DNA of 64,000 nt, taken from assembly GCA_030159075.1 (NCBI GenBank), contig BROG01000809.1, positions 124,001-188,000 of the forward strand, read 5' to 3'. The first letter of the stretch is position 1. The number at the start of each line of letters is the position of its first letter. This DNA comes from Atrina japonica (Eukaryota > Mollusca > Bivalvia > Pterioida > Pinnidae). Of the stretch, positions 1 to 64,000 are shown in pieces. A program made the position numbers and the translations under genes. The notes beneath the pieces were generated by a model. That model was not told where the DNA came from. It did no database searches and saw nothing but the letters and a program-made list of their open reading frames with translations.

Positions 1-34
1 TATTTGTTCTTTATGTTTTCACATATTTTCACAG

Positions 35-789
35 GGAAACGATGGCTAAGAAGAAAGAAATCCCCTATTTGTCCAGTTTGTAAAAATGGGGTTGAGGGCA
101 AGTTTGATGAGCACTTGTTAGCCTGCGCCAAGACTCGTGTGACCTGTGATATTTGCGGTACTTCCTTTAAGAAGAATTCATATACGCTGAGACACAAGCG
201 TCTTCAACAAGGCGATGTACCCAAGACAAAGGCACCGTCAAATTCAGAAAAGGGTGAATCAGATTATACCGAAAAGGTACAAGCAGTCACAGAAAATGTT
301 GAGGAACCAGGAGCACATAACACAGACCCTTATGATGCAGATGACCCAGACGACAGCTGTGACTCTGACTGGGATAAGGACCCCAGTGATGATTTACCTT
401 TTAATTTAGATGAGCCATGTGGGACTGGTCGAACAGAACAATGCGACGAGTTAAGCGAGGCAGACAGTCTACTCGAAGGTCGAGTATTTAGGAAAGCTTG
501 TCTGCCTAAACCTGTCAGTGCCCCCAAAAGAAAAAGTGGTGATGGGGATCACATACGGAATGTTCCCATTAAAAAGAGATCCAGAGTAACAAAGAGTGAA
601 ACGTGTTTATGTAGGCGAGTTGTTTCTCAGGATGTTGGTGTACAGGTTGGTGAGACGATGTTGGTCAAAGTGGATGTTTCTACACAAAGTGATATATTTA
701 GAATGTCGTCGTGTACAACCAAGGTTTTCACGGTCGATGGGGAGAAGGTTACTGAGTCCAAAACAAAGGAAACTATTGTGTTTGAGTAG
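35..789 (+). CDS. Last exon of a zinc-finger-like host gene (partial)
   Basis: An open frame runs from the window edge to a TAG at 787-789. A polypyrimidine tract and CAG end at 34, so the exon probably begins at 35, with earlier exons outside the window. The N-terminal part of the exon has two CxxC pairs with following Cys/His residues (PICPVCKNG, TCDICGTSF), resembling paired C2H2-like fingers. An acidic Asp/Ser-rich stretch follows (about residues 110-135 of the open frame), then a basic KRKSGDGDHIRNVPIKKRSR segment that could be a nuclear localisation signal. The upstream ATG at 16 would be intronic. I do not recognise the family. A nuclear DNA- or RNA-binding role is inferred only from fingers plus the basic segment. 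A possible AATAAA lies at 998-1003. Confidence 0.6.
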
Positions 790-1329
790 ACTTTCATATT
801 TCATATGAATTATATCTCTGTTCTGAAACTGACAAACACTTGCACTGTAAAACACTATTTTACATGAACATTTTATTTCATATTTATTTAGCATTAATTT
901 GAAATTTTGTTTGTTATGTGGTTGGAAACATGCGGGACGCATGGCATCGGAGGCATGGGTAATGTCGCGATTTATATACATTTGTGCACAAATACATAAT
1001 AAAACCTCGTTTTATATTATTTCCTTTGTTTGTAGACATATCTTGTTGTACATATTGTTTCGTAAATAGTTTTGTCACATTTTCAATACCTTAAACCGTT
1101 CCTGTAAATAGGTTATGATAGTTAATAATTAGTTTGTTTCCGAAAAAGTTGCCCTACATATATTAATCATCGAAGATATCCGATTTTTTCACATAGTGCA
1201 CGCACCGTATGCACGTGTACGGCGTCTTGTCACCCCTTCCCCCCCCCCCCAAAAAAAAAAAATTGGACCGCCCTCATGATCAGTCTGTCAATTCAGTGTG
1301 TAACAATTCTCTCTGGGGTTTCAAAACTG
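790..1329. other. 3' flank of zinc-finger gene
   Basis: Probable 3' UTR and flank. It contains a copy of a dispersed repeat (964-1117) that includes an AATAAA at 998-1003, and a C10/A-rich homopolymer pair near 1240-1262. No gene seen; the minus-strand frame at 607-981 is an antisense shadow. Confidence 0.4.
964..1117 (+). repeat. Dispersed 150 bp repeat, copy 1
   Basis: About 150 bp nearly identical to 32570-32724 in the same orientation. Shared blocks include TTTGTGCACAAATACATAAT and ACCTTAAA(C/T)CGTTCCTGTA, with differences scattered through. It lies just downstream of the zinc-finger exon and includes its possible poly(A) signal. Confidence 0.8.
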
Positions 1330-1642
1330 AACAATTCTGAAAAACATAGCCAACTGGGTCATGGAGAAACAATGATTTTGTGTCAGGAAGCTAGATCTGG
1401 CGTCCAAATTAATCTATCAACGAAATACAATTTATTGCTAACAATACAGAGGTCTAGAAGATTCTAGAACGAAACCTTTCACGATTTTGCTTTTTCAGAC
1501 ATTGAATTACGACCTCTTTATCATTAAACATTATTTAGTTGATTAATTAATTCGAAAGCCCGATAAGGTATTTTCTAGCTTCCAGACACAAAATCATCGT
1601 ATACTTTCCCCATGATCCAGCTGGGTATGCTTCCCAGAATTC
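1330..1642. repeat. Foldback/MITE-like inverted repeat
   Basis: The left arm at about 1330-1397 and right arm at about 1573-1642 are imperfect inverted copies of each other. Both contain GATTTTGTGTC next to GGAAGCTAG on the left, mirrored on the right. Arms are about 65 bp around a spacer of about 175 bp. No coding content. It could be a small non-autonomous DNA transposon; no target duplication was established. Confidence 0.55.
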
Positions 1643-1979
1643 TTTTTTAGGTGGGGGACGCACGATGTGTTCATTTTGTGTACAGAATTGGATATTATTA
1701 TTAATAATTAAATCTTAATATCTTTAGCTGATAACAACACAAGGGAAACTCGTATCCATTTTAATCTAATGCAAATTTGGTTTAAAAATAAATTTTCAGA
1801 TTAATACATGATGAGAATTTTGGTGTTTCACGCCAGTTTTTAAGTTTTATAGTGGCTGGTAGTTGTTAGTTTAGTTTAGACATAAATGAGTCATTCTCCA
1901 GCGATGTAAAGCCAATGACAATGTGTTACACCAATGACAAGAAGTAACAGTGAGGACATTTAATTGCCATTTCAATAAT

Positions 1980-2500
1980 TACCCACTTATTGCCCCGAAA
2001 ACCCGTTAGTCAACGATTTTTGATTGGCGAGGCAAAAAAATAAGAAAAGTAGGGTTGAAAAGTCGAAAAAAGTAGGTTGCTAATTTTTGCGACTTTTTGC
2101 TTGGCGAATCAAAAAGGCGGAAACTCGCTTTATAAGCAACCTTTCGTGGTTAAAAGTCACTAATTAGCGATTTTCGCATGCTGATGCTTCACCAAGTAGT
2201 GAATATTTTAAAAGTCTATAACTAGCATGTTATTGCTTGGCTAGGCGAAAAGTCTGAAACTCACTAATTAGCGATTTTTGCACTGAAAACACACTAATTA
2301 CCGACTATTGGCCCAAAAACTCGCTTATAGGCGACTTTCGCTTGGCGAGACAAAAAGTTGAGAAAAGTTTTTAAAAGAAGGCTGCTAATTAGGGTGCAAT
2401 TTTCAGACTTTTGTTTGATGAGTATTCAAAAAGGGAAAGCAAAAAGTCGCTAATTATTTTGTTTTCAACTTTTAGCCCCATCAAGCCAAAAGTCGCTTTG
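1980..2500. repeat. Imperfect palindrome-rich repeat block
   Basis: The words AAAAGTCGC, CTAATTAGCGA and GCTTGGCGA recur many times in both orientations at irregular spacing, so each AAAGTCGCTAATTAGCGACTTT-like unit is nearly self-complementary. No open frame. It looks like a decayed satellite or nested foldback. Confidence 0.5.
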
Positions 2501-2639
2501 AAATATAACAATCCTGTGACAATAACTGTGATAGTAATATAGACGTACAGCATGAACTTTAATTCTTAATAACGATAATGATAATTACCTTGTTCATTGC
2601 TCTTTTGGACGATTACTAACCCTGATCTTGTATAGCTTT

Positions 2640-3240
2640 AGTGTGTCTTGCTCAGTTGCCCTAATGACCCTAGTTTGCCTGTCCGGTACAAACACCGCTA
2701 GGGTTAAATGCCCCATCACATATTAATGCATGTTACTCGTGTCTGCCTCCCATGTAAGCCTAAGCATACTGCTAAAGTTCTCCTCATCACGTGCACCATC
2801 TTTGTAGGATTTATATAGGCCTACATATTTCCCGCGTCTGCTTGCCTTCGTATGCACTTTGGCCGAGTTAGTTCAATGTAAATGTACATGCACATTATAG
2901 GCACCATATACACTGCTGGTGTTTGCCTATCAATGTACGCATACCGCACGTGTTCAACCCCACCCTACTTTTTACTCGCCAGTACTTGCTACTAAGATAC
3001 ATATCTCCGGTCTCCCATGTTTGCTTACTTGTCGTGCTTACCTCCGTAGTATTTAGCATGCATACTGCCCGGCTTTAATTCGTGTACGTTTCTATGCCTA
3101 CTCGCGACTGAATACCTGTATATGCATACTGCTAGTGAGTGCCTCTCTGGTCAGGCACGGTGCTCGTGTGTAGCCTATATTTATATCATACGTTTATATC
3201 ACTAAGTATGCATACCGCTCATGTGAACTACTCTAGATTC
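2640..3240. repeat. Degenerate repeat with GTATGCATACTGC-like words
   Basis: ATGCATACTGC or ACGCATACCGC-like words recur near 2762, 2938, 3058, 3123 and 3207 in otherwise dissimilar sequence. It could be an old satellite or part of the 5' UTR of the LINE downstream. No gene seen. Confidence 0.35.
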
Positions 3241-3889
3241 ATATCACATGGAGCGCTTCTGTGTACACCACAAACAATTTCCCAAATTTGCTAACCATAC
3301 CCCTCTTCATCCCTGTCACACGACTTCGATCTTCATATAGGTACCAGATCCCTCGCGTTTATCAATTTATGTGTATGTAGATAATGCAGGCCCTTGGAGC
3401 TTGCAAACAACTCATCCACTTGTACTCACGACCATGTATATACTTTCACTTTTTTCTTTACTTTCTTCACTTTATACATACATACTTATACATTCCTTTT
3501 AGTTTTCACTTTTTTGTTGTTATTGCGCCACATACTTGTAATTTTCATAGACAACAATCCTAGAGCAAACCTATGGGTATTTCTCTCGACTTGTACAGAT
3601 CACGTATCGGCACATTCTATGATAAGTCTACTTATCCTCAATTTTACTTAGGTTTCCAATCCTTTCTACATTTTTTTATATACTTGTGTTGGGAATGGAA
3701 AATCTACCATCTTTTCATGGTAATGATAACTACCTGGAGTATATGCTGGTTTATTTTTATTCCATTTGTAGTTATGGATTTACCTATGTATACTTTTCCC
3801 TTGTCCACACTTTCTAGCATATCCTGTCTTTTTTATACTACGTCATATGTATGATGCATGTCACCAAAACAACCGTGTTTCAACAGACA
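3241..3889. other. T-rich stretch before the LINE
   Basis: Pyrimidine-rich sequence. The two overlapping open frames (3394-3651, 3573-3854) are Thr/Phe-rich low-complexity translations without a recognisable domain. Most likely 5' UTR of the LINE or unrelated sequence. Confidence 0.35.
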
Positions 3890-3942
3890 ATCATGTCCCG
3901 CTAGTTTTGTGTTTGATCATTATCCAGTTGTTGCTATTGATG

Positions 3943-3973
3943 TCAGGTGACATTTGAAACTAACCCCGGTCCC
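3943..3973 (+). other. Damaged 2A-like motif of the LINE
   Basis: Translation gives SGDI, then one extra T at 3955, then ETNPGP in the next frame. D-x-E-x-NPGP is the 2A ribosome-skipping signature, reported at the N-terminus of some APE-type non-LTR elements. The one-base insertion breaks it here. Coding resumes after it and shifts again near 4035. Confidence 0.7.
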
Positions 3974-4034
3974 GTAGAAGATTCTACTAATCACTCTTTT
4001 GACTTAGCATCGAACCTCTCTATTGTTCATTTAA

Positions 4035-4787
4035 ATGTCCAAAAGTATAAGGACCAAGATTGATGTAATTGAAACAGAATTTTTTAGCAACGACATACTC
4101 ACCTTCTCTGAGACTTGGCTCAGCCCGCTGACTTCCGACAATGATATTTCTATTGAATCCTTTAAAACACCTTTTCGTAATGATAGACAAGGTCGTATCG
4201 GGGGCGGTGTTGCAGTGTATGTTAAGAATTATATAAACGCCACTAGACGAACTGACCTCGAAATACTCGATGTAGAGTGCATCTGGCTCGAAATAAAACT
4301 TTCTTCATGTCGATTTCTATTAGGAACGTTCTATAGACCACCCAATTCTGATACAATCTTATGGGATAAAATACATTTCTCCGTAGAGCTAGCTCTTTCT
4401 CTAAATTACGACTACGTATTCGTTACAGGGGATCTGAATGAGAATTGTCTCAGTTCTGCTGCCAAAAATATTCCCTACTTAGAAAATACCTACAACCTTC
4501 ACCAAGTCATCAAACATGCAACCCATTTCTTTGACCACTCTTCAATACTAATTGACATTTTTCTCACTTCTGACGTAAATGTTATAAAAAATGCTGTTGT
4601 AAATGACCCTTGTTTCGAGAATCTAAACAGATACCATTGTCCTATAACAATTCATCTTGATACTAAAAAACCTGTTTGTTCCTGTTTTAAACGAAGAATA
4701 TGGATGTATGATAAAGGTGACTATGATTCCTTAAGGAATAATTTAGCACTCGTTGATTTAATAACCTATATGACGAAAATGACATAG
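4035..4787 (+). pseudogene. LINE AP-endonuclease domain
   Basis: Endonuclease/exonuclease/phosphatase fold of the LINE ORF2; it would nick target DNA to prime reverse transcription. Visible motifs: LTFSETWL (the catalytic E region), GGGVAVYVK, GTFYRPPNS, VTGDLNEN (the D-x-N motif) and DIFLTS towards the end. The listed ATG is not the true start: coding sequence continues upstream in another frame to the 2A-like motif. The frame ends prematurely at 4787, and the following linker is coded in the frame of the next open frame from about 4770. So the domain is flanked by frameshifts on both sides. Confidence 0.85.
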
Positions 4788-6180
4788 ACAGTTCTGTTAA
4801 ACGTTTCACAGACGTCCTTATTGACAAAGCGTCAGAATGTATTCCCAATAAAATTGTCACTATTAGAAATGATCCGCCATGGATGAACAATAAAATAAGA
4901 AAACTAATCCGAAAACGTTCACGAATACACACAAGAGCTAAAAGACTAGATACTAGCGAGGCGTGGCTGTCATTTAGACAAATTCGTAACCAATGTGTTT
5001 CTCTCGTTGGCGCATGTAGGAAGCAGTACACTGATGAAATTGTTGACAAAATAAATTCAAATTCTGTAAGCTCCCCACGTTCGTGGTGGAAATGTATTAA
5101 ATCCTTTTCTGGTTTTGCAGTCAAGAGCTCAGACATCCCTACTCTGGTAGAAAATGATGTACTTTATGATGACGACTTGAGCAAAGCAAAACTTTTTAAC
5201 AGATATTTCGTTTCCCAGTCGACTTTAGACGACTCTGACGTTCATGTACCTCTAATTCAACAAAATAACAATATTCGTATACTAGACAACGTGCGTGTTA
5301 CTGTCACTGATGTTCGAGATGCATTATCAATGATAAATATTAATAAGTCGGTAGGCCCAGATCTTATTCACCCGCGAATTCTAAAGGAATCAAGTACCGT
5401 TATATGTGTCCCTCTGTGTGACTTATTCAACCTTTGTCTTGAAAAAGCTTCTTTTCCTCAAACCTGGAAATATGCTAATGTTACTCCAATTTACAAGAAA
5501 GGCAATGCCTCAGAAGTCTCGAATTATAGACCGATTTCTCTACTTAGTATTTTAAGCAAAGTCTTCGAACGCTGTATACTTAAGTACGTACACAACCACT
5601 TAATTTCTAATAAAATAATTACTCCATTCCAGTCTGGTTTTACACAAGGCGATTCAACTGTCAACCAATTAGTTAGTATCGTAAATGATATCTTCAAAGG
5701 CTTAGACGACGGTAAAGAAATTCGTGTCGTGTTCCTGGACATAAGCAAAGCCTTTGATAAAGTATGGCACCGTGGTCTTATTGCTAAACTCAATGGTATT
5801 GGTATTAAGGGCAACTTCAATTTATTCATAACCGACTACTTAACAAATAGAAAACAACGAGTAGTTCTCAAAGGGACTTCTTCCCCTCTATTACCAGTGA
5901 CCTTCGGTGTTCCTCAAGGATCAATCCTTGGCCCCATACTATTTTTGATATTTATTAATGATATTGTCACTGATATATCATGCCCAATCAGACTCTTCGC
6001 GGACGATACTACTATACATATCTTAGTTGGAAATCCGGCCGATGCTGCTCGTATTCTCGAAAATAATATAGATAAGATTACTAATTGGGCTGAGAAATGG
6101 CTTGTTACATTTAATCCTAAAAAAACCGAATCACTTATTATATCTCGTAAAATGAATAAACCAGCACATCCTAATAAATA
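4770..6180 (+). pseudogene. LINE reverse transcriptase, N-terminal and palm part
   Basis: The RNA-dependent DNA polymerase of the LINE. The open frame from 4883 shows NYRPISLLSILSKVFER (fingers), DISKAFDKVWH (motif A), GVPQGSILGPILFLIF (motif B) and LFADDTTI with the catalytic FADD at about residue 372. Coding-like sequence in the same frame extends upstream of the ATG to about 4770. After MNKPAHPNKY the frame runs without a stop into unrelated Penelope RT sequence, giving a chimeric 595-residue open frame that is an artefact of insertion. The true thumb and C-terminus resume at 6901. Confidence 0.9.
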
Positions 6181-6895
6181 TTTGACATTTAGATATATCG
6201 ACGACGTTTTGTCAATTAATAATGACAATTTTCATACATATGTCAATGCGATATATCCCAGCGAACTAGAAATTAAAGATACAACAGAATCAAGTACACA
6301 CGCTTCATACTTAGACATTTTACTTAATATAAACACAGACGGGAAATTAGCAACTAAGCTATACGATAAACGCGACGATTTCGGCTTTCCCATCGTAAAT
6401 TTTCCACATTTAAGTAGTAATATCCCTCAGTCACCTGCATATGGAGTTTATATTTCACAAATGATCCGATATGCCAGGGCGTGCACAACATATGAAGATT
6501 TCATATACAGAGGTAAACTACTCACTGACAAATTATTGACACAGGGATATCGAAAACCGCGTTTAATGTCAACGTTCCGCAAATTTTATGGTCGGTATAA
6601 TAATCTTGTTTGCGACTACTCTGTTTCACTAAGTGAAATGTTGAGTTGCCTTTTCGTTGGCGGTTGTTGAGACGTCTGTACCAATTGTGACGAGGATACA
6701 CTCCTCACGTGTTTCATTGGACTTGACTGTGGACTCACGGCGGGTGTGACCGGTCGACAGGGGATGCTTACTCCTCCATGGCACCTGATCCCACCTCTTG
6801 GTTTCCAGAGGTCCGTGTTTGTCCATTTTTACCGGATTTGTATCTATGTCCTGGACATCCTATTGATTTATACTTTGGTATCTGAGATTTTTATA
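6181..6895 (+). mobile_element. Penelope-like element, 3' fragment (copy 1)
   Basis: The sequence encodes the end of a Penelope RT: TFRYIDDVLSINNDN (palm motif C, YIDD), KDTTESSTHASYLDIL, then a thumb ending CLFVGGC and a stop at 6668-6670. About 225 bp of 3' UTR follow, ending with TTTGGTATCTGAGATTT. It is over 95% alike, by eye, to copies at 33310-33940 (minus) and 45036-45755 (plus). It is 5'-truncated and inserted in the LINE RT. No GIY-YIG nuclease is encoded after the RT. The minus-strand 65-residue frame at 6629-6826 is a shadow. Confidence 0.88.
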
Positions 6896-7848
6896 TCCTT
6901 ATGTCTAATACTCCAGTTGTTGAAGTTGAACATCATAAACATTTAGGTGTAACTCTTAGTAATGATGGTCTTTGGAACCAGCATATTTGTGATATTATTA
7001 AGAAAGCCAGCAATCGACTGAATATCCTGCGTAAGCTCAAATTTACTCTAGATCGCTCCTCTCTAGAAAAACTTTATTTTTCATTCATTCGTCCTGTACT
7101 TGAATTTGCTGATGTTGTCTGGTGTAATATTCCTCAAAAACTTGTTCACGACCTTGAGGCAATGAATTTAGAAGCAGCTAGGATTGTAACAGGTGCCACA
7201 AAATTAGTTAGTATAGAAAGGCTTTATATAGAGACAGGGTGGGATACACTTGAAAATCGTCGGAAACTACACAGACTTTTACTTTTCCGGAAAATGTTAC
7301 TCAACGATGCACCTGATTACTTAGTATCACTTATTCCGCTACCTATTCCAAACGAAAGACCAACACGGTATAACAATATCAGAAGTATAAGATGTAGATC
7401 AAACCACTATTTTAATTCCTTCTTACCCCTAGTCATAAGAGAATGGAATGAATTATCTTCATCTGTTAGAAACTATCCTTTAAATGCGTTTAAAGAACAC
7501 TTTAAAAAACATAATAAACCACCTTCCCACTTTTATGCAGGAACACGACAAGGACAGATACTACATGCTAGGATAAGACTTAACTGTAGTTCCCTAAACG
7601 AACATCTTTTTAGTAAAAACATTGTTGACTCCCCGCTTTGTCTCTGTGGCGAGGTGGAGTCAGCGGAACATTTCCTTCTTAAATGTAGAAATCATACCAT
7701 CTGCAGACAACGCACCATTGCAACATTGCCCCATCAAGTAAATGTTAAATTACTTTTGCACGGCAACCCCTCTCTTTCTCGAGAAGATAACTTGCACATT
7801 TTCTCGACGGTTCAAAAATTCTTACTAGAAAGTAAACATTTCTCTTAA
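6896..7848 (+). pseudogene. LINE reverse transcriptase, thumb and C-terminal domain
   Basis: This continues the LINE protein after the Penelope insertion: HKHLGVTLSNDGLWNQHI and RPVLEFADVVWCN are the usual post-palm segments of jockey/CR1-type RTs, followed by a conserved C-terminal region. Near the end, CLCGEVESAEHFLLKC resembles the Cys/His motif found at the C-terminus of many such elements. Stop at 7846-7848. The reading frame is intact over 315 residues, so damage to this half is low. Confidence 0.88.
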
Positions 7849-8628
7849 TAATCTCCTTCTATAGCGTCCTAAATCACTATTGGTAAGACAACTAAGTAAG
7901 TAAATGATAACAAGACATAACTACTAAATAAAGGAAAATAGTACATATATGTAAATTGCTGAGTCACTTCTTATTCCTTTTGTTGTGCCGATACTGTGAT
8001 CACTATCGTTAACTTGCAATGCACTTAGGTTTACGGTACGAGGAAAGCTTCTGATATTACATGTATGTATATGATTCATATATTCAAATATAGGCGTTTT
8101 TTTATGTGCTGTTCAATTGTACTTATGATGTCTACTTTTCAGGGAGAAGAATTAATATAAGCTTTAAGCTTGTTTTCTTATCCCTGCATAGATTTGTAAA
8201 TGTATTCTTGCCTATGTGTTTTCTGTAATAAATACAGTTTAAACCAAATATAACAATGGAAAAAATAAGATTATATACGTTTGTAATTATACACTTAATT
8301 GAAATTACTTTTAGATAAAATGTTTGAATGTCACAAAATATAATTTTCAGTCTAAAATGTAAATTTAGCAGGGTGATACATTTCTACACTGCAAACTTTT
8401 AAATCATAAATAATTTTAGTCTGCAATAATAAAAAATCGTGGCGATAATTGAAATTATTAACTTTGTATTTTAGAAATTATATTTGTTTAATTGATCAAG
8501 ATTTAACTTATGATAAGGGAATTAATTGCTACTGTTCACTTCTTGACTGGCACTTAGTGCAGGTTGTGGGAAAGTTTATTTGAATGAAGTTTGTGTTTGT
8601 CTGATTTTAACCTAATTTGTATACGATG
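7849..8628. other. LINE 3' UTR and AT-rich flank
   Basis: AT-rich sequence with no open frame of interest. The first part is probably LINE 3' UTR (AATAAA near 8228). The LINE 3' end could not be fixed. Confidence 0.4.
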
Positions 8629-9515
8629 CTGTCCGGTGGAGTTGCGCACTTAAGCATTTATCGGTCGATTTACATACGGTTAAAACCACAATCACAATAA
8701 CAAGAGAGAATTTTTGACTGTTCGGTATTAGGCATCAGATGTTTGCCGTAGATCGGCCATCTTGTTCAGCGGAAGTTTTCTCTACTGTTCAGTGTTTCTT
8801 TTCTTTTGATTTACGATCAAAGTAACCGTACAATTTTTTTTTCAACAAAATATGATACATGATATATTAGTTACTAATATCAGCGATATATAAAGCTAAA
8901 CATTAATTCACAGTAATTTCATTGATTCCATTGAAAATGCTTGACAACAAAAAATACTCTGTGATTTCCCCATCTATGGTATTTAAGTAATACACGTAAA
9001 ATATATATTTTTTTTCTTAAAAAAATCAAACAAACACAGATTCATCTATATAAAAGGTTTATAACAAAATTCACAAATGAGATCCATATTGAATTAAAAA
9101 AAACTATCTGAGATATTGTAATTTTTATATTTATAAAATATTTTAATTTTTATATTTATACAAGAAATAAATTTTAAATAATTCTTTATAACAAATTGTA
9201 AGAAATAGACACTTAGTAAAAAAAAAACCTTTGAACACTGGTCACGCGCAGTCTGGTTAACAACTGGAAATTTTTGTCGCGCACTGTCTCCGCCATCAAT
9301 TTTTTCAAATGTTGGCAAGTATGAAAAATCACAACCTTTACTGGGGAAATGCTTTTAAGTACATACTAGTTTTCTTTTCTTCGAATGAATTTTCTGAAAA
9401 TCACAGGATATTTTTCTGGTGCAAAAAAGAAGACATCTTCCGAGAAAGCGAAGTTTCGTCATCTAAACTTGAGCTGCGCAATTCCACCGGACGCATAACT
9501 CCACCGGACCCGACT
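8629..9515. repeat. Possible MITE bounded by CCGGTGGAGTT inverted words
   Basis: GTCCGGTGGAGTTGCGCAC at 8631-8649 recurs inverted at about 9475-9492 (17 of 19 positions), with a second partial inverted copy at 9493-9509. Sequence between is AT-rich. It also holds AGCGATATATAAAGCTAA near 8881, which recurs at 33241. No transposase is visible. The arms are short, so this is tentative. Confidence 0.35.
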
Positions 9516-10540
9516 TTGTCTCCTGAACCTTAATCTAACAATTAATACTTTGGTATCTGTAATTTTCATATTGGTATCTGTAATTTTTAAATATTGTGCA
9601 TAAACTGTGTATTGTATTTACAGTTCAGAATTGTAAATAGAAATATTGTGCATTATGTCGTGGTTTTCACTGCCATGCGAAGAATGAAAGTGTCGATAAA
9701 TTGCCCCCCTCCGTTAAAATCATAACAGATATTTTGAAAACCCCCTTTAAGTCGAAACATGCCAATAAACATGTTTAGAAAAAAATTCATAGAAGGTAAT
9801 AAATTGCGATAAATTGGCCCCCCTGTAAAAATAATATTTTCAGGGGGGGGGGTAATATATTGCAAGGGGGTCATGAAAGATATCATGATATCACACAATA
9901 AAGTGACCCCGGGGTCATTCTATCGAAATAAGATTGGGTCATTTTATCGCGGGGGTAAAAATATCGTATGACATCCGGCGAACCTCCCTTTCTAAAAAAA
10001 ATTCTAGATCCATTACTGCATTAGAAGGAACATATATATGTTTAATAATTATCTGCTAATTATGCTATATACATTTATACCGTCATATGTAATTTTGTCA
10101 TAGTGGCTAACAAAAAAGACATCCAGTATCAAAACTTTGATTTTTGCCCTAACCCCCTAAAATGATTGCTGCCTTATTCTCATATGAGCACATGACCCTA
10201 TAAACCAGGAATACATTTCTTGTATTAAATATTAATAATATTAATATCTAATAATTAATATATTAATATTAATATTATTAATATTTTATTTTCCCCTCCT
10301 GCTTTAGCACATTCTTCATTTTTCTGGTACATATTTTCCATATGTATTTTGAAATCATAATCTGTTTGAGGAAAAAAAAACAGCTGAAACAGTCAATTTT
10401 TGACTCTAAAAAATTCAAGATTTCATTTTCAAATGATAAGAAAGAAAACAAATTTCAGGGGTTGGGCATGACCTTTTTTAATATCACTAAATATGCCTTT
10501 CCATTAGGAGCAAAACTATACATTGTATATGGTTAAGAGA
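9516..10540. other. Intergenic, with C/G runs and an AT palindrome
   Basis: Contains C- and G-runs near 9700-9950 and an AT-only near-palindrome of TTAATATTAAT words at 10224-10286. No gene supported. Confidence 0.4.
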
Positions 10541-11165
10541 TGGGATATGAATTGTATTTATTAGTCACAAACAAAAATATTGATTTGTGGTGGTTGGGGA
10601 AGTATGGGTTTAATCCAAGGACTCCATAAACACTACAGAATGTGTCTCTCCCTAAGGATCAAGAATATATATGATTATTGGTTGGGGATGTGAATTGTTT
10701 TCAAGTTATTAGTAAAAATATACTAACTGTATATATTTCAGGGTGTGAGGAAAGACCTGCATATATACCAGTGAATCTGTCTCGTCAGCATAATTAAAAT
10801 TATACAGTGTATATTGTTTATGGATAAGGATGAGAATAGGTTTTATGTTAAAGGTAAAATACATATTTCAGGGGGGTGGGGCAAAACCCCAATATACACA
10901 ATTGAATTTTTCTTCCTGTAATAAACAAGAACATATATGGATTAGGAGTGGGGATGAAATAGGTTTTCAAGTACTACATCAAAATATAAATTTTAAGTGG
11001 GTGGGGCAAGATCCCAAGGACCTCTATATACACAACTGAATTTATCTTTCCATGTATAGTTTGTTCAGGGGTGGGAATGAGAATGGTTTTCAAGTCATTC
11101 ATAAAAATATAAATCTATGGGGATGGGGGCAAGACCTCAAGGAACCCCATATACACTTTCCATGA
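10541..11165 (+). repeat. Degenerate tandem repeat, about 130 bp unit
   Basis: Four or more units, each with GGGTGGGG(C)AAGACC..AAGGA(C)C, then CTTTCC(T)GTATA, then GGGATGA(G)AATAGGTTTTCAAGT and an AAAAATATA run. Units start near 10590, 10740, 10868, 10996 and 11115. One related unit lies at 29918-30000. Confidence 0.6.
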
Positions 11166-13023
11166 TGAAAATATATATATACAGATGTATATGAATAATG
11201 AATTTTCTGGTGCCTCCATATTATTGAAGTATTAAGACATCTATTCTAAGTTATTTAAGTCCCTTATATCTTCCAAATAGTCATGAAGAACAAGGACTAA
11301 TAACCCTGTTTATTAATTAATGTCATGACCATAAGAACAATCGGGACAGGTAACAATAACCAATTACTGTGGACAGGTATTAATTACATTACTGTCATTA
11401 GGTTACCTAATACAGTACATCTAAAGCTAAAACATCCACACCTATATCGGACCATGTGCCTACAATAATTACCACATAATTAATGTGTATTAATTTATGG
11501 ACAATCTTCAATGATACCTAGCTGAGAAATATATGACACATGTATTTAAATCTGTGGACAATACAAAAACAATGTATTTCTACATACTACTTTATACAAA
11601 GATAATGATTACTTCTTGTACATCTAAATTGACTAAACATCCACAGTAAACACATTTATAATCACTATCTTTCATAGTGTTTTTCTGTCCTCATATTACA
11701 GTTATCACCTGTTGTTTATTAACATAATTACAATATGTTATTTATTAATTTTATGCAAATATCTAAATATTCAAATCTTCAATGAAATTTTAGCTTGACT
11801 TTAAAACTTTAGCAATCAAACTGAGAAATATTCCATGATCACATGTATTTATTTTCTTTCCAAATCTGTGATGATTTCAGAATTTAGTACAAAAATCTTT
11901 AATGTTTAAATTTTAAACATTTACATAACACTACTTTAATTTTGAGTCTCCAAGCTGTGAGTACATGATATCTTCTTGTAACATTCATTTTCAAAGTCGT
12001 CTATTGAATTTATATAAAATGTCAGCAATGACAGTAAACACATTATATATATATATTATTGTATGTAATTACTGTTGTTTTTCTTTCTAAAAGCAGTTTA
12101 ATGATTTTTCTTTATCAATTGATCTCATTTTTTTAGTGAAAACGTATTCAGTCAGTTTAAAGTTGCTAGTTTTATCTTTAAATTTATGAAAAAGGTACTT
12201 TACAATATGAAGATAAAACCCTTCAAATAAATCTGATTTGGGTTGTATGCTTCTTTAAATATTTTCGTAATAAATGTTCAAATCTAAAAAATAATAATAA
12301 ATAAATCACAGCCTTGGACCGCTTTTAATATTATCATACTGATCCAAATATTTAGCAAGGTCAAACTGAGCATTATTCTTTCTTCCTATGTGAAGTCATA
12401 GTTATTTATTTTTTGCATTCCAAATCCAAAATAGGATGTTATTAACAGTTAGAAATATAAACATCAGGAAAAAGTTTAGTGGTAATATTTTAAATTTCGG
12501 TCTTTAAGCTTAACAAATAATGTAGATATTTAGGCCCTACACTAAATTGTCGTCGGTCGTAAAAATATATTTCTTATATAACACAATGACCATAATATAT
12601 ATTTTTGACAGTCTCCCAAGATATAGTTGTGAGTGTTTGACATGATATGACAGGACCACCATTTTATTTACATTTGTATTAAAACTTCATGATAATAAAA
12701 TTTTATAAAAACTTAATTTTGTCTTTTATATCTATTCCTTATAAATTTCAAAGTCGTCTAGAAAATTAAAATAAACACAAAACGAATCAACTGATTATAT
12801 CTATATATATTATATATATATTTTTATATAAATAAATTTTTCTGATATTAATATATTGGTTCAGTATGGAATTCGGAAAACCAGTTGCATTTTGATATCT
12901 ATATATAAAGCTATCCAAATATATATAATATGTATATAGAGTATATATATATAATATAGAAGATATTATATCCATAGTATTATAGGTTTATAACACACCA
13001 AGTTATATATCACTGTTCCATGG
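11166..13023. other. AT-rich intergenic stretch
   Basis: Very AT-rich with short TA runs (for example 12800-12960). No open frame with coding character and no recognised repeat. It ends at the left Polinton inverted repeat. Confidence 0.45.
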
Positions 13024-13277
13024 GTGTGTATGTTGTAAAGATGAGAGTTCCATGCCCTGACTTTGCACTCAATGGACCCCGATGTATCGTACCTAAACAT
13101 TTCTCTCAAGTTTAGGTGGATTTAATCGTATGTCTTTACTGGGAGAATTCTCCTATGTCTTACCTGAAGGGGTTCAATCGGAATCTAGCGGTCTCAACGC
13201 AAAACAGTTGTGGGTATTGTAATGATATAATAATAAATTTGAAATCGCGTTAAGAAAATTTTCTATATAAAAGCATG
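13024..13277 (+). repeat. Polinton left terminal inverted repeat
   Basis: Aligns to the reverse complement of 28381-28588 from GTGTGT..GTTGTAAA to TATATAAAA. Shared blocks include CTTTGCACTCAAT, GTGGATTTAATCGTA and CTGGGAGAATTCTCC. This arm is about 46 bp longer because of many small extra bases, such as TATGTC inserted before its TTACCTGA. Confidence 0.88.
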
Positions 13278-13363
13278 AACATTCTGAATGGTATTGTAAT
13301 GACATAATAATAAATTTGAAATCGCGTTAAGAAAATTTTCTATATATAAAAGCATGAACAAAA
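13214..13363 (+). repeat. 77 bp tandem duplication at inner end of left TIR
   Basis: GTATTGTAATGA(T/C)ATAATAATAAATTTGAAATCG and following sequence to AAAGCATGAAC occurs twice, starting at 13214 and 13291, almost identical. The right TIR has one copy of the related sequence. Confidence 0.85.
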
Positions 13364-14879
13364 ATTCTGAGGCTGGTATGAGAAATGTTATTTAATACAG
13401 GTAAAGTGGGGTTATAGGAAAACATGTAAGACAAGTCGTTTGGGAAATTATGTGAAAAGAAATTCGATACAGGTGCGTCTCAGACCACTGTCAGTATGAT
13501 ACTATAGAGCAAGAATGAGAGAGCAGATCGAGAGATACCGCCAGACGGAAGTTACGACAGACGTTCCCATTTCTATCATATCTTATGAATATTGAAGAAC
13601 TGTGCGTGGAGTAGCTTCTACTAATGGGAGATGCAAGGGGCGCAAGTTCTCCGTCGTATCAAGTTTGGTGTGTTGCCCGTCGTTGATCTCGATATAAAAA
13701 AAAATAACAATACAGATCAAAGGAAAAATAAGACTTTCCAAGGTGCGTTTGCTAATTCCCAGGTTGAGGTGTCAATGACAAAAAGTCGAAGGCAACGTCG
13801 CGGTTGTATCAGTCTCATCTCGATTTCGGATAACAACCACGAGTGATGAAAATCAAAAAGTGTTTTCAACACTTTGAGAATGAGTTCAGCATAAGACTTA
13901 CCAAAAGATTCTTATAAAAAAGACGTTCGCAATTGTACATATACATCGAGCAAATCCATCAGAGCCTTGTTAGAACATTTCAAGGACGATTTGGTCTTCT
14001 CTAAGATTACCAATTCATTGAATTGAGCCAAAGGGTCCCAAACTAAAGGTTTATCCAACTTCAAGTGGAACAAGCGATTTCAAGCGAGACATCTTAAAAT
14101 GCCCTTTTGGCTGGTTCACAGGTTATAACGCAACTATGCATCTTAGAAAATAGTCTCGGCACACACCAACCAGAGACTTGATCTTGAGTCTACTTTAGAC
14201 AAGCAAATTGTAAAGAAATCGAAAGACGTGTTTAAACGCATGATATCTGAAGGAGTGTGATAGATTCGCTTGAAACAAAACCGTTCAGGCGGGTTCGGGA
14301 CTCGTGGGTCATCGATGACGCGCAAATGATTTATTTGAATTTTACCCAAGTTAAAACAATGAGCCACCAGTTTCAGATCTTAGGGGTATCCCACTATTGA
14401 CTTAAGTTATGCCCCAGCAGATTGCGGATAAGAAGGCTGGCTGTTATAAACGTTCAAAACGAGGATCTTATAGAGATGTTTTATGTATAGCGTATTGGAG
14501 TAGTGTTTTGTATCTACGATACAGCTATTAACCAAACATAAAAATTCATCAAAGACCTAAAAAAGTGGGGTAGTACGACGTTTTATCGATTATCCGACTC
14601 CTGTTAAAAGCAGATCCCCAAATAAATTCCAAATTCTGAACTGATCGCCAACGGACTCTCCATCAACGTTCTCGAAAAAGAAAATGGACGGAGGAATAGA
14701 GGTTTCTTTCCTTATTACATATCGGAAGACCATTATTCTTAGATTTCACAAAAACACGTACAGCAGGACAACTGGTAAGTTATCACATGTTAGTTGCTTA
14801 AGAAGTTCAGAAGCTTCTCGTGTGAAAATGTGCAAGTGGCACTACTCAGAGCAACTGGATCAAATGGGAACACATCCAG
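13364..14879 (+). other. Polinton left region, unreadable coding remnant
   Basis: No frame longer than about 74 codons. Composition resembles decayed coding DNA, and the position between the TIR and readable PolB suggests the PolB N-terminal part, but no motif can be named. The frame at 13631-13846 is not recognised. Confidence 0.4.
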
Positions 14880-17800
14880 AATGAGTTGGTTTCCTCCCAA
14901 TCAAATCATAATGGAGAAACATATCCGTGTCTTCGTTGTTCTCGCGAGTTTAATCCACGATTATTTGCTAGAAAATGTACTATCGAGTACTACTCCATTA
15001 CAGACGATGGATGGTTTATAAAAAGCATGCAGCCGATTGTCAGCGGGATGACAGTTACCAACAATCGGATGCCATGAAAACCCATCATGCCCGAGATGAG
15101 GGTAAACAAATGAAAATTTAGTGTCAAATTCTAAAGTTTAAGAAATTTGAATTAAACTTTCCTACGGCCACAGAAAAGAAATTACAAACAACCTTCCACG
15201 TGTGGAGATTTGATCCACCTAAAAGTACATGCCATTCGATTACGCGTGCCACTTGATCAATTTGAGTATGCATCATTTCTCACCTATGAACGAAGAGAAT
15301 CTGCAGGTGAGATAAAACGATAAAGAAACGTCGCGTCATTACTTTAGAGGGCCATCGGGATACTGTTACGTCAACTTGTTTGTGAGAACGGAGAAGGGCA
15401 TCGTTATAAGATCGAAGAAGATATAGTTTAAATCCTCAACTCATATCGAGGGTTTAGGTTAGAATGCCGTTGAAACATCTTTTAGATAGTATTAACGATA
15501 AACGAGAAATTTTACGCGAAAAAAGATTAAGGGTCATAAGAAAATGGAACAGCTCTGTATGACCGAAGCGAGGATAAGAAAAAAAACCGATTTGACCATT
15601 GAGTCTGTAGCAACGATGTTTATTCCCATGATGTGGAAGAAAATGCGGAAACTTAACCAAATTTAGAAAAGAATAACCTGAGGGGAATGTCCGTAAGTGG
15701 ATTTTCTTTATGGGCTCGGAGAAAGAAGACTTTTAAAGGAACGGAGCATCGTTTTAGATTGAATGGAGGATGATCGCTATTAACGAGGAAATTTATAATC
15801 ATAAAATTTTGAGCTCGTCCCTGACGAGATCATGGATTTTTTTTATTTTAGAGACTTCAGGGATGGGAATTCGGAAATTCGGTTATCTCCTCAAAGTCAG
15901 AGATCACTGTCATGTAAGACACGTCTGGCATGTTGTCGAGTTTAAGTTAGCGGTCACTGGTCACCAATAAACTGTGTATATTTTCCTTTTATTTTGTATA
16001 TTAAGAAGGGCGTGGATGTTAGTTTTAACTCTTCTTTAGCATCCGGAGTCGTCTTTTCACAATCTTCGCACGGTTTATCGATTTTCCGTTTCTAACTGAT
16101 ATTATCCGAGAGTGGAGGTGGACGAGTCTATCAACTGTATTCCGACGAAGTCAAGCAGACTGAAGTTCTATCAGTTTAGCCTCAACTCCGTCGGATCCTT
16201 GAGATTCATCGACAGTTTCCAATTCTTACTTATCGTGCGGTTAAGCTGGAGACGTTTTGCCAGTTAAAAATAGCTAGGTTTTGTAAGATTACCCCATCAC
16301 GAAATCCATATTCGAGGGTCGTTACGTCTCGCTTTAGGAAACCGATTTGACGGAGTTAAAAATTTTATTTAGTATCATGACGAGAAGTGTTGTCTAGGAA
16401 ATCAGGGTCTTTGTTATCCCTACGAATATTTACATTGAGGATTCCTTCGATAGGTTTTTAACCACCTTAACGAAACCGTGATCTTGCCGCCATCTTGAAA
16501 ATATATAACACAACGGAAGTCACCGCTTTCTACAGTACGTTGTCGGTAAAAATCGATAGCCCACTCACTCAATCGCAATCTCTAAGCGGTGGAGTACGGG
16601 ATTCACGCTTACCTCAAACCGTTTGTGGCGCGAACCGGATGTATATAAAAAGGGATATGACATAATAAAAATTCTGGGAAATCGTGTTGATTTTTCTTAC
16701 CACGATCTTTGGTGTATATCTGAAATCGGAACTGTAAGAGCGACGGAGTTCTTGTTGGACGAATGAAGAAACGTGTTCGAAGAGTTTCGCAACATTTCCA
16801 ACGGGGCGTTTAAGGTCGAACACTACGAGTCTGGATCCGAGTTAATAAAAAGTCACTATTACAAATCGGCGCCAAGACGGAGTACAACGAATTGGAAAGG
16901 GTCCCATGGGGACGCGGCGTTGCTTACCTCTCCAAAAACTTGAAGAAGATTAGAGTTGCTCACCGATTACGATGACATGCATTTTATTTATCGAAAAGAA
17001 GGCTGGGGATCAGAGGTTTTATGGGATCACGCACGTTTAAAAAAAAATCCGCAAAAAAGTTTATTCTAAAGCGAACAACAAGTATTTGGACGGAGAATAG
17101 ATTTCTTTTCCGTTATACATCCCCTGATATCCCTCCAAAGGTTCACAATTCACTACTGTATCTAGATGCCTCCAGTCAATCGCATATCTCTATAGCGAAT
17201 GCATGTGCATGAGTCATCCCTTAACCCTGTGCCCGAGAAACATTTCGAAATGGGTACATGCCTACGATTGATGGAGTGCGGTTAGAGGCAGATCGTTCTC
17301 CGAGGGAGAACGACGAGAAGGGATACATCCTCTATCGAAGTCCGAAACATTTAGATGTATCCGACGAGATTTGCACTCTGTATGAGGTGCACAAACAATT
17401 ATCCCTTGCTTCCGGAGAAAGAAACTTTTTAAACGGAATCTGAAGGTTCGATAAAAATTGAGTCTCGACGAGATCTCTGGATTAGGACGATCTGTCCGCG
17501 TAACAGAACGCGCTGATGGAAAAAGTACGAAGGATGCGTCCCTTTACACAATCTTCGAGGTTACACGGGTCCTAAAAGCTTTCACTCTAGTGCCCAATTC
17601 ATGCGAGATAAAAAGGAATACGCCATATTCGTGCACTACAAGGGGGGTACGTTATAAACTCTATTTTAACGAAACCGTGGAGCTGGGAATGAAATCTCTC
17701 AAGTACGATCCAAAGTGCACAGGAACGATTACAATTTGACGAAGAGCCGTTAAAAACACTACGGCTCGCGCCCGGGTTGGGGCAGGGGACGTCGATAAAA

Positions 17801-18747
17801 ACTCACTCGATTACGAAAGGGGATCAATGCGCAAAAAACGATATTCGAAACCTCCTCCAGGACTTCTTCCAACGCTCATGAACAACCCCTTACGTGTTCG
17901 GGAAGACCATGGAGAACAATGACACGGGTGCAACAGAAACCGAGTTGAAGATCGTCGCGGTATCAGCGAATAAGATGCGTGACACGATAGAAAGATCCCC
18001 GTGCAAAGACGTTTAAACTCCTATCTGGGGTGGGATGGAAAGTGACTGCTTCGCCCTCCTACGATCAATGGGTTTCGTTTACTTCAAGACTAAAATTTAA
18101 CGTCAGCGTTATAAAAACGGTCTTCTTCGCACTTCAAACCGACGAGCGTTTCCACGACGAGCGTTACGTTGGACAAGCCCATCTACTGCGGCATGACGAT
18201 CTTGGATCTGTCAAAGAGACACATGTATGGTTGGTATTATAATCACCTGAAGGCGAAGTATGGAGACGAGTGTAATCTATTGTACACCGATACCGATTCT
18301 CTGTTGGTCGAGATTCGGACGGACGACGTCTTTCGGGACATGCTGGAAGACGAAGACGAATACGACTTTTCTAATTACGAGGTCTTCCACGGAGACGATA
18401 AAAACAAAAACAAGAAGGTGATCGGTAAGTTTAAAGACGAATGCGGAGGAAAACTCATCAGAGAATACGTTGGCTTGAGACCCAAGATGTACGCCACGTT
18501 GATGGATGACGATAGCGTGACCAAACGAGCGAAGGGCGTGAGACGATGCGTCTTGAAAAACGAGATAGGCTTTCGCGATTACAAGGAGGCTCTCTTTCAC
18601 GACGTTAGGATGTCGCACGAGATGCACAGTCTCAGGTCGTTCAATCAAATCATCTACGGGATCACACAAGAAAAGACGACGTTAGATCCCCTGGACACCA
18701 AAGTCTGCATTCGGGAGGATCGCATTCACACGTATGCCATTACATAA
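14880..18747 (+). pseudogene. Polinton protein-primed DNA polymerase B (heavily broken)
   Basis: Family B polymerase that would copy the element from its protein-primed ends. Only the C-terminal 193 codons (18169-18747) are in one frame. Motif C YTDTDS is at 18283-18300, followed by KGVRRCVLKNE and a C-terminal end EDRIHTYAIT. Upstream, polymerase pieces appear in changing frames: a CLRC zinc-like pair near 14925, LKFKKFEL near 15135, a TDYDDMHLF-like exonuclease/linker segment near 16965, YLDA (motif A region) near 17160, KGYILY near 17315 and FGKTMEN (motif B region) near 17897. Dozens of frame changes occur before 18150 and none after. A TTG/ATG start cannot be assigned. It converges on the integrase across a hairpin. 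Confidence 0.85.
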
Positions 18748-18749
18748 AC

Positions 18750-18778
18750 AATTTATTATCCCACAAGGATAATAAATT
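18750..18778. terminator. Hairpin between convergent PolB and integrase
   Basis: Perfect 12 bp arms AATTTATTATCC / GGATAATAAATT around a 5-base loop. It sits directly after the PolB stop and overlaps the integrase stop codon. A terminator or 3'-end role is inferred from position. A similar hairpin occurs at 27351-27378. Confidence 0.6.
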
Positions 18779-19650
18779 AATCTACCACCAGCAACTCTTC
18801 TCGAACGAAACTTCTCTGAGGAGCGGGTTCTTTTAGGTAATAGACGTCTATATCCTGCATTCTGAACTGTCGATCGATCTCGTGTTTGTCCACTCTCCAG
18901 ATGGGATCGGTCGCCCTGTGTTCTCCACCTTCCAACTCGCCCGGCAGATAGAGGTATCTGACTTTGTTAAACGGACCCACCGGCGATCGAACTTTGGTGG
19001 AAGGCTTTATCGCTTCGGGTGGTTCGGTCTCGTCGTTGATCGCTTTCACGACGTCGGGCAACCGTTTCACCCATTCTCTGTTTCTGTCCTCGGATCTCAT
19101 CTCTCGATCGTATTGATAGCTGAACAGGCCGTTCTCCCAACGTTTCTATTGAATCATTCGACGATGGCTTGGTCGCGGATGAACGTCGACCCGCCCCCTT
19201 CTTATTCTCGCGCCGTGTCTAGACATGAGTTTGGAGACGGCACCCATGAATTCGCGACCTGGATCGACTTGTAGTAATTTGGGAAACGTCAGACGTCGTT
19301 CGTAAATCTTTTCGAAAGCGTCGGCCACTTCTTTACTGTCTTTAGTCGTCAACGGTTCCGCCTCTTTGTATCGAGTGCCCACGTCGACCACCGTCAGTGC
19401 GTATTTATACGTTTTCCTACCCACCTTATCGTGATGTAAAAACAATAGATCTGCCTGGTGAATGTCGTTTTCTTCCACGTTTTGGAATCGGGGTCGCACG
19501 ATCTTATTGGGGGCGGGCAGATAGATTTGCCACACGTCCTGTTTTTTTAAGGAAATCGCACGCCTCCCTTTCGTCGCCGTTAGCCGCCTTGGCCAATTTC
19601 TTGATGGCTGCCTTTCCTTTCCAATAGTGTTTGTAATAGATTTCTTCCAT
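18777..19650 (-). pseudogene. Polinton retroviral-type integrase (frameshifted)
   Basis: DDE integrase that would insert the element. The likely start is the ATG at 19650 (MEEIYYKHYW...), in a different frame from the longer open frame beginning at 19667. The frames meet at a T7 run near 19545. The core runs ADLLF (first catalytic D, residue 73 of the 173-residue frame) and LQVDPGREFM (second D, residue 135). A frameshift near 19170, an in-frame TGA next to the expected catalytic Glu near 19158, and another shift near 19145 break the E region. The C-terminal part (19100-18777) is open: VRYLYLPGELEGG...VREELLVVD. At least three frameshifts and one nonsense codon, so not functional as read. Confidence 0.9.
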
Positions 19651-19656
19651 TTTACT

Positions 19657-20055
19657 TTAGGCGACATATTTTTTAACGCCGTAGAACACGAGTCCCGTTC
19701 CCACCAACACGAAGAGGATTTCTTTATCTTTTTGTTCTTCCGAGGGTTGATAGAAATCGCTCAATCTCGGTTCGGGAGGCATCTCCTCTTCACCCATCAT
19801 CTGTGAGTAGAGAGACATGGCGGCGTCCACTTCTTTGTAGGTGTACAGCGCGTGTCCTTCTTTTTTCAGTCTCTCGTTTAAAAAATCTAATCGTTTCGTG
19901 CGTTCGTGATTCCATTCATCTCTGGCCCTGGTCAGTTTTTCCATCGCCTCGTCGTGTCTCTTTTGTTCGTCGTGGTTCGAAAATAAAAATCGCGATCCGG
20001 AAAACGCCAGAGCGTTGACCAATGCACCACCCACCATCATTGCGATCGTTGCCAT
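19657..20055 (-). CDS. Polinton conserved small membrane/structural protein (132 aa)
   Basis: Intact frame. N-terminal hydrophobic segment (MATIAMMVGGALVNALAFSG), a long charged helix rich in E/K/R (residues about 28-70, coiled-coil-like), the segment PPEPRLSDFYQPSEEQKDKE, and a C-terminal hydrophobic segment LFVLVGTGLVFYGVKKY. This protein recurs in animal Polinton/adintovirus-like elements next to the integrase; its function is unknown. A virion-associated role is inferred from location among capsid-block genes. The start is preceded by CTCTCTATTAAA, a motif shared with other genes of the element. Confidence 0.75.
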   Translation of the reverse strand: MATIAMMVGGALVNALAFSGSRFLFSNHDEQKRHDEAMEKLTRARDEWNHERTKRLDFLNERLKKEGHALYTYKEVDAAMSLYSQMMGEEEMPPEPRLSDFYQPSEEQKDKEILFVLVGTGLVFYGVKKYVA

Positions 20056-20068
20056 TTTAATAGAGAGT

Positions 20069-20299
20069 TTATTTTATTTCATGATATCGGCAGGGGATGA
20101 TTCCCTTCTTCACCAACATGTCCTTGGTGTACTCGGCGAGAGCAAATTCGACGATGATCATCCCGAAATCCTTCGGGTCTAGATCCATCTTGGGCGTCGG
20201 CATCTTTAAGAATTTCTTGGAAAGTTGCGCGTATCCGATGGCAATTCCCGTATTGACGGCGGCGTGATACGCGGTGTTGACCAAATTTTTTTCACTCAT
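20069..20299 (-). CDS. Polinton conserved small protein (76 aa)
   Basis: Intact frame beginning MSEKNLVNTAYHAAVNTGIA, with a hydrophobic N-terminal half, a PTPKMDLDPKDFG turn and a hydrophobic segment MIIVEFALAEYTKDMLVKKG. The same small protein type occurs in animal Polinton-like elements beside the 132-residue protein. Function unknown; probably membrane or virion associated. A CTCTCGTATTAAAAAAA box lies just before the ATG. Confidence 0.72.
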   Translation of the reverse strand: MSEKNLVNTAYHAAVNTGIAIGYAQLSKKFLKMPTPKMDLDPKDFGMIIVEFALAEYTKDMLVKKGIIPCRYHEIK

Positions 20300-20328
20300 C
20301 TTTTTTTAATACGAGAGAAAATTATTTA
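20299..20328 (-). promoter_or_regulatory. Leader motif TTTTCTCTCGTATTAAAAAAA (copy 1)
   Basis: On the minus strand the box ends next to the ATG at 20299. A near-identical copy sits before the ATG at 20492 (20493-20521). A related TTTTCTCTCGTTTA lies in the right TIR near 28520, and shorter versions (CTCTCTATTAAA, CTTATTAAAA) precede the genes at 20055 and 26720. Possible element-specific promoter; inference. Confidence 0.5.
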
Positions 20329-20492
20329 TTGCATTTGCAGGGGGTGTCATCGTCATCGTCATCGTTAACGTATATAACTCTTTCGTTAACCATTCCAGAT
20401 ATCGTTTGTATTAGCAAACCCATCGTCATTATTCCCATGGATATTAAAAATGCCATATCGATGGCGGTTCTAACCGAAATTTTTTCGCACAT
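20322..20492 (-). CDS. Small single-pass membrane protein (56 aa)
   Basis: A short frame starting MCEKISVRTAIDMAFLISMG, with a hydrophobic stretch to about residue 35 and an acidic, Cys-containing end (DDDDDTPCKCNK). It has its own copy of the CTCTCGTATTAAAAAAA box before the ATG, the same as the next gene. That duplicated leader is the main evidence that it is a gene. No family recognised. Confidence 0.55.
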   Translation of the reverse strand: MCEKISVRTAIDMAFLISMGIMTMGLLIQTISGMVNERVIYVNDDDDDDTPCKCNK

Positions 20493-20826
20493 CCTTTTTT
20501 TTAATACGAGAGAAAATTATTAATAACATTTCATGAGGGTTGGGTTTTGGAGGTTGAATTACTTTGGGTGGTGGGGGTTCTGGAATGGGTTCTGATTTTT
20601 TTATGTAGACCAGAAATCCGACAACCGCGAGTCCACCCGCTAGCCATTTACAGCTATCGTTGGTAATGGCATTGTCATCCTTGTCCTTAGCATTGCTATC
20701 GTTGCTAGTAGCATTGCCATCCTTGCCAGTAGCATTCTTGCCCCATCTACGGGCAGCACCCTTCTTCCCCGCTTCCTGACGTTTTGGATTCTTCTTCTTC
20801 TCCCCTATTAATTCCTCTGGATTCAT
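20470..20826 (-). CDS. Polinton basic/proline-rich membrane protein (118 aa)
   Basis: The N-terminal 30 residues are very basic (KKKNPKRQEAGKKGAARRWGK). An Asn/Asp-rich low-complexity stretch of repeated NAT-KD/SND units follows (30-58), then a membrane segment WLAGGLAVVGFLVYI and a proline-rich tail (PIPEPPPPKVIQPPKPNP). The last 22 residues read through the leader box of the next gene and may not belong. The start overlaps the end of the 111-residue frame by about 80 bases. No family recognised. A DNA-binding or core-protein-like role is only suggested by the basic end. Confidence 0.55.
   Translation of the reverse strand: MNPEELIGEKKKNPKRQEAGKKGAARRWGKNATGKDGNATSNDSNAKDKDDNAITNDSCKWLAGGLAVVGFLVYIKKSEPIPEPPPPKVIQPPKPNPHEMLLIIFSRIKKKDVRKNFG
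20493..20521 (-). promoter_or_regulatory. Leader motif TTTTCTCTCGTATTAAAAAAA (copy 2)
   Basis: Second copy of the same box, directly before the 56-residue gene start at 20492, and inside the 3' end of the 118-residue frame. That argues the real end of that upstream coding region may be earlier than its stop at 20470. Confidence 0.5.
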
Positions 20827-21082
20827 CGTGTTTTTCTATAACGTCAGATTTTTTAAATCTGACAATTTGTCGACTCGTCGTGGCGGCTATACTGAGAGGT
20901 GCTAAATACGCACCGTATTTGTAATATAAACTACAACACACTTCGCCTATAGCCGCGTCCAAGAAGGGGTCTTCGTTTAAATCCTCGATCAGTTTGGGTT
21001 CGTCCTTGATGTCGAAAAACTCTTTAAGTCCTTGCGAATACAGACTGATGAGAGAATTGGCTATCGATTTAGCCATGCGCAT
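20747..21082 (-). CDS. Polinton small protein (111 aa)
   Basis: Starts MRMAKSIANSLISLYSQGLK; the start overlaps the end of the 86-residue frame by 14 bases. A hydrophobic segment LYYKYGAYLAPLSIAATT lies near residues 52-70. The last 30 residues, Glu/Ser/Gly-rich, overlap the next gene in another frame and may be non-native. Unknown function. Confidence 0.5.
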   Translation of the reverse strand: MRMAKSIANSLISLYSQGLKEFFDIKDEPKLIEDLNEDPFLDAAIGEVCCSLYYKYGAYLAPLSIAATTSRQIVRFKKSDVIEKHDESRGINRGEEEESKTSGSGEEGCCP

Positions 21083-21329
21083 GTTGAGTCGAGCGTGTAA
21101 CAGACGACTCAGGGATTAATTTTTCTTTGGCGTTCATCTTTTCCAATTCGGCAGGCGTCACGTCTTTTCCTAGAAAATGACGCGCGCGTCCGGAACCTAA
21201 GATGGTCGACAGTCTGTCTTTAGCGGATATATCTTTGTCGGGCACATCGTTCGCTAATAAGTCGTCCACATTCATTGTTTTTAATAGAGATACATTTTTT
21301 ATAACGATTGTAAAAGTTTTCTCAGCCAT
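21069..21329 (-). CDS. Polinton small protein (86 aa)
   Basis: Intact short frame beginning MAEKTFTIVIKNVSLLK, soluble and charged, without membrane segment. Its ATG lies inside the end of the 50-residue frame, and its end overlaps the next start, as expected for a compact viral gene block. No family recognised. Confidence 0.5.
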   Translation of the reverse strand: MAEKTFTIVIKNVSLLKTMNVDDLLANDVPDKDISAKDRLSTILGSGRARHFLGKDVTPAELEKMNAKEKLIPESSVTRSTQHAHG

Positions 21330-21451
21330 CTTTCAGTTCTGTGATAACGTTGTAAGCGTAAAATATAGAATATCGCGAATAATACGAGTAAAATCCATAA
21401 AACGATAAACGATAACAACGCGAACACCACCATCTCAGTAAAACGTTTCAT
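21299..21451 (-). CDS. Small single-pass membrane protein (50 aa)
   Basis: MKRFTEMVVFALLSFIVLWI, then a continued hydrophobic segment to about residue 31, then a basic tail RLQRYHRTERWLRKLLQSL. One transmembrane helix with cytosolic basic end. It overlaps the following 86-residue frame by 31 bases. It is too short to be listed by ordinary ORF cut-offs, but the codons look real and it fills an otherwise empty gap. Confidence 0.55.
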   Translation of the reverse strand: MKRFTEMVVFALLSFIVLWILLVLFAIFYILRLQRYHRTERWLRKLLQSL

Positions 21452-21474
21452 CTTTTATTTTTAAATATCTACGG

Positions 21475-22023
21475 TTAACGAGAAGTGGATTTGTTTACGA
21501 GGTTCAGGACTTGCTTGTCCAGGTCCTCCGTCTCCTGGGGAGGTGGGGTAGAATAGAGTTTGTCCTTCATCTCGCGATACTTGATCAGCTCGCGGGACAC
21601 GGCGGTGAATTCTTCCTTCGTGATCTCCCCGTCCTCGAGCGCGCGACTCACCAGATCCGAGATCGAATTCAGTTTACTCCCAGCGAGTTTGATGATCTTG
21701 AGGTGCTTGTCCGATTTTCTCGACAGTAATCGTCGTATCCCCTTCAGGGCCAGCCCCATCGACCCTACGGTCAGGCCCACGATCTGGAGAGGCAGTCCCG
21801 CGATGGGAACGAGGAATCCGACTCCCCCGACGACGGCGCTTCCCAAGATGAGGGCTCCGTCGACGCCGTCGGCGGTGTTGACGATTCGCTTATACTTTTT
21901 GTGCATGCTCTTCCGCGTCTCGATCTCTCGCCGAAACGTCTGTTCGATCTCGCCGATGCGTTTGAGACGATAGTGTTGCGGATCGGGGTCTAACGTCGGG
22001 TATAATGTATTTTCTTTACTCAT
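21475..22023 (-). CDS. Polinton conserved glycine-rich membrane protein (182 aa)
   Basis: Intact. Basic/coil N-terminus (EIEQTFRREIETRKSMHKKY), a central hydrophobic Gly/Val/Leu-rich segment with two possible membrane passes (about residues 55-90), then an α-helical region with LAGSKLNSISDLVSRALEDG and a long amphipathic helix. The same architecture recurs in animal Polinton-like elements, usually near the capsid genes. Role unknown; a membrane-active minor virion protein is an inference from hydrophobic core plus amphipathic helices. Confidence 0.72.
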   Translation of the reverse strand: MSKENTLYPTLDPDPQHYRLKRIGEIEQTFRREIETRKSMHKKYKRIVNTADGVDGALILGSAVVGGVGFLVPIAGLPLQIVGLTVGSMGLALKGIRRLLSRKSDKHLKIIKLAGSKLNSISDLVSRALEDGEITKEEFTAVSRELIKYREMKDKLYSTPPPQETEDLDKQVLNLVNKSTSR

Positions 22024-22050
22024 CTTTCCTTTTTTCTTAAATTATTTTTT

Positions 22051-22533
22051 TTATATATCGAGAACGATGACGCCGTTGACGGTCCCCGATTTCGACCCTT
22101 TATTCATGTTGAAATTGAGGACGTCGCCCGACTTCACCGGCAACGGAGGATTTAACGTGACAACCTCACCAGTTTTCGTTTGAAAGGTCTTGTATTCCAC
22201 GTCGTTCACGATGAGCTTCACGTCCAGTTCCCCCAAGAGTCCGAGACGAAAGACATGACCGTCGAACAACATCGTCGTGCCCAGCGGTGGTCTGATTCTT
22301 CCGTTTTTATTCACGTCGAATTGGAACGTGTTCATGATGCGACGGTTTTTAGTCAACGCGGTGACCTCCTCTCTGATGTCTTCCAAGAGTTCTGCCGCTA
22401 GTTCTTCCCGGGGTTTCCGTCCTCGTCTTTTAGACGTATCGTTAATTCCGAGATGCGATCGCGTCTCAACTTTAAGAAAACGGGGTGTTCGATGTCTTTT
22501 TCGTACACCTCGGAAAATTTCACGTTGGGACAC
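22051..22533 (-). CDS. Polinton beta-rich protein (160 aa frame)
   Basis: The first 40 codons overlap the preceding gene in another frame and are probably not native; coding character is clear from about PREELAAELLEDI (near 22415) or from the ATG at 22335 (MNTFQFDVNKNGRI). The rest reads as short beta strands (RPPLGTTMLFDGHVFRLGLL, VKLIVNDVEYKTFQTK, GEVVTLNPPLPVKSGDVL), suggesting a compact jelly-roll or Ig-like virion surface protein. It could be a separate gene, or the frameshifted continuation of the penton-like protein, whose frame stops at 22398. Family not identified. Confidence 0.55.
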   Translation of the reverse strand: MSQREIFRGVRKRHRTPRFLKVETRSHLGINDTSKRRGRKPREELAAELLEDIREEVTALTKNRRIMNTFQFDVNKNGRIRPPLGTTMLFDGHVFRLGLLGELDVKLIVNDVEYKTFQTKTGEVVTLNPPLPVKSGDVLNFNMNKGSKSGTVNGVIVLDI

Positions 22534-23024
22534 GGCATGGATCTGACGACGTCGTTCGACCTCCCGTCTTTGAACGTGTCTCCCTCGGCAAGTTCGTCCA
22601 GATGAACGTTGAGGAGTTCCACCGGTTGCAGGTTGATGCTCTTAGTCGGGTAGATGGTCCAGACGAGAGAGACGTTCTCGCCGATGCCGAGAATCTTACC
22701 GAGTTCCGACGGAATCGTCACCGCCATACCACCACCCTTACTGTCGATTCTCAATCTCATCGTGGTCTTGTCCAAGACTACTTTCTCGAAGTATCTCGCG
22801 AGAATTCGTCGTAGGTCATTGAACGTATACGACCCGGCGTGCACGACTTGGACTTTGGGTCTGTCTCTACCTTTGGCGTATCTTATCTCGACGTCTTTCT
22901 TTATGTTGTACAGACCGTTCCAAAAATGGACGAACTTTACGCCCACGCACCACTCGCCGTTCGCGTTGTCGATGTATCGAGAGAGTTTCACGGGTTTTAC
23001 GATTTCCGTCACGAGATGAAACAT
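22398..23024 (-). CDS. Polinton penton-like minor capsid protein
   Basis: 208 residues, predicted single jelly-roll of the Polinton minor capsid (penton) family, which forms capsid vertices. Visible: strand-rich N-terminus (GEWCVGVKFVHFWNGLYNI), AGSYTFNDLRRIL in the middle, INLQPVELLNVHLDELAEGD, and a C-terminal ISELTIRLKDEDGNP, typical of the last strands of this family. The frame ends GKN-stop right where family members usually have a final strand, so the true C-terminus may be lost to a frameshift near 22430. It starts divergently from the 346-residue gene, 41 bases away. Confidence 0.7.
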   Translation of the reverse strand: MFHLVTEIVKPVKLSRYIDNANGEWCVGVKFVHFWNGLYNIKKDVEIRYAKGRDRPKVQVVHAGSYTFNDLRRILARYFEKVVLDKTTMRLRIDSKGGGMAVTIPSELGKILGIGENVSLVWTIYPTKSINLQPVELLNVHLDELAEGDTFKDGRSNDVVRSMPCPNVKFSEVYEKDIEHPVFLKLRRDRISELTIRLKDEDGNPGKN

Positions 23025-23065
23025 GTTGTTTTTATATTAACTATTTTAAATCTTAAATAAAAATA
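23025..23065. promoter_or_regulatory. Divergent promoter gap, penton / 346-aa gene
   Basis: 41 bases, almost all A/T, between two head-to-head start codons. It must hold both promoters; TATATTAA and AAATCTTAAATAAAAA are visible. Confidence 0.5.
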
Positions 23066-24106
23066 ATGAACGTGTACGAGTACAGAGAAAATCTGGACCT
23101 GTCGTCTTTCGACATCTACGTCAACGCGACTAAAAAGTTTCGCGCGTCGTTCGAAAACATCTTCGTCAAGTACAACAACCCGAACGTCTTCGAAGACGGT
23201 ACCCCGAAGTACTACACCATGTTAGCGTGGTGGTACCAACATCCCATCGAGGGATTTTGGCAGAACCAGTTAAATTTCGGGGTGTGGTGCGCCACGACCG
23301 GATGCGGCGTGACATTGGACATGGGAAACGACAACCTGTCCAATTCGTTCTTTCGGTTTCACGTCTACTATCAGATCAGAAGGATCTTGAAGGAGATCGC
23401 CGTCCCCTTGCCCAGCGATGCGGATTTCAATCACTACACGAACAACACGGACGTATCGGCGTACCAGCGGATCTGTCGCGAATTCGGGGTGTCGGTTCAC
23501 ACGGACTGGAAGATCAGGGGAACGATCTTCGGAAAATATAACACGAAGTGGTCTACGTTCATCGCGAACCGGTCGGAGGGATTCACGCTTCCGGGTCTGG
23601 CCAGATTGGACGAGTCCATTCGCGTCTTCGCCTGGGCTGTCTTGGGCGCCCAAGGCCAGACGAGAGCCTCGATCGTGGACGCCGGCGCCACGTCGCTGGA
23701 CGCTCAGAAACAGTTCTTGGTCAACGTCGAGGATGCGATCAACCGACCGCTCGATCTACCCGCCGACATCTCTCGCTACGAAGACTGCCTGAGGTACGCC
23801 AATTCCAAACTCGACTACGTGATCCATCCGGGGCTCTATATGCTACCCAGCAACATGGAGCTGAACATCGGTAAGAACATCGCTAATTATAATAACGAAA
23901 TCTTGATCGCACCCGAAGCCACGACACCGGGAACGAACGTCGACCTCAACGCGAAAACGTTCGCACAGGACAAACCACCACCTCCACCTCCCATAGAAAT
24001 CACATCACCTCCCATACAGATCACACCGCCGCAAGACGATCACGAAAGTCGAAAGACTGCCATTTTGGCTCTATTTTCTTTTCTTCTCTTCGTCGAGTTT
24101 CGTTAA
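23066..24106 (+). CDS. Polinton conserved 346-aa protein
   Basis: Intact, GC-rich frame. Residues 1-250 are globular, with FGVWCATTGCGVTLDMG, FFRFHVYYQIRRILKEI, YQRICREFGVS and GAQGQTRASIVDAG segments that recur in animal Polinton/adintovirus-like elements. A proline-rich linker follows (PPPPPPIEITSPPIQITPPQ, about 300-320), then a C-terminal membrane anchor TAILALFSFLLFVEF. Long reading frame, conserved position beside capsid genes and tail anchor suggest a virion or assembly protein; the function is unknown. Its end overlaps the convergent coiled-coil gene by 36 bases. Confidence 0.78.
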   Translation: MNVYEYRENLDLSSFDIYVNATKKFRASFENIFVKYNNPNVFEDGTPKYYTMLAWWYQHPIEGFWQNQLNFGVWCATTGCGVTLDMGNDNLSNSFFRFHVYYQIRRILKEIAVPLPSDADFNHYTNNTDVSAYQRICREFGVSVHTDWKIRGTIFGKYNTKWSTFIANRSEGFTLPGLARLDESIRVFAWAVLGAQGQTRASIVDAGATSLDAQKQFLVNVEDAINRPLDLPADISRYEDCLRYANSKLDYVIHPGLYMLPSNMELNIGKNIANYNNEILIAPEATTPGTNVDLNAKTFAQDKPPPPPPIEITSPPIQITPPQDDHESRKTAILALFSFLLFVEFR

Positions 24107-25358
24107 CAACCAACCGACGACGACCATGCCCAACACCCACAGATGTTCTCCCAACCACATTGCCGTCTTGCCGAGCGTCGACAAGATCCAGGAAACGATG
24201 GCACCCAAGATACCCGGTAACGCTTCGCCGAATTTGACGGCCAGTCTCGCTAGAAGTTTCCCGACCGCGTCTAACTGTTTCTTGAGCCATTTCTGCAGGT
24301 CTCAGTCTTTGTTGGGGACGGGTGGAGAAGGAGAGGGCGGTTTGATCGACGCAACGTCCGGGATCAGCAGTTCGACCAGAAAGGCGATCGTCATGCCGAT
24401 GGCGGTCACGAGGCTGAAGATGGTGACGCCCTGTTTTCTGAACAGAGTGGCGATTCGTTCTCGCAACGGAGTATTCTTGTCCAACAATCCCGTGATCGTT
24501 TCCTTGATGGTGGTGAGTTGCGATTTTAGTTGCCCCTTGAGGATGTCGACGCTCTCGTTCGTGGCGTCCAATTCACCTCGCATCTTGGCGATTTCCCTCT
24601 CGATGCGTTCCCTGTCACCGGGATTGTTTTCGAGGTCTTCCTTCCACTGCGACAACATGCGTTCCAGCTCCACTCTCTTGGCCTCCTGAACGCGTAATGA
24701 ACCGCGAATGGTTCTTAAACTTTTATCCAAACCCAACAGTTCTCTCATGGGTAGTAATTCCTCGTCGTCTTCTTTTATTATTTCCTCGCGGAATTGTTGC
24801 AAACTAACCAATACATTATCTACTCTGCCATCTGTTTTACTCGCGTTTCGTCAAAAACCTCCATGTCAATATTTTCTACAACCTCATTAACATCACGTAT
24901 TACATTCCTTGCCTTTCGTATTTCGGGAAGCTGTTCGTATAGACCCAATTTTCTAACGAATTGCGTGCCCCCCTCCTTTCTCAACGTTGACGCCTTGAAA
25001 AATTATTGGTATCTTTGACATAATGTAATAAAATCCATTTTCTCTTCTCATTACTATAGGCAGATAAATTACCAGCATCATCGGATGTAAAATCTACGTT
25101 TTTATCGGGCTCACCCCCCCTTGCTTTTTTCCATAAGTCCACGAGACCCCCGGTTCTCAAACGTTCTCGTTGATCTCCTCGAGGACTGATGGGAGGTTCT
25201 GGTAAGACATCTCCACTGACCCAACTGGGATCTTTGCTATTATCGTTGAAGGACGTATCCACGGTATTATCATCGTCGTTGAACGATGTTTCTTGAACAT
25301 CATCATTGTTGTCATCATCCTGATTAGGATTATCACGCATTTCAAAATCGTCATACAT
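24071..25358 (-). pseudogene. Polinton coiled-coil membrane protein, broken in three places
   Basis: One gene is read in three pieces. The N-terminal piece (25358-24981) is Asp/Asn-rich with two TSFND repeats. A frameshift near 25000 and another near 24842 separate it from the coiled-coil part, which is Glu/Arg/Lys-rich and opens at 24811 with a TTG. That part continues to a hydrophobic segment (GVTIFSLVTAIGMTIAFLVE) and a Pro/Ser linker, then meets an in-frame TGA at 24302-24304. Past the TGA the same frame continues for 76 codons (DLQKWLKKQ... to a TAG at 24071) with amphipathic and membrane helices. Proteins with this order recur in animal Polinton-like elements; function unknown. Confidence 0.75.
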
Positions 25359-25375
25359 TTTTAAAACGAGTTAAA

Positions 25376-25399
25376 TTTTTTTATTGCGCAATAAAAAAA
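25376..25399. promoter_or_regulatory. 24 bp perfect palindrome in divergent promoter
   Basis: Seven T, ATTGCGCAAT, seven A: a perfect dyad ending one base before the major capsid ATG (25401) and about 17 bases upstream of the opposite start at 25358. It could be a dimeric-factor binding site or a two-way promoter core. Confidence 0.65.
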
Positions 25400-25400
25400 G

Positions 25401-26696
25401 ATGATGAATTACGGACACATTCTCGACCCCGATAGAAAATTGCGCACTCCCTACGGCGTGAAGGGTATTCGCCAAACGGTCACCGTTTCCCATAACCCCT
25501 CGAGTATCGAAGAAAACCAAACGTTGACGGTTCGTTTTCCCAATTTGAGCGACAACGACGTCATCGTTCCCAGAAGTGCGAGACTATGCTTCGATATGGA
25601 AGTCGCCGTAGAGGGTGGCGACCTCTCTAAAACGAGTGTTTATAATAATTTGGGACGTAACATCGTCAAAAAAATCGAGGTGAAGCTTTCGGGACACACC
25701 GTTCAAACCATCGACGATGCCGATAAATTTTTAGTCTATAACGATCTTTGGAAAATAGAACGACGTAACATGGTCCATCAGGGGATACAGAGCGACGATC
25801 TCAATAGACTAAGGGCAAAACCCATCAACTATGTAATGCCTCTCGATAGTAACGAATACTACGAAATTGGCGCGGCGTTCGGCAATCGATTTTGCATTCC
25901 CTTGGATTTCGAAATCTTGGAAACGAGCGAACCCTTTTATCAAGCTGGATTACAAGATAGATTGGAATACATGCTGACGTTTAACGATGCCAAGCGCGTC
26001 GTCTCGACGGACCCCGACGATGCCGATAAAACGGTGAGTTATAAGGCGACCAACATCGTTTTGGAATTCGAAAAAATTACCGACGCCAATCTCGCTCGCA
26101 GCGTCAGACAGAGGTACGCGGGAGACCACGCTTATTACTTCAACCAAATATTGCGATATCGCAAAACGACGATGAGTAAATCGGACACCGTCCTCAATTA
26201 TCAAATCAACACCCCCGCACACTCTCTCTCGGGCATTCTGTTTCTCTTCAAAGATATTTCTAAAAACAATCCCGAAACGTTTTATAATCCGAGAATCACC
26301 AAAGTGGAAACGACCATCGAGGGACAGCCGAACCAACTCTTCTAGGCCGGAATGAGACCGCATCACCAGTTCGACGAAGTTAAAAAGTTTTTCTCAGCTT
26401 CCTTGAATCGCGAAACCGTCACGGAATCGGTCGCCAAGGAACTCATGTTAAGCGAAACCACTCTAGGAAAATATCTCAAAAACCATTTCGCGGTCTCTGG
26501 TTTAGATTTACGTTCGACACCCGAAAATCATCTTCCACGGCACGGGTCGTAAGCTTCAAAACATCAGCGAAGGCGTTTCCGTCCGAATCGAGAGAACTCC
26601 AGAAACCGATACCGATCCCTTGGACGTCTACATTTTCGTCGTCAAGGACGGACAGATCAACATGTCGAACGGTCGATTCAAGTGCGTTATATCTTA
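25401..26696 (+). pseudogene. Polinton double-jelly-roll major capsid protein (nonsense + frameshift)
   Basis: Major capsid protein of the adenovirus/PRD1 lineage; trimers would tile the icosahedral shell. The first 314 codons are open: N-terminal GVKGIRQTVTVSHNPSSIEE, VPRSARLCFDMEVAV, VKKIEVKLSGHTVQTID, and ATNIVLEFEKITDANLARSV. An in-frame TAG at 26343-26345 follows PNQLF; the same frame continues (AGMRPHHQFDEVKKFF... SETTLGKYL) until a shift near 26515, after which the last strands (IFHGTGRKL... VYIFVVKDGQINM) run to a stop at 26694-26696. The part after the stop carries conserved family features, so the TAG is internal to the ancestral gene. Confidence 0.88.
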
Positions 26697-26719
26697 AAAA
26701 AATTAAAACCTTATTAAAA

Positions 26720-27346
26720 ATGTACATTAAACAACCTCATTCCGCCATGATCGTGGGGGCCACCGGTTGCGGAAAGACGGAGTTTGTCCTCGATCTGTTG
26801 GAAAACGAATACAAAGATTTCTTCGAACACATCGTGATCCTGTGTCCGTCGATCGATTTCAACAAGGCCTACAGATCAAGAAAATGGATAGGCGAAGACG
26901 TAAAACATCCCAAAGACAAGCGGGTCGTGATCTTCAACCCCGTGTCGAAAACGGGGGAGGAGAAATTGCAGGAACTGTTACGTAAATTATACGACAAATA
27001 CAAGGGGACGTCCACGTTGTACATCATCGACGACTGTTCGGCCACGAAGCAGATAAAAAAGAAAGCGGACGCCCTGTCCATGTTGGCGTTTTCTGGGAGA
27101 CACGCCGACCAGTCCGTGTGGATATTGACGCAGAGATATAATAGCGCGTCTAAAGATTTTCGCACGCAGGTCAAGTGGGTCGCGCTCTTCTACACCAAGG
27201 ACAAGTTTAGCTACAACGAATGCTTGGACGAGAACGACGAGAACGACGTCATCCCCGACGACGCGGAAAAACGACGTCTCAAGCACGAGCTGTCGCAGCG
27301 CAAGCATTCCAAACTGATCTTGCGGACGGAACAACCGACGGAGTAA
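26720..27346 (+). CDS. Polinton genome-packaging ATPase (A32/FtsK-HerA type)
   Basis: Intact 208-residue P-loop ATPase that would pump the genome into the capsid. Walker A GATGCGKT at residues 13-20, Walker B TLYIIDD at 99-105, and the downstream SVWILTQRY motif (132-140) with the sensor Gln. Length is normal for Polinton ATPases. It follows the capsid gene by 23 A/T bases containing CTTATTAAAA before the ATG, so the two are likely transcribed in the same phase. The best-preserved core gene of the element. Confidence 0.92.
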   Translation: MYIKQPHSAMIVGATGCGKTEFVLDLLENEYKDFFEHIVILCPSIDFNKAYRSRKWIGEDVKHPKDKRVVIFNPVSKTGEEKLQELLRKLYDKYKGTSTLYIIDDCSATKQIKKKADALSMLAFSGRHADQSVWILTQRYNSASKDFRTQVKWVALFYTKDKFSYNECLDENDENDVIPDDAEKRRLKHELSQRKHSKLILRTEQPTE

Positions 27347-27350
27347 CATT

Positions 27351-27378
27351 TAATTTATATTTTTATAAATATAAATTA
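27351..27378. terminator. Hairpin between convergent ATPase and Cys-rich gene
   Basis: Perfect 12 bp arms TAATTTATATTT / AAATATAAATTA around a TTAT loop, placed just after the ATPase stop (27346) and before the opposite gene's stop (27423). Same layout and arm length as the hairpin at 18750-18778. Confidence 0.6.
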
Positions 27379-27422
27379 GTACTTGCGGGGTCTTCCACAC
27401 GTCTTAGGAGGTCTTCTATACT

Positions 27423-27698
27423 TTATGTAATAATAATGACTTCGCTGTTTTCGCAAGAACAACACGCGGTGTGACGAGTAGAATCGGACATCCATAGTCC
27501 GCACGATTCACAAAATTTCAAGGGACGAAACTCGCGTTTTTTCATATACTTATGATGAATAAAACAAAAAATTGAATCTGGAACGATCTCGCGAGGACAC
27601 GGAAAAACGCGAATCCTTTTCACGTGTATAGGCATCTGACACGACGTTATCTCCTTAGGCTCCATCCCAATGCTGTGGAACATTTGTTGAAGAGTCAT
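27423..27698 (-). CDS. Polinton Cys/His-rich small protein (91 aa)
   Basis: Intact frame. CPREIVPDSIFCFIHH in the middle and FCESCGLWMSDS...CCSCEN near the C-terminus give at least six Cys and several His residues that could bind one or two zinc ions. Not recognised. A regulatory or DNA-binding role is possible from the Cys pattern only. It converges on the ATPase across a hairpin. Confidence 0.6.
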   Translation of the reverse strand: MTLQQMFHSIGMEPKEITSCQMPIHVKRIRVFPCPREIVPDSIFCFIHHKYMKKREFRPLKFCESCGLWMSDSTRHTACCSCENSEVIIIT

Positions 27699-27739
27699 TT
27701 TTTTATATATGAATTTTTGTTTATTGTATTTTCATTTGC

Positions 27740-28381
27740 TTATTCATCATCGTCGTCGTCGGAGTAGTTAATTGGCTTCTTTCTCTCGACCTTTTCCTTA
27801 ACAATAACGAAGCCCGTGGATGTAACAATCGATTCATTGGTAGTCGATATAAAAACATGATCTATTGTTAAAACAACGACCACTTTACAAAATTGACCCA
27901 CGTAATCTTATGGTTCAACCTTTCCTTCTGTTGGTTTTTTAAAATTGGTTATTATTTTTCCTTGATCTATTTTTAATTTTGTATAAACCCTATCACCTTT
28001 AAAGATCTCCAGATTATCACAATTAAGTGACTTCTTTCTACCGTTGTCTTTAATGATATTCTTATATTTCTCCACTTCTTTTCTAATACACAGTTCAATC
28101 TCTTGGATGACCTTCTCAAATTGCTCTTGTTTCTCCCTATATTTTTCGTCGTAATCCAAAACCAGTGACATGCTATAATTAGGCTTAAACATATCACTCA
28201 CTCCGTATGAAAACAGAGTGGGCGTTTTTATTCTAAGAGGTTGAACAACCCCATCCGAATAATTGTAAAGTATATTGACAAAAGAGTTGCCATTCTTTCC
28301 TCTTTTAGGTTTCTGGGTCATCAGCTTTGCTACATCGAAGTCGTCAACATTAACTTTACATGCTTTGCTATTACTACCCAT
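27740..28381 (-). pseudogene. Probable Polinton ssDNA-binding-like protein with internal stop
   Basis: The open part (157 residues) has a strand-rich N-terminal half with PLRIKTPTLFSYGVS and YSMSLVLDYDEKY, a layout seen in SSB-like proteins of Polinton-type and large DNA viruses, then a charged helix. A TAA at 27908-27910 interrupts it, and the same frame continues 55 codons to 27740, ending in the acidic tail SDDDDDE. Strand-rich OB-like body plus acidic C-terminus is the general design of replication ssDNA-binding proteins, so I infer that role. It starts just inside the right TIR; its minus-strand direction places its promoter in the TIR. Confidence 0.55.
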
Positions 28382-28588
28382 TTTTATATAGTCATATTAT
28401 TTCTTATGTCATTTTCAATTTTATTATTAAGTCAATATAATACCCACGACTGTTGCTTCGCGCTCGATTGCCCCTCAGGTAAGACGGAGAATTCTCCCAG
28501 TACGATTAAATCCACTAAACGAGAGAAAATTTTAGTACGATTGGGGTTATTGAGTGCAAAGTGGGCTTGAACTCTCATTTTACAACAC
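28381..28588 (-). repeat. Polinton right terminal inverted repeat
   Basis: Reverse complement of the left TIR, in better condition. It contains TTTTCTCTCGTTTA, related to the leader boxes at 20299-20328 and 20493-20521. The outer end is near ACAACACAC at 28580-28590, followed immediately by a (TA)n run. Confidence 0.88.
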
Positions 28589-28592
28589 ACAA

Positions 28593-28597
<5 letters not shown>

Positions 28598-28650
<53 letters not shown>
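28598..28650. repeat. (TA)n microsatellite
   Basis: More than 20 uninterrupted TA repeats directly outside the right Polinton end. Confidence 0.95.
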
Positions 28651-28652
<2 letters not shown>

Positions 28653-29766
28653 CAATATTATTGACAATAATTCCCTTCTAGATGCATAAAATGGCAGAAA
28701 TTGAAGTATGAAATTACGATTTTTCTTGTTATTTCGGAAGGGCACACCCCTTCCCCCTTTCACTTATTTCGACACTACTGGTACACAAATTTATATATCA
28801 GAATGATAATCCATTCATAAAAAAGGTCGACCGTTGTATGCATTTTCTACCCTAGACAAATTTCCTGGTGTTGACAGGTTATATTAGAATATTCAGAATT
28901 TAGTATATTTTAAAATCTTTATATACTTTCTATGATGATATATATGTATCGTTTCACCCTAGCGTGAACTACACACGCAGGATGAGTTACAAATATAAAC
29001 AAACACGTGTTCGACTGCCCCTTTCGGTTGCAGATTTCTATAACCTCCGACCGGATAACTCCATCAGAAAATAAAACGACAATTAAATTGACTTTAGACA
29101 CTAGAACATTTATTACAAAATAAATAAGAACCAAAATACGAAGACAACACAAAATTGGAAGTGGTGACAAAAATAACAGGTCTAAAATTACCTGTCCGAA
29201 GGTCTAAGTCTAGGGACACTTGAACACGTGAAAAACTGGTCACATACCGGAATACGTTTTACTGGCAACACATTACTTAACCCAAGCTATTCACAGATAT
29301 ATCGTGCCCCGTGTCAGATCGACGACAAAAATTACCACTTTATAAAATTATAATATAAATTAACAAAAACATTAAAACATACACAAGATACGCGAAAACA
29401 CACACGACTATAAAATAGTCAAGTGAATGATGGCAACAGACAGGAAGGATTAGAAATGATAAAAATAAAGTTCACCCCAAACGAGCATATCTATAAGACG
29501 AAGGAAGGGAAATAGCGTAACATTGTGACACACGTGTTTTATAATTGTAACACTTTCCGGAAGTACCCGAATAACTTAATGAGTCAATAATATTCATAGA
29601 AAAGTGACATCCGAAGACATAATGTAATCTAGCGGAACCTGTCGAAGCTTGCTATATTAAGACTGTTAAACGAGGTTAGTACTGTTGATGTTAGGTAATT
29701 AGAAAATAAATGAGAAAGAAATAAAATTATAATAAACTAAATGATAGATCAAAGAAAATTTCACAA
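28651..29766. other. Intergenic, no gene seen
   Basis: AT-rich, no frame with coding character, no repeat recognised. Confidence 0.4.
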
Positions 29767-29782
29767 GAATAGACAGGTTCGA

Positions 29783-29916
<134 letters not shown>

Positions 29917-29917
29917 T

Positions 29918-30000
29918 TAGTAGAGGGGATTAGAATGGTTTTCAAGTATTTCAATTCATAACAATATAAACCTAAGTGGGCGGGGTACTCCAAACCCCTC
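29918..30000 (+). repeat. Solitary unit of the 10.5-11.2 kb repeat
   Basis: AGGGGATTAGAATGGTTTTC, AATATAAACCTAAGTGGG(C)GGGG match units at 10541-11165. Confidence 0.6.
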
Positions 30001-31378
30001 CCCCTAAATAAAGAAACAAAAATATATATATAAAAATGGTTTGACCCTCCACAATCTGAATAAACATTATACTTGTGAATGAGTGTTGGACTCTGTCTGA
30101 ACACACAAAAACGTCATGGAAGCTATTTAGAGATAACGTTTTTGGATTGTGTTCGGGCTCCATTCGGTATCAAATACATGGCTCCAACATTGACAGTTCG
30201 AGTCAAGTACTTCACGCTAAACCTGACCCTTTTCATTTCACCTGAAAGACTGTATCATAGTAACAATAAAAATCCTAAGAAAAACATTTTAAAGTAAAAT
30301 AAAACATTTTAATTCTAAAATAATTCTTCATCAGGTCAATACACTAAAATCAGGTCATTACACCGTGCCGATTTTTAAAACATGTCTTTTTCGTTCAATC
30401 TTCTTTTTAAAATGTAATTTTAAATGGATATCATAGAAAATACCTTTATAATATATTTACAAGTAAAAAAAATCACAATTATATAAGATTTTTATTCTTA
30501 ATTCCATAAAAATCAGTGATCAGATCAATCCAAACATTAAACTACCAGGTCATTACACCGACCCCAGCATTTTGTGTAAGTTGGTTTCCGACTACCGGGT
30601 ACCAGATTACATTTTGAGTCGATACAAACGGGACCAAATTTTTTTTGCCGTTGATGTAAGCGACAGTTGGTAAGGAAGCTTTCAGTAAAAATGTTTTGAG
30701 AAATCCAGCATCATGTATTTATGTCTGAGTATACATTTGGAGACGAACGAAACCAAATGAGAGCCGTTTTACCATGTTTACTGTCAACTGTTTTTAACAA
30801 ATGCATAAATGATAAAATGGTCCTTTACACTACACATTTAAGTACTTTGATAATGATAGGATGCAAAAATAAATAAAGAAAGAAAGAAAGAAATAGTAAC
30901 TGATGATAGATTAATGGATCATAATAGGTAAGGTGACGCAAATTGTGATTTTGGGGTGATAAATGCATATCTATTTTTGATATTTTTAAACTATAAATAT
31001 CGTTACGGTCATTTAAAACATCTGTCCCAGACGAAATGTAAATATAGAATAAAAAGTATAAAATAATACACCTCCGTGCCTTGTTTGGTTCGCAAATAAT
31101 GGGTGCGTGAAAGTATAATGCAGCTTCCATTTCGGACCCAACTAAAATTTTTTAATTTCCGAGATGATTGGGTGTTTCGTTAGTCCCGTAGATGTTCGAC
31201 AAAACACACCTTTGTATATCACACATAACGAAAAAAATGATTTTTTTTTCGAGTGATTTTCAACTGATAATATTGTAAAATACTATTTACATGTTTAAAT
31301 ACTGCATTTTAACATTTTTATCATTAAGTAAGAGTACTAGTACACTAAATTTAATTTATATTATGTTTCCGTACTGTA

Positions 31379-31383
<5 letters not shown>
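30001..31383. other. Intergenic, no gene seen
   Basis: AT-rich; a short AAAG run near 30880. Only short chance frames. Confidence 0.4.

Positions 31384-31433
<50 letters not shown>
31384..31433 (+). repeat. (GA)n microsatellite
   Basis: About 25 uninterrupted GA/AG units. Confidence 0.95.
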
Positions 31434-31437
<4 letters not shown>

Positions 31438-32569
31438 CGTCCTTATTTTTTTTTTACAACAGTGAATCATTTATTTAACAAAAAAAATAAATCAGAATAA
31501 GTAAATAAAGCTAATCATTAGTAATTAATAAGATAAGAGCAAATTTAATAAATTAAACATATGTCTCTAATAGATTAGACAAAGATTTTATGAATTCGGT
31601 TTGGTTCGACTGACATTGATTCGAGTTAAATTTAAAAAAATGTTTTTATCTTAAAAATGAAATTGACGAATTCCAAATTTGTTTTAATCGTAAACCAGGC
31701 ATTATCGCCTAATCAGTGATATAAGATGATGTTCCACTTGAAGATGGTAAAAAAAAATCTCCGTTGCATTATTTAGTCATTTTTTGGGGCTTTAGGGGGA
31801 CTTTTCATTATAAAAAAATTTCTTCGAGATTTTTTTTCAAGGAATGAATTTTATTTGGTCTGATAGAACGGAATCGGGTTCAGTTCGGCTGACATTGATA
31901 CGAATTTAAACCAAAATAAGAGAAATTATATTTTAAAACAAATAAAAGTATACAATAAGATTTACTGGACTTTTATATTACCATTTAACTGTATAGAAAG
32001 AAAAAATGTCACAAAGTAAAAAATTATTTTTATTTTTATTAATTGTTAAATAATTACAATATTTAAATTTTGATTTAAGATTTAAAATTTATTTTTATCA
32101 TTATAAGAAACAAATCTATATGATAATAATTTTAGTTAATTATAATTTAATTTTCATGTAATACGGAGAATGATTTTTATGTCTATCTTTTTTTTATAAA
32201 TAAATAAATAAATTTAAAAACATTAAACATTAATTTAATCCACGTTTTTAACCTTTTCTGATCGGGTTCGGTGTTGGTTTTTGCATTATCCTGTTTTGAG
32301 ACAAAGATGGCCGATTTTCCGATGAACTGTGATGCATTTTGGCTGCAAACTTCATTTGTACCACAGAAATTATTTATGTTTTGATACATTCTGGTATAGA
32401 TAAGCCATTTGAATATATTTTGTACCGTTATTAATGTATTCTTAGACATATAAGGAAGAAAAGTCTACTGTTCGGTACTGTTCGGTATATTTCTACTGTT
32501 CGGTATTTAGTACCTCCGAACGATACTGGGAAAAAACATGCTGGCGAGGCGGTAATATCATTGAATTCT
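31434..32569. other. AT-rich intergenic, no gene seen
   Basis: Contains GTTCGGT(A/T) words near 32468-32500 that also occur at 8718; no gene or complete repeat recognised. Confidence 0.35.
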
Positions 32570-32724
32570 AGTGTCACGATTTATGTACATTTGTGCACAA
32601 ATACATAATAAAATCTCGTTTTATAGTATTTCATTTGTTTGTATACATATCTTGTTGTACATAATGTTTCGTAAATTGTTAAGTCAAATTTTCAATACCT
32701 TAAATCGTTCCTGTAAATAGGTTT
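32570..32724 (+). repeat. Dispersed 150 bp repeat, copy 2
   Basis: Same orientation and nearly same sequence as 964-1117. Confidence 0.8.
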
Positions 32725-33309
32725 TGGTAGTCAGTCTGAGTTGATTTATCGTGCGACGTGACAACTCAAAGTCCTTGCCTTGCTACCCCTGTAGCTCCGG
32801 AGAGGCTCCCTGTGTTTAACGTGCAACCATGATGGAAGTTGTTACACGTGTTCGCCCCTACGGAATAGGCTTGAGCGGTGGATCTGTTGGTGGCGTTGAC
32901 CGGTTTGGGGTCCTCTTCTCCCTGGGTTGGTCGGCCCTCGATGTATATAGAGTCCCTGGGTCGCGGCTGGCTCCTCTGTATCTTGTGGCTCAGGTCCGAT
33001 TTAAGTAAATGTAACAGTGTGTCCTCAAGAATAAAACAAACACTGTCTGGGTTCTTTACATTACAATATGATGTTTATTACTCAGATAATAAATTTACTG
33101 ATATGTTCAAATCATCAGCTCTGTAATCAAATAAAACAACAATTAATATTTGGTAAACAAATTATAATATATATTAAAATCGTGGTCGTTACATTCTATA
33201 TATTCAGCACGGATATTTTTCTTAGTAGATTTACTTTTACCAGCGATATATAAAGCTAATATTCATCAGAGTTATCTCCCTTTATGAAAATTATAGTAAT
33301 AATATAAAA
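32725..33309. other. GC-richer stretch of unknown nature
   Basis: 32760-33010 is richer in GC than its surroundings and contains CCTGTAGCTCCGGAGAGGC and similar words. It could be part of an LTR or a SINE, but no paired repeat or promoter boxes were found. Confidence 0.3.
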
Positions 33310-33940
33310 ATTTCAGATACCAAAGTATAAATCAATAGAATGTCCAGGACATAGATACAAATCCGGTAAAAATGGACGAACGTGGATCTCTGGAAACCAA
33401 GAGGTGGGATCAGGTGCCATGGAGGAGTAAGCATCCCCTGTCGACCGGTCACACCCGCCGTGAGTCCACAGTCAAGTCCAATGAAACACGTGAGGAGTGT
33501 ATCCTCGTCACAATTGGTACAGACGTCTCAACAACCGCCAACGAAAAGGCAACTCAATATTTCACTTAGTGAAACAGAGTAGTCGCAAACAAGACTATTA
33601 TACCGACCGTAATATTTGCGGAACGTTGACATTAAACGCGGTTTTCGATATCCCTGTGTCAATAATTTGTCAGTGAGTAGTTTACCTCTGTATATGAAAT
33701 CTTCATATGTTGTGCACGCCCTGGCATATCGGATCATTTGTGAAATATAAACTCCATATGCGGGTGGCTGAGGAATATTACTACTTAAATGTGGAAAATT
33801 TACGATGGGAAAGCCGAAATCGTCGCGTTTATCGTATAGCTTAGTTGCTAATATCCCGTCTGTGTTTATATTAAGTAAAATGTCTAAGTATGAAGCGTGT
33901 GTGCTTGATTCTGTTGTATCTTTAGATATTCAATGAAAAC
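33310..33940 (-). mobile_element. Penelope-like element, 3' fragment (copy 2, minus)
   Basis: Reverse-strand copy of the same 3' part as 6181-6895. The frame at 33737-33528 ends CLFVGGC, and the 3' UTR ends at AAATTTCAGATACCAAAG (33310 region). One-base differences break the upstream part (near 33793). 5'-truncated. Confidence 0.88.
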
Positions 33941-34659
33941 AGATTTGTATTTCACTTTACAAATTGTAAATTTACAATAAACTTATTCTGAAATAAATAT
34001 ATTTCAACCAACCTGTGGGTGGTACAGAGCCACTTTAATTGCACCTCTTTTTAGTTTATATCAAGTACACTGACCTATATTAATAATAAATACCACTTTA
34101 GTATTTGTTTAATCTGTACAGTGAATATATATAAACATGTTTATATAGCACAGATTTCACCTTATGAATTCTTAATGGTTCATTATATGAAAATATAGCA
34201 ATCATTCAAATCTATTTCATAAAAATCAAACTATTTACAATTGTCATTTAAAAATCTCACAGTTGCATTCACATTACTAGTAAATTAGTTGTTTATATTT
34301 ACAGGATTTAAAATAGAAATAGAAGTTAGTAAAAATTAACTTACAGTCATAAGTCTGAAGTCTGTCCAATTCTAATTGTTTCACTCTGGCTGACCAAAGT
34401 CAGAACACAATTCAAACAAAGAAAAGATAGCGAAAATAATAACCAATGATAGTGAAAGAGAGGGAAAGGAATGGCCAATGAATGTGTGTGATACATGTAT
34501 GAAATGACCAACAGTGTTTTATGTCTAATATGTATAAATGACCTATGTTGACCTGTGATGTCATCCATATGTTTATTGAAGTTAAATATAAACAATTGCA
34601 CATGATAAAGAGAAGTGAACAAACTTTATAAAATATATACATCAATTTATTGCATAAAT
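33941..34659. other. AT-rich intergenic, no gene seen
   Basis: No coding frame; the minus frames at 34347-34645 are AT-rich chance frames. Confidence 0.4.
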
Positions 34660-35010
34660 TGATACTGTCACATAAAGACCCTGGGTCCGAGGTGTGTGTT
34701 TTACACGTTCTGGCTCAGCGATCGGCGACGAATTTCTGAGCCAAAACAATTACCCCCGTTTTTAGCAAAATAGTCCCCCTTAGGCTACATACGCCACCCC
34801 ATTTTAGCGGAATAGGCTACACACGCCTAACAGAAATTGGTCGCCTTTATCACAATTTGTCCCAGAACAATCACCCTTGTTTTTATCGAAATTGGCTATG
34901 TTCTGTGACGCCTACAAGCTCTACAACCCCAAGCTCGCCTTGACGCCTCGCGCAGATTTACAAAATTTTTTTGAATTTTACTCGTTCAAAAAAATGTCAT
35001 ATTTTAAACA
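34660..35010 (+). other. 5' flank of the EsV-1-7 gene
   Basis: Contains recurring words: AATTACCCCCGTTTTTAGC / AATCACCCTTGTTTTTATC and AGGCTACA(T/C)ACGCC twice. It could be a regulatory or terminal region of the second viral-like element. Confidence 0.35.
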
Positions 35011-35379
35011 ATGGCAGATAATGGAAGATGTATTGAAGAAGGTTGTTTAAAATATCCTTCTTTTAATTTTTCTGACAAAACCAAAAGGTTATATTGTGCT
35101 ACTCATAAAAAAGAAAATATGATCGATGTTAAAAGTAAAAAATGTAATAAAAGGGGATTCAAAGTCAATTCAAATGGCGCGCCAGGGAGCGGCCTGAGAC
35201 GTCATAACCAGAAGTGCGTCATACCAGATGTGAGGTCATACCGGAAATGCGTCATATCGGAAGTGAGGTCATGTTGTCATTGCAATAAGGAGAAAGAGCA
35301 AATCGTTGAGCTTGGAGGCGTGTCTATGACCGGAAGTGGAAGGTTGTGGGGGCGGCCATCTTGGATAACGAGCCAATGA
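35011..35379 (+). CDS. EsV-1-7 cysteine-motif protein (122 aa, truncated family)
   Basis: MADNGRC begins a perfect EsV-1-7 type unit: Cys7-x4-Cys12-x16-Cys29-x2-His32-x12-Cys45, with GCLKYPSFNF and LYCATHKKE at the invariant places. EsV-1-7 repeats were first described in an Ectocarpus virus and in the brown-algal regulator IMM, usually in several copies. Here only one unit is complete; the next starts (KKCNKRG) and then dissolves. The remaining residues come from a GTCAT-repeat region that looks non-coding, so the true protein was probably longer and is truncated. A zinc-binding regulatory role is inferred from the family. Confidence 0.65.
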   Translation: MADNGRCIEEGCLKYPSFNFSDKTKRLYCATHKKENMIDVKSKKCNKRGFKVNSNGAPGSGLRRHNQKCVIPDVRSYRKCVISEVRSCCHCNKEKEQIVELGGVSMTGSGRLWGRPSWITSQ

Positions 35380-35450
35380 GAGCCTTCGTTACAAGAGGTC
35401 AGGGTCACGAGAGGTCACGTGAGTTCACGAGAAGTCAACGGCTAAAGCTA
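35195..35450 (+). repeat. GCGTCAT and AGGTCA direct-repeat cluster
   Basis: 35195-35275 holds four units of (G)CGTCATACC-GAAGTGAGGTCAT type, about 20-24 bp apart. 35395-35440 holds AGGTCAGGGTCA, AGGTCACGTGAGTTCACGAG: repeated AGGTCA-like half-sites. Could be an enhancer-like array; no function shown. Confidence 0.45.
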
Positions 35451-35859
35451 GAAGTTGGGTTTTTCTAGTTTTGGGCTGAGAGTGAATCTATTTTTAGAAT
35501 CGAAACTTTGGGTTTTTCCAGGTTTGTGAAACCAGCAGTAGGTGGCGCCACACGCGGGGTGGTTAACGATCCTGTATCAAGTGCGCAAGCGCGAGAAGCG
35601 GTAGGCCGAGCTCGACTCAAGCTTGAAGAAGACTTGTAGAGTTACGAGTATGTATAAAGGGAGATCACTCTGTATCTGAACTATCATAAACTGTATAGTG
35701 ATGGGTTTTTCACAGTTATGAGGTCTAGAGTGAATGGACATTGATTAGATGATGGGGTATTCCCCTGATAGCATGATTAAGTTGTAAATAATGAAAACCT
35801 TATTAACGTTGCTAGTTGCCTAATTTTTCTGAGATATTGAAATTTACTGTTTCTACATG
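35451..35859. other. Intergenic in the second viral-like locus
   Basis: No gene seen. A GTATAAAGGGAG TATA-like box near 35650 has no clear ORF behind it. Confidence 0.3.
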
Positions 35860-35871
35860 TTTCAGAAGGTG

Positions 35872-36215
35872 AACACTAAGCCTATGTAATAAAAATTCAA
35901 ACACTCACCCTATGCTGGTAGTGGTTTTCTGACGATGTTGACTCTTAGAGCTCCGGATCGCAAATGAGCTCTCAGAGGTCTAACCGAACCTATACTCTAG
36001 TCATGTGACTTTTTTTTCATCTGAGATATTTGTCATTTTAATGCATGGAAAATAATCTAGCCCTATCTAATAAAAAATGAAACACACGCCCCTGCTGATA
36101 GTAGTGTTTTTTTCTTATGATGTTAACACCTCGAGCTTCGGATCTCAAATGAGTTTTCACAGGCTTAAGTGAACCTCTCTCTAGTCACATGACTTATTAT
36201 ATTAGACTTTCATCT
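35872..36215 (+). repeat. Direct duplication of about 190 bp
   Basis: Two diverged copies (about 35872-36020 and 36050-36215): each begins CACTAAGCCTATGTAATAAAAA / TAGCCCTATCTAATAAAAAA, has a CTG(G/A)TAGT(G)GT stretch, GATGTT(G/A)AC, GAGCT(C)CGGAT..CAAATGAG and ends CTCTAGTCA(T/C)(G/A)TGACTT. Confidence 0.65.
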
Positions 36216-36341
36216 AATGAAGTGAATACGTCATAACAAAAACACAAATGAAATAAAACGTTTAATGATGAATATACACTGGTAAGTAGTGTGTAGTCAC
36301 TACAGATTAACACATACACAAAACCTGCATACCTTTAGTTA

Positions 36342-36382
36342 AGGTTTCTTTTCGAATAAGTTTGGTGGCCCTTAAAAGGGCC
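36342..36382 (-). terminator. Histone-type 3' stem-loop 1 with downstream element
   Basis: On the minus strand, GGCCCTTTTAAGGGCC (36382-36367) fits the histone mRNA stem-loop consensus (six-base stem, four-base U-rich loop) and is followed by ACCA. Twelve bases further lies TTCGAAAAGAAACC (36355-36342), like the purine-rich histone downstream element recognised by U7 snRNA. It sits about 37 bases past the stop of the small gene 36708-36419. Confidence 0.8.
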
Positions 36383-36418
36383 GTTAATTGCTCCGAAAAG
36401 CTGAATAAGAGAGAGACT

Positions 36419-36708
36419 CTAATATCTGTCGAGTAGAACTTCTCTTTCTTTCCCTATCATCAGTCGATTTATCTCGGCCTTATGTTGTCGAAGATTGGCT
36501 AATGTTTCCTGAGCTAGTACGTATTGTACAGGTACTGGAAGTGAAGGGTCAGGTCTAGGTGGTTCCTGGTGTTGTGTAGTTGGTGTCGCAGGGGTCCTAC
36601 CAGAATTTATCGGGGTGAGTGGCCTTACTACAATACGTGTCCTTCTTGTAAGAAGATTCTCATGTTCCTCTCTTCAGGTTGCATCTCCATGTCGGATGAG
36701 TTATCCAT
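36419..36708 (-). pseudogene. Small gene of second viral-like locus (one frameshift)
   Basis: ATG at 36708, MDNSSDMEMQPEER..., with a shift near 36660 into a frame that is open to a TAG at 36419. That frame reads a basic stretch (TRRTRIVVRP), a Pro/Thr/Gln-rich middle (TPATPTTQHQEPPRPDP) and a C-terminal helix (LANLRQHKAEINRLMIGKE). A TATATAAG box lies about 36-43 bases upstream of the ATG, and a histone-type stem-loop follows the stop. Total about 96 codons. No family recognised. The promoter-ORF-stem-loop unit is what supports it as a gene. Confidence 0.55.
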
Positions 36709-36741
36709 GATGAACTAATACCGAGACTCAGACAGTACTAG

Positions 36742-36750
36742 CTTATATAG
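36742..36750 (-). promoter_or_regulatory. TATA box of the small gene
   Basis: CTATATAAG on the minus strand, about 36-43 bases before the ATG at 36708, implying a very short leader. Confidence 0.5.
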
Positions 36751-36782
36751 AGTTAATGATGTCACATATTGATTTTTCCCGT

Positions 36783-37085
36783 CCAGTCATCTGGCTATCT
36801 GTTTTTAACATCTGGCCACCTGTTTTTGACATTTTGAAAATTGGCATCTGACCACCTGTTTTTAACATCTGGCCACCTGTTTTTGACATTTTGACACTTG
36901 GCATCTGGCCACCTGTTTTTGACATTTTGACACTTGGCATCTGGCCACCCGTTTTTGACATTTTGACACTGGCATTTGACCACCTGTTTTTGACATCTGG
37001 CCACCTGTTGTTGACGATTTTTCAAGGAAGAGTTTCATTTTTTCTCGTCTAGACATCTGCGTCTAGACATCTGCCCACCTGTTTT
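36783..37085. repeat. 36 bp minisatellite between divergent genes
   Basis: Unit GACATTTTGACACTTGGCAT + CTGGCCACCTGTTTTT, about eight full or partial copies. It sits between the minus small gene and the plus PolB, in the shared promoter region. A single unit-like piece (AACAGGTGGCCAGATGTCAA) marks the far end of the inverted PolB copy at 42168-42190. The MSKTGGQMP-type minus frames here are repeat translation. Confidence 0.85.
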
Positions 37086-37317
37086 AAGGCAAATACTGTC
37101 ACTAGTTTTAGTATTTCTAATTCTATATGAAAAAAAACGAAATAAAATAAATTCTAGTTTTATGGGCCGGTAAACATAAACATTAGGATAAAACAGAGTA
37201 TATATGTGTGATGATACTTCGTTTGAGTATCTATACAGTTATTTCCTTTTCATTATAATACATGTATATAGTTACTGTACTTCATTTTAGATTTGAGAAA
37301 GGAAGCATACACACAGA

Positions 37318-40300
37318 ATGGCTAATTTACCCAACTTTGATTTATTGTTAAATGAAAGACAAGAACAGGCCAGAAGTCAAAGACAGGCCCACCAGAGTGG
37401 GTGATGGAATTAATGCAAATAGACAACTCACCAATTATAGTGATTACTATGAAGTAGACACCCTGAGTGAGCGTAAATCACGCAAGTTTAAAACGGCCTC
37501 GAATGTGTACCAAGTCAAGTTTAAACATTTTCTAAAGATGCCATACACTTGGTATCAGAGGTAATATATCATATGGTGACTTCTATTAAGAACAAACTGC
37601 AGTGTGAAGATCGGGATAAGATGCGAGTCAATATACATCATCCATCTTTAAAAAGTGAGGTGTGGGTAGAATTTACGGATGCTAAAGACCTGAATGCTGA
37701 TCTACTCATGGAGAAAATTGTGAAAGTACAACAGAGTAATGAAAATTTTAGAATCGAAGATGGGTCTACCACCCTGTCAGTGATCCATGTCATACAACCT
37801 GTAGGTAGCGGGGATGGAAAACGAAAATATCAGCTCTCAGTGTTGATAAAAATGTCATGCTGAACAAGAAGCAAAATTTGATACAGATCAAGAATACAGA
37901 CAAGACCTGTTTAACTCGTGCTATTGTAGTTGGTCGCTTTCATTGTCAGAAACCTGGACTTGGAGATGGAGACAAGTACAAAAACTGGCAACTATATTGG
38001 AAACAAATAATTTATGGTGATGCAAGTAGACATACTCTTCAACGACGAGAAGCTCATACCTTAATGCAACAAGCTGGATGTGATCCCCAGCAAGAGAGTG
38101 TACCTGAGGAATGGCAACGTTTTCAAACCGCGTCGTTACCACACTACCGTTTGAAAATCTACGAAATGAATACCACCGCAAAACGATTGACATTAAATGT
38201 ACTGTATAGTGGTGTAGGATCCGGTGCCTCCATTCACGTCTTATACGAGGATCATCATTACAATTGTATAGTATCTATCTCTGAACTCTTGGAATGTAAT
38301 TACTATTGTGATCGTTGTGATGTGGGTTATGATCATGTAGAAGATCACCAATGCTCTCATTGCTGCTTTCGATGTTTTGCAGCGTCGCCCTGTGTTCCCG
38401 ACAACACGATAACACCTATAGAATGTACACATTATCAGGGGACATTCACATCGACTCATTGTTGCGAGAATCATTTGAAACCTTATAGTAGAAAAACGAC
38501 CACTACTCCATGTCAGCTAATGACTCGATTTCCCACTTGTCAGTTATGGATGAGTAAGATACAATTCACACAACAAGAAAAGAAGAAAAAATGTCACCAT
38601 TGTAAACAGATCGTGGATCTAGATCATCGCTGTTTTATACAAAGGATTCCTTCTCAGAATGCATCATCTTCGCCCCTTATTTCATTTTCTATGATTTTGA
38701 GTGTACCAAGGATACCGGAGAACACAAGCCTAATCTATGTATTGCTCATCAGTATGTCCCCAGTGTACATCAGATTATTGGTATGAGCAATGTAAAACCA
38801 TGGAGGATCATCGTATTACATTCCGAGGTCCCACGACACTCACTGATTTTTTTAGTTGGTTATTTGAAACGACCGTGTATGATGACATACATCAAAGAGA
38901 GAAACTTTTACATGATGGGGCTATAGCTATTGCTCATTACTTTAAAGGGTACGATGGACAGTTTATTTTACATCATCTGGTACATCATGCCTGTGAAAAA
39001 CATGATGTGATCATGAACGGTTCTAAGATTATGTCTATGACGACAGGAAACATCGTGTTTAAAGACTGGTGTAATTTCTTGTCATTTCCTTTAGCTTCGT
39101 TACCTAAAGTTTTTGGATTGACTGAACTCAAGAAAGGTTACTTTCCGCATATATTCAATACAGAAGCTAATGCCGATTACATAGGGGTATATCCCCCAGC
39201 TATGTATTACAACCCAGAAGGTATGAAACCTGATGTTTGTCGTAATTTTGAAGAGTGGCATCAAGACAAAATTCGAAAGGGTGAGATATTTCATTTGCAA
39301 TGCGAATTAGAAGAATACTGTGAATCGGACGTGACTATTTTGCTACAGGCTTGTATGCATTTTCAAAGCATGTGTTTGAAACTAGCCGATGTGGACCCAT
39401 TTACTCAATCGATTACGTTTGCCAGTACGGAGAATACAGCATATCGTCGCAATCTTATGCAAAAAGAAACGATTGCTACCATACCTCCACGGGGATATCC
39501 TTCGGCACGACAGTATTCCACCCTAGCATTACGCTGGTTGAGTTGGAAAGAACATCAAACTGGTCAAACGATTACACATGCTCGTCATGGAGGTGAAGTC
39601 CAAGTAGGATCTTATCGAGTGGACGGTTATCATTAAGACTCTCGGACCATTCACGAGTTTCATGGCTGTTTTTGGCACGGATGTCCCTTGTGTTTTCCTA
39701 ACTTGAAACAAGAGCAACACCCGTTTCATCCCTCTTTGACGTATGAAGAAGTGTATCAAAAGACCTTAGAGAGAGATCAGTATTTGCGTCAACACTATCA
39801 AGTAGAAACGTTGTGGGAACATGACTATCGTCAAATGTACAAGACGGATCCAGAGTTTCAACACATCATTGATAAAACGTATGAGGATTTTCCCGACCCG
39901 TTAGTTCCTGAAGATGCTTTATTTGCAGGTCGAACGAATGCTACTCGTTTGCTTTGTGAAGAAGGAGACATTCGTTACGTGGATGTATGTTCTTTGTACC
40001 CGTTTGTCTTGAAACATGAAACTTTTCCAATTGGACACCCAGACGTGATTACTCATGATTTTAAAAGTCCAGATCAACATTTTTGGACTGGTACAATTTC
40101 GAGTTATTCCTCTTCGTCAGCTGTTTCATCTCGTGTTACCTGATCGGTTTTCACAGAAGCTATTCACAGAATTATTCTGTTACAACAGAAGACCAAGTGG
40201 TGTACAATGCAGTGTGATCGTTACTATCAGAGTCTACTGATGGAACTCAATCAGAGATGGAGGCAACTTAAACACCAGCAAACTTCACAGAAAGTCAGAG

Positions 40301-40476
40301 ATCCACTCGCACGGCTGTACCGACAGTGCTTAGACTATTTCTCAGCTCAGTATGTTTGTACTAGAAAACAGATTAGAGCTAGTTTTCGTCAACTACAGAT
40401 ACCGATCATCATTACTATCAAGAGAAAGCCAGATGATCTACGGGAAGCAGAACGACGTTTACCTCTGAAAAATTGA
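37318..40476 (+). pseudogene. Protein-primed DNA polymerase B (broken, truncated palm)
   Basis: The likely start is ATG 37318 (MANLPNFDLLLNERQEQ). Frameshifts occur near 37400, 37550, 37860 and 38740, and an in-frame TAA at 39634-39636. Readable parts: an N-terminal domain (37430-38650) with several Cys pairs (YYCDRCDVGYDHVEDHQC, KKKCHHCK); exonuclease motif I FYDFEC near 38690; FKGYDGQFIL (motif II region) near 38940; YCESDVTIL (motif III, Y-x3-D) near 39318; and palm motif A YVDVCSLYP near 39978. No KxxxNSxYG or YxDTDS motif follows: after about 40140 unrelated sequence (MQCDRYYQSLLMELNQRW...) closes the frame. So the catalytic palm is deleted. Confidence 0.82.
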
Positions 40477-40510
40477 AGATGTTACTGTCAATATTAGTAA
40501 CCTAACCAAC

Positions 40511-40547
40511 GTCCCTTTTCAGGGCCACCCAACTCATTAGAAAAGTA
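40511..40547 (+). terminator. Histone-type 3' stem-loop 2 with downstream element
   Basis: GTCCCTTTTCAGGGCC (40511-40526) followed by ACCC, then TTAGAAAAGT at 40537-40546, 11 bases on. One stem position is mismatched. It follows the PolB stop (40476) by 35 bases. The 5' flank AACCAAC matches that of stem-loop 3 (AACAAC). Confidence 0.75.
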
Positions 40548-40594
40548 ATCTAAACTGTATTGAGATATGCTATATCTACTACTCTGTAAAACAC

Positions 40595-40656
40595 TCCTTC
40601 TCATAAACCCTATAACTCATTTTAATGTCTCATAAACCCTATAACTCATTTTATTG
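40595..40656 (+). repeat. Tandem 32 bp duplication
   Basis: TCTCATAAACCCTATAACTC + ATTTTA occurs at about 40598 and 40629 in direct orientation. Confidence 0.8.
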
Positions 40657-40680
40657 TATACACTGCACATTCAGTTTAAA

Positions 40681-40719
40681 GTTTCTTTTCGTAAAATATA
40701 AGTGGTCCTGAAAAGGACC
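40681..40719 (-). terminator. Histone-type 3' stem-loop 3 with downstream element
   Basis: On the minus strand, GGTCCTTTTCAGGACC (40719-40704) is a perfect match to the histone mRNA stem-loop pattern. ACGAAAAGAAAC (40692-40681) follows 12 bases later, almost identical in sequence and spacing to stem-loop 1. It ends the deleted PolB copy on the minus strand. Confidence 0.85.
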
Positions 40720-40745
40720 GTTGTTTTTGTAATATCTACCATGAT

Positions 40746-41912
40746 TCATGCAAAGAATCTCTTGTTAAACGACAAACACTTCTCGTCCATCTGCTTATGT
40801 TTTAATACATAGCTGGGGGTATAATCAACATTAGCTTCTGTATAGAACAAATGTGGAAAGTATTCTTTCTTGAGTTCATGGTAATGTGTACATTCTATAA
40901 GTTTTATCGTGTTGTCGAGAACACAGGGCCACGGTGCAAAACAACAAAAACAGCATTGAGGGCATATGTGATCTTCTACATAATTATAACCAACATCACA
41001 ACAATTGTAATTATATTCCAAGAGTCCAGACATAGATACTATACAGTTGTAATGGTAATCATCGTATAAGACATGAATGGGGGCCCCGGATCCTAAACCA
41101 CTATACAGTACATTTAATGTCAATCGTTTTACGTTGGTATTCAGTTAAACGTTGCCATTCTTCAGGTTCACTCCCTTGCTGCTGGGGATCACATCCAGCT
41201 TGCTGCATTAAGACATGAGCTTCTGGTCGTTGAAGAGTAGTCCTTTTCGCATCGCCATATATCAAGGTTTTCCAATTTTTGTACTTGTCTCCATCTCCAA
41301 GTCCAGGTTTCTGACAATGAAAACGACCAACTACAATAGCACAAGTTAAACAGGTTGGTCTTTATTCTTTATCTGTATTAAACTTTTTTTCTTGTTCAGA
41401 AAGACTTTTTTATCAAAACTTTTTCCACACCCGCTACCTACAGGTTGGATGACATGGATCAGGGTGGTAGACCCAACTTCGATTCTTAAATTTCCAGTAC
41501 TCTGTTGTACTTTCTCCATGAGTAGATCAGCATTCAGGTCTTTGGCATCCGTAAGTTCTACCCACACTTCACTTTTTAAAGATGGACGATGTATATTGAC
41601 TCGCATCTTATCCCATTCTTCACACAGTAGTTTGTTGATAGAAGTCAACATATGATCTAATACCTCAGATACCAAGTGTATGGCATCTTTAGAAAAATGT
41701 TTAAACTGGACATGGTACACATTCGAGGCCGTTTTAAATTTGCGTGATTTACATTTACTCAGGGTGTCTACTTCATAGTAATCACTGTAATTGGTGAGTT
41801 GTCTGTTTGCATTAAATCCATCACCCCGTTGATCTCTCTAGTGAGCCTGTCTTTGACTTCCCGCCTGTTCTTGTCTTTCATTTAACAATAAATCAAAGTT
41901 GGGTAAATTAGC
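40746..41912 (-). pseudogene. Internally deleted PolB copy
   Basis: Homologous to the N-terminal third of the plus copy: FNANRQLTNYSDYYEVDT region, KSEVWVELTDAKDLNADLLM, LGSGAPIHVLYDDYHYNCIV. After LIECTHYH it jumps directly to ELKKEYFPHLFYTEANVDYT, which matches about 39128-39180 of the plus copy, so about 700 bp are missing. It then leaves homology. The start codon is GTG at about 41912 where the plus copy has ATG. It keeps the 3' stem-loop. Confidence 0.8.
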
Positions 41913-42404
41913 CACACCTTGTGTATGCTTCCGTTGTCAAATCTAGAATGAAGGTCAATAACTGTATATATGTATTTATAATAAAAAGGAACTAACTGTA
42001 TAGATACTCAAACGAAGTATCATCACACATAAATATTCATAACGCTATGCTTTATTCTATTTTTTTTATGTTTACAGGTACATCAAACTAGGAATTATTT
42101 TATTTCGTTTTATTTTCAATAGGATTAGAAATACTAAAAACTAGTGACAGTATTTGTCTAACAAAACAGGTGGCCAGATGTCAAAAACAGATGTAGCATG
42201 TCACATATCTATTAAATAGTCACAATGTCATTTATAGCATGTCACTGATCTTTTATACAGTCACAAAATTCAATAATATATGTAGCATGTCACAGATGTA
42301 TTATAACAGTTACAATGTTAGGGAATAGATGTAGTATGTTACAGTCATAATATCAGTAATAGATGTAGCCTGTCACATACACTTTATACAGTCATTTATA
42401 CATT

Positions 42405-42545
42405 GTGGCTGTATAATAGATCTGTGACATGCTACATCTATTACTTACATTGCGACTGTATAATAGATCTGTGACATGCTACATCTATTACTTACATTGC
42501 GACTGTATAATAGGACTGTAACATGCTACATCTAATACTGACATT
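42405..42545 (-). repeat. Inverted segment of the 47 bp satellite
   Basis: Three units in reverse orientation (TGTGACATGCTACATCTATT) flanked on both sides by forward units, making two orientation switch points. Confidence 0.9.
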
Positions 42546-43783
42546 GTAGCATGTCACTGATCTTTTACACATTCTAAAATTTCAGTAATATAGGTAGCAA
42601 GTCACAGATGTATTATACAAGCCTAATATCAGTAATACATGTAGCATATTACAGATCTATTATACAGTTCTAATGTCAGTAATAGATATAGACTGTCACA
42701 GATCTATTATACAGTCACAATGTCAGTACTAGAGGTAGCATGTATAGGATCTATTATACAGTCACAATGTCAGTAATAGATGCAGTATGTCACAGCTCTA
42801 TTATACAGTCACAATGTCAATAAAAGATGTAGCATGTCACAGATCTAATATACAATGACAATGTCATTTATATAGAGGTAGCAGTTACATATATATAATA
42901 CAGTCATTATGTCATTTATATAGATGTAGCATGTCACAGATGTATTAAACAGTCACAATGTTAGTAATAGATGTAGAATGTTACAGATCTATTATGCAGT
43001 CATAATGTCATAGATGTATTGTATTTTATATGTCAGGTAATGATGTAGCATGTCACATATGTATTATACAGCTACAATGTTAGTGAATAGATGTAGCATG
43101 TCACAAATGTACTATACAGTCCTAATAGACGTGGCATGTCACAGATCAATTAGACAGTCACAATGCCAGTAATAGATTTAGCATGTCAGATATCTTTTAT
43201 ACAGTGAAAAGGCCGGTAACAGATGTAGCATGCCACAGATCTATTATACAGTCACAATATCAGTAAGAGATATAGCATATCACAGATCTATTATATAGAT
43301 CTATTATACAGTCACAATGTCAGTAATTGACATAGCATGTCAAAGATGTATTATACAGTTATAATGTCATATATAAATGTAGCATGTCACAGATCTATTA
43401 TACAGTCACAATGACAGTAATAGATGTCAAGGAGCTATTATTCATTTAAATGTCACAAATAGATGTAGCATGTGCATTATCCAGTTACAATGTCAATAAT
43501 AGATGTAGCATATCATTGAAGTACAATACATTTACAATGTCATTCATATATATAGCATGTCAGAGATGTATTATAGTCACAATGTCAGTAATAGATATAG
43601 CATGTCACAGATCTATTAAACAGTCACAAGATCAATTATAGATGTAGCATGTCACAAATCTATTATACAGTTACAATGTCAGTAATAGATGCAGCCTGTC
43701 ACAAATCTATTAAACAGTCACAATGTTATTCATAGATGTATCATGTCACAAATCTATTATACAGTCACAATGTCAGTAATAGA

Positions 43784-43933
43784 TTGTAAATGTATTGTAC
43801 TTCAATGATATGCTACATCTATTATTGACATTGTAACTGGATAATGCACATGCTACATCTATTAGTGACATTTAAATGAAGAATAGCGCCTTGACATGCT
43901 ACATCTATTACTGTCATTATGACTGTATAATAC
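43784..43933 (-). repeat. Inverted copy of satellite flank at Penelope 5' end
   Basis: This is the reverse complement of about 43395-43528, sharing its private variants (AAGG(A/C)GCTATT, CATGTGCATTATCCAG, TTGAAGTACAATACATTTAC). It lies directly against the Penelope insertion. Confidence 0.88.
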
Positions 43934-45755
43934 CGGGAAGCCCGCTCCTTTAATTGGCGTCAGAATTTCAGTTTAGTTATGTATTCTGTCGAAGATTATG
44001 CCAGACGATGGGCCAAACATGAAGACGTAGAACCAGACACTTTGTCTGAATGGCTGAAAACCATACGATGGTTGATAAAATCTCGTATTCGAAATCTTAA
44101 AGGGACTATGAAAACACGTTATCCCTCTGTATTTAATGATCCAGAAGTAGTAACTGAACTGGATAGGTTACATGACCAATATGTACTGGTACCAGCAGAC
44201 AAAGCCTCAAATAATACAGTTTTTATTTGTAAGGCACACATTACTATAATTGTTTATTAGAAGAACTTGGGTTTAATACGAATTCTGGTAATCCTACATA
44301 CACGCGTAGCTCACTTTCAAAGGACAAGATCCTTCAAAATCACGTATCCGTATTACGCTCATTTGATATACCTACAACGGATACCGATTTCGAGCTACCA
44401 TATTTATATTGGATACCTAAACTTCATAAAACCCCATATAAGCAAAGATACATAGCAGGATCCAGCAAATGTTCTACCAAACCTTTATCTTTACTCCTTA
44501 CCAAGATATTGACAGCCGTTAAGGAGAAACTTCAACAATACTGTACAGTTGCTTATTCCAGAAGCGGTGTAAATCAGATGTGGATACTTAAAAATTCTAA
44601 ACAGCTTTTAGAAAATTTGAAGGCACACAATTTTTCTCGAATTCACAGTATCAAAACTTATGACTTCTCTACTCTTTACACTACTATTCCACATAAAAAA
44701 TTAAAAGAAAGACTTTTCAGCATCATAGACAACTGCTTTTTTCACTAAAGGTGGTACCCGAAAAATTTAAATATCTAGTGATTGGCTATCAGGATACTTA
44801 TTTCGTCAAACACCACTCTGATTCTACACATAAATATACTGAAGTTGATATTAAAAACATGCTGGAATTTCTAATAGACAATATATTTGTAATGTTCGGA
44901 GACGTGGTCTTTCAACAAACTGTCGGCATTCCTATGGGAACCAATTGTGCTCCTTTATTGGCCGACCTGTTCCTTTATTCATAGGAAGCAGACTTCATTC
45001 AGAAACTGCTGAATCAAAAGAAGAAAAAGTTAGCGGTGTCCTTTAATTTGACATTTAGATATATCGACGATGTTTTGTCAATTAATAATGACAATTTTCA
45101 TACATATGTCAATGCGATATATCCCAGCGAACTAGAAATTAAAGATACAACAGAATCAAGCACACACGCTTCATACTTAGACATTTTACTTAATATAAAC
45201 ACAGACGGGAAATTAGCAACGAAGCTATACGATAAACGCGACGATTTCGGCTTTCCCATCGTAAATTTTTCCACATTTAAGTAGTAATATCCCTCAGTCA
45301 CCCGCATATGGAGTTTATATTTCACAAATGATCCGATATGCCAGGGTGTGCACAACATATGAAGATTTCATATTCATATACAGAGGTAAACTACTCACTG
45401 ACAAATTATTGACACAGGGATATCGAAAACCGCGTTTAATGTCAACGTTCCGCAAGTTTTACGGTCGGTATAATAGTCTTGTTTGCGACTACTCTGTTTC
45501 ACTAAGTGAAATGTTGAGTTGCCTTTTCGTTGGCGGTTGTTGAGACGTCTGTACCAATTGTGACGAGGATACACTCCTCACGTGTTTCATTGGACTTGAC
45601 TGTGGACTCACAGCGGGTGTGACCGGTCGACAAGGGATGCTTACTCCTCCATGGCACCTGATCCCACCTCTTGGTTTCCAGAGGTCCGTGTTCGTCCATT
45701 TTTACCGGATTTGTATCTATGTCCTGGACATTCTATTGATTTATGCTTTGGTATC
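43934..45755 (+). mobile_element. Penelope-like element (copy 3, longest)
   Basis: Penelope RT element in the satellite array. The RT starts at or before 43979 (MYSVEDYARRWAKHEDVEPD) and is read across at least three frames: VPADKASNN near 44193, PYLYWIPKLHKTP near 44400, TYDFSTLYTTIPH (motif A) near 44660, GIPMGTNCAPLLADL (motif B) near 44928, TFRYIDDVLS (motif C) at 45054. Breaks: frameshifts near 44258, 44500, 44750 and 45270 and an in-frame TAG at 44982-44984. It ends CLFVGGC at 45541, then a 3' UTR to TTTGGTATC (45755), where the satellite resumes. No GIY-YIG nuclease domain follows the RT. Confidence 0.9.
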
Positions 45756-48700
45756 ATGTCACAGGTCTATTATACAGTCAGAATGTAATTAATATATTTA
45801 GCATGTCACAGTCACAATGTCAGTAATATTTGTAGCAAGTCTCAGATGTATTATACAGTCACAATGTCAGATATAGATGTAGCATGTCACAGATCTATTA
45901 TGTAGTCACAATGTCAGTAAAAGATGTCGAAGTCAGAATGTCATTAACAGATGTAGCATGTCACAGACCTATTGCACAGTCACAATGTCAGTAATATTTG
46001 TAGGATGTCTCAGATGTATTATACAGTCAGAATGTCAGTAATAGATGTAGCATGTCTCATATCTATAATACAGTCATACAGTCACAATGTAAATAATAGA
46101 GGCAACATGTCACAGATCTATTATACAGTCACAATGTTAGGAATAGAGTGATGTCAAAGATCTTTTATACAGTCATAATATCAGTAATAAACATAACATG
46201 TCTAAGATGTATTATACAGTTACAATGTCATTTATAGATGTAACATGTCATATGTCTATTATACAGTTATAATGTCATATATAGATGTAGATTGTCACAT
46301 CTATTATACAGTCACAATGACAGTAATAGATGTAGCATGTCAAGGAACTATTATTCAGTTAAAATGTCACTAATAGATGTAGCATGTTTATTATCCATTA
46401 CAATTTCAAAAATAGATGTAGCATATCATTGAAGTACTATACAGTCACAATGTCATTCATAGATATAGCATGTCAGAGATGTATTATACAGTCACAATGT
46501 CAGTAATAGATATAGCATGTCACAGATCTATTAAACAGTCACAAGATCAATCATAGATGTATCATGTCACAGGTCTATTATACAGTCAAAATATCAGTAA
46601 CAGATGTAGTATGTCACAGATGTATTGTATAGTTATAATGTCAGTAATATATGTAGCATGTCACAGATCTATTATACAGTCACAATGTCAGTAAGAGATG
46701 AAGCATATCACAGATGTATTATACAGTCACAATGTGGGTAATAGATGTAGCATGTCAGAGATGTATTATACAGTCACAATGTCAGTAATGGATGTAGCAT
46801 ATCACAGATGTATTATATAGTCACAACGTCAGTAATAGATGTAACTTGTTACATATCTATTATACAGTCAAAATATCAGTAACAGATGTAGCATGTCACA
46901 GATGTTTTGTATAGTTATAATGTCAGTAATAGATGTAGCATGTCACAGATCTATTATACAGTCACAATGTCAGTAAGAGATGAAGCATATCACAGATGTA
47001 TTATACAGTCACAATGTCAGTAATAGATGTATCATGTCACAGATCTATTATACAGTAGCAATGCCATACATAGATGTAGTACATCGCAGATCTATTATAC
47101 CGTCACAATATCAATAACATATGTAGCAGGTTACAGATGTATTATACATTTAAATAACAGTAATAGATGTAGCATTTCAAAGACGTCTTATTCAGTCACA
47201 ACGTCAGCAATAAATGTACCATATTACCAATTTATTATACAGTCACAATGTCAGTAATATATGTATAATGTCACAGATGTATTGTACATTGACATTGTCA
47301 GTAATAGATGTAGCATATCACAGATCTAACAGTTAAAAAATTCAATAATATATGTAGCATGTCAAGATATATTATATAATCACAATGTCAGTAATACAGG
47401 TAGCATATCACAGATGAATTAAATAGTCCTAATGTCAGTAATAGATGTAGCATGTTGAAGATATATTATACAGTCACAATGTCAGGTATAGATGTGGTAT
47501 GTCACAGATCTATTGTAAAGTCATAATGTCATAGATGTATTATACAGGCACAATGTCAGTAATGGATGTAGCATGTCACAAATGTATTATACAGTCACAA
47601 TGTCAGTAATAGATGTAGCATGTCACAGATGTATTATACAGTCACAATGTCAGTAATGGATGTAGCATGTCACAGATGTATTATACAGTCACAGTGTCGG
47701 TAATGGATGTAGCATGTCACAGATGTATTATACATTCACAATATCAGTAATAGATGTAGCATGTCAATGATGTATTGTATAGTTATAATGTCAGTAATAG
47801 ATGTAGCACGTCACAGATCTATTATATAGTCACAATGTCAGATATAGATGTAGCATGTCACAGATGTATCATAGTCACAATGTCAGTAATAGATGTAGCA
47901 TGTCACAGATGTATTATACAGTCACAATATCAGTAATAGATGTAGCATGTCACAGATGTATTATACAGTCAGAATGTCAGTAATGGATGTAGCATGTCAC
48001 AGATGTATTATACAGTCACAGTGTCAGTAATGGATGTAGCATGTCACAGATGCATTATACATTCACAATATCAGTAATAGATGTAGCATGTCAATGATGT
48101 ATTGTATAGTTATAATGTCAGTAATAGATGTAGCACGTCACGGATCTATTATACAGTCACAATGTCAGATATAGATGTAGCATGTCACAGATGTATCATA
48201 CAGTCACAATGTTATTAATAGATGTAGCATGCCACAGATCTATCATACAGTTACAATGTCAGTAATAGATATAGCATGTCACAGATCTATCATACAGTCA
48301 TAATGTCAGGTATAGACGTAGTATGTCATAGATGTATTATACAGTCAAAATGTCAGAGATGTATTATACAGTCACAATGTCAGTAATAGATGTATCATGT
48401 CACAACTATTATACAGTAGCAATGTCATACATAGGTGTAGTACATAGCATATCTATTATACAGTCACAATATCAATAATATATGTAGCACGTTACAGATG
48501 TATTATACATTTGAATAACAGTAATAGATGTAGCATATCAAAGATTTCTTATTCAGTCAAAACGTCAGTAATAAATGTACCACATTGCCGATTTATTATC
48601 CAGTCACAATGTCAGTAATATATGTATAACGTCACAGATGTATTGGACAGTGACATTGTCAGTAATAGATGTAGCATGTCTCAGATCTATTATACAGTTA

Positions 48701-51700
48701 AAATTTCAGTAATATATGTAGCATGTCAAGACATATTATACAGTCGCAATATCAGTAATACAGGTAGCATATCAGAGATGAATTAAACAGTCCTAATGTC
48801 AGTAATAGATGTAGCATGTTGAAGATATATTATACAGTCACAATTTCAGGTATAGATGTGGCATGTCACAGATCAATTGTAAAGTTATAATGTCATAGAT
48901 GTATTATACAGTGACAATGTCAGCAATAGATGTAGCATATCATAGATGTATTATACAGTCACAATGTCATACCTGTATTAAAAAATTACACTGTCAATAA
49001 TAGAGGTAGCATGTCACATATCTATTATACAGTCAAAATATCAGTAACAGATGTAGCATGTCACAGATGTATTATATAGTTACAATGTTAGTAATAGATG
49101 TAGCATATCATAGATGTATTATACAGTCACAATGTCATAACTGTATTAAAAAATTACACTGTCAATAATAGAGGTAGCATGTCACAGATCTATTATACAG
49201 TCACAATATCAGTATCAGATGTAGCAAGTCACAGATGTATTGTATAGTGATAATGTCAGTAATAGATGTAGCATGTCACGGATCTATTATACAGTCACAA
49301 TGTCAGATATAGATGTAGCATGTCACAGATGTATCATACAGTCACAACGTTAGTAATAGATGCATCATGTCACAATCTATCATACAGACACAATGTCAGC
49401 TATGGCGTAGCATGTCACAGATATATTATACACTCACAATGTCATAGATGTATTATACAGTCACAATGTCAAAGATGTATTATACAGTCACAATGTCAGT
49501 AATAGATGTATCATGTCACAGATCTATTATACAGTAGCAATGTCATACATAGATGTAGTACATCGCAGATCTATTATACCGTCACAATATCAATAAAATA
49601 TATAGCAGGTTACAGATGTATTATACATTTAAATAACAGTAATAGATGTAGCATTTCAAAGTCACACCTTCAGTAATAAGTGTACCATATTACTGATTTA
49701 TTATACAGTCACAATGTCAGTAATATATGTATAACAGATGTATTGCACAGTGACATTGTCAGTAATAGATGTAGCATGTCACAGATGTATTATACAGTCA
49801 AGATGTCAATTATAGATGTAGCATGTCACAGATGTATGAAATAGTCACAATGTCAGTAATAGATGTAGCATGTCACAGATCTATTACATAGTCACAAAGT
49901 CAGTAATAGATGTAGCAAGTCAGAGATGTATTATACAGTCATAATGTGTGTAATAGACGTAGCATGTCACAGATGTATTATACAGTCACAATGTCGGTAA
50001 TGGATGTAGCATGTCACAGATGTATTATATAGTCACAATGTCATTCATAGATGTAGCATGTCACAGATCTATTATACAGTCAAAATATCAGTAACAGATG
50101 TAGCATGTCATAGATGTATTATATAGTTACAATGTCAATAATAGATGTAGCATGTGAAAGATCTATTATACAGCCACAATATCATCGATGTATTATACAA
50201 TGAGAATGTCAGTAGTAGATCTAGCTTGTCACAGATATATTATACAGTCACAATGAGAGTAATTATACAATCACAATGTCATTCATAGATGTAGCATGTC
50301 ACAGATGTATTATACAGTCACAATGTCAGAAGTGTATTAAAAGATTACAATGTCATTAATAGAGTTAGCATGTCACAGATCTATTATACAGTCACAATGT
50401 CAGTTAGAGATGAAGCATATCACAGATGTATTATACAAAGAAGATTACAATGTCATTAATAGAGTTAGCATGTCACAGATGTATTATACAGTCACAATGT
50501 CAGTTAGAGATGAAGCATATCACAGATGTATTATACATAAAAGATTACAATGTCATTAATAGAGTTAGCATGTCACAGATGTATTATACAGTCACAATGT
50601 CAGTTAGAGATGAAGCATATCACAGATGTATTATACAGTCACAATGTCAGTTAGAGATGAAGCATATCACAGATGTATTATACAGTCACAATGTCAGTAA
50701 TAGATGTATCATGTCACAGATTTATTATACAGTAGCAATGTCATACATAGATGTAGTACATCGCAGATCTATTATACCGTCACAATATCAATAAAATATG
50801 TAGCAGGTTACAGATGTATTATACATTAAAATAACAGTAATAGATGTAGCATTTCAAAGATGTCTTATTCAGTCACACCTTCAGTAATAAGTGTACCATA
50901 TTACCGATTTATTATACTGTCACAATGTCAGTAATAAATGTATAACAGATGTATTGTACAGTGACATTGACAGTAATAGATGTAGCATATCATAGATGTA
51001 TTATATAGTCACAATGTCAATTATAGATGTAGCATGTCACAGATGTATGAAATAGTCACAATGTCAGTAATAGATGTACCATGTCACAGTTCTATTACAT
51101 AGTCACAAAGTCAGTAATAGATGTAGCAAGTCACAGATGTTTTATACAGTCATAATGTAAGTAATAGATGTAGCATGTCACAGATCTATTATATAGTCCC
51201 AATGTCAGTAATAGATGTAGCACGTCACAGATGTATTATACAGTCACAATGAGATTAATTATACAATCACAATGTCATTCATAGATGTAGCATGTCACAG
51301 ATGTATTATACAGTCACAATGTCAGTTAGAGATGAAGCATATCACAGATGTATTATACAGTCACAATGTCATTGAATGTATTATACAATCACAATGTCAG
51401 TAATAGATGTAGCATGTCACAGACCTATTATACAGTCATAATGTCAACAAGAGATGAAGCATATCACAGATGTATTATAGTCAAAATTTGAGTAATAGAT
51501 GTAGGATGTCACAGACGTATTATACAGTCACAATGTCATAAATGTTTTAAACAATCACAAGGTCAGTAAAAGATGAAGCATGTCACAGATCTATTATACA
51601 GTCACAATGTCAGTAAGAGATGAAGCATATCACAGATGTATTTTACAGTCACAATAGGTGTACAGATGTAGCATGTCTTAGATGTATTATACAGTCACAA

Positions 51701-54030
51701 TGTCATAAATGTATTACACAATCACAATTTCAGTAATAGACGTGGCATATCACAGACCTATTATACAGTCACAATATCAATAAGAGATGAAGCTTATCAC
51801 AGATGTATTATACAGTCAAAATTTGAGTAATAGATGTAGGATGTCACAGATCTATCATATAGTCAAAATTTCAGTAATAGATGTAGCATGTCACAGATGT
51901 ATTATACAGTCATAATGTCAGTTTTACAGGTAGCATATAAGAGATGAATTAAACAGTCCTAATATCAGTAATAGATGTAGCATGTTGAAGATATATTATA
52001 CAGTCACAATATCAGGTATAGATGTGGCATGTCACAGATGTATTATACAGTCATAATGTTAGTTACAGTGTGGCATGTCACAGATCTATTACATAGTCAC
52101 AATGTCGGTAAAAGATGTAGCATGTCACAGATGTATTATACAGTCATAATGTCAGTAATAGATGTAGCATGTCACAGATCTATTACAGTCACAATGTCAG
52201 TAATAGATGTAGCAAGTCACAGATGCATTATACAGTCACGTCATTAATAGATGCAGTAGGTCACAGATGTATTATACAGGCAAATGTCAGTAATAGATGT
52301 AGCAAGTCACAGATGTATTATACAGTCATAATGTCAGTAATAGATGTAGTATGTCACAGATGTATTATACAGTCATAATGTTAGTTACAGTGTGGCATGT
52401 CACAGATGTATTATACAGTCACAATGTGGGTAATAGATGTAGCACGTCACCAGTGTATTATATAATCACAATGTCAGTAATAGATGTAGCATGTCACAGA
52501 TCTATTACAGTCACAATGTCAGTAATAGATGTAGCAGGTCACAGATGTATTATACAGTCATAATGTCAGTAACAGATGTAGCATGTCATAGATGTATTAT
52601 ACAGTCACAATGTCGGTAATAAATGAAGCACGTCACAGATGTATTATAAAGTCACAATGTCATTAATAGATGTAGTATGTCACTGATCTATTAAACAGGC
52701 AAATGTCAGTAATAGATGTAGCAAGCAACAGATGTATTATAAGTCACAATGACAGTAATACATGAAGCATGTCATGGATGTATTATACAGTCACAATGTC
52801 AGTAATAGATGTAGCATGTCACAGACCTATTAAACAGTTTCAATGTCAGTTATAGATGTAGCATGTCACAGATGTATTATACAGTGACAATGTCACAGAT
52901 CTATTACATAGTCACAATGTCAGTAATAGATGTAGGAAGTCACAGATGTATTACACAGTCATAATGTCAGTAACAGATGTAGCATGTCACAGATGTATTA
53001 TACAGTCACAATGTCACTAATAAATGAAGCATGTCACAGATGTATTATAGTCACAATGTCAGTAACAGATGTAGCATGTCATAGATGTATTATACAGTCA
53101 CAATGTCAGTAATATATGTAGCATGTCACAGATGTATTATACAGTCATAATGTCATTAATAGATGCAGTACGTCACAGATGTATTAAACAGGCAAATATC
53201 AGTAATAGATGTAGCAAGTAACAGATGTAATATAAGTAACAATGACAGTAATACATGAAGCATGTCATGGATCTATTATACAGTCACAATGTCAGTAATA
53301 GATGTAGCATGTCACAGATGTATTATACACTCACAATGTCATAGATGTATTATACAGTCACAATGTCAGTTATAGATGTAACATGTCACAGATGTATTAT
53401 ACAGTCACAATTTTAGTAACAGATGTAGCATATCATAGATCTATCATACAGTCACAATGTCAGGTATAGATGAAGCATGTCACAGATGTATTATACACTC
53501 ACAATGTCATAGATGTATTATACAATCACAATGTCACTGATAGATGTAGCATGTCACAGATGTATCATAAAGTCAAAATTTCAGTAATATATGTAGCGTG
53601 TCACAGATGTATTATACAGTCACAATGATAGTAACAGTTGTAGCATGTCACATATGTATTATACAGTGACAATGTCAGTAACAGATGTAGCATGTCACAG
53701 ATGTATTATATAGTCACAATGTCAGTAATAGATGTATTGTACAATCAATGCCAGTAGTAGATGTGACATGCTAATGACACATGTATTATATGATCACAAT
53801 CTCAGTAACAGATGTAGCATGTTGCAAATCTATTATACGGATACAATGTCAGGAATATTTGTTGCACATCACAGAAATATTATACGATCAAAATGTCAGT
53901 AATAGATGTAGAACATCACAGATCTGTGATACAGTTTCAATGTCAGTGATAGATGTAGCATGTCACAAATCTATTATACAGTCACAATGTCAGTAATATT
54001 GTAGCATTTCAAAGAGCTATTACACAGTGA

Positions 54031-54161
54031 ACATAGAACCACATATGTTAGGGGTTCACTACATCTAAAGAGGGTTCAGAGTATGCAATGCTTAACTTTC
54101 AGTAAAAAACAATCATAAAGAAAATTCTTAGTACAACAAAAAAGCAATATCAAGTAATCAT
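54031..54161. other. 3' flank of AASDH
   Basis: 130 bases between the satellite end and the AASDH stop; must contain the AASDH 3' UTR on the minus strand. On that strand ATCATTTATTGC-like A/T words are present but no clean AATAAA is obvious. Confidence 0.4.
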
Positions 54162-55229
54162 CTAATGCAAGTTTTTTATTTTGAAACAGTAAACAAAGTC
54201 ATCTCTACATCCAAATACAATGTGTTGATTAACTACAACAGGTGATGAAAATACTTCGCCTAATAGACAGAATGAGGTCAAAAGTTCACCAGTGGTCACC
54301 TGTAGGATATACAGTGTTCCCTTAGTAGATGTACACACTACATAATCACAATTTTGTTTGTCAGTTCTATCATTACATGTTTTACAAGTACTAACAGATT
54401 TCTCGTTTCCATTCAAACACAATTCATCAGTGTGTCGACCCTGACAATGTACACAACGTTCACTAATATGACAATTGTCAATGTGTCGGCCCTGATAATG
54501 TACACATTGTTCACTTACATGACAACTGTCCTGATTATGAACAAAATGTTCACTGATATGAAAACTGCCAATGTGTTGGCCCTGATAATGTACACATTGT
54601 TCACTTACACAACAACTGTCCTGATAATGTACACAATGTTCATTTTTATGACAACTGCCAATGTGTTGGCCCTGATTATGTACACAATGTTCACTGATAT
54701 GAAAACTGCCAATGTGTTGGCCCTGATTATGTACACAATGTTCATTTTTATGACAACTGCCAATGTGTTGGCCCTGATTATGTACACCTATATGTGAACT
54801 GTCCTGTTTATGTACACAACGTTCACTTATATGACAACTGTCAATGTGTTGGCCCTGATTATGTACACAATGTTCAGTTACATGGCAACTGTCATATGAC
54901 TCGTTGTTGATCTCGTGTGACCGAGCTAGAAACTCAGATCTAAACTCTGAGCTCGTAATTTGAGATCTTGAACTGTTAATATCATAACAGAAAGAAGAGT
55001 GGAAGGAATATGGAAGTCTAAAACCAAATCCTGAAGAGTAAACTGTGGAATCAGTTTTGAACTTCCAACTTAATTTTCCGTCAGGCATAATACAGTACAG
55101 GTGATGATCATGTGAGCCTATCAGAATCCTGTAATCAAGTGTATAGTCTGTGTTTACTTTTTTATTTGATGTAACATGAACACAAGCTGGTGAACAGAAT
55201 ATTGGAGCTTCAGTTTGGACAACCCATAT
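54162..55229 (-). CDS. AASDH: AASDH last exon: propeller end with Cys/His-rich repeats
   Basis: AASDH is an acyl-CoA-synthetase-like adenylating enzyme with carrier and PQQ-like beta-propeller domains, proposed to activate beta-alanine. The exon starts at 55229 after a TCTTGCAG acceptor and reads IWVVQTEAPIFCSP. Propeller blades are visible: ILIGSHDHHLYCIMPDGKLS, WKFKTDSTVYSS; then CTSTKGTLYILQVTTGELLT and GEVFSSPVVVNQHIVFGCRD, ending FVYCFKIKNLH. Between the blades (codons 116-270 of the open frame) lie about nine Cys/His-rich 17- or 13-residue repeats. The identification rests on the blade sequences and the VGCRD-type end. Confidence 0.8.
   Translation of the reverse strand: MWVVQTEAPIFCSPACVHVTSNKKVNTDYTLDYRILIGSHDHHLYCIMPDGKLSWKFKTDSTVYSSGFGFRLPYSFHSSFCYDINSSRSQITSSEFRSEFLARSHEINNESYDSCHVTEHCVHNQGQHIDSCHISERCVHKQDSSHIGVHNQGQHIGSCHKNEHCVHNQGQHIGSFHISEHCVHNQGQHIGSCHKNEHCVHYQDSCCVSEQCVHYQGQHIGSFHISEHFVHNQDSCHVSEQCVHYQGRHIDNCHISERCVHCQGRHTDELCLNGNEKSVSTCKTCNDRTDKQNCDYVVCTSTKGTLYILQVTTGELLTSFCLLGEVFSSPVVVNQHIVFGCRDDFVYCFKIKNLH
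54426..54890 (-). repeat. Coding minisatellite in AASDH (51 bp, 17 aa unit)
   Basis: Units of type SCHKNEHCVHNQGQHIG; some lack GQHI and are 13 residues (39 bp). Every unit is a multiple of three, so the frame is kept. Each has two Cys and three or four His. Confidence 0.9.
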
Positions 55230-56606
55230 CTGCAAGAGATGTGAAAAAATTTAAGCATCACATATATGTCCTTTCTAACAACAAGTTACTGCAGTATATA
55301 AACACTGTATTTTAATGCTGACTTTGTCGATCAGTTTTACTTTTTCTTTTATAATTTGGTTTAAGATACCAAAATCAAGAAAAATTTAGTTTTCAAGGCA
55401 AATATCTTATTATTTTTTAAAAGTTCAAAGTTTTTAAATAAGAGGCTAATAGATGATTTTAGAAATCTCTATATGCTGGTTATATCAGTTTCTGAGAGAT
55501 TCCTTCAGTTTTATTGTAGATAAGTTGTAGATAATGACCAAAACCAGCTTTAAGGGTAGGCCTATAAGGGGCCAAATCAGTCATGTAAATATTTTGTAGA
55601 TTTTTGTATGGTGATTATTTCAGGTAGCATCTGCTCTTTATCTCATATATTTTATTTAGCTATAAAGTAATATATTTTGTGGGCCAATATCTTTCGAATT
55701 TCAGACATGGCAGCCATATTGAGTGAGAAGTCAGAATTACAAAACATATAACATAAAAAAAATACAAATAACCCAATATGATGGATTGTGGCCTGAAAGA
55801 TAATTTAAAGTTTTGCTGTGTTTAGTTTTACATGTTTTAAAAGGAGAAAATTTATAAATAGTTGTGAAAATATAACAGTGGAATCTCATCATCTCAAAAT
55901 TCACAGACAGCTCTATTAACGTATATACATCTGAAATTACAGATAACCGAAATTTTCAATTGACATATTTTCTATTCTTATTGGACAACTAAACAGACCT
56001 ATCCAGGCTACTGCTTAATTTAAATTGGGTTTAAGCAATTTGGGGATATCCGGGCAATTACGGACAGCAGGTAAATATGGACGTGTTAATAATAAAATGT
56101 TATCACACTACAATCTAACTACCAATACTGAGTTGTTTTATATATTTGATGTATTACGGATCCGTATATTTATTTTTCCTTTCAAAATTCACCGATCCCA
56201 CATTGCAGATGGCATAAATAGCATGCGCGAAAATAACAGTCCTCCGGTTGTAAGTTCTCTTGCGGGAAATTTCAAATCTTCTACCCAGTGACGTGCAAGT
56301 CTTCAAGTGACTCAGACTGTAATTCTTTATATATGATAACCTGTTGAAACTTGTAATTCAGATATAGAGTATTTAAATTTTCAATATTGATAATACATGA
56401 ATATCATATCTTGATGACAAATCAACACAATAAATATTTTTCAATGTCTGTATTTTCCCGATAATTTTTATAGTAGTAGTTCAATTACGGACACTTTCAA
56501 TTTAGGTTTAAAATCTGAGATTTACTTGTAGGTCTAACTTATGTCTCAGACGTAAATATTACTTTAAATTTTTTTTTTAAATCATTTAAATTATTTTATT
56601 TTGAGA

Positions 56607-57600
56607 ATGCCCAAAAAACATATTCCTAAAGTAAAAGGAAAATATAACCCTTACACATAAGATAGTATAAAAGTTGCTGTAGACACCGTTAAAATGGAAC
56701 AATGTCTATACGAAAGGTAGCAGCTCAATTCGGGGTACCAAAATCTAGCATAAGTGACTGCCTACAAAATAAATATTCAGATCCTGGGAAATCAGGGAGA
56801 AAACCCATGTAATTTGAAAATTGTATAGTTGAAACTCTTAAAGAGGCTTCACGACAGGGTATCAACATTTCACGAAAGCAACTGTTAACACGCATGGGTA
56901 CTCTATGCAAAAAAATAAACACCACACCTTTTAAAAATGCCATGCCAAATAAAGATTGGTTTGAGGGATTGAAAAAAAGACACCTGGAATTAACTGTAAG
57001 GAAACTGGAAAAAATTACCACTACACGAGCTAGGATGTTGAATCCTACAATTATAGAGAACTTTATGTGTGATTTAGGAAATATTCTATGTACTTTGAAC
57101 ATAGAAGAAAAACCTAAAGTTATTTGGAACTGTGATGAAACAGGTAAGCAGTTTGAACACCAAACTGTGATGAAACAGGTAAGCAGTTTGAACACCAAAC
57201 TGTGAAGGTGATCGCCAAAAAAGGAGTGAAAAATGTTGTTGGCAGGACGACTGTGAACCGCCCAAACATTATAATTATTGCATGTGTTGATGCCGCTGGA
57301 GAAAAAATGTCTCCACTTTTTATTGTCAAATGCAAAACTTCAAAATTGTTGCATGGTTTAAATTCTCTGGCTGGCCCCTAGGATCCAGGTGGTTCTTTCA
57401 GCCTGACGGCTAGACGAATAATGATATAGTAGAAAAGCGGTTTTGAGATATATTTTTGGTTGAATGCAGACCAACTTCTCTTTTTAGATGGCCATGCATC
57501 TCATGAAACTTTATCAATACTAAAACTGGCCATGCAAGAAAATATTCATATATTCAGTTAACCGCCCTACACAACCCTGGAGTTGATTGTCTCGTGTTTT
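56607..57600 (+). pseudogene. pogo/Tigger-type transposase remnant
   Basis: A Tc1/mariner-superfamily transposase with CENP-B-like DNA-binding head and DDE domain. Starts MPKKHIPKVKGKY at 56607; the helix-turn-helix reads VAAQFGVPKSSISDCLQNKY near 56710. Then TPFKNAMPNKDWFEGLKKRH and VIWNCDETGKQFEH, whose D starts the DDE triad (57118-57160), and LFLDGHASHETL, the second D region, near 57485. Stops near 56659 and 56809, frameshifts, and a 35 bp tandem duplication at 57145-57208 break it. The rest of the catalytic domain is missing. Confidence 0.82.
57138..57208 (+). repeat. 35 bp tandem duplication in the transposase
   Basis: TGTGATGAAACAGGTAAGCA through CACCAAAC is present twice in a row. 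The duplication creates an artificial frame end (TVMKQVSSLNTKL). Confidence 0.9.
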
Positions 57601-58089
57601 GCTTCTAATCATGTTATTAATAATGATATTTTTTGCATACAAAAAGTAAATCTTCAATTGCAGAAGGTAATTTCAAGATAACAAGTGAAAATTCCACAAT
57701 ACTTTGATACTTAGGACCAGAAACATACTTCAACATAAGTGAAATTTTCAGATAAAAATTTGAGAAATCCAGAAAGAAAGTATGGTAATATATAAATACA
57801 TGTATATAGTAAAAAAATCTGGAACGGCATTAGACAAAACAGGAATTTCAACTCAATCGATTCTGACATAATAAGGTTTCTCTGTTACATTCTAGCCTAA
57901 TATACTGTCACCTTTTGTTTTTCATAATTTTGGAGGTATAAAGGGTTTGGCAATATATCTAAGTTTACTATTTTCAAGGTGTAGTCGTTTTCATGTCTTT
58001 AATCCCTGCTATAACCCTATATCTTATCCTGTTTACAACACACTACTGTAAATTGGAATATATTGGTCATTGTTTAAGTTTATCCAATT

Positions 58090-58420
58090 TGGCAACCCTA
58101 CCAAATTGGCCAAAATTAACCCATCCAAAGTATGTTTAAGGGGAACCTAAATGTCAAATTTCATAAAGATCCCTTCAGTACTTTCGGAGAAATAGTGATA
58201 ACAAATTTTAATTGTCAAAATCCAAGATGGCCACCTAGCAGCCATTTTGCAGATCCGCCTGAAAATGTACAATGCACAACTAGACCTCAAGGAGAACCTA
58301 TATGTCAAATTTTATAAAGATCCCTTCTGTACTTTCTGAGAAAGAGCGATAACAAGAATTGTTTAAGGACGGACAACGGACTGATAAGAAAAGCCCACCA
58401 TCTGTTGATGGTGGGCTAAT
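58090..58420 (+). repeat. Dispersed repeat with duplicated core and terminal hairpin
   Basis: Two diverged copies of AAGG(G)GAACCTA(A/T)ATGTCAAATTT + AAAGATCCCTTC(A/T)GTACTTTC at 58138 and 58291, then a 10 bp hairpin AGCCCACCAT / ATGGTGGGCT at 58392-58417. Similar hairpin-ended non-autonomous repeats are common in mollusc genomes. Confidence 0.6.
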
Positions 58421-59808
58421 GAAAATAAATCAATTAATGTAGATCTAAACAAAAAAATCAATTTCCTGCCTCTAAATAAATTCAAAATTAACATTCTAAA
58501 TTTTATTTGTTGTATCATCCGCACTAGGCTGATGTTTCTGCTACTATTTATAAGCGATTTTTTTTTTTGGTGCCTGATATTACCCCCCAAAATCACTTAA
58601 AATCGGGGCAGAAATATTGGCCTACTTCTACATCACTTTTAAATATTGTCTGTCCTGCATTAATACTCATTTCAAAATAAAACGTGAGCATTTATGGAAC
58701 CTACTTAGATTTAACATGACACTGGGAACAGGTAAAATAATTTTTTTCAACGCGAAATATGGCTGTGATTTAAAACAAATTTTACGGCTTGTAATATCGA
58801 ACGTTAACAATCCTATTTACGATTTAGGGCTATTTGTTAATACTGGTACATGAACACATACTCTGCCTAGACTAAATAAACAACCAAACAACATTCTCTA
58901 TCTTGTATTAATTAATATAAATAACTGTATGGAGTGAAAAAAACAGTTTACCCAGTGTTTATTGCTAAAAAAATAATTTTTCATCAACATAATTTTAGCC
59001 ATAAAGTAGCGTTGTAGGAAATTGATCTATCACCACTTTCACTTATAGACATCAACGCTTATGGCAATGGATAAACTTTATTTTTTGTAAAAGACATCGT
59101 TTCTCTTTGAATTCATTATGGACAGACCCATTACACAAAAAGTTTAGGTTTATACATCCCAATCTAATTGTGATAACCTTCAAAAGTTGTGATAAATGCC
59201 ATGTAAACACCTGAAAATGGACATGGCCATTTTCCCCAACTTCTTGGGAAACAAGAACCGGAAATTGTAACATTAAATGTTCGATTTACCTCCCTCCTTT
59301 CCCTTTTTGATATCAATTCATTCAGTATACAAGTGACCGCTCACTGAAATTGATCAGTCACTGGTTATGAAAGGCATGTGTTCACCATATAGGGTGTATA
59401 AATAAAGGAAATATGTACGGGGAATCTCATTAAGGCAGGTTATGTATAGCTATTAGTTGACAAACACATCAGTTTGATAGTTTTGAAAATGGACAGGAAC
59501 GTATTCATAATGAATTTCATGCGCCACTTGCATAACAAGCACCTCCTACTCGATGCTATCTGCTCTATTCTGCTTTTGTTTTTATTTTTTTGTGGACTAG
59601 AAAACATATATGTTCTTGAGAGTTAAATAGAAATTGATTTAGCTTCATGTTGGTATCAGCGATATGTAGGCTAATTATTTCTATTTACATCGCTGTACTG
59701 CTTACAGGATAGCCCTTGATGAAAATTCGAAGTAAACCCATAATAGGTTGTTATTACAAAACAACCCATAAAAAGTAATTACTTAAACGTTTCATATAAC
59801 CAAACATT

Positions 59809-59942
59809 TATTGACTGGGCCTGACACCAACATAAATTTTGTTGGCAGCCTCGCTCTTGACTATTGCCCTCTGCGTCATGTTGGGAAAAGTCAAGACCTC
59901 GAGTGCCAAAAAAATTGCTGTTGCCCTCAGACCCAGTCAATA
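59809..59942. repeat. 134 bp foldback hairpin
   Basis: Arms of about 55 bases pair with the first 16 bp almost perfect (TATTGACTGGG(C/T)CTGA) and the remainder about three-quarters paired, around a loop near CCCTCTGCGTCATG. It could be a small foldback transposon or a non-coding RNA hairpin. Confidence 0.7.
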
Positions 59943-60512
59943 ATTGTACAATGTTAACTTTTATCATTTCCATTTAAAATTAATCTTTAACAGGCCGGTA
60001 ATAGTAAGGCTCTTTTTATATCCCCCATCTACTCATAATTATTTATTGAGGTGTGATAATTGCTGTATAAACACATGACGTGACGATCATTCCCCCCCCC
60101 CCCACCCACCCAAAAATCTCAAAGAAATGAGATTTGAAAATTGTGACACACCATGTTCGAGTTATCTCCCTTCTCAGTTGTAATATGAAGTAAGCAAGTG
60201 ACTGTTGGATAACAGTTTTTATCATACCTGTTTATTCACTTGGTCAGGCAATATGGTAAAGAGATTTAACATGCATAAACGACCATTTGTACTAGATAAT
60301 CAGTGGCGGATGGTAGTGGTGTTTAATATAAAGAGGAATTATATGGGAGGGAATTTCCTCTTCACGAAATAGTGGCATTATGCAAGTTTGGCATTATAAC
60401 GGGGGTTGATGTATTGAAAGAGACCTGTATATAGACGGTAACTGGTAAACATTGTGAAAGATCAATGTCAAAACATTCCTTATTAAGTTATATTTACTAA
60501 TCTTTTACTTAC

Positions 60513-60644
60513 AAGTTGACCTTGATGACTAAATTGATACAATTTCCCATCAACACATCCGACACATGGCCCACATTTGGTGAATGTTGGTGAAGAAAAC
60601 ACAGGTTTCCCACAGTCAAATTTCCACAAATCATTCCCGGTTAC
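60513..60644 (-). CDS. AASDH: AASDH internal exon (propeller blade)
   Basis: 132 bases, exactly 44 codons: VTGNDLWKFDCGKPVFSSPT then FTKCGPCVGCVDGKLYQFSH, QGQL. Flanked on the minus strand by an AG acceptor (60646-60645) and a GTAAGT donor (60512). It ends in phase 0 and the next exon begins ATA TGG GTT, so the two join in frame as consecutive blades of the PQQ-like propeller (W-K-F motif, FSSPT, VGCVDG). Further 5' exons lie beyond the window. Confidence 0.85.
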
Positions 60645-61179
60645 CTTTAAAATAGAATTCTACAACATTTGAATAAGAATTTTAATTGACAAAAATTATA
60701 TGTACATGCAGATGTATTTTGAGAAATAAATAGTATGTTTACAAGATGAGAAATTGTCCTGTTTTAGCATAGCTAAATCAAGTCTCCTTTTCAAGGAAAT
60801 GAAAGAGTACTGTTATGTCTTTGACAATGTTTAGTTCAAGAGAAATATTGTATTAATTAATGTTTGTTAATAATTGACACATATATTTAATTCATTGAAT
60901 ATTTGATGGAAGTTTGAGTTTGAGGAAGTTTATGTGTCAATTTCCAATGTTTGTGTAAATTATATAATAGTATGCTATTGTGCTCTGGTGACATAATATG
61001 GGATTTAGGAAATGTTTGAATTATGTTACAGTAATTTGGTGTAGTCTGTTGATAAAATGGCTTTGAGGAACTATATTCTAAATGAAGATGGGACATGTAT
61101 GTAATATAATCACTACAATGGAAATACTGAAAAAGGTTTTTATTGGAAGGTGCACACTGGCAATAAAAATGTGTATACT
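60645..61179. other. AASDH intron, upstream part
   Basis: No exon or repeat recognised on either strand; AT-rich. Confidence 0.4.
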
Positions 61180-61930
61180 AGTTAATAGGGACAGCATTTT
61201 ATTTACCAAATGGCAATAACTGTGAAAAAAAAGGGTAGATCCCAGTAATTTTTGTTCATGACACATCATTTTGATGTCATTACCATGTATACCAAATATC
61301 ATCCTATCTCAAATTCATAGAGATATGCTTTGGGCAGTACTTTTTAACAAAGGGAAATAACTGTAATAAAAGGGCAGATCCCTATAATATTTTATCATTA
61401 CACATCTTCTTGATGTCATTGCTATGTATAACAAATATCATCATCTAATTTCAAATACAGAGAAAGTAATGCTCTGGAAAGTATTTTTTAACAAAGGGCA
61501 ATTACTGTAATAAAATGGTCAATCCTCATAATTTTGTTCATGCCATATTGTCTTGATGTCATTGCTATGTATATCAAATATCATCATTGTATCTCAAATA
61601 CATAGAAAGTTATGCTCTAGTCAGTATTTTTTTTTGACAAAGGGCAATAACTTTGTAATGAAAGGGTCAATCCCCATAATTTTTGTTCATGACACATCAT
61701 CTTGATGTCATTACCATGTATATAAAGTATCATGATCTTATCTCTGATACATAGAGAGTTGAGCTCTGCACAGCGTTTTTTAACAAAAGGCAACAACTCT
61801 GTAAATAAAGAGCCGATACTCATGTTCATGACACATCGTCTTGATATCATTACCAAATAGTGTCATCCGATCTTAAGTTCAAAGAGAGTTAAGCACCAGA
61901 CAGGCATTTATTGAAAGAAGAAGAAACTTG
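61180..61930 (+). repeat. Tandem repeat, about 120 bp unit
   Basis: Six diverged units, each with AACAAAGGGCAATAACTGT, AAAGGGTCAATCCC(C)ATAAT, TGTTCATGACACATCATCTT, GATGTCATTACCATGTATA and AATACATAGAGA. The two minus frames (61078-61302, 61617-61856) are repeat translations and read alike. Confidence 0.85.
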
Positions 61931-62334
61931 TATGAAATTGATATATCTCCCTTCTGCAAAGGGGAGACATAAATATCATGTATAGCACAAATACACTAGA
62001 TGAAAGTTCAAACTAAACATTTCAACTACTCTAGCCAATCATTATCACTGTAAGGACAAATAAGGTTTAGTGATCTGAAATCTAGAAACATTTACTCATA
62101 CAATGTAGTTTAGTGCTTTGAAAATATATGACAAATTTACAGATTACTTGAGCAGTTGTGTTTAAATTTATTTGTCAACTTTATGCCATAAAAATCTAGT
62201 GCATTTATGTTTACACAGAAATATCTAAAATTCAATTGGCATTTAATTATCTCATTTTACAATCTAACACATGGAAAAGTCTGTCACTGATCAAGTGACA
62301 AAAGTCATTTATTCTTCAAATGATACAACACTGG

Positions 62335-62520
62335 AAGCTAATACAGTATCTTGACATGGAACATTACAGTACCTACACTAGAAATGGAACATTACAGTCT
62401 CTACGCTAGAAATGGAACATTACAGTCTCTACGCTAGAAATGGAACATTACAGTATCTAGACATTGAATATAACAGTATTTAGAGAAGGAATTTTATAGT
62501 ATCTATACATGCAACATTAC
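62335..62520 (+). repeat. Short tandem repeat, about 31 bp unit
   Basis: GGAACATTACAGTCTCTACG + CTAGAAAT repeated five to six times, the last units decayed. Confidence 0.85.
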
Positions 62521-62529
62521 AGTATTTAT

Positions 62530-64000
62530 ACAAGAGGCCCAATGGGCCTTAAGTCGCTCACCTGACAAAATTGGTCAATATTGCAGAAAACATAAAAAAT
62601 GTGAAAAAGTTAAAATCACTAAAAAACGAAAAATAGTAGGCTCATTGCCGGTGATCACTGAACAACAGGGAAAAACAGTGCAAAATATGAAAATGTCCAC
62701 TTAAAAGGGGAAATTACTCCGATAAGGATCAACCTGACAATTTAATTCCTGTTGACTTTTTTCGTAGATCTTTGTGTACTGAACATTTTTGGTTCTTTTC
62801 CTTTCTATCCATTATTCTTTTCAAGATAAAAGGACAAAACTGTCAAAAACATGTGAAATCCACTTAAAAGGGGAAATAACTCCCATAAGGGGCAATCTGA
62901 CAATTTTGGCCCAATTGACTTTTTTGTAGATCTTTGCATGCTGAACATTTTCTCTCCTTTCACTTTTAATGTACCTATTATATTTTCAAGATAATGTTAA
63001 AAAACATGAAAAATCTACTTAAGAGAAAAAACTCATGTAAGGGGCAACCTGAAAATTTCGACATTTTTGTTGATCTTTGCGTGCTGAACATGTTTGCTAC
63101 TTTCACTTTTACTGTAGCTATTATATTTTTCAAGATAATAGTCAAAAACACAAAGAATCCACTGAAAAGGGAAATAACTCCCATAAGGGGCAACCTGACA
63201 ATATTGGCCCTCTTGACATTTTTTGTCAATCTTTGCCTGCTGAACATTTTTGCTTTTTTATTTTTACTCTACCTATTATACTTTTCAAGGTAATCCAAAA
63301 ACATGAAAAATCCATTTAAAAGGGGGGTAACCTGACAATTTTGGACCTGCTGACATGTTTGTTGATCTTTGCATGCTGAACATTTTTGCTTCTTTCACTT
63401 ATACTAAATCTATTATACAATATTGGCTGTCTTGACATTTTGTTCAATCTTTGTGTGCTTAACATTTTTGCTTTTTTATTTTTTTTTTTTTTGTTTTGGT
63501 TTTTTTTTGCTTTTTTATTTTTACTCTACCTATTTTACTTTTTAAGGTAATGTAAAAAAACATCCAAAAACATGAAAAATCCAATTAAAAGGGGAAATAA
63601 CTCCCAGAAGGGGCAATCTGACAATTTTGGCCCATGTGACATTTTTGTCGATCTTTGCATCCTGAACAGTTTTGCTTATTTTATTTTTACTCTACCTATA
63701 AAACTTTTCAAGATCATGTCAAAAAACATCCAAAACCATGAAAAATCTACTTAAAAGGGAAAAAACTCCTGACAATTTTGGCTGTGTTGACATTTTTGTT
63801 GATCTTTGTGTGTTGAACAGTTTTGGTTATTTATTTTTACTCTACCTGTTATACTTTTCAAGATAATGTCAAAAAATTGCCAAAACATGAAAAATCTACT
63901 TAAAGGGGGAAATAAATCCCATAAAGGGCAACCTGACAATTTTGGTCTTGTCAACATTTTTGTAGATCTTTGCATGCTGAACATTTTTTTTCTTGCTTTC
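62530..64000 (+). repeat. Tandem repeat, about 160-200 bp unit, to the window end
   Basis: Opens with AAGAGGCCCAATGGGCCTTA, a short palindrome, then units with GGGGAAATAACTCCCATAAG, GGGCAACCTGACAATTTTGG, GATCTTTGC(A/G)TGCTGAACAT, CTACCTATTATACTTTTCAA, AAAACATGAAAAATCCACTT. About eight units, with deletions in some. Short frames here are repeat translations. Confidence 0.9.

Follow-up and report, generated by a model that had tools for sequence, protein, structure and literature searches.

The locus is a broken remnant of a Polinton (Maverick) type element, pieces of which number in the hundreds in this genome, and it lies within the 64 kb window, i.e., the whole stretch of DNA analysed here. 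It carries a gene for an organellar/viral-type DNA polymerase B (polB; 37,318-40,143, plus strand), two pieces of which match the Pfam family DNA_pol_B_2 (E values of 8.5e-16 and 2.9e-8); the gene is interrupted by stops and frame changes, lacks its C-terminal part, and was assigned its start by comparison with other copies in the genome. On the minus strand, the list of open reading frames includes the 3' part of a gene denoted F1 (36,419-36,673), broken in frame in the window copy and homologous to the F1 frames at three other loci (L016, L071, and L073). A remnant of a second gene, F2 (40,144-40,497, plus strand), was delimited by tblastn with the F2 of locus L070 and, at its junction, by blastn against the same locus; its frame ends early in the window, at 40,476, the stop of the F2 family corresponding to 40,495-40,497. 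The remaining piece (40,746-41,837, minus strand) is rearranged, consisting of an inverted second N-terminal part of polB (inverted repeats I3, I10, I12, I16, and I25) and the C-terminal tail of a third gene, F3 (F3-family match, row L031).

Three hairpins had been reported at this locus in a preliminary description, and all three are present: stem-loop A, GGCCCTTTTAAGGGCC (36,367-36,382, minus strand), 36 nt past the F1 stop; stem-loop B, GTCCCTTTTCAGGGCC (40,511-40,526, plus strand), 13 nt past the F2-family stop; and stem-loop C, GGTCCTTTTCAGGACC (40,704-40,719, minus strand), 26 nt downstream of the stop codon that ends the F3 tail. That all three fit the histone mRNA stem-loop pattern, as had been claimed, is confirmed: A (RF00032 match at 36,387-36,341, minus strand, 38.3 bits, E 1.1e-7) and C (40,724-40,679, minus strand, 38.0 bits, E 1.6e-7) are the only two Rfam matches within the 64 kb window above a gathering score (34 for RF00032). 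B (40,506-40,551, plus strand, 27.4 bits with E 2.1e-4 when 10 kb were scanned) scores below that cut-off because its second stem pair, the one broken pair, is T.C; it carries the same signal as a decayed copy of the stem-loop of F2 genes. The GAAAAG element, read in the sequence downstream of each hairpin (36,348-36,353, minus strand; 40,540-40,545, plus strand; and 40,685-40,690, minus strand, for A, B, and C, respectively), starts 13 nt after the stem each time, not 11-12 bases as initially described. Similarly, the reported distance of 35-40 bases past a stop is correct for A and needs revision for C and for B, the latter being 34 nt past the end of the shifted frame in the window.

The preliminary assignment to a Polinton-type element is supported by the polymerase and by a packaging ATPase found in the same family of elements. 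polB (PF03175, DNA_pol_B_2 type), which by its family is of the putatively protein-primed type, has 143 matches in the genome; the ATPase is of the A32/FtsK type (at L015, Pox_A32 with 26.5 bits vs. a cut-off of 22.8) and has 155 matches, mostly in units away from polB. A candidate penton-like capsid protein was indicated by fold, the model of a relative matching the mavirus penton (6g41) with an E value of 4.9e-12 and a TM score of 0.44 by query. Positions 1913-2368 of L078 are 52% identical to the stretch behind the rve-like domain of L081, a domain that itself remains below the Pfam cut-off (27 of 32.6 bits), and this genome yielded no integrase catalytic core. As for terminal inverted repeats, the C710 copy has partial inverted blocks only, about 72-82% identical. 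Three distant Polinton-type relatives that we examined (L079-L081) have no stem-loop signal. Viral contigs provided no relative by alignment of the polB piece or the ATPase and no match to the stem-loop pattern; a single match to a wider pattern in these contigs was rejected as GC-rich, phage-like coding DNA.

Stem-loops and element genes were searched throughout the 832-million-base assembly. The exact 19-mer GGCCCTTTTMAGGGCCACC occurs 759 times (357 + 402 occurrences), and a chance origin is excluded because the reversed control yielded none (0 + 0); 665 of the 759 have GAAAAG at 13-14 nt past the stem (control, 0). The exact F3-type stem-loop is present in 172 copies (control, 0). The RF00032 cut-off was passed at 72 of 75 scored sites, and among the 36 of these 75 loci that were examined (i.e., the 30 best and six of the seven weakest), 35 represent the element and one (L010) a host histone H1 gene; element genes are carried by 34 of the 36, L013 qualifying only through its own F1b, and L007 is element DNA. 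In 56 distinct stem-loops, the 3' flank is ACC in 44 and ACT in 10, and the purine element RARAAG lies at 13 nt in 42, at 14 nt in nine, and is absent from five. Stem pair 3 is changed on both sides in F3, from C-G to U-A; this covariation amounts to one double change, and 321 of 500 shuffles equal it in the number of such pairs.

Five small genes, F1-F5, are followed by the stem-loops, with a spacing characteristic of each family. A perfect stem-loop no more than 90 nt from the gene end was found in 7/7 rows of F1, 2/2 of F1b, 9/21 of F2 (9/19 distinct), 11/17 of F3, 2/3 of F4, and 15/15 of F5 (13/13 distinct), with L031 and W being one locus, L076 and L077 overlapping, and L006 appearing twice for F5; because the stem-loop itself served to select 30 of the loci, these counts are inflated. 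The distance from stop to stem is 34-36 nt in F1 (42 in one case), 28 nt in F1b, 13 nt in F2 (10 in one copy and 23 in a divergent one), 25-27 nt in F3, 25-29 nt in the better copies of F4, and 16-18 nt in F5 (13 in one case). The signal occurs on the coding strand only, the opposite strand showing none in any gene family among the rows examined. It is also absent from the 21 rows of penton-like, BIR, and CCHC (zinc-knuckle) genes, or 25 rows when polB is included, i.e., at four true polB gene ends (L058 was left out as an end artefact). That is, the combination of stem-loop and GAAAAG recurs in other copies behind the same genes, and not behind every gene. Copies lacking the stem-loop, which that description regarded as evidence against its reading, do exist; where a perfect stem-loop is missing from a copy, mostly the same site is present with mutations or a deletion.

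Three well-preserved copies that were fetched by polB, and were thus not picked by their stem-loop but chosen for long polB frames, have kept 11 of 14 stem-loops, one with a G-U wobble (F1 of C367 is not included in this count, and L074 (C91), whose polB piece is followed by 8 kb devoid of any stem-loop-bearing gene, was left out). Further, 39 of 79 polB copies (second pieces of one copy not counted) have an exact F3-type stem-loop 4.4-8.4 kb downstream, on the opposite strand; on the same strand as polB there is none within 15 kb among the 100 F3-type stem-loops listed. The F1-F5 proteins show no clear mutual similarity except for F1/F1b (phmmer), and F1, F1b, F2, F3, F4, and F5 have no Pfam histone match. 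In terms of element layout, the stem-loops of F1 and F4 are located near the element ends, and stem-loops also lie where F2 and F3 converge.

The host linker histone H1 gene at L010 (Pfam, E 1.5e-21) has the same stem and the same 13-nt spacing as the element, and its only similarity to the element is a stretch of 39 nt across the stem-loop and GAAAAG, 92% identical. H1 is the sole host yardstick because core histones were not seen (PF00125, 12 pieces; the search for H4 was empty, had no control, and included some stretches that read N). Of the host processing machinery, the RNA-binding domain of SLBP (PF15247) matched two neighbouring pieces of C97 with 53.7 and 38.6 bits. U7 snRNA was not found with RF00066, whose nine matches genome-wide are all sub-threshold (best, 26.9 bits), and a loose U7 pattern gave 408 matches vs. 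395 for its control. Four candidates among the first 100 places listed (L089-L092), as well as a fifth (L093) from a stricter pattern with one match vs. one in the control, were rejected for having no U7-like hairpin after the Sm-like site.

Poly(A) signals are distributed differently among the element genes. AATAAA overlaps the polB stop in all four copies; it is found 40-64 nt past the stem in 13/15 rows of F5 and 48-49 nt past the stem in 9/11 rows of F3 with a perfect stem, and poly(A) ends are therefore possible for these two genes. In F1, F2, and F4, the rows whose stem is perfect are free of AATAAA over the 150 nt following the gene end. At up to 60 nt from the gene end, A(A/T)TAAA is also present in three F2, two F3, three F5, and one BIR rows.

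Based on these sequence patterns, the element probably borrows the histone mRNA 3'-end machinery of its host for F1-F5, and SLBP and U7 would likely end the messages of these genes without poly(A). Under this hypothesis, SLBP would bind the stem of the F1-F5 messages, a putative U7 would pair with the purine element, and CPSF73 would cut between the stem and the purine element. The five messages would be expected to build up chiefly during S phase, and their products would therefore be made while the host, and the element, replicate their DNA; the polymerase message would be polyadenylated and free of S-phase timing. Whether RNA 3' ends thereby set up a two-speed gene programme, with polB on poly(A) and the five other genes hard-wired to the histone pathway and expressed during DNA synthesis, is a more tentative matter, for which we see a slightly better than even chance.

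Alternatively, the stem-loop might be a passenger that was acquired from a histone gene of the host, spread from one element gene to another, and is now rarely used or not at all, with the messages being polyadenylated downstream. The similarity with the H1 end and the AATAAA past the stems of F3 and F5 are consistent with such a history, as are the 12 of 21 F2 rows with no perfect stem, yet genes as dissimilar as F1-F5 (F1/F1b excepted) have a common stem, ACC/ACT flank, and purine element at 13-14 nt, and the stem change in F3 is compensated. In addition, the perfect-stem rows of F1, F2, and F4 are devoid of AATAAA, polB has AATAAA at its stop and no stem-loop, and the mutated stems probably sit in dead copies; hence, we consider disuse of the signal rather unlikely. 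A function at the DNA level with no RNA processing involved, e.g., the formation of cruciforms, a signal for replication or packaging, or a block to transcription where genes converge, would agree with the location of the stem-loops near the element ends (F1 and F4) and between F2 and F3, but is difficult to reconcile with their restriction to the coding strand downstream of a gene end in the rows examined, with the match to a covariance model built for the RNA signal of histone messages, asymmetric loop and flanks included, and with a purine element at the U7-like position, making this function improbable.

We give hardly any credence to decayed histone genes, to insertion of the element into a histone cluster, or to chance palindromes as the source of the signal. 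RF00032 is a signature of histone genes, and the L010 match is indeed a real H1 gene; however, F1-F5 lack a Pfam histone match and 35 of the 36 loci are the element, and on these grounds a histone cluster and histone pseudogenes were rejected. Chance palindromes were likewise rejected, given the Rfam scores and the empty reversed-pattern controls.

If use of the host histone pathway by F1-F5 is true, this would be the first known mobile element or virus family in which histone-type ends serve an entire set of genes. Should the signal be used, five non-histone genes, with the signal present hundreds of times in one genome, would break the histone-only rule, Polintons would gain a cell-cycle switch, these competitors could burden the SLBP/U7 pathway of the host, and RNA-seq of poly(A)-selected RNA would underrate the F1-F5 genes.

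Histone mRNAs are described in PMC12775136 as a class of their own, the only eukaryotic transcripts to lack a poly(A) tail. With the replication-dependent histone mRNA 3' end (RF00032, SLBP/U7 snRNP), the element genes have in common a 6-bp stem, a four-base loop starting UUU, an A-rich 5' flank, an ACC 3' flank, a purine element 13-14 nt downstream, a short stop distance, and short uninterrupted reading frames; unlike histone genes, they are non-histone genes of a mobile, virus-like element, and their U7 complementarity and lack of poly(A) are predicted. We found no published description of a Polinton-type element with histone-style ends on its genes: a survey of Polinton-like viruses (PLVs) and virophages counted six such stem-loops, and none in cryptophyte PLVs, the relevant part of the survey being a count only, with no gene context or function (PMC12220804), and PMC11071308 mentions neither histones nor stem-loops. 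The DNA_pol_B_2 polymerase, A32-like ATPase, putative integrase-region homologue, candidate penton-like capsid protein, and many integrated copies are all in common with Polinton/Maverick elements and adintoviruses. The elements described here differ from these in the histone-type 3' ends on five genes, which the three distant relatives lack, and in having their polB and ATPase copies mostly in different insertions. Finally, hairpins also set the 3' ends of transcripts in giant viruses such as mimivirus, where viral enzymes add poly(A) to the transcripts; in contrast to hairpin ends of this type, the signal here is the histone signal of the host.

The three histone-type hairpins lie in a broken copy of a Polinton-type element that, by reading frames and repeat analysis, occupies ~35.2-42.1 kb of the window on both strands. 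Reading frames place gene F1 on the minus strand and the DNA polymerase B gene (polB), spread over several frames, on the plus strand; comparison with other copies identifies an F2 remnant joined to polB at ~40153 by an apparent deletion, and repeat analysis a second polB piece, inverted and fused to an F3 tail. The histone pattern of the preliminary description was borne out at 36367-36382 and 40704-40719 (both minus) by covariance search with the Rfam histone 3' UTR model RF00032, above its gathering score of 34, whereas the hairpin at 40511-40526 (plus) matched below that score, with a single broken pair that is intact in other F2 copies. The purine element GAAAAG is indeed downstream of all three, but starts 13 nt after the stem rather than 11-12. 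Inverted stretches 96-98% identical (33316-33929 and 45140-45755) lie either side of the remnant, accompanied by reverse-transcriptase-like frames that resemble the Penelope type, with no support on Pfam search. A tandem array of a 47-nt unit spans 42335-43900, and the same unit recurs at ~45750-46000.

The stem-loop design is, at the sequence level, well supported as real and genome-wide. Across the 832,074,514 bases searched (2,347 contigs), RF00032 scored 75 sites out of 155,611 first-look candidates, 72 of them above the cut-off. There are 759 copies of the exact 19-mer GGCCCTTTTMAGGGCCACC (none of its reversed control), 665 of them with GAAAAG at 13-14 nt (control, 0), and 172 of the F3 form GGTCCTTTTCAGGACCACTT (control, 0); since element amplification underlies these counts, they document what the sites are and how far they extend, but not separate origins. 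Reading 36 of the Rfam loci, namely the 30 top-scoring ones and 6 of the 7 weakest, showed element genes at 34, with L013 counted by its own F1b (similar to F1) alone; L007 is element DNA. The single non-element locus, L010, is a host linker-histone gene with the stem-loop GGCCCTTTTAAGGGCC 28 nt past its stop and GAAAAG at 13 nt, showing no similarity to the element, at the threshold used, beyond the 39 nt that span stem-loop and GAAAAG.

The stem-loop closes five families of small genes, each at its own distance from the stop. In rows (gene-copy entries) taken mostly from loci picked by a stem-loop, it was perfect in 7/7 for F1 (34-36 nt from the stop, one copy 42), 2/2 for F1b, 9/21 for F2 (13 nt, one 10, one divergent 23), 11/17 for F3 (25-27 nt), 2/3 for F4 (25-29 nt in the better copies) and 15/15 for F5 (16-18 nt, one 13), with zero on the opposite strand in any family. 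Homologous copies keep stem-loop plus GAAAAG behind F1-F5, but not behind the other genes examined: no stem-loop follows polB at 4/4 true ends, where AATAAA overlaps the TGA stop, nor the penton-like (0/2), BIR (0/7) or zinc-knuckle CCHC (0/12) rows. In a small unselected sample, three polB-fetched copies chosen for long polB frames (C710, C397, C367), the stem-loop was kept in 11/14. A positional test not picked by stem-loop (79 polB copies, contigs up to C446) showed, among the F3 matches listed, that 39/79 have an exact F3 stem-loop on the opposite strand, 4.4-8.4 kb downstream of polB, and that two more lie nearer polB on that strand; none of the 100 matches listed lay on the same strand within 15 kb.

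By Pfam, polB is DNA_pol_B_2. It adjoins a 352-aa protein whose relative P0124 (81%) gave a model (pLDDT 82) matching the mavirus penton 6g41 (E 4.9e-12, TM 0.44), as well as adomavirus and adintovirus proteins. A related unit, L015/L078, carries a polB piece, an A32-like ATPase and a stem-loop-bearing F1-like gene, and includes a stretch sharing 52% identity with the part of L081 that lies behind a weak rve-integrase match. Together, polB, penton-like protein, ATPase and integrase-region homologue constitute a Polinton-type gene set. The polB and ATPase/integrase units are mostly separate insertions, with stem-loop genes in both: on contigs C1-C48, with 17 polB and 15 ATPase copies, no polB-ATPase pair lay within 20 kb, two did among the matches listed (C410, 9.8 kb; C915, 12.3 kb), and the polB piece in L078 is a further association. 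The two kinds of unit may belong to separate element families, be deletion derivatives, or form one element in two parts. Several polB copies (L032-L060) shift frame near one place (around IQPVGSG.. / KKVMLNKK), perhaps by an old shared mutation or by programmed frameshift. The polB unit encloses a gene with a BIR (inhibitor-of-apoptosis) domain (L070:3950-4567, minus; E 1.2e-21); some of the IAP expansions reported in bivalves might consist of element genes. In the oyster Saccostrea echinata, P0052 (281 aa, predicted 'putative inhibitor of apoptosis') joins a BIR part to roughly the C-terminal 60% of the Polinton ATPase.

The stem-loop genes encode short, basic proteins, with a pI of 8.2-10.7 when read from the first Met and 9.3-10.7 across the open frame. 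They have no clear mutual similarity except F1/F1b (F5 versus the zinc-knuckle protein, 0.019), and Pfam gave only sub-threshold matches, in F2 and F3. The F2 relative P0121 was modeled as two long helices (pLDDT 80, from 3 sequences only). The charge of the stem-loop gene proteins allows a guess at a nuclear or DNA-binding role. Four of the five have a C-terminus in which cysteines come after a basic stretch (F2, KKRRCYCQY; F3, KKRFCS; F4, KMVCCRCL; F5, KRTKCFLCHG), with no other clear similarity among them.

In histone genes, stem-loop-binding protein (SLBP) binds the stem, U7 pairs with the downstream element, and a cleavage complex, active in S phase, cuts between the two (PMC9756948). SLBP is present in the host genome; U7 was not found there. 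We consider it likely that the signals of F1-F5 would let this host machinery end the element's messages without poly(A). Use of the stem-loops in element RNA is a prediction: F1-F5 messages would end after the stem and rise in S phase, and the polB message would be polyadenylated. AATAAA follows the stem by 40-64 nt in 13/15 F5 rows and by 48-49 nt in 9/11 perfect-stem F3 rows, whereas no perfect-stem row of F1, F2 or F4 has it, so F3 and F5 may additionally give polyadenylated messages, which is also the case for some histone genes (PMC9756948). These signals slightly lowered our confidence in host SLBP/U7 processing, which we still favor.

Relatives of the element ATPase occur in S. echinata (P0052) and in metagenome-assembled contigs of bivalve symbionts (L081, from Bathymodiolus, and P0034, from a bivalve-dwelling symbiont). 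An Rfam search admitting E values up to 0.5 found no histone stem-loop in the distant relatives L079 and L080 (6-7 kb fragments) or L081 (broken frames), and the design therefore looks lineage-specific. No description of such a design was found in the open-access papers searched. One survey counts six histone 3' UTR stem-loops in Polinton-like viruses and virophages, and the section giving that count does not comment on them (PMC12220804).
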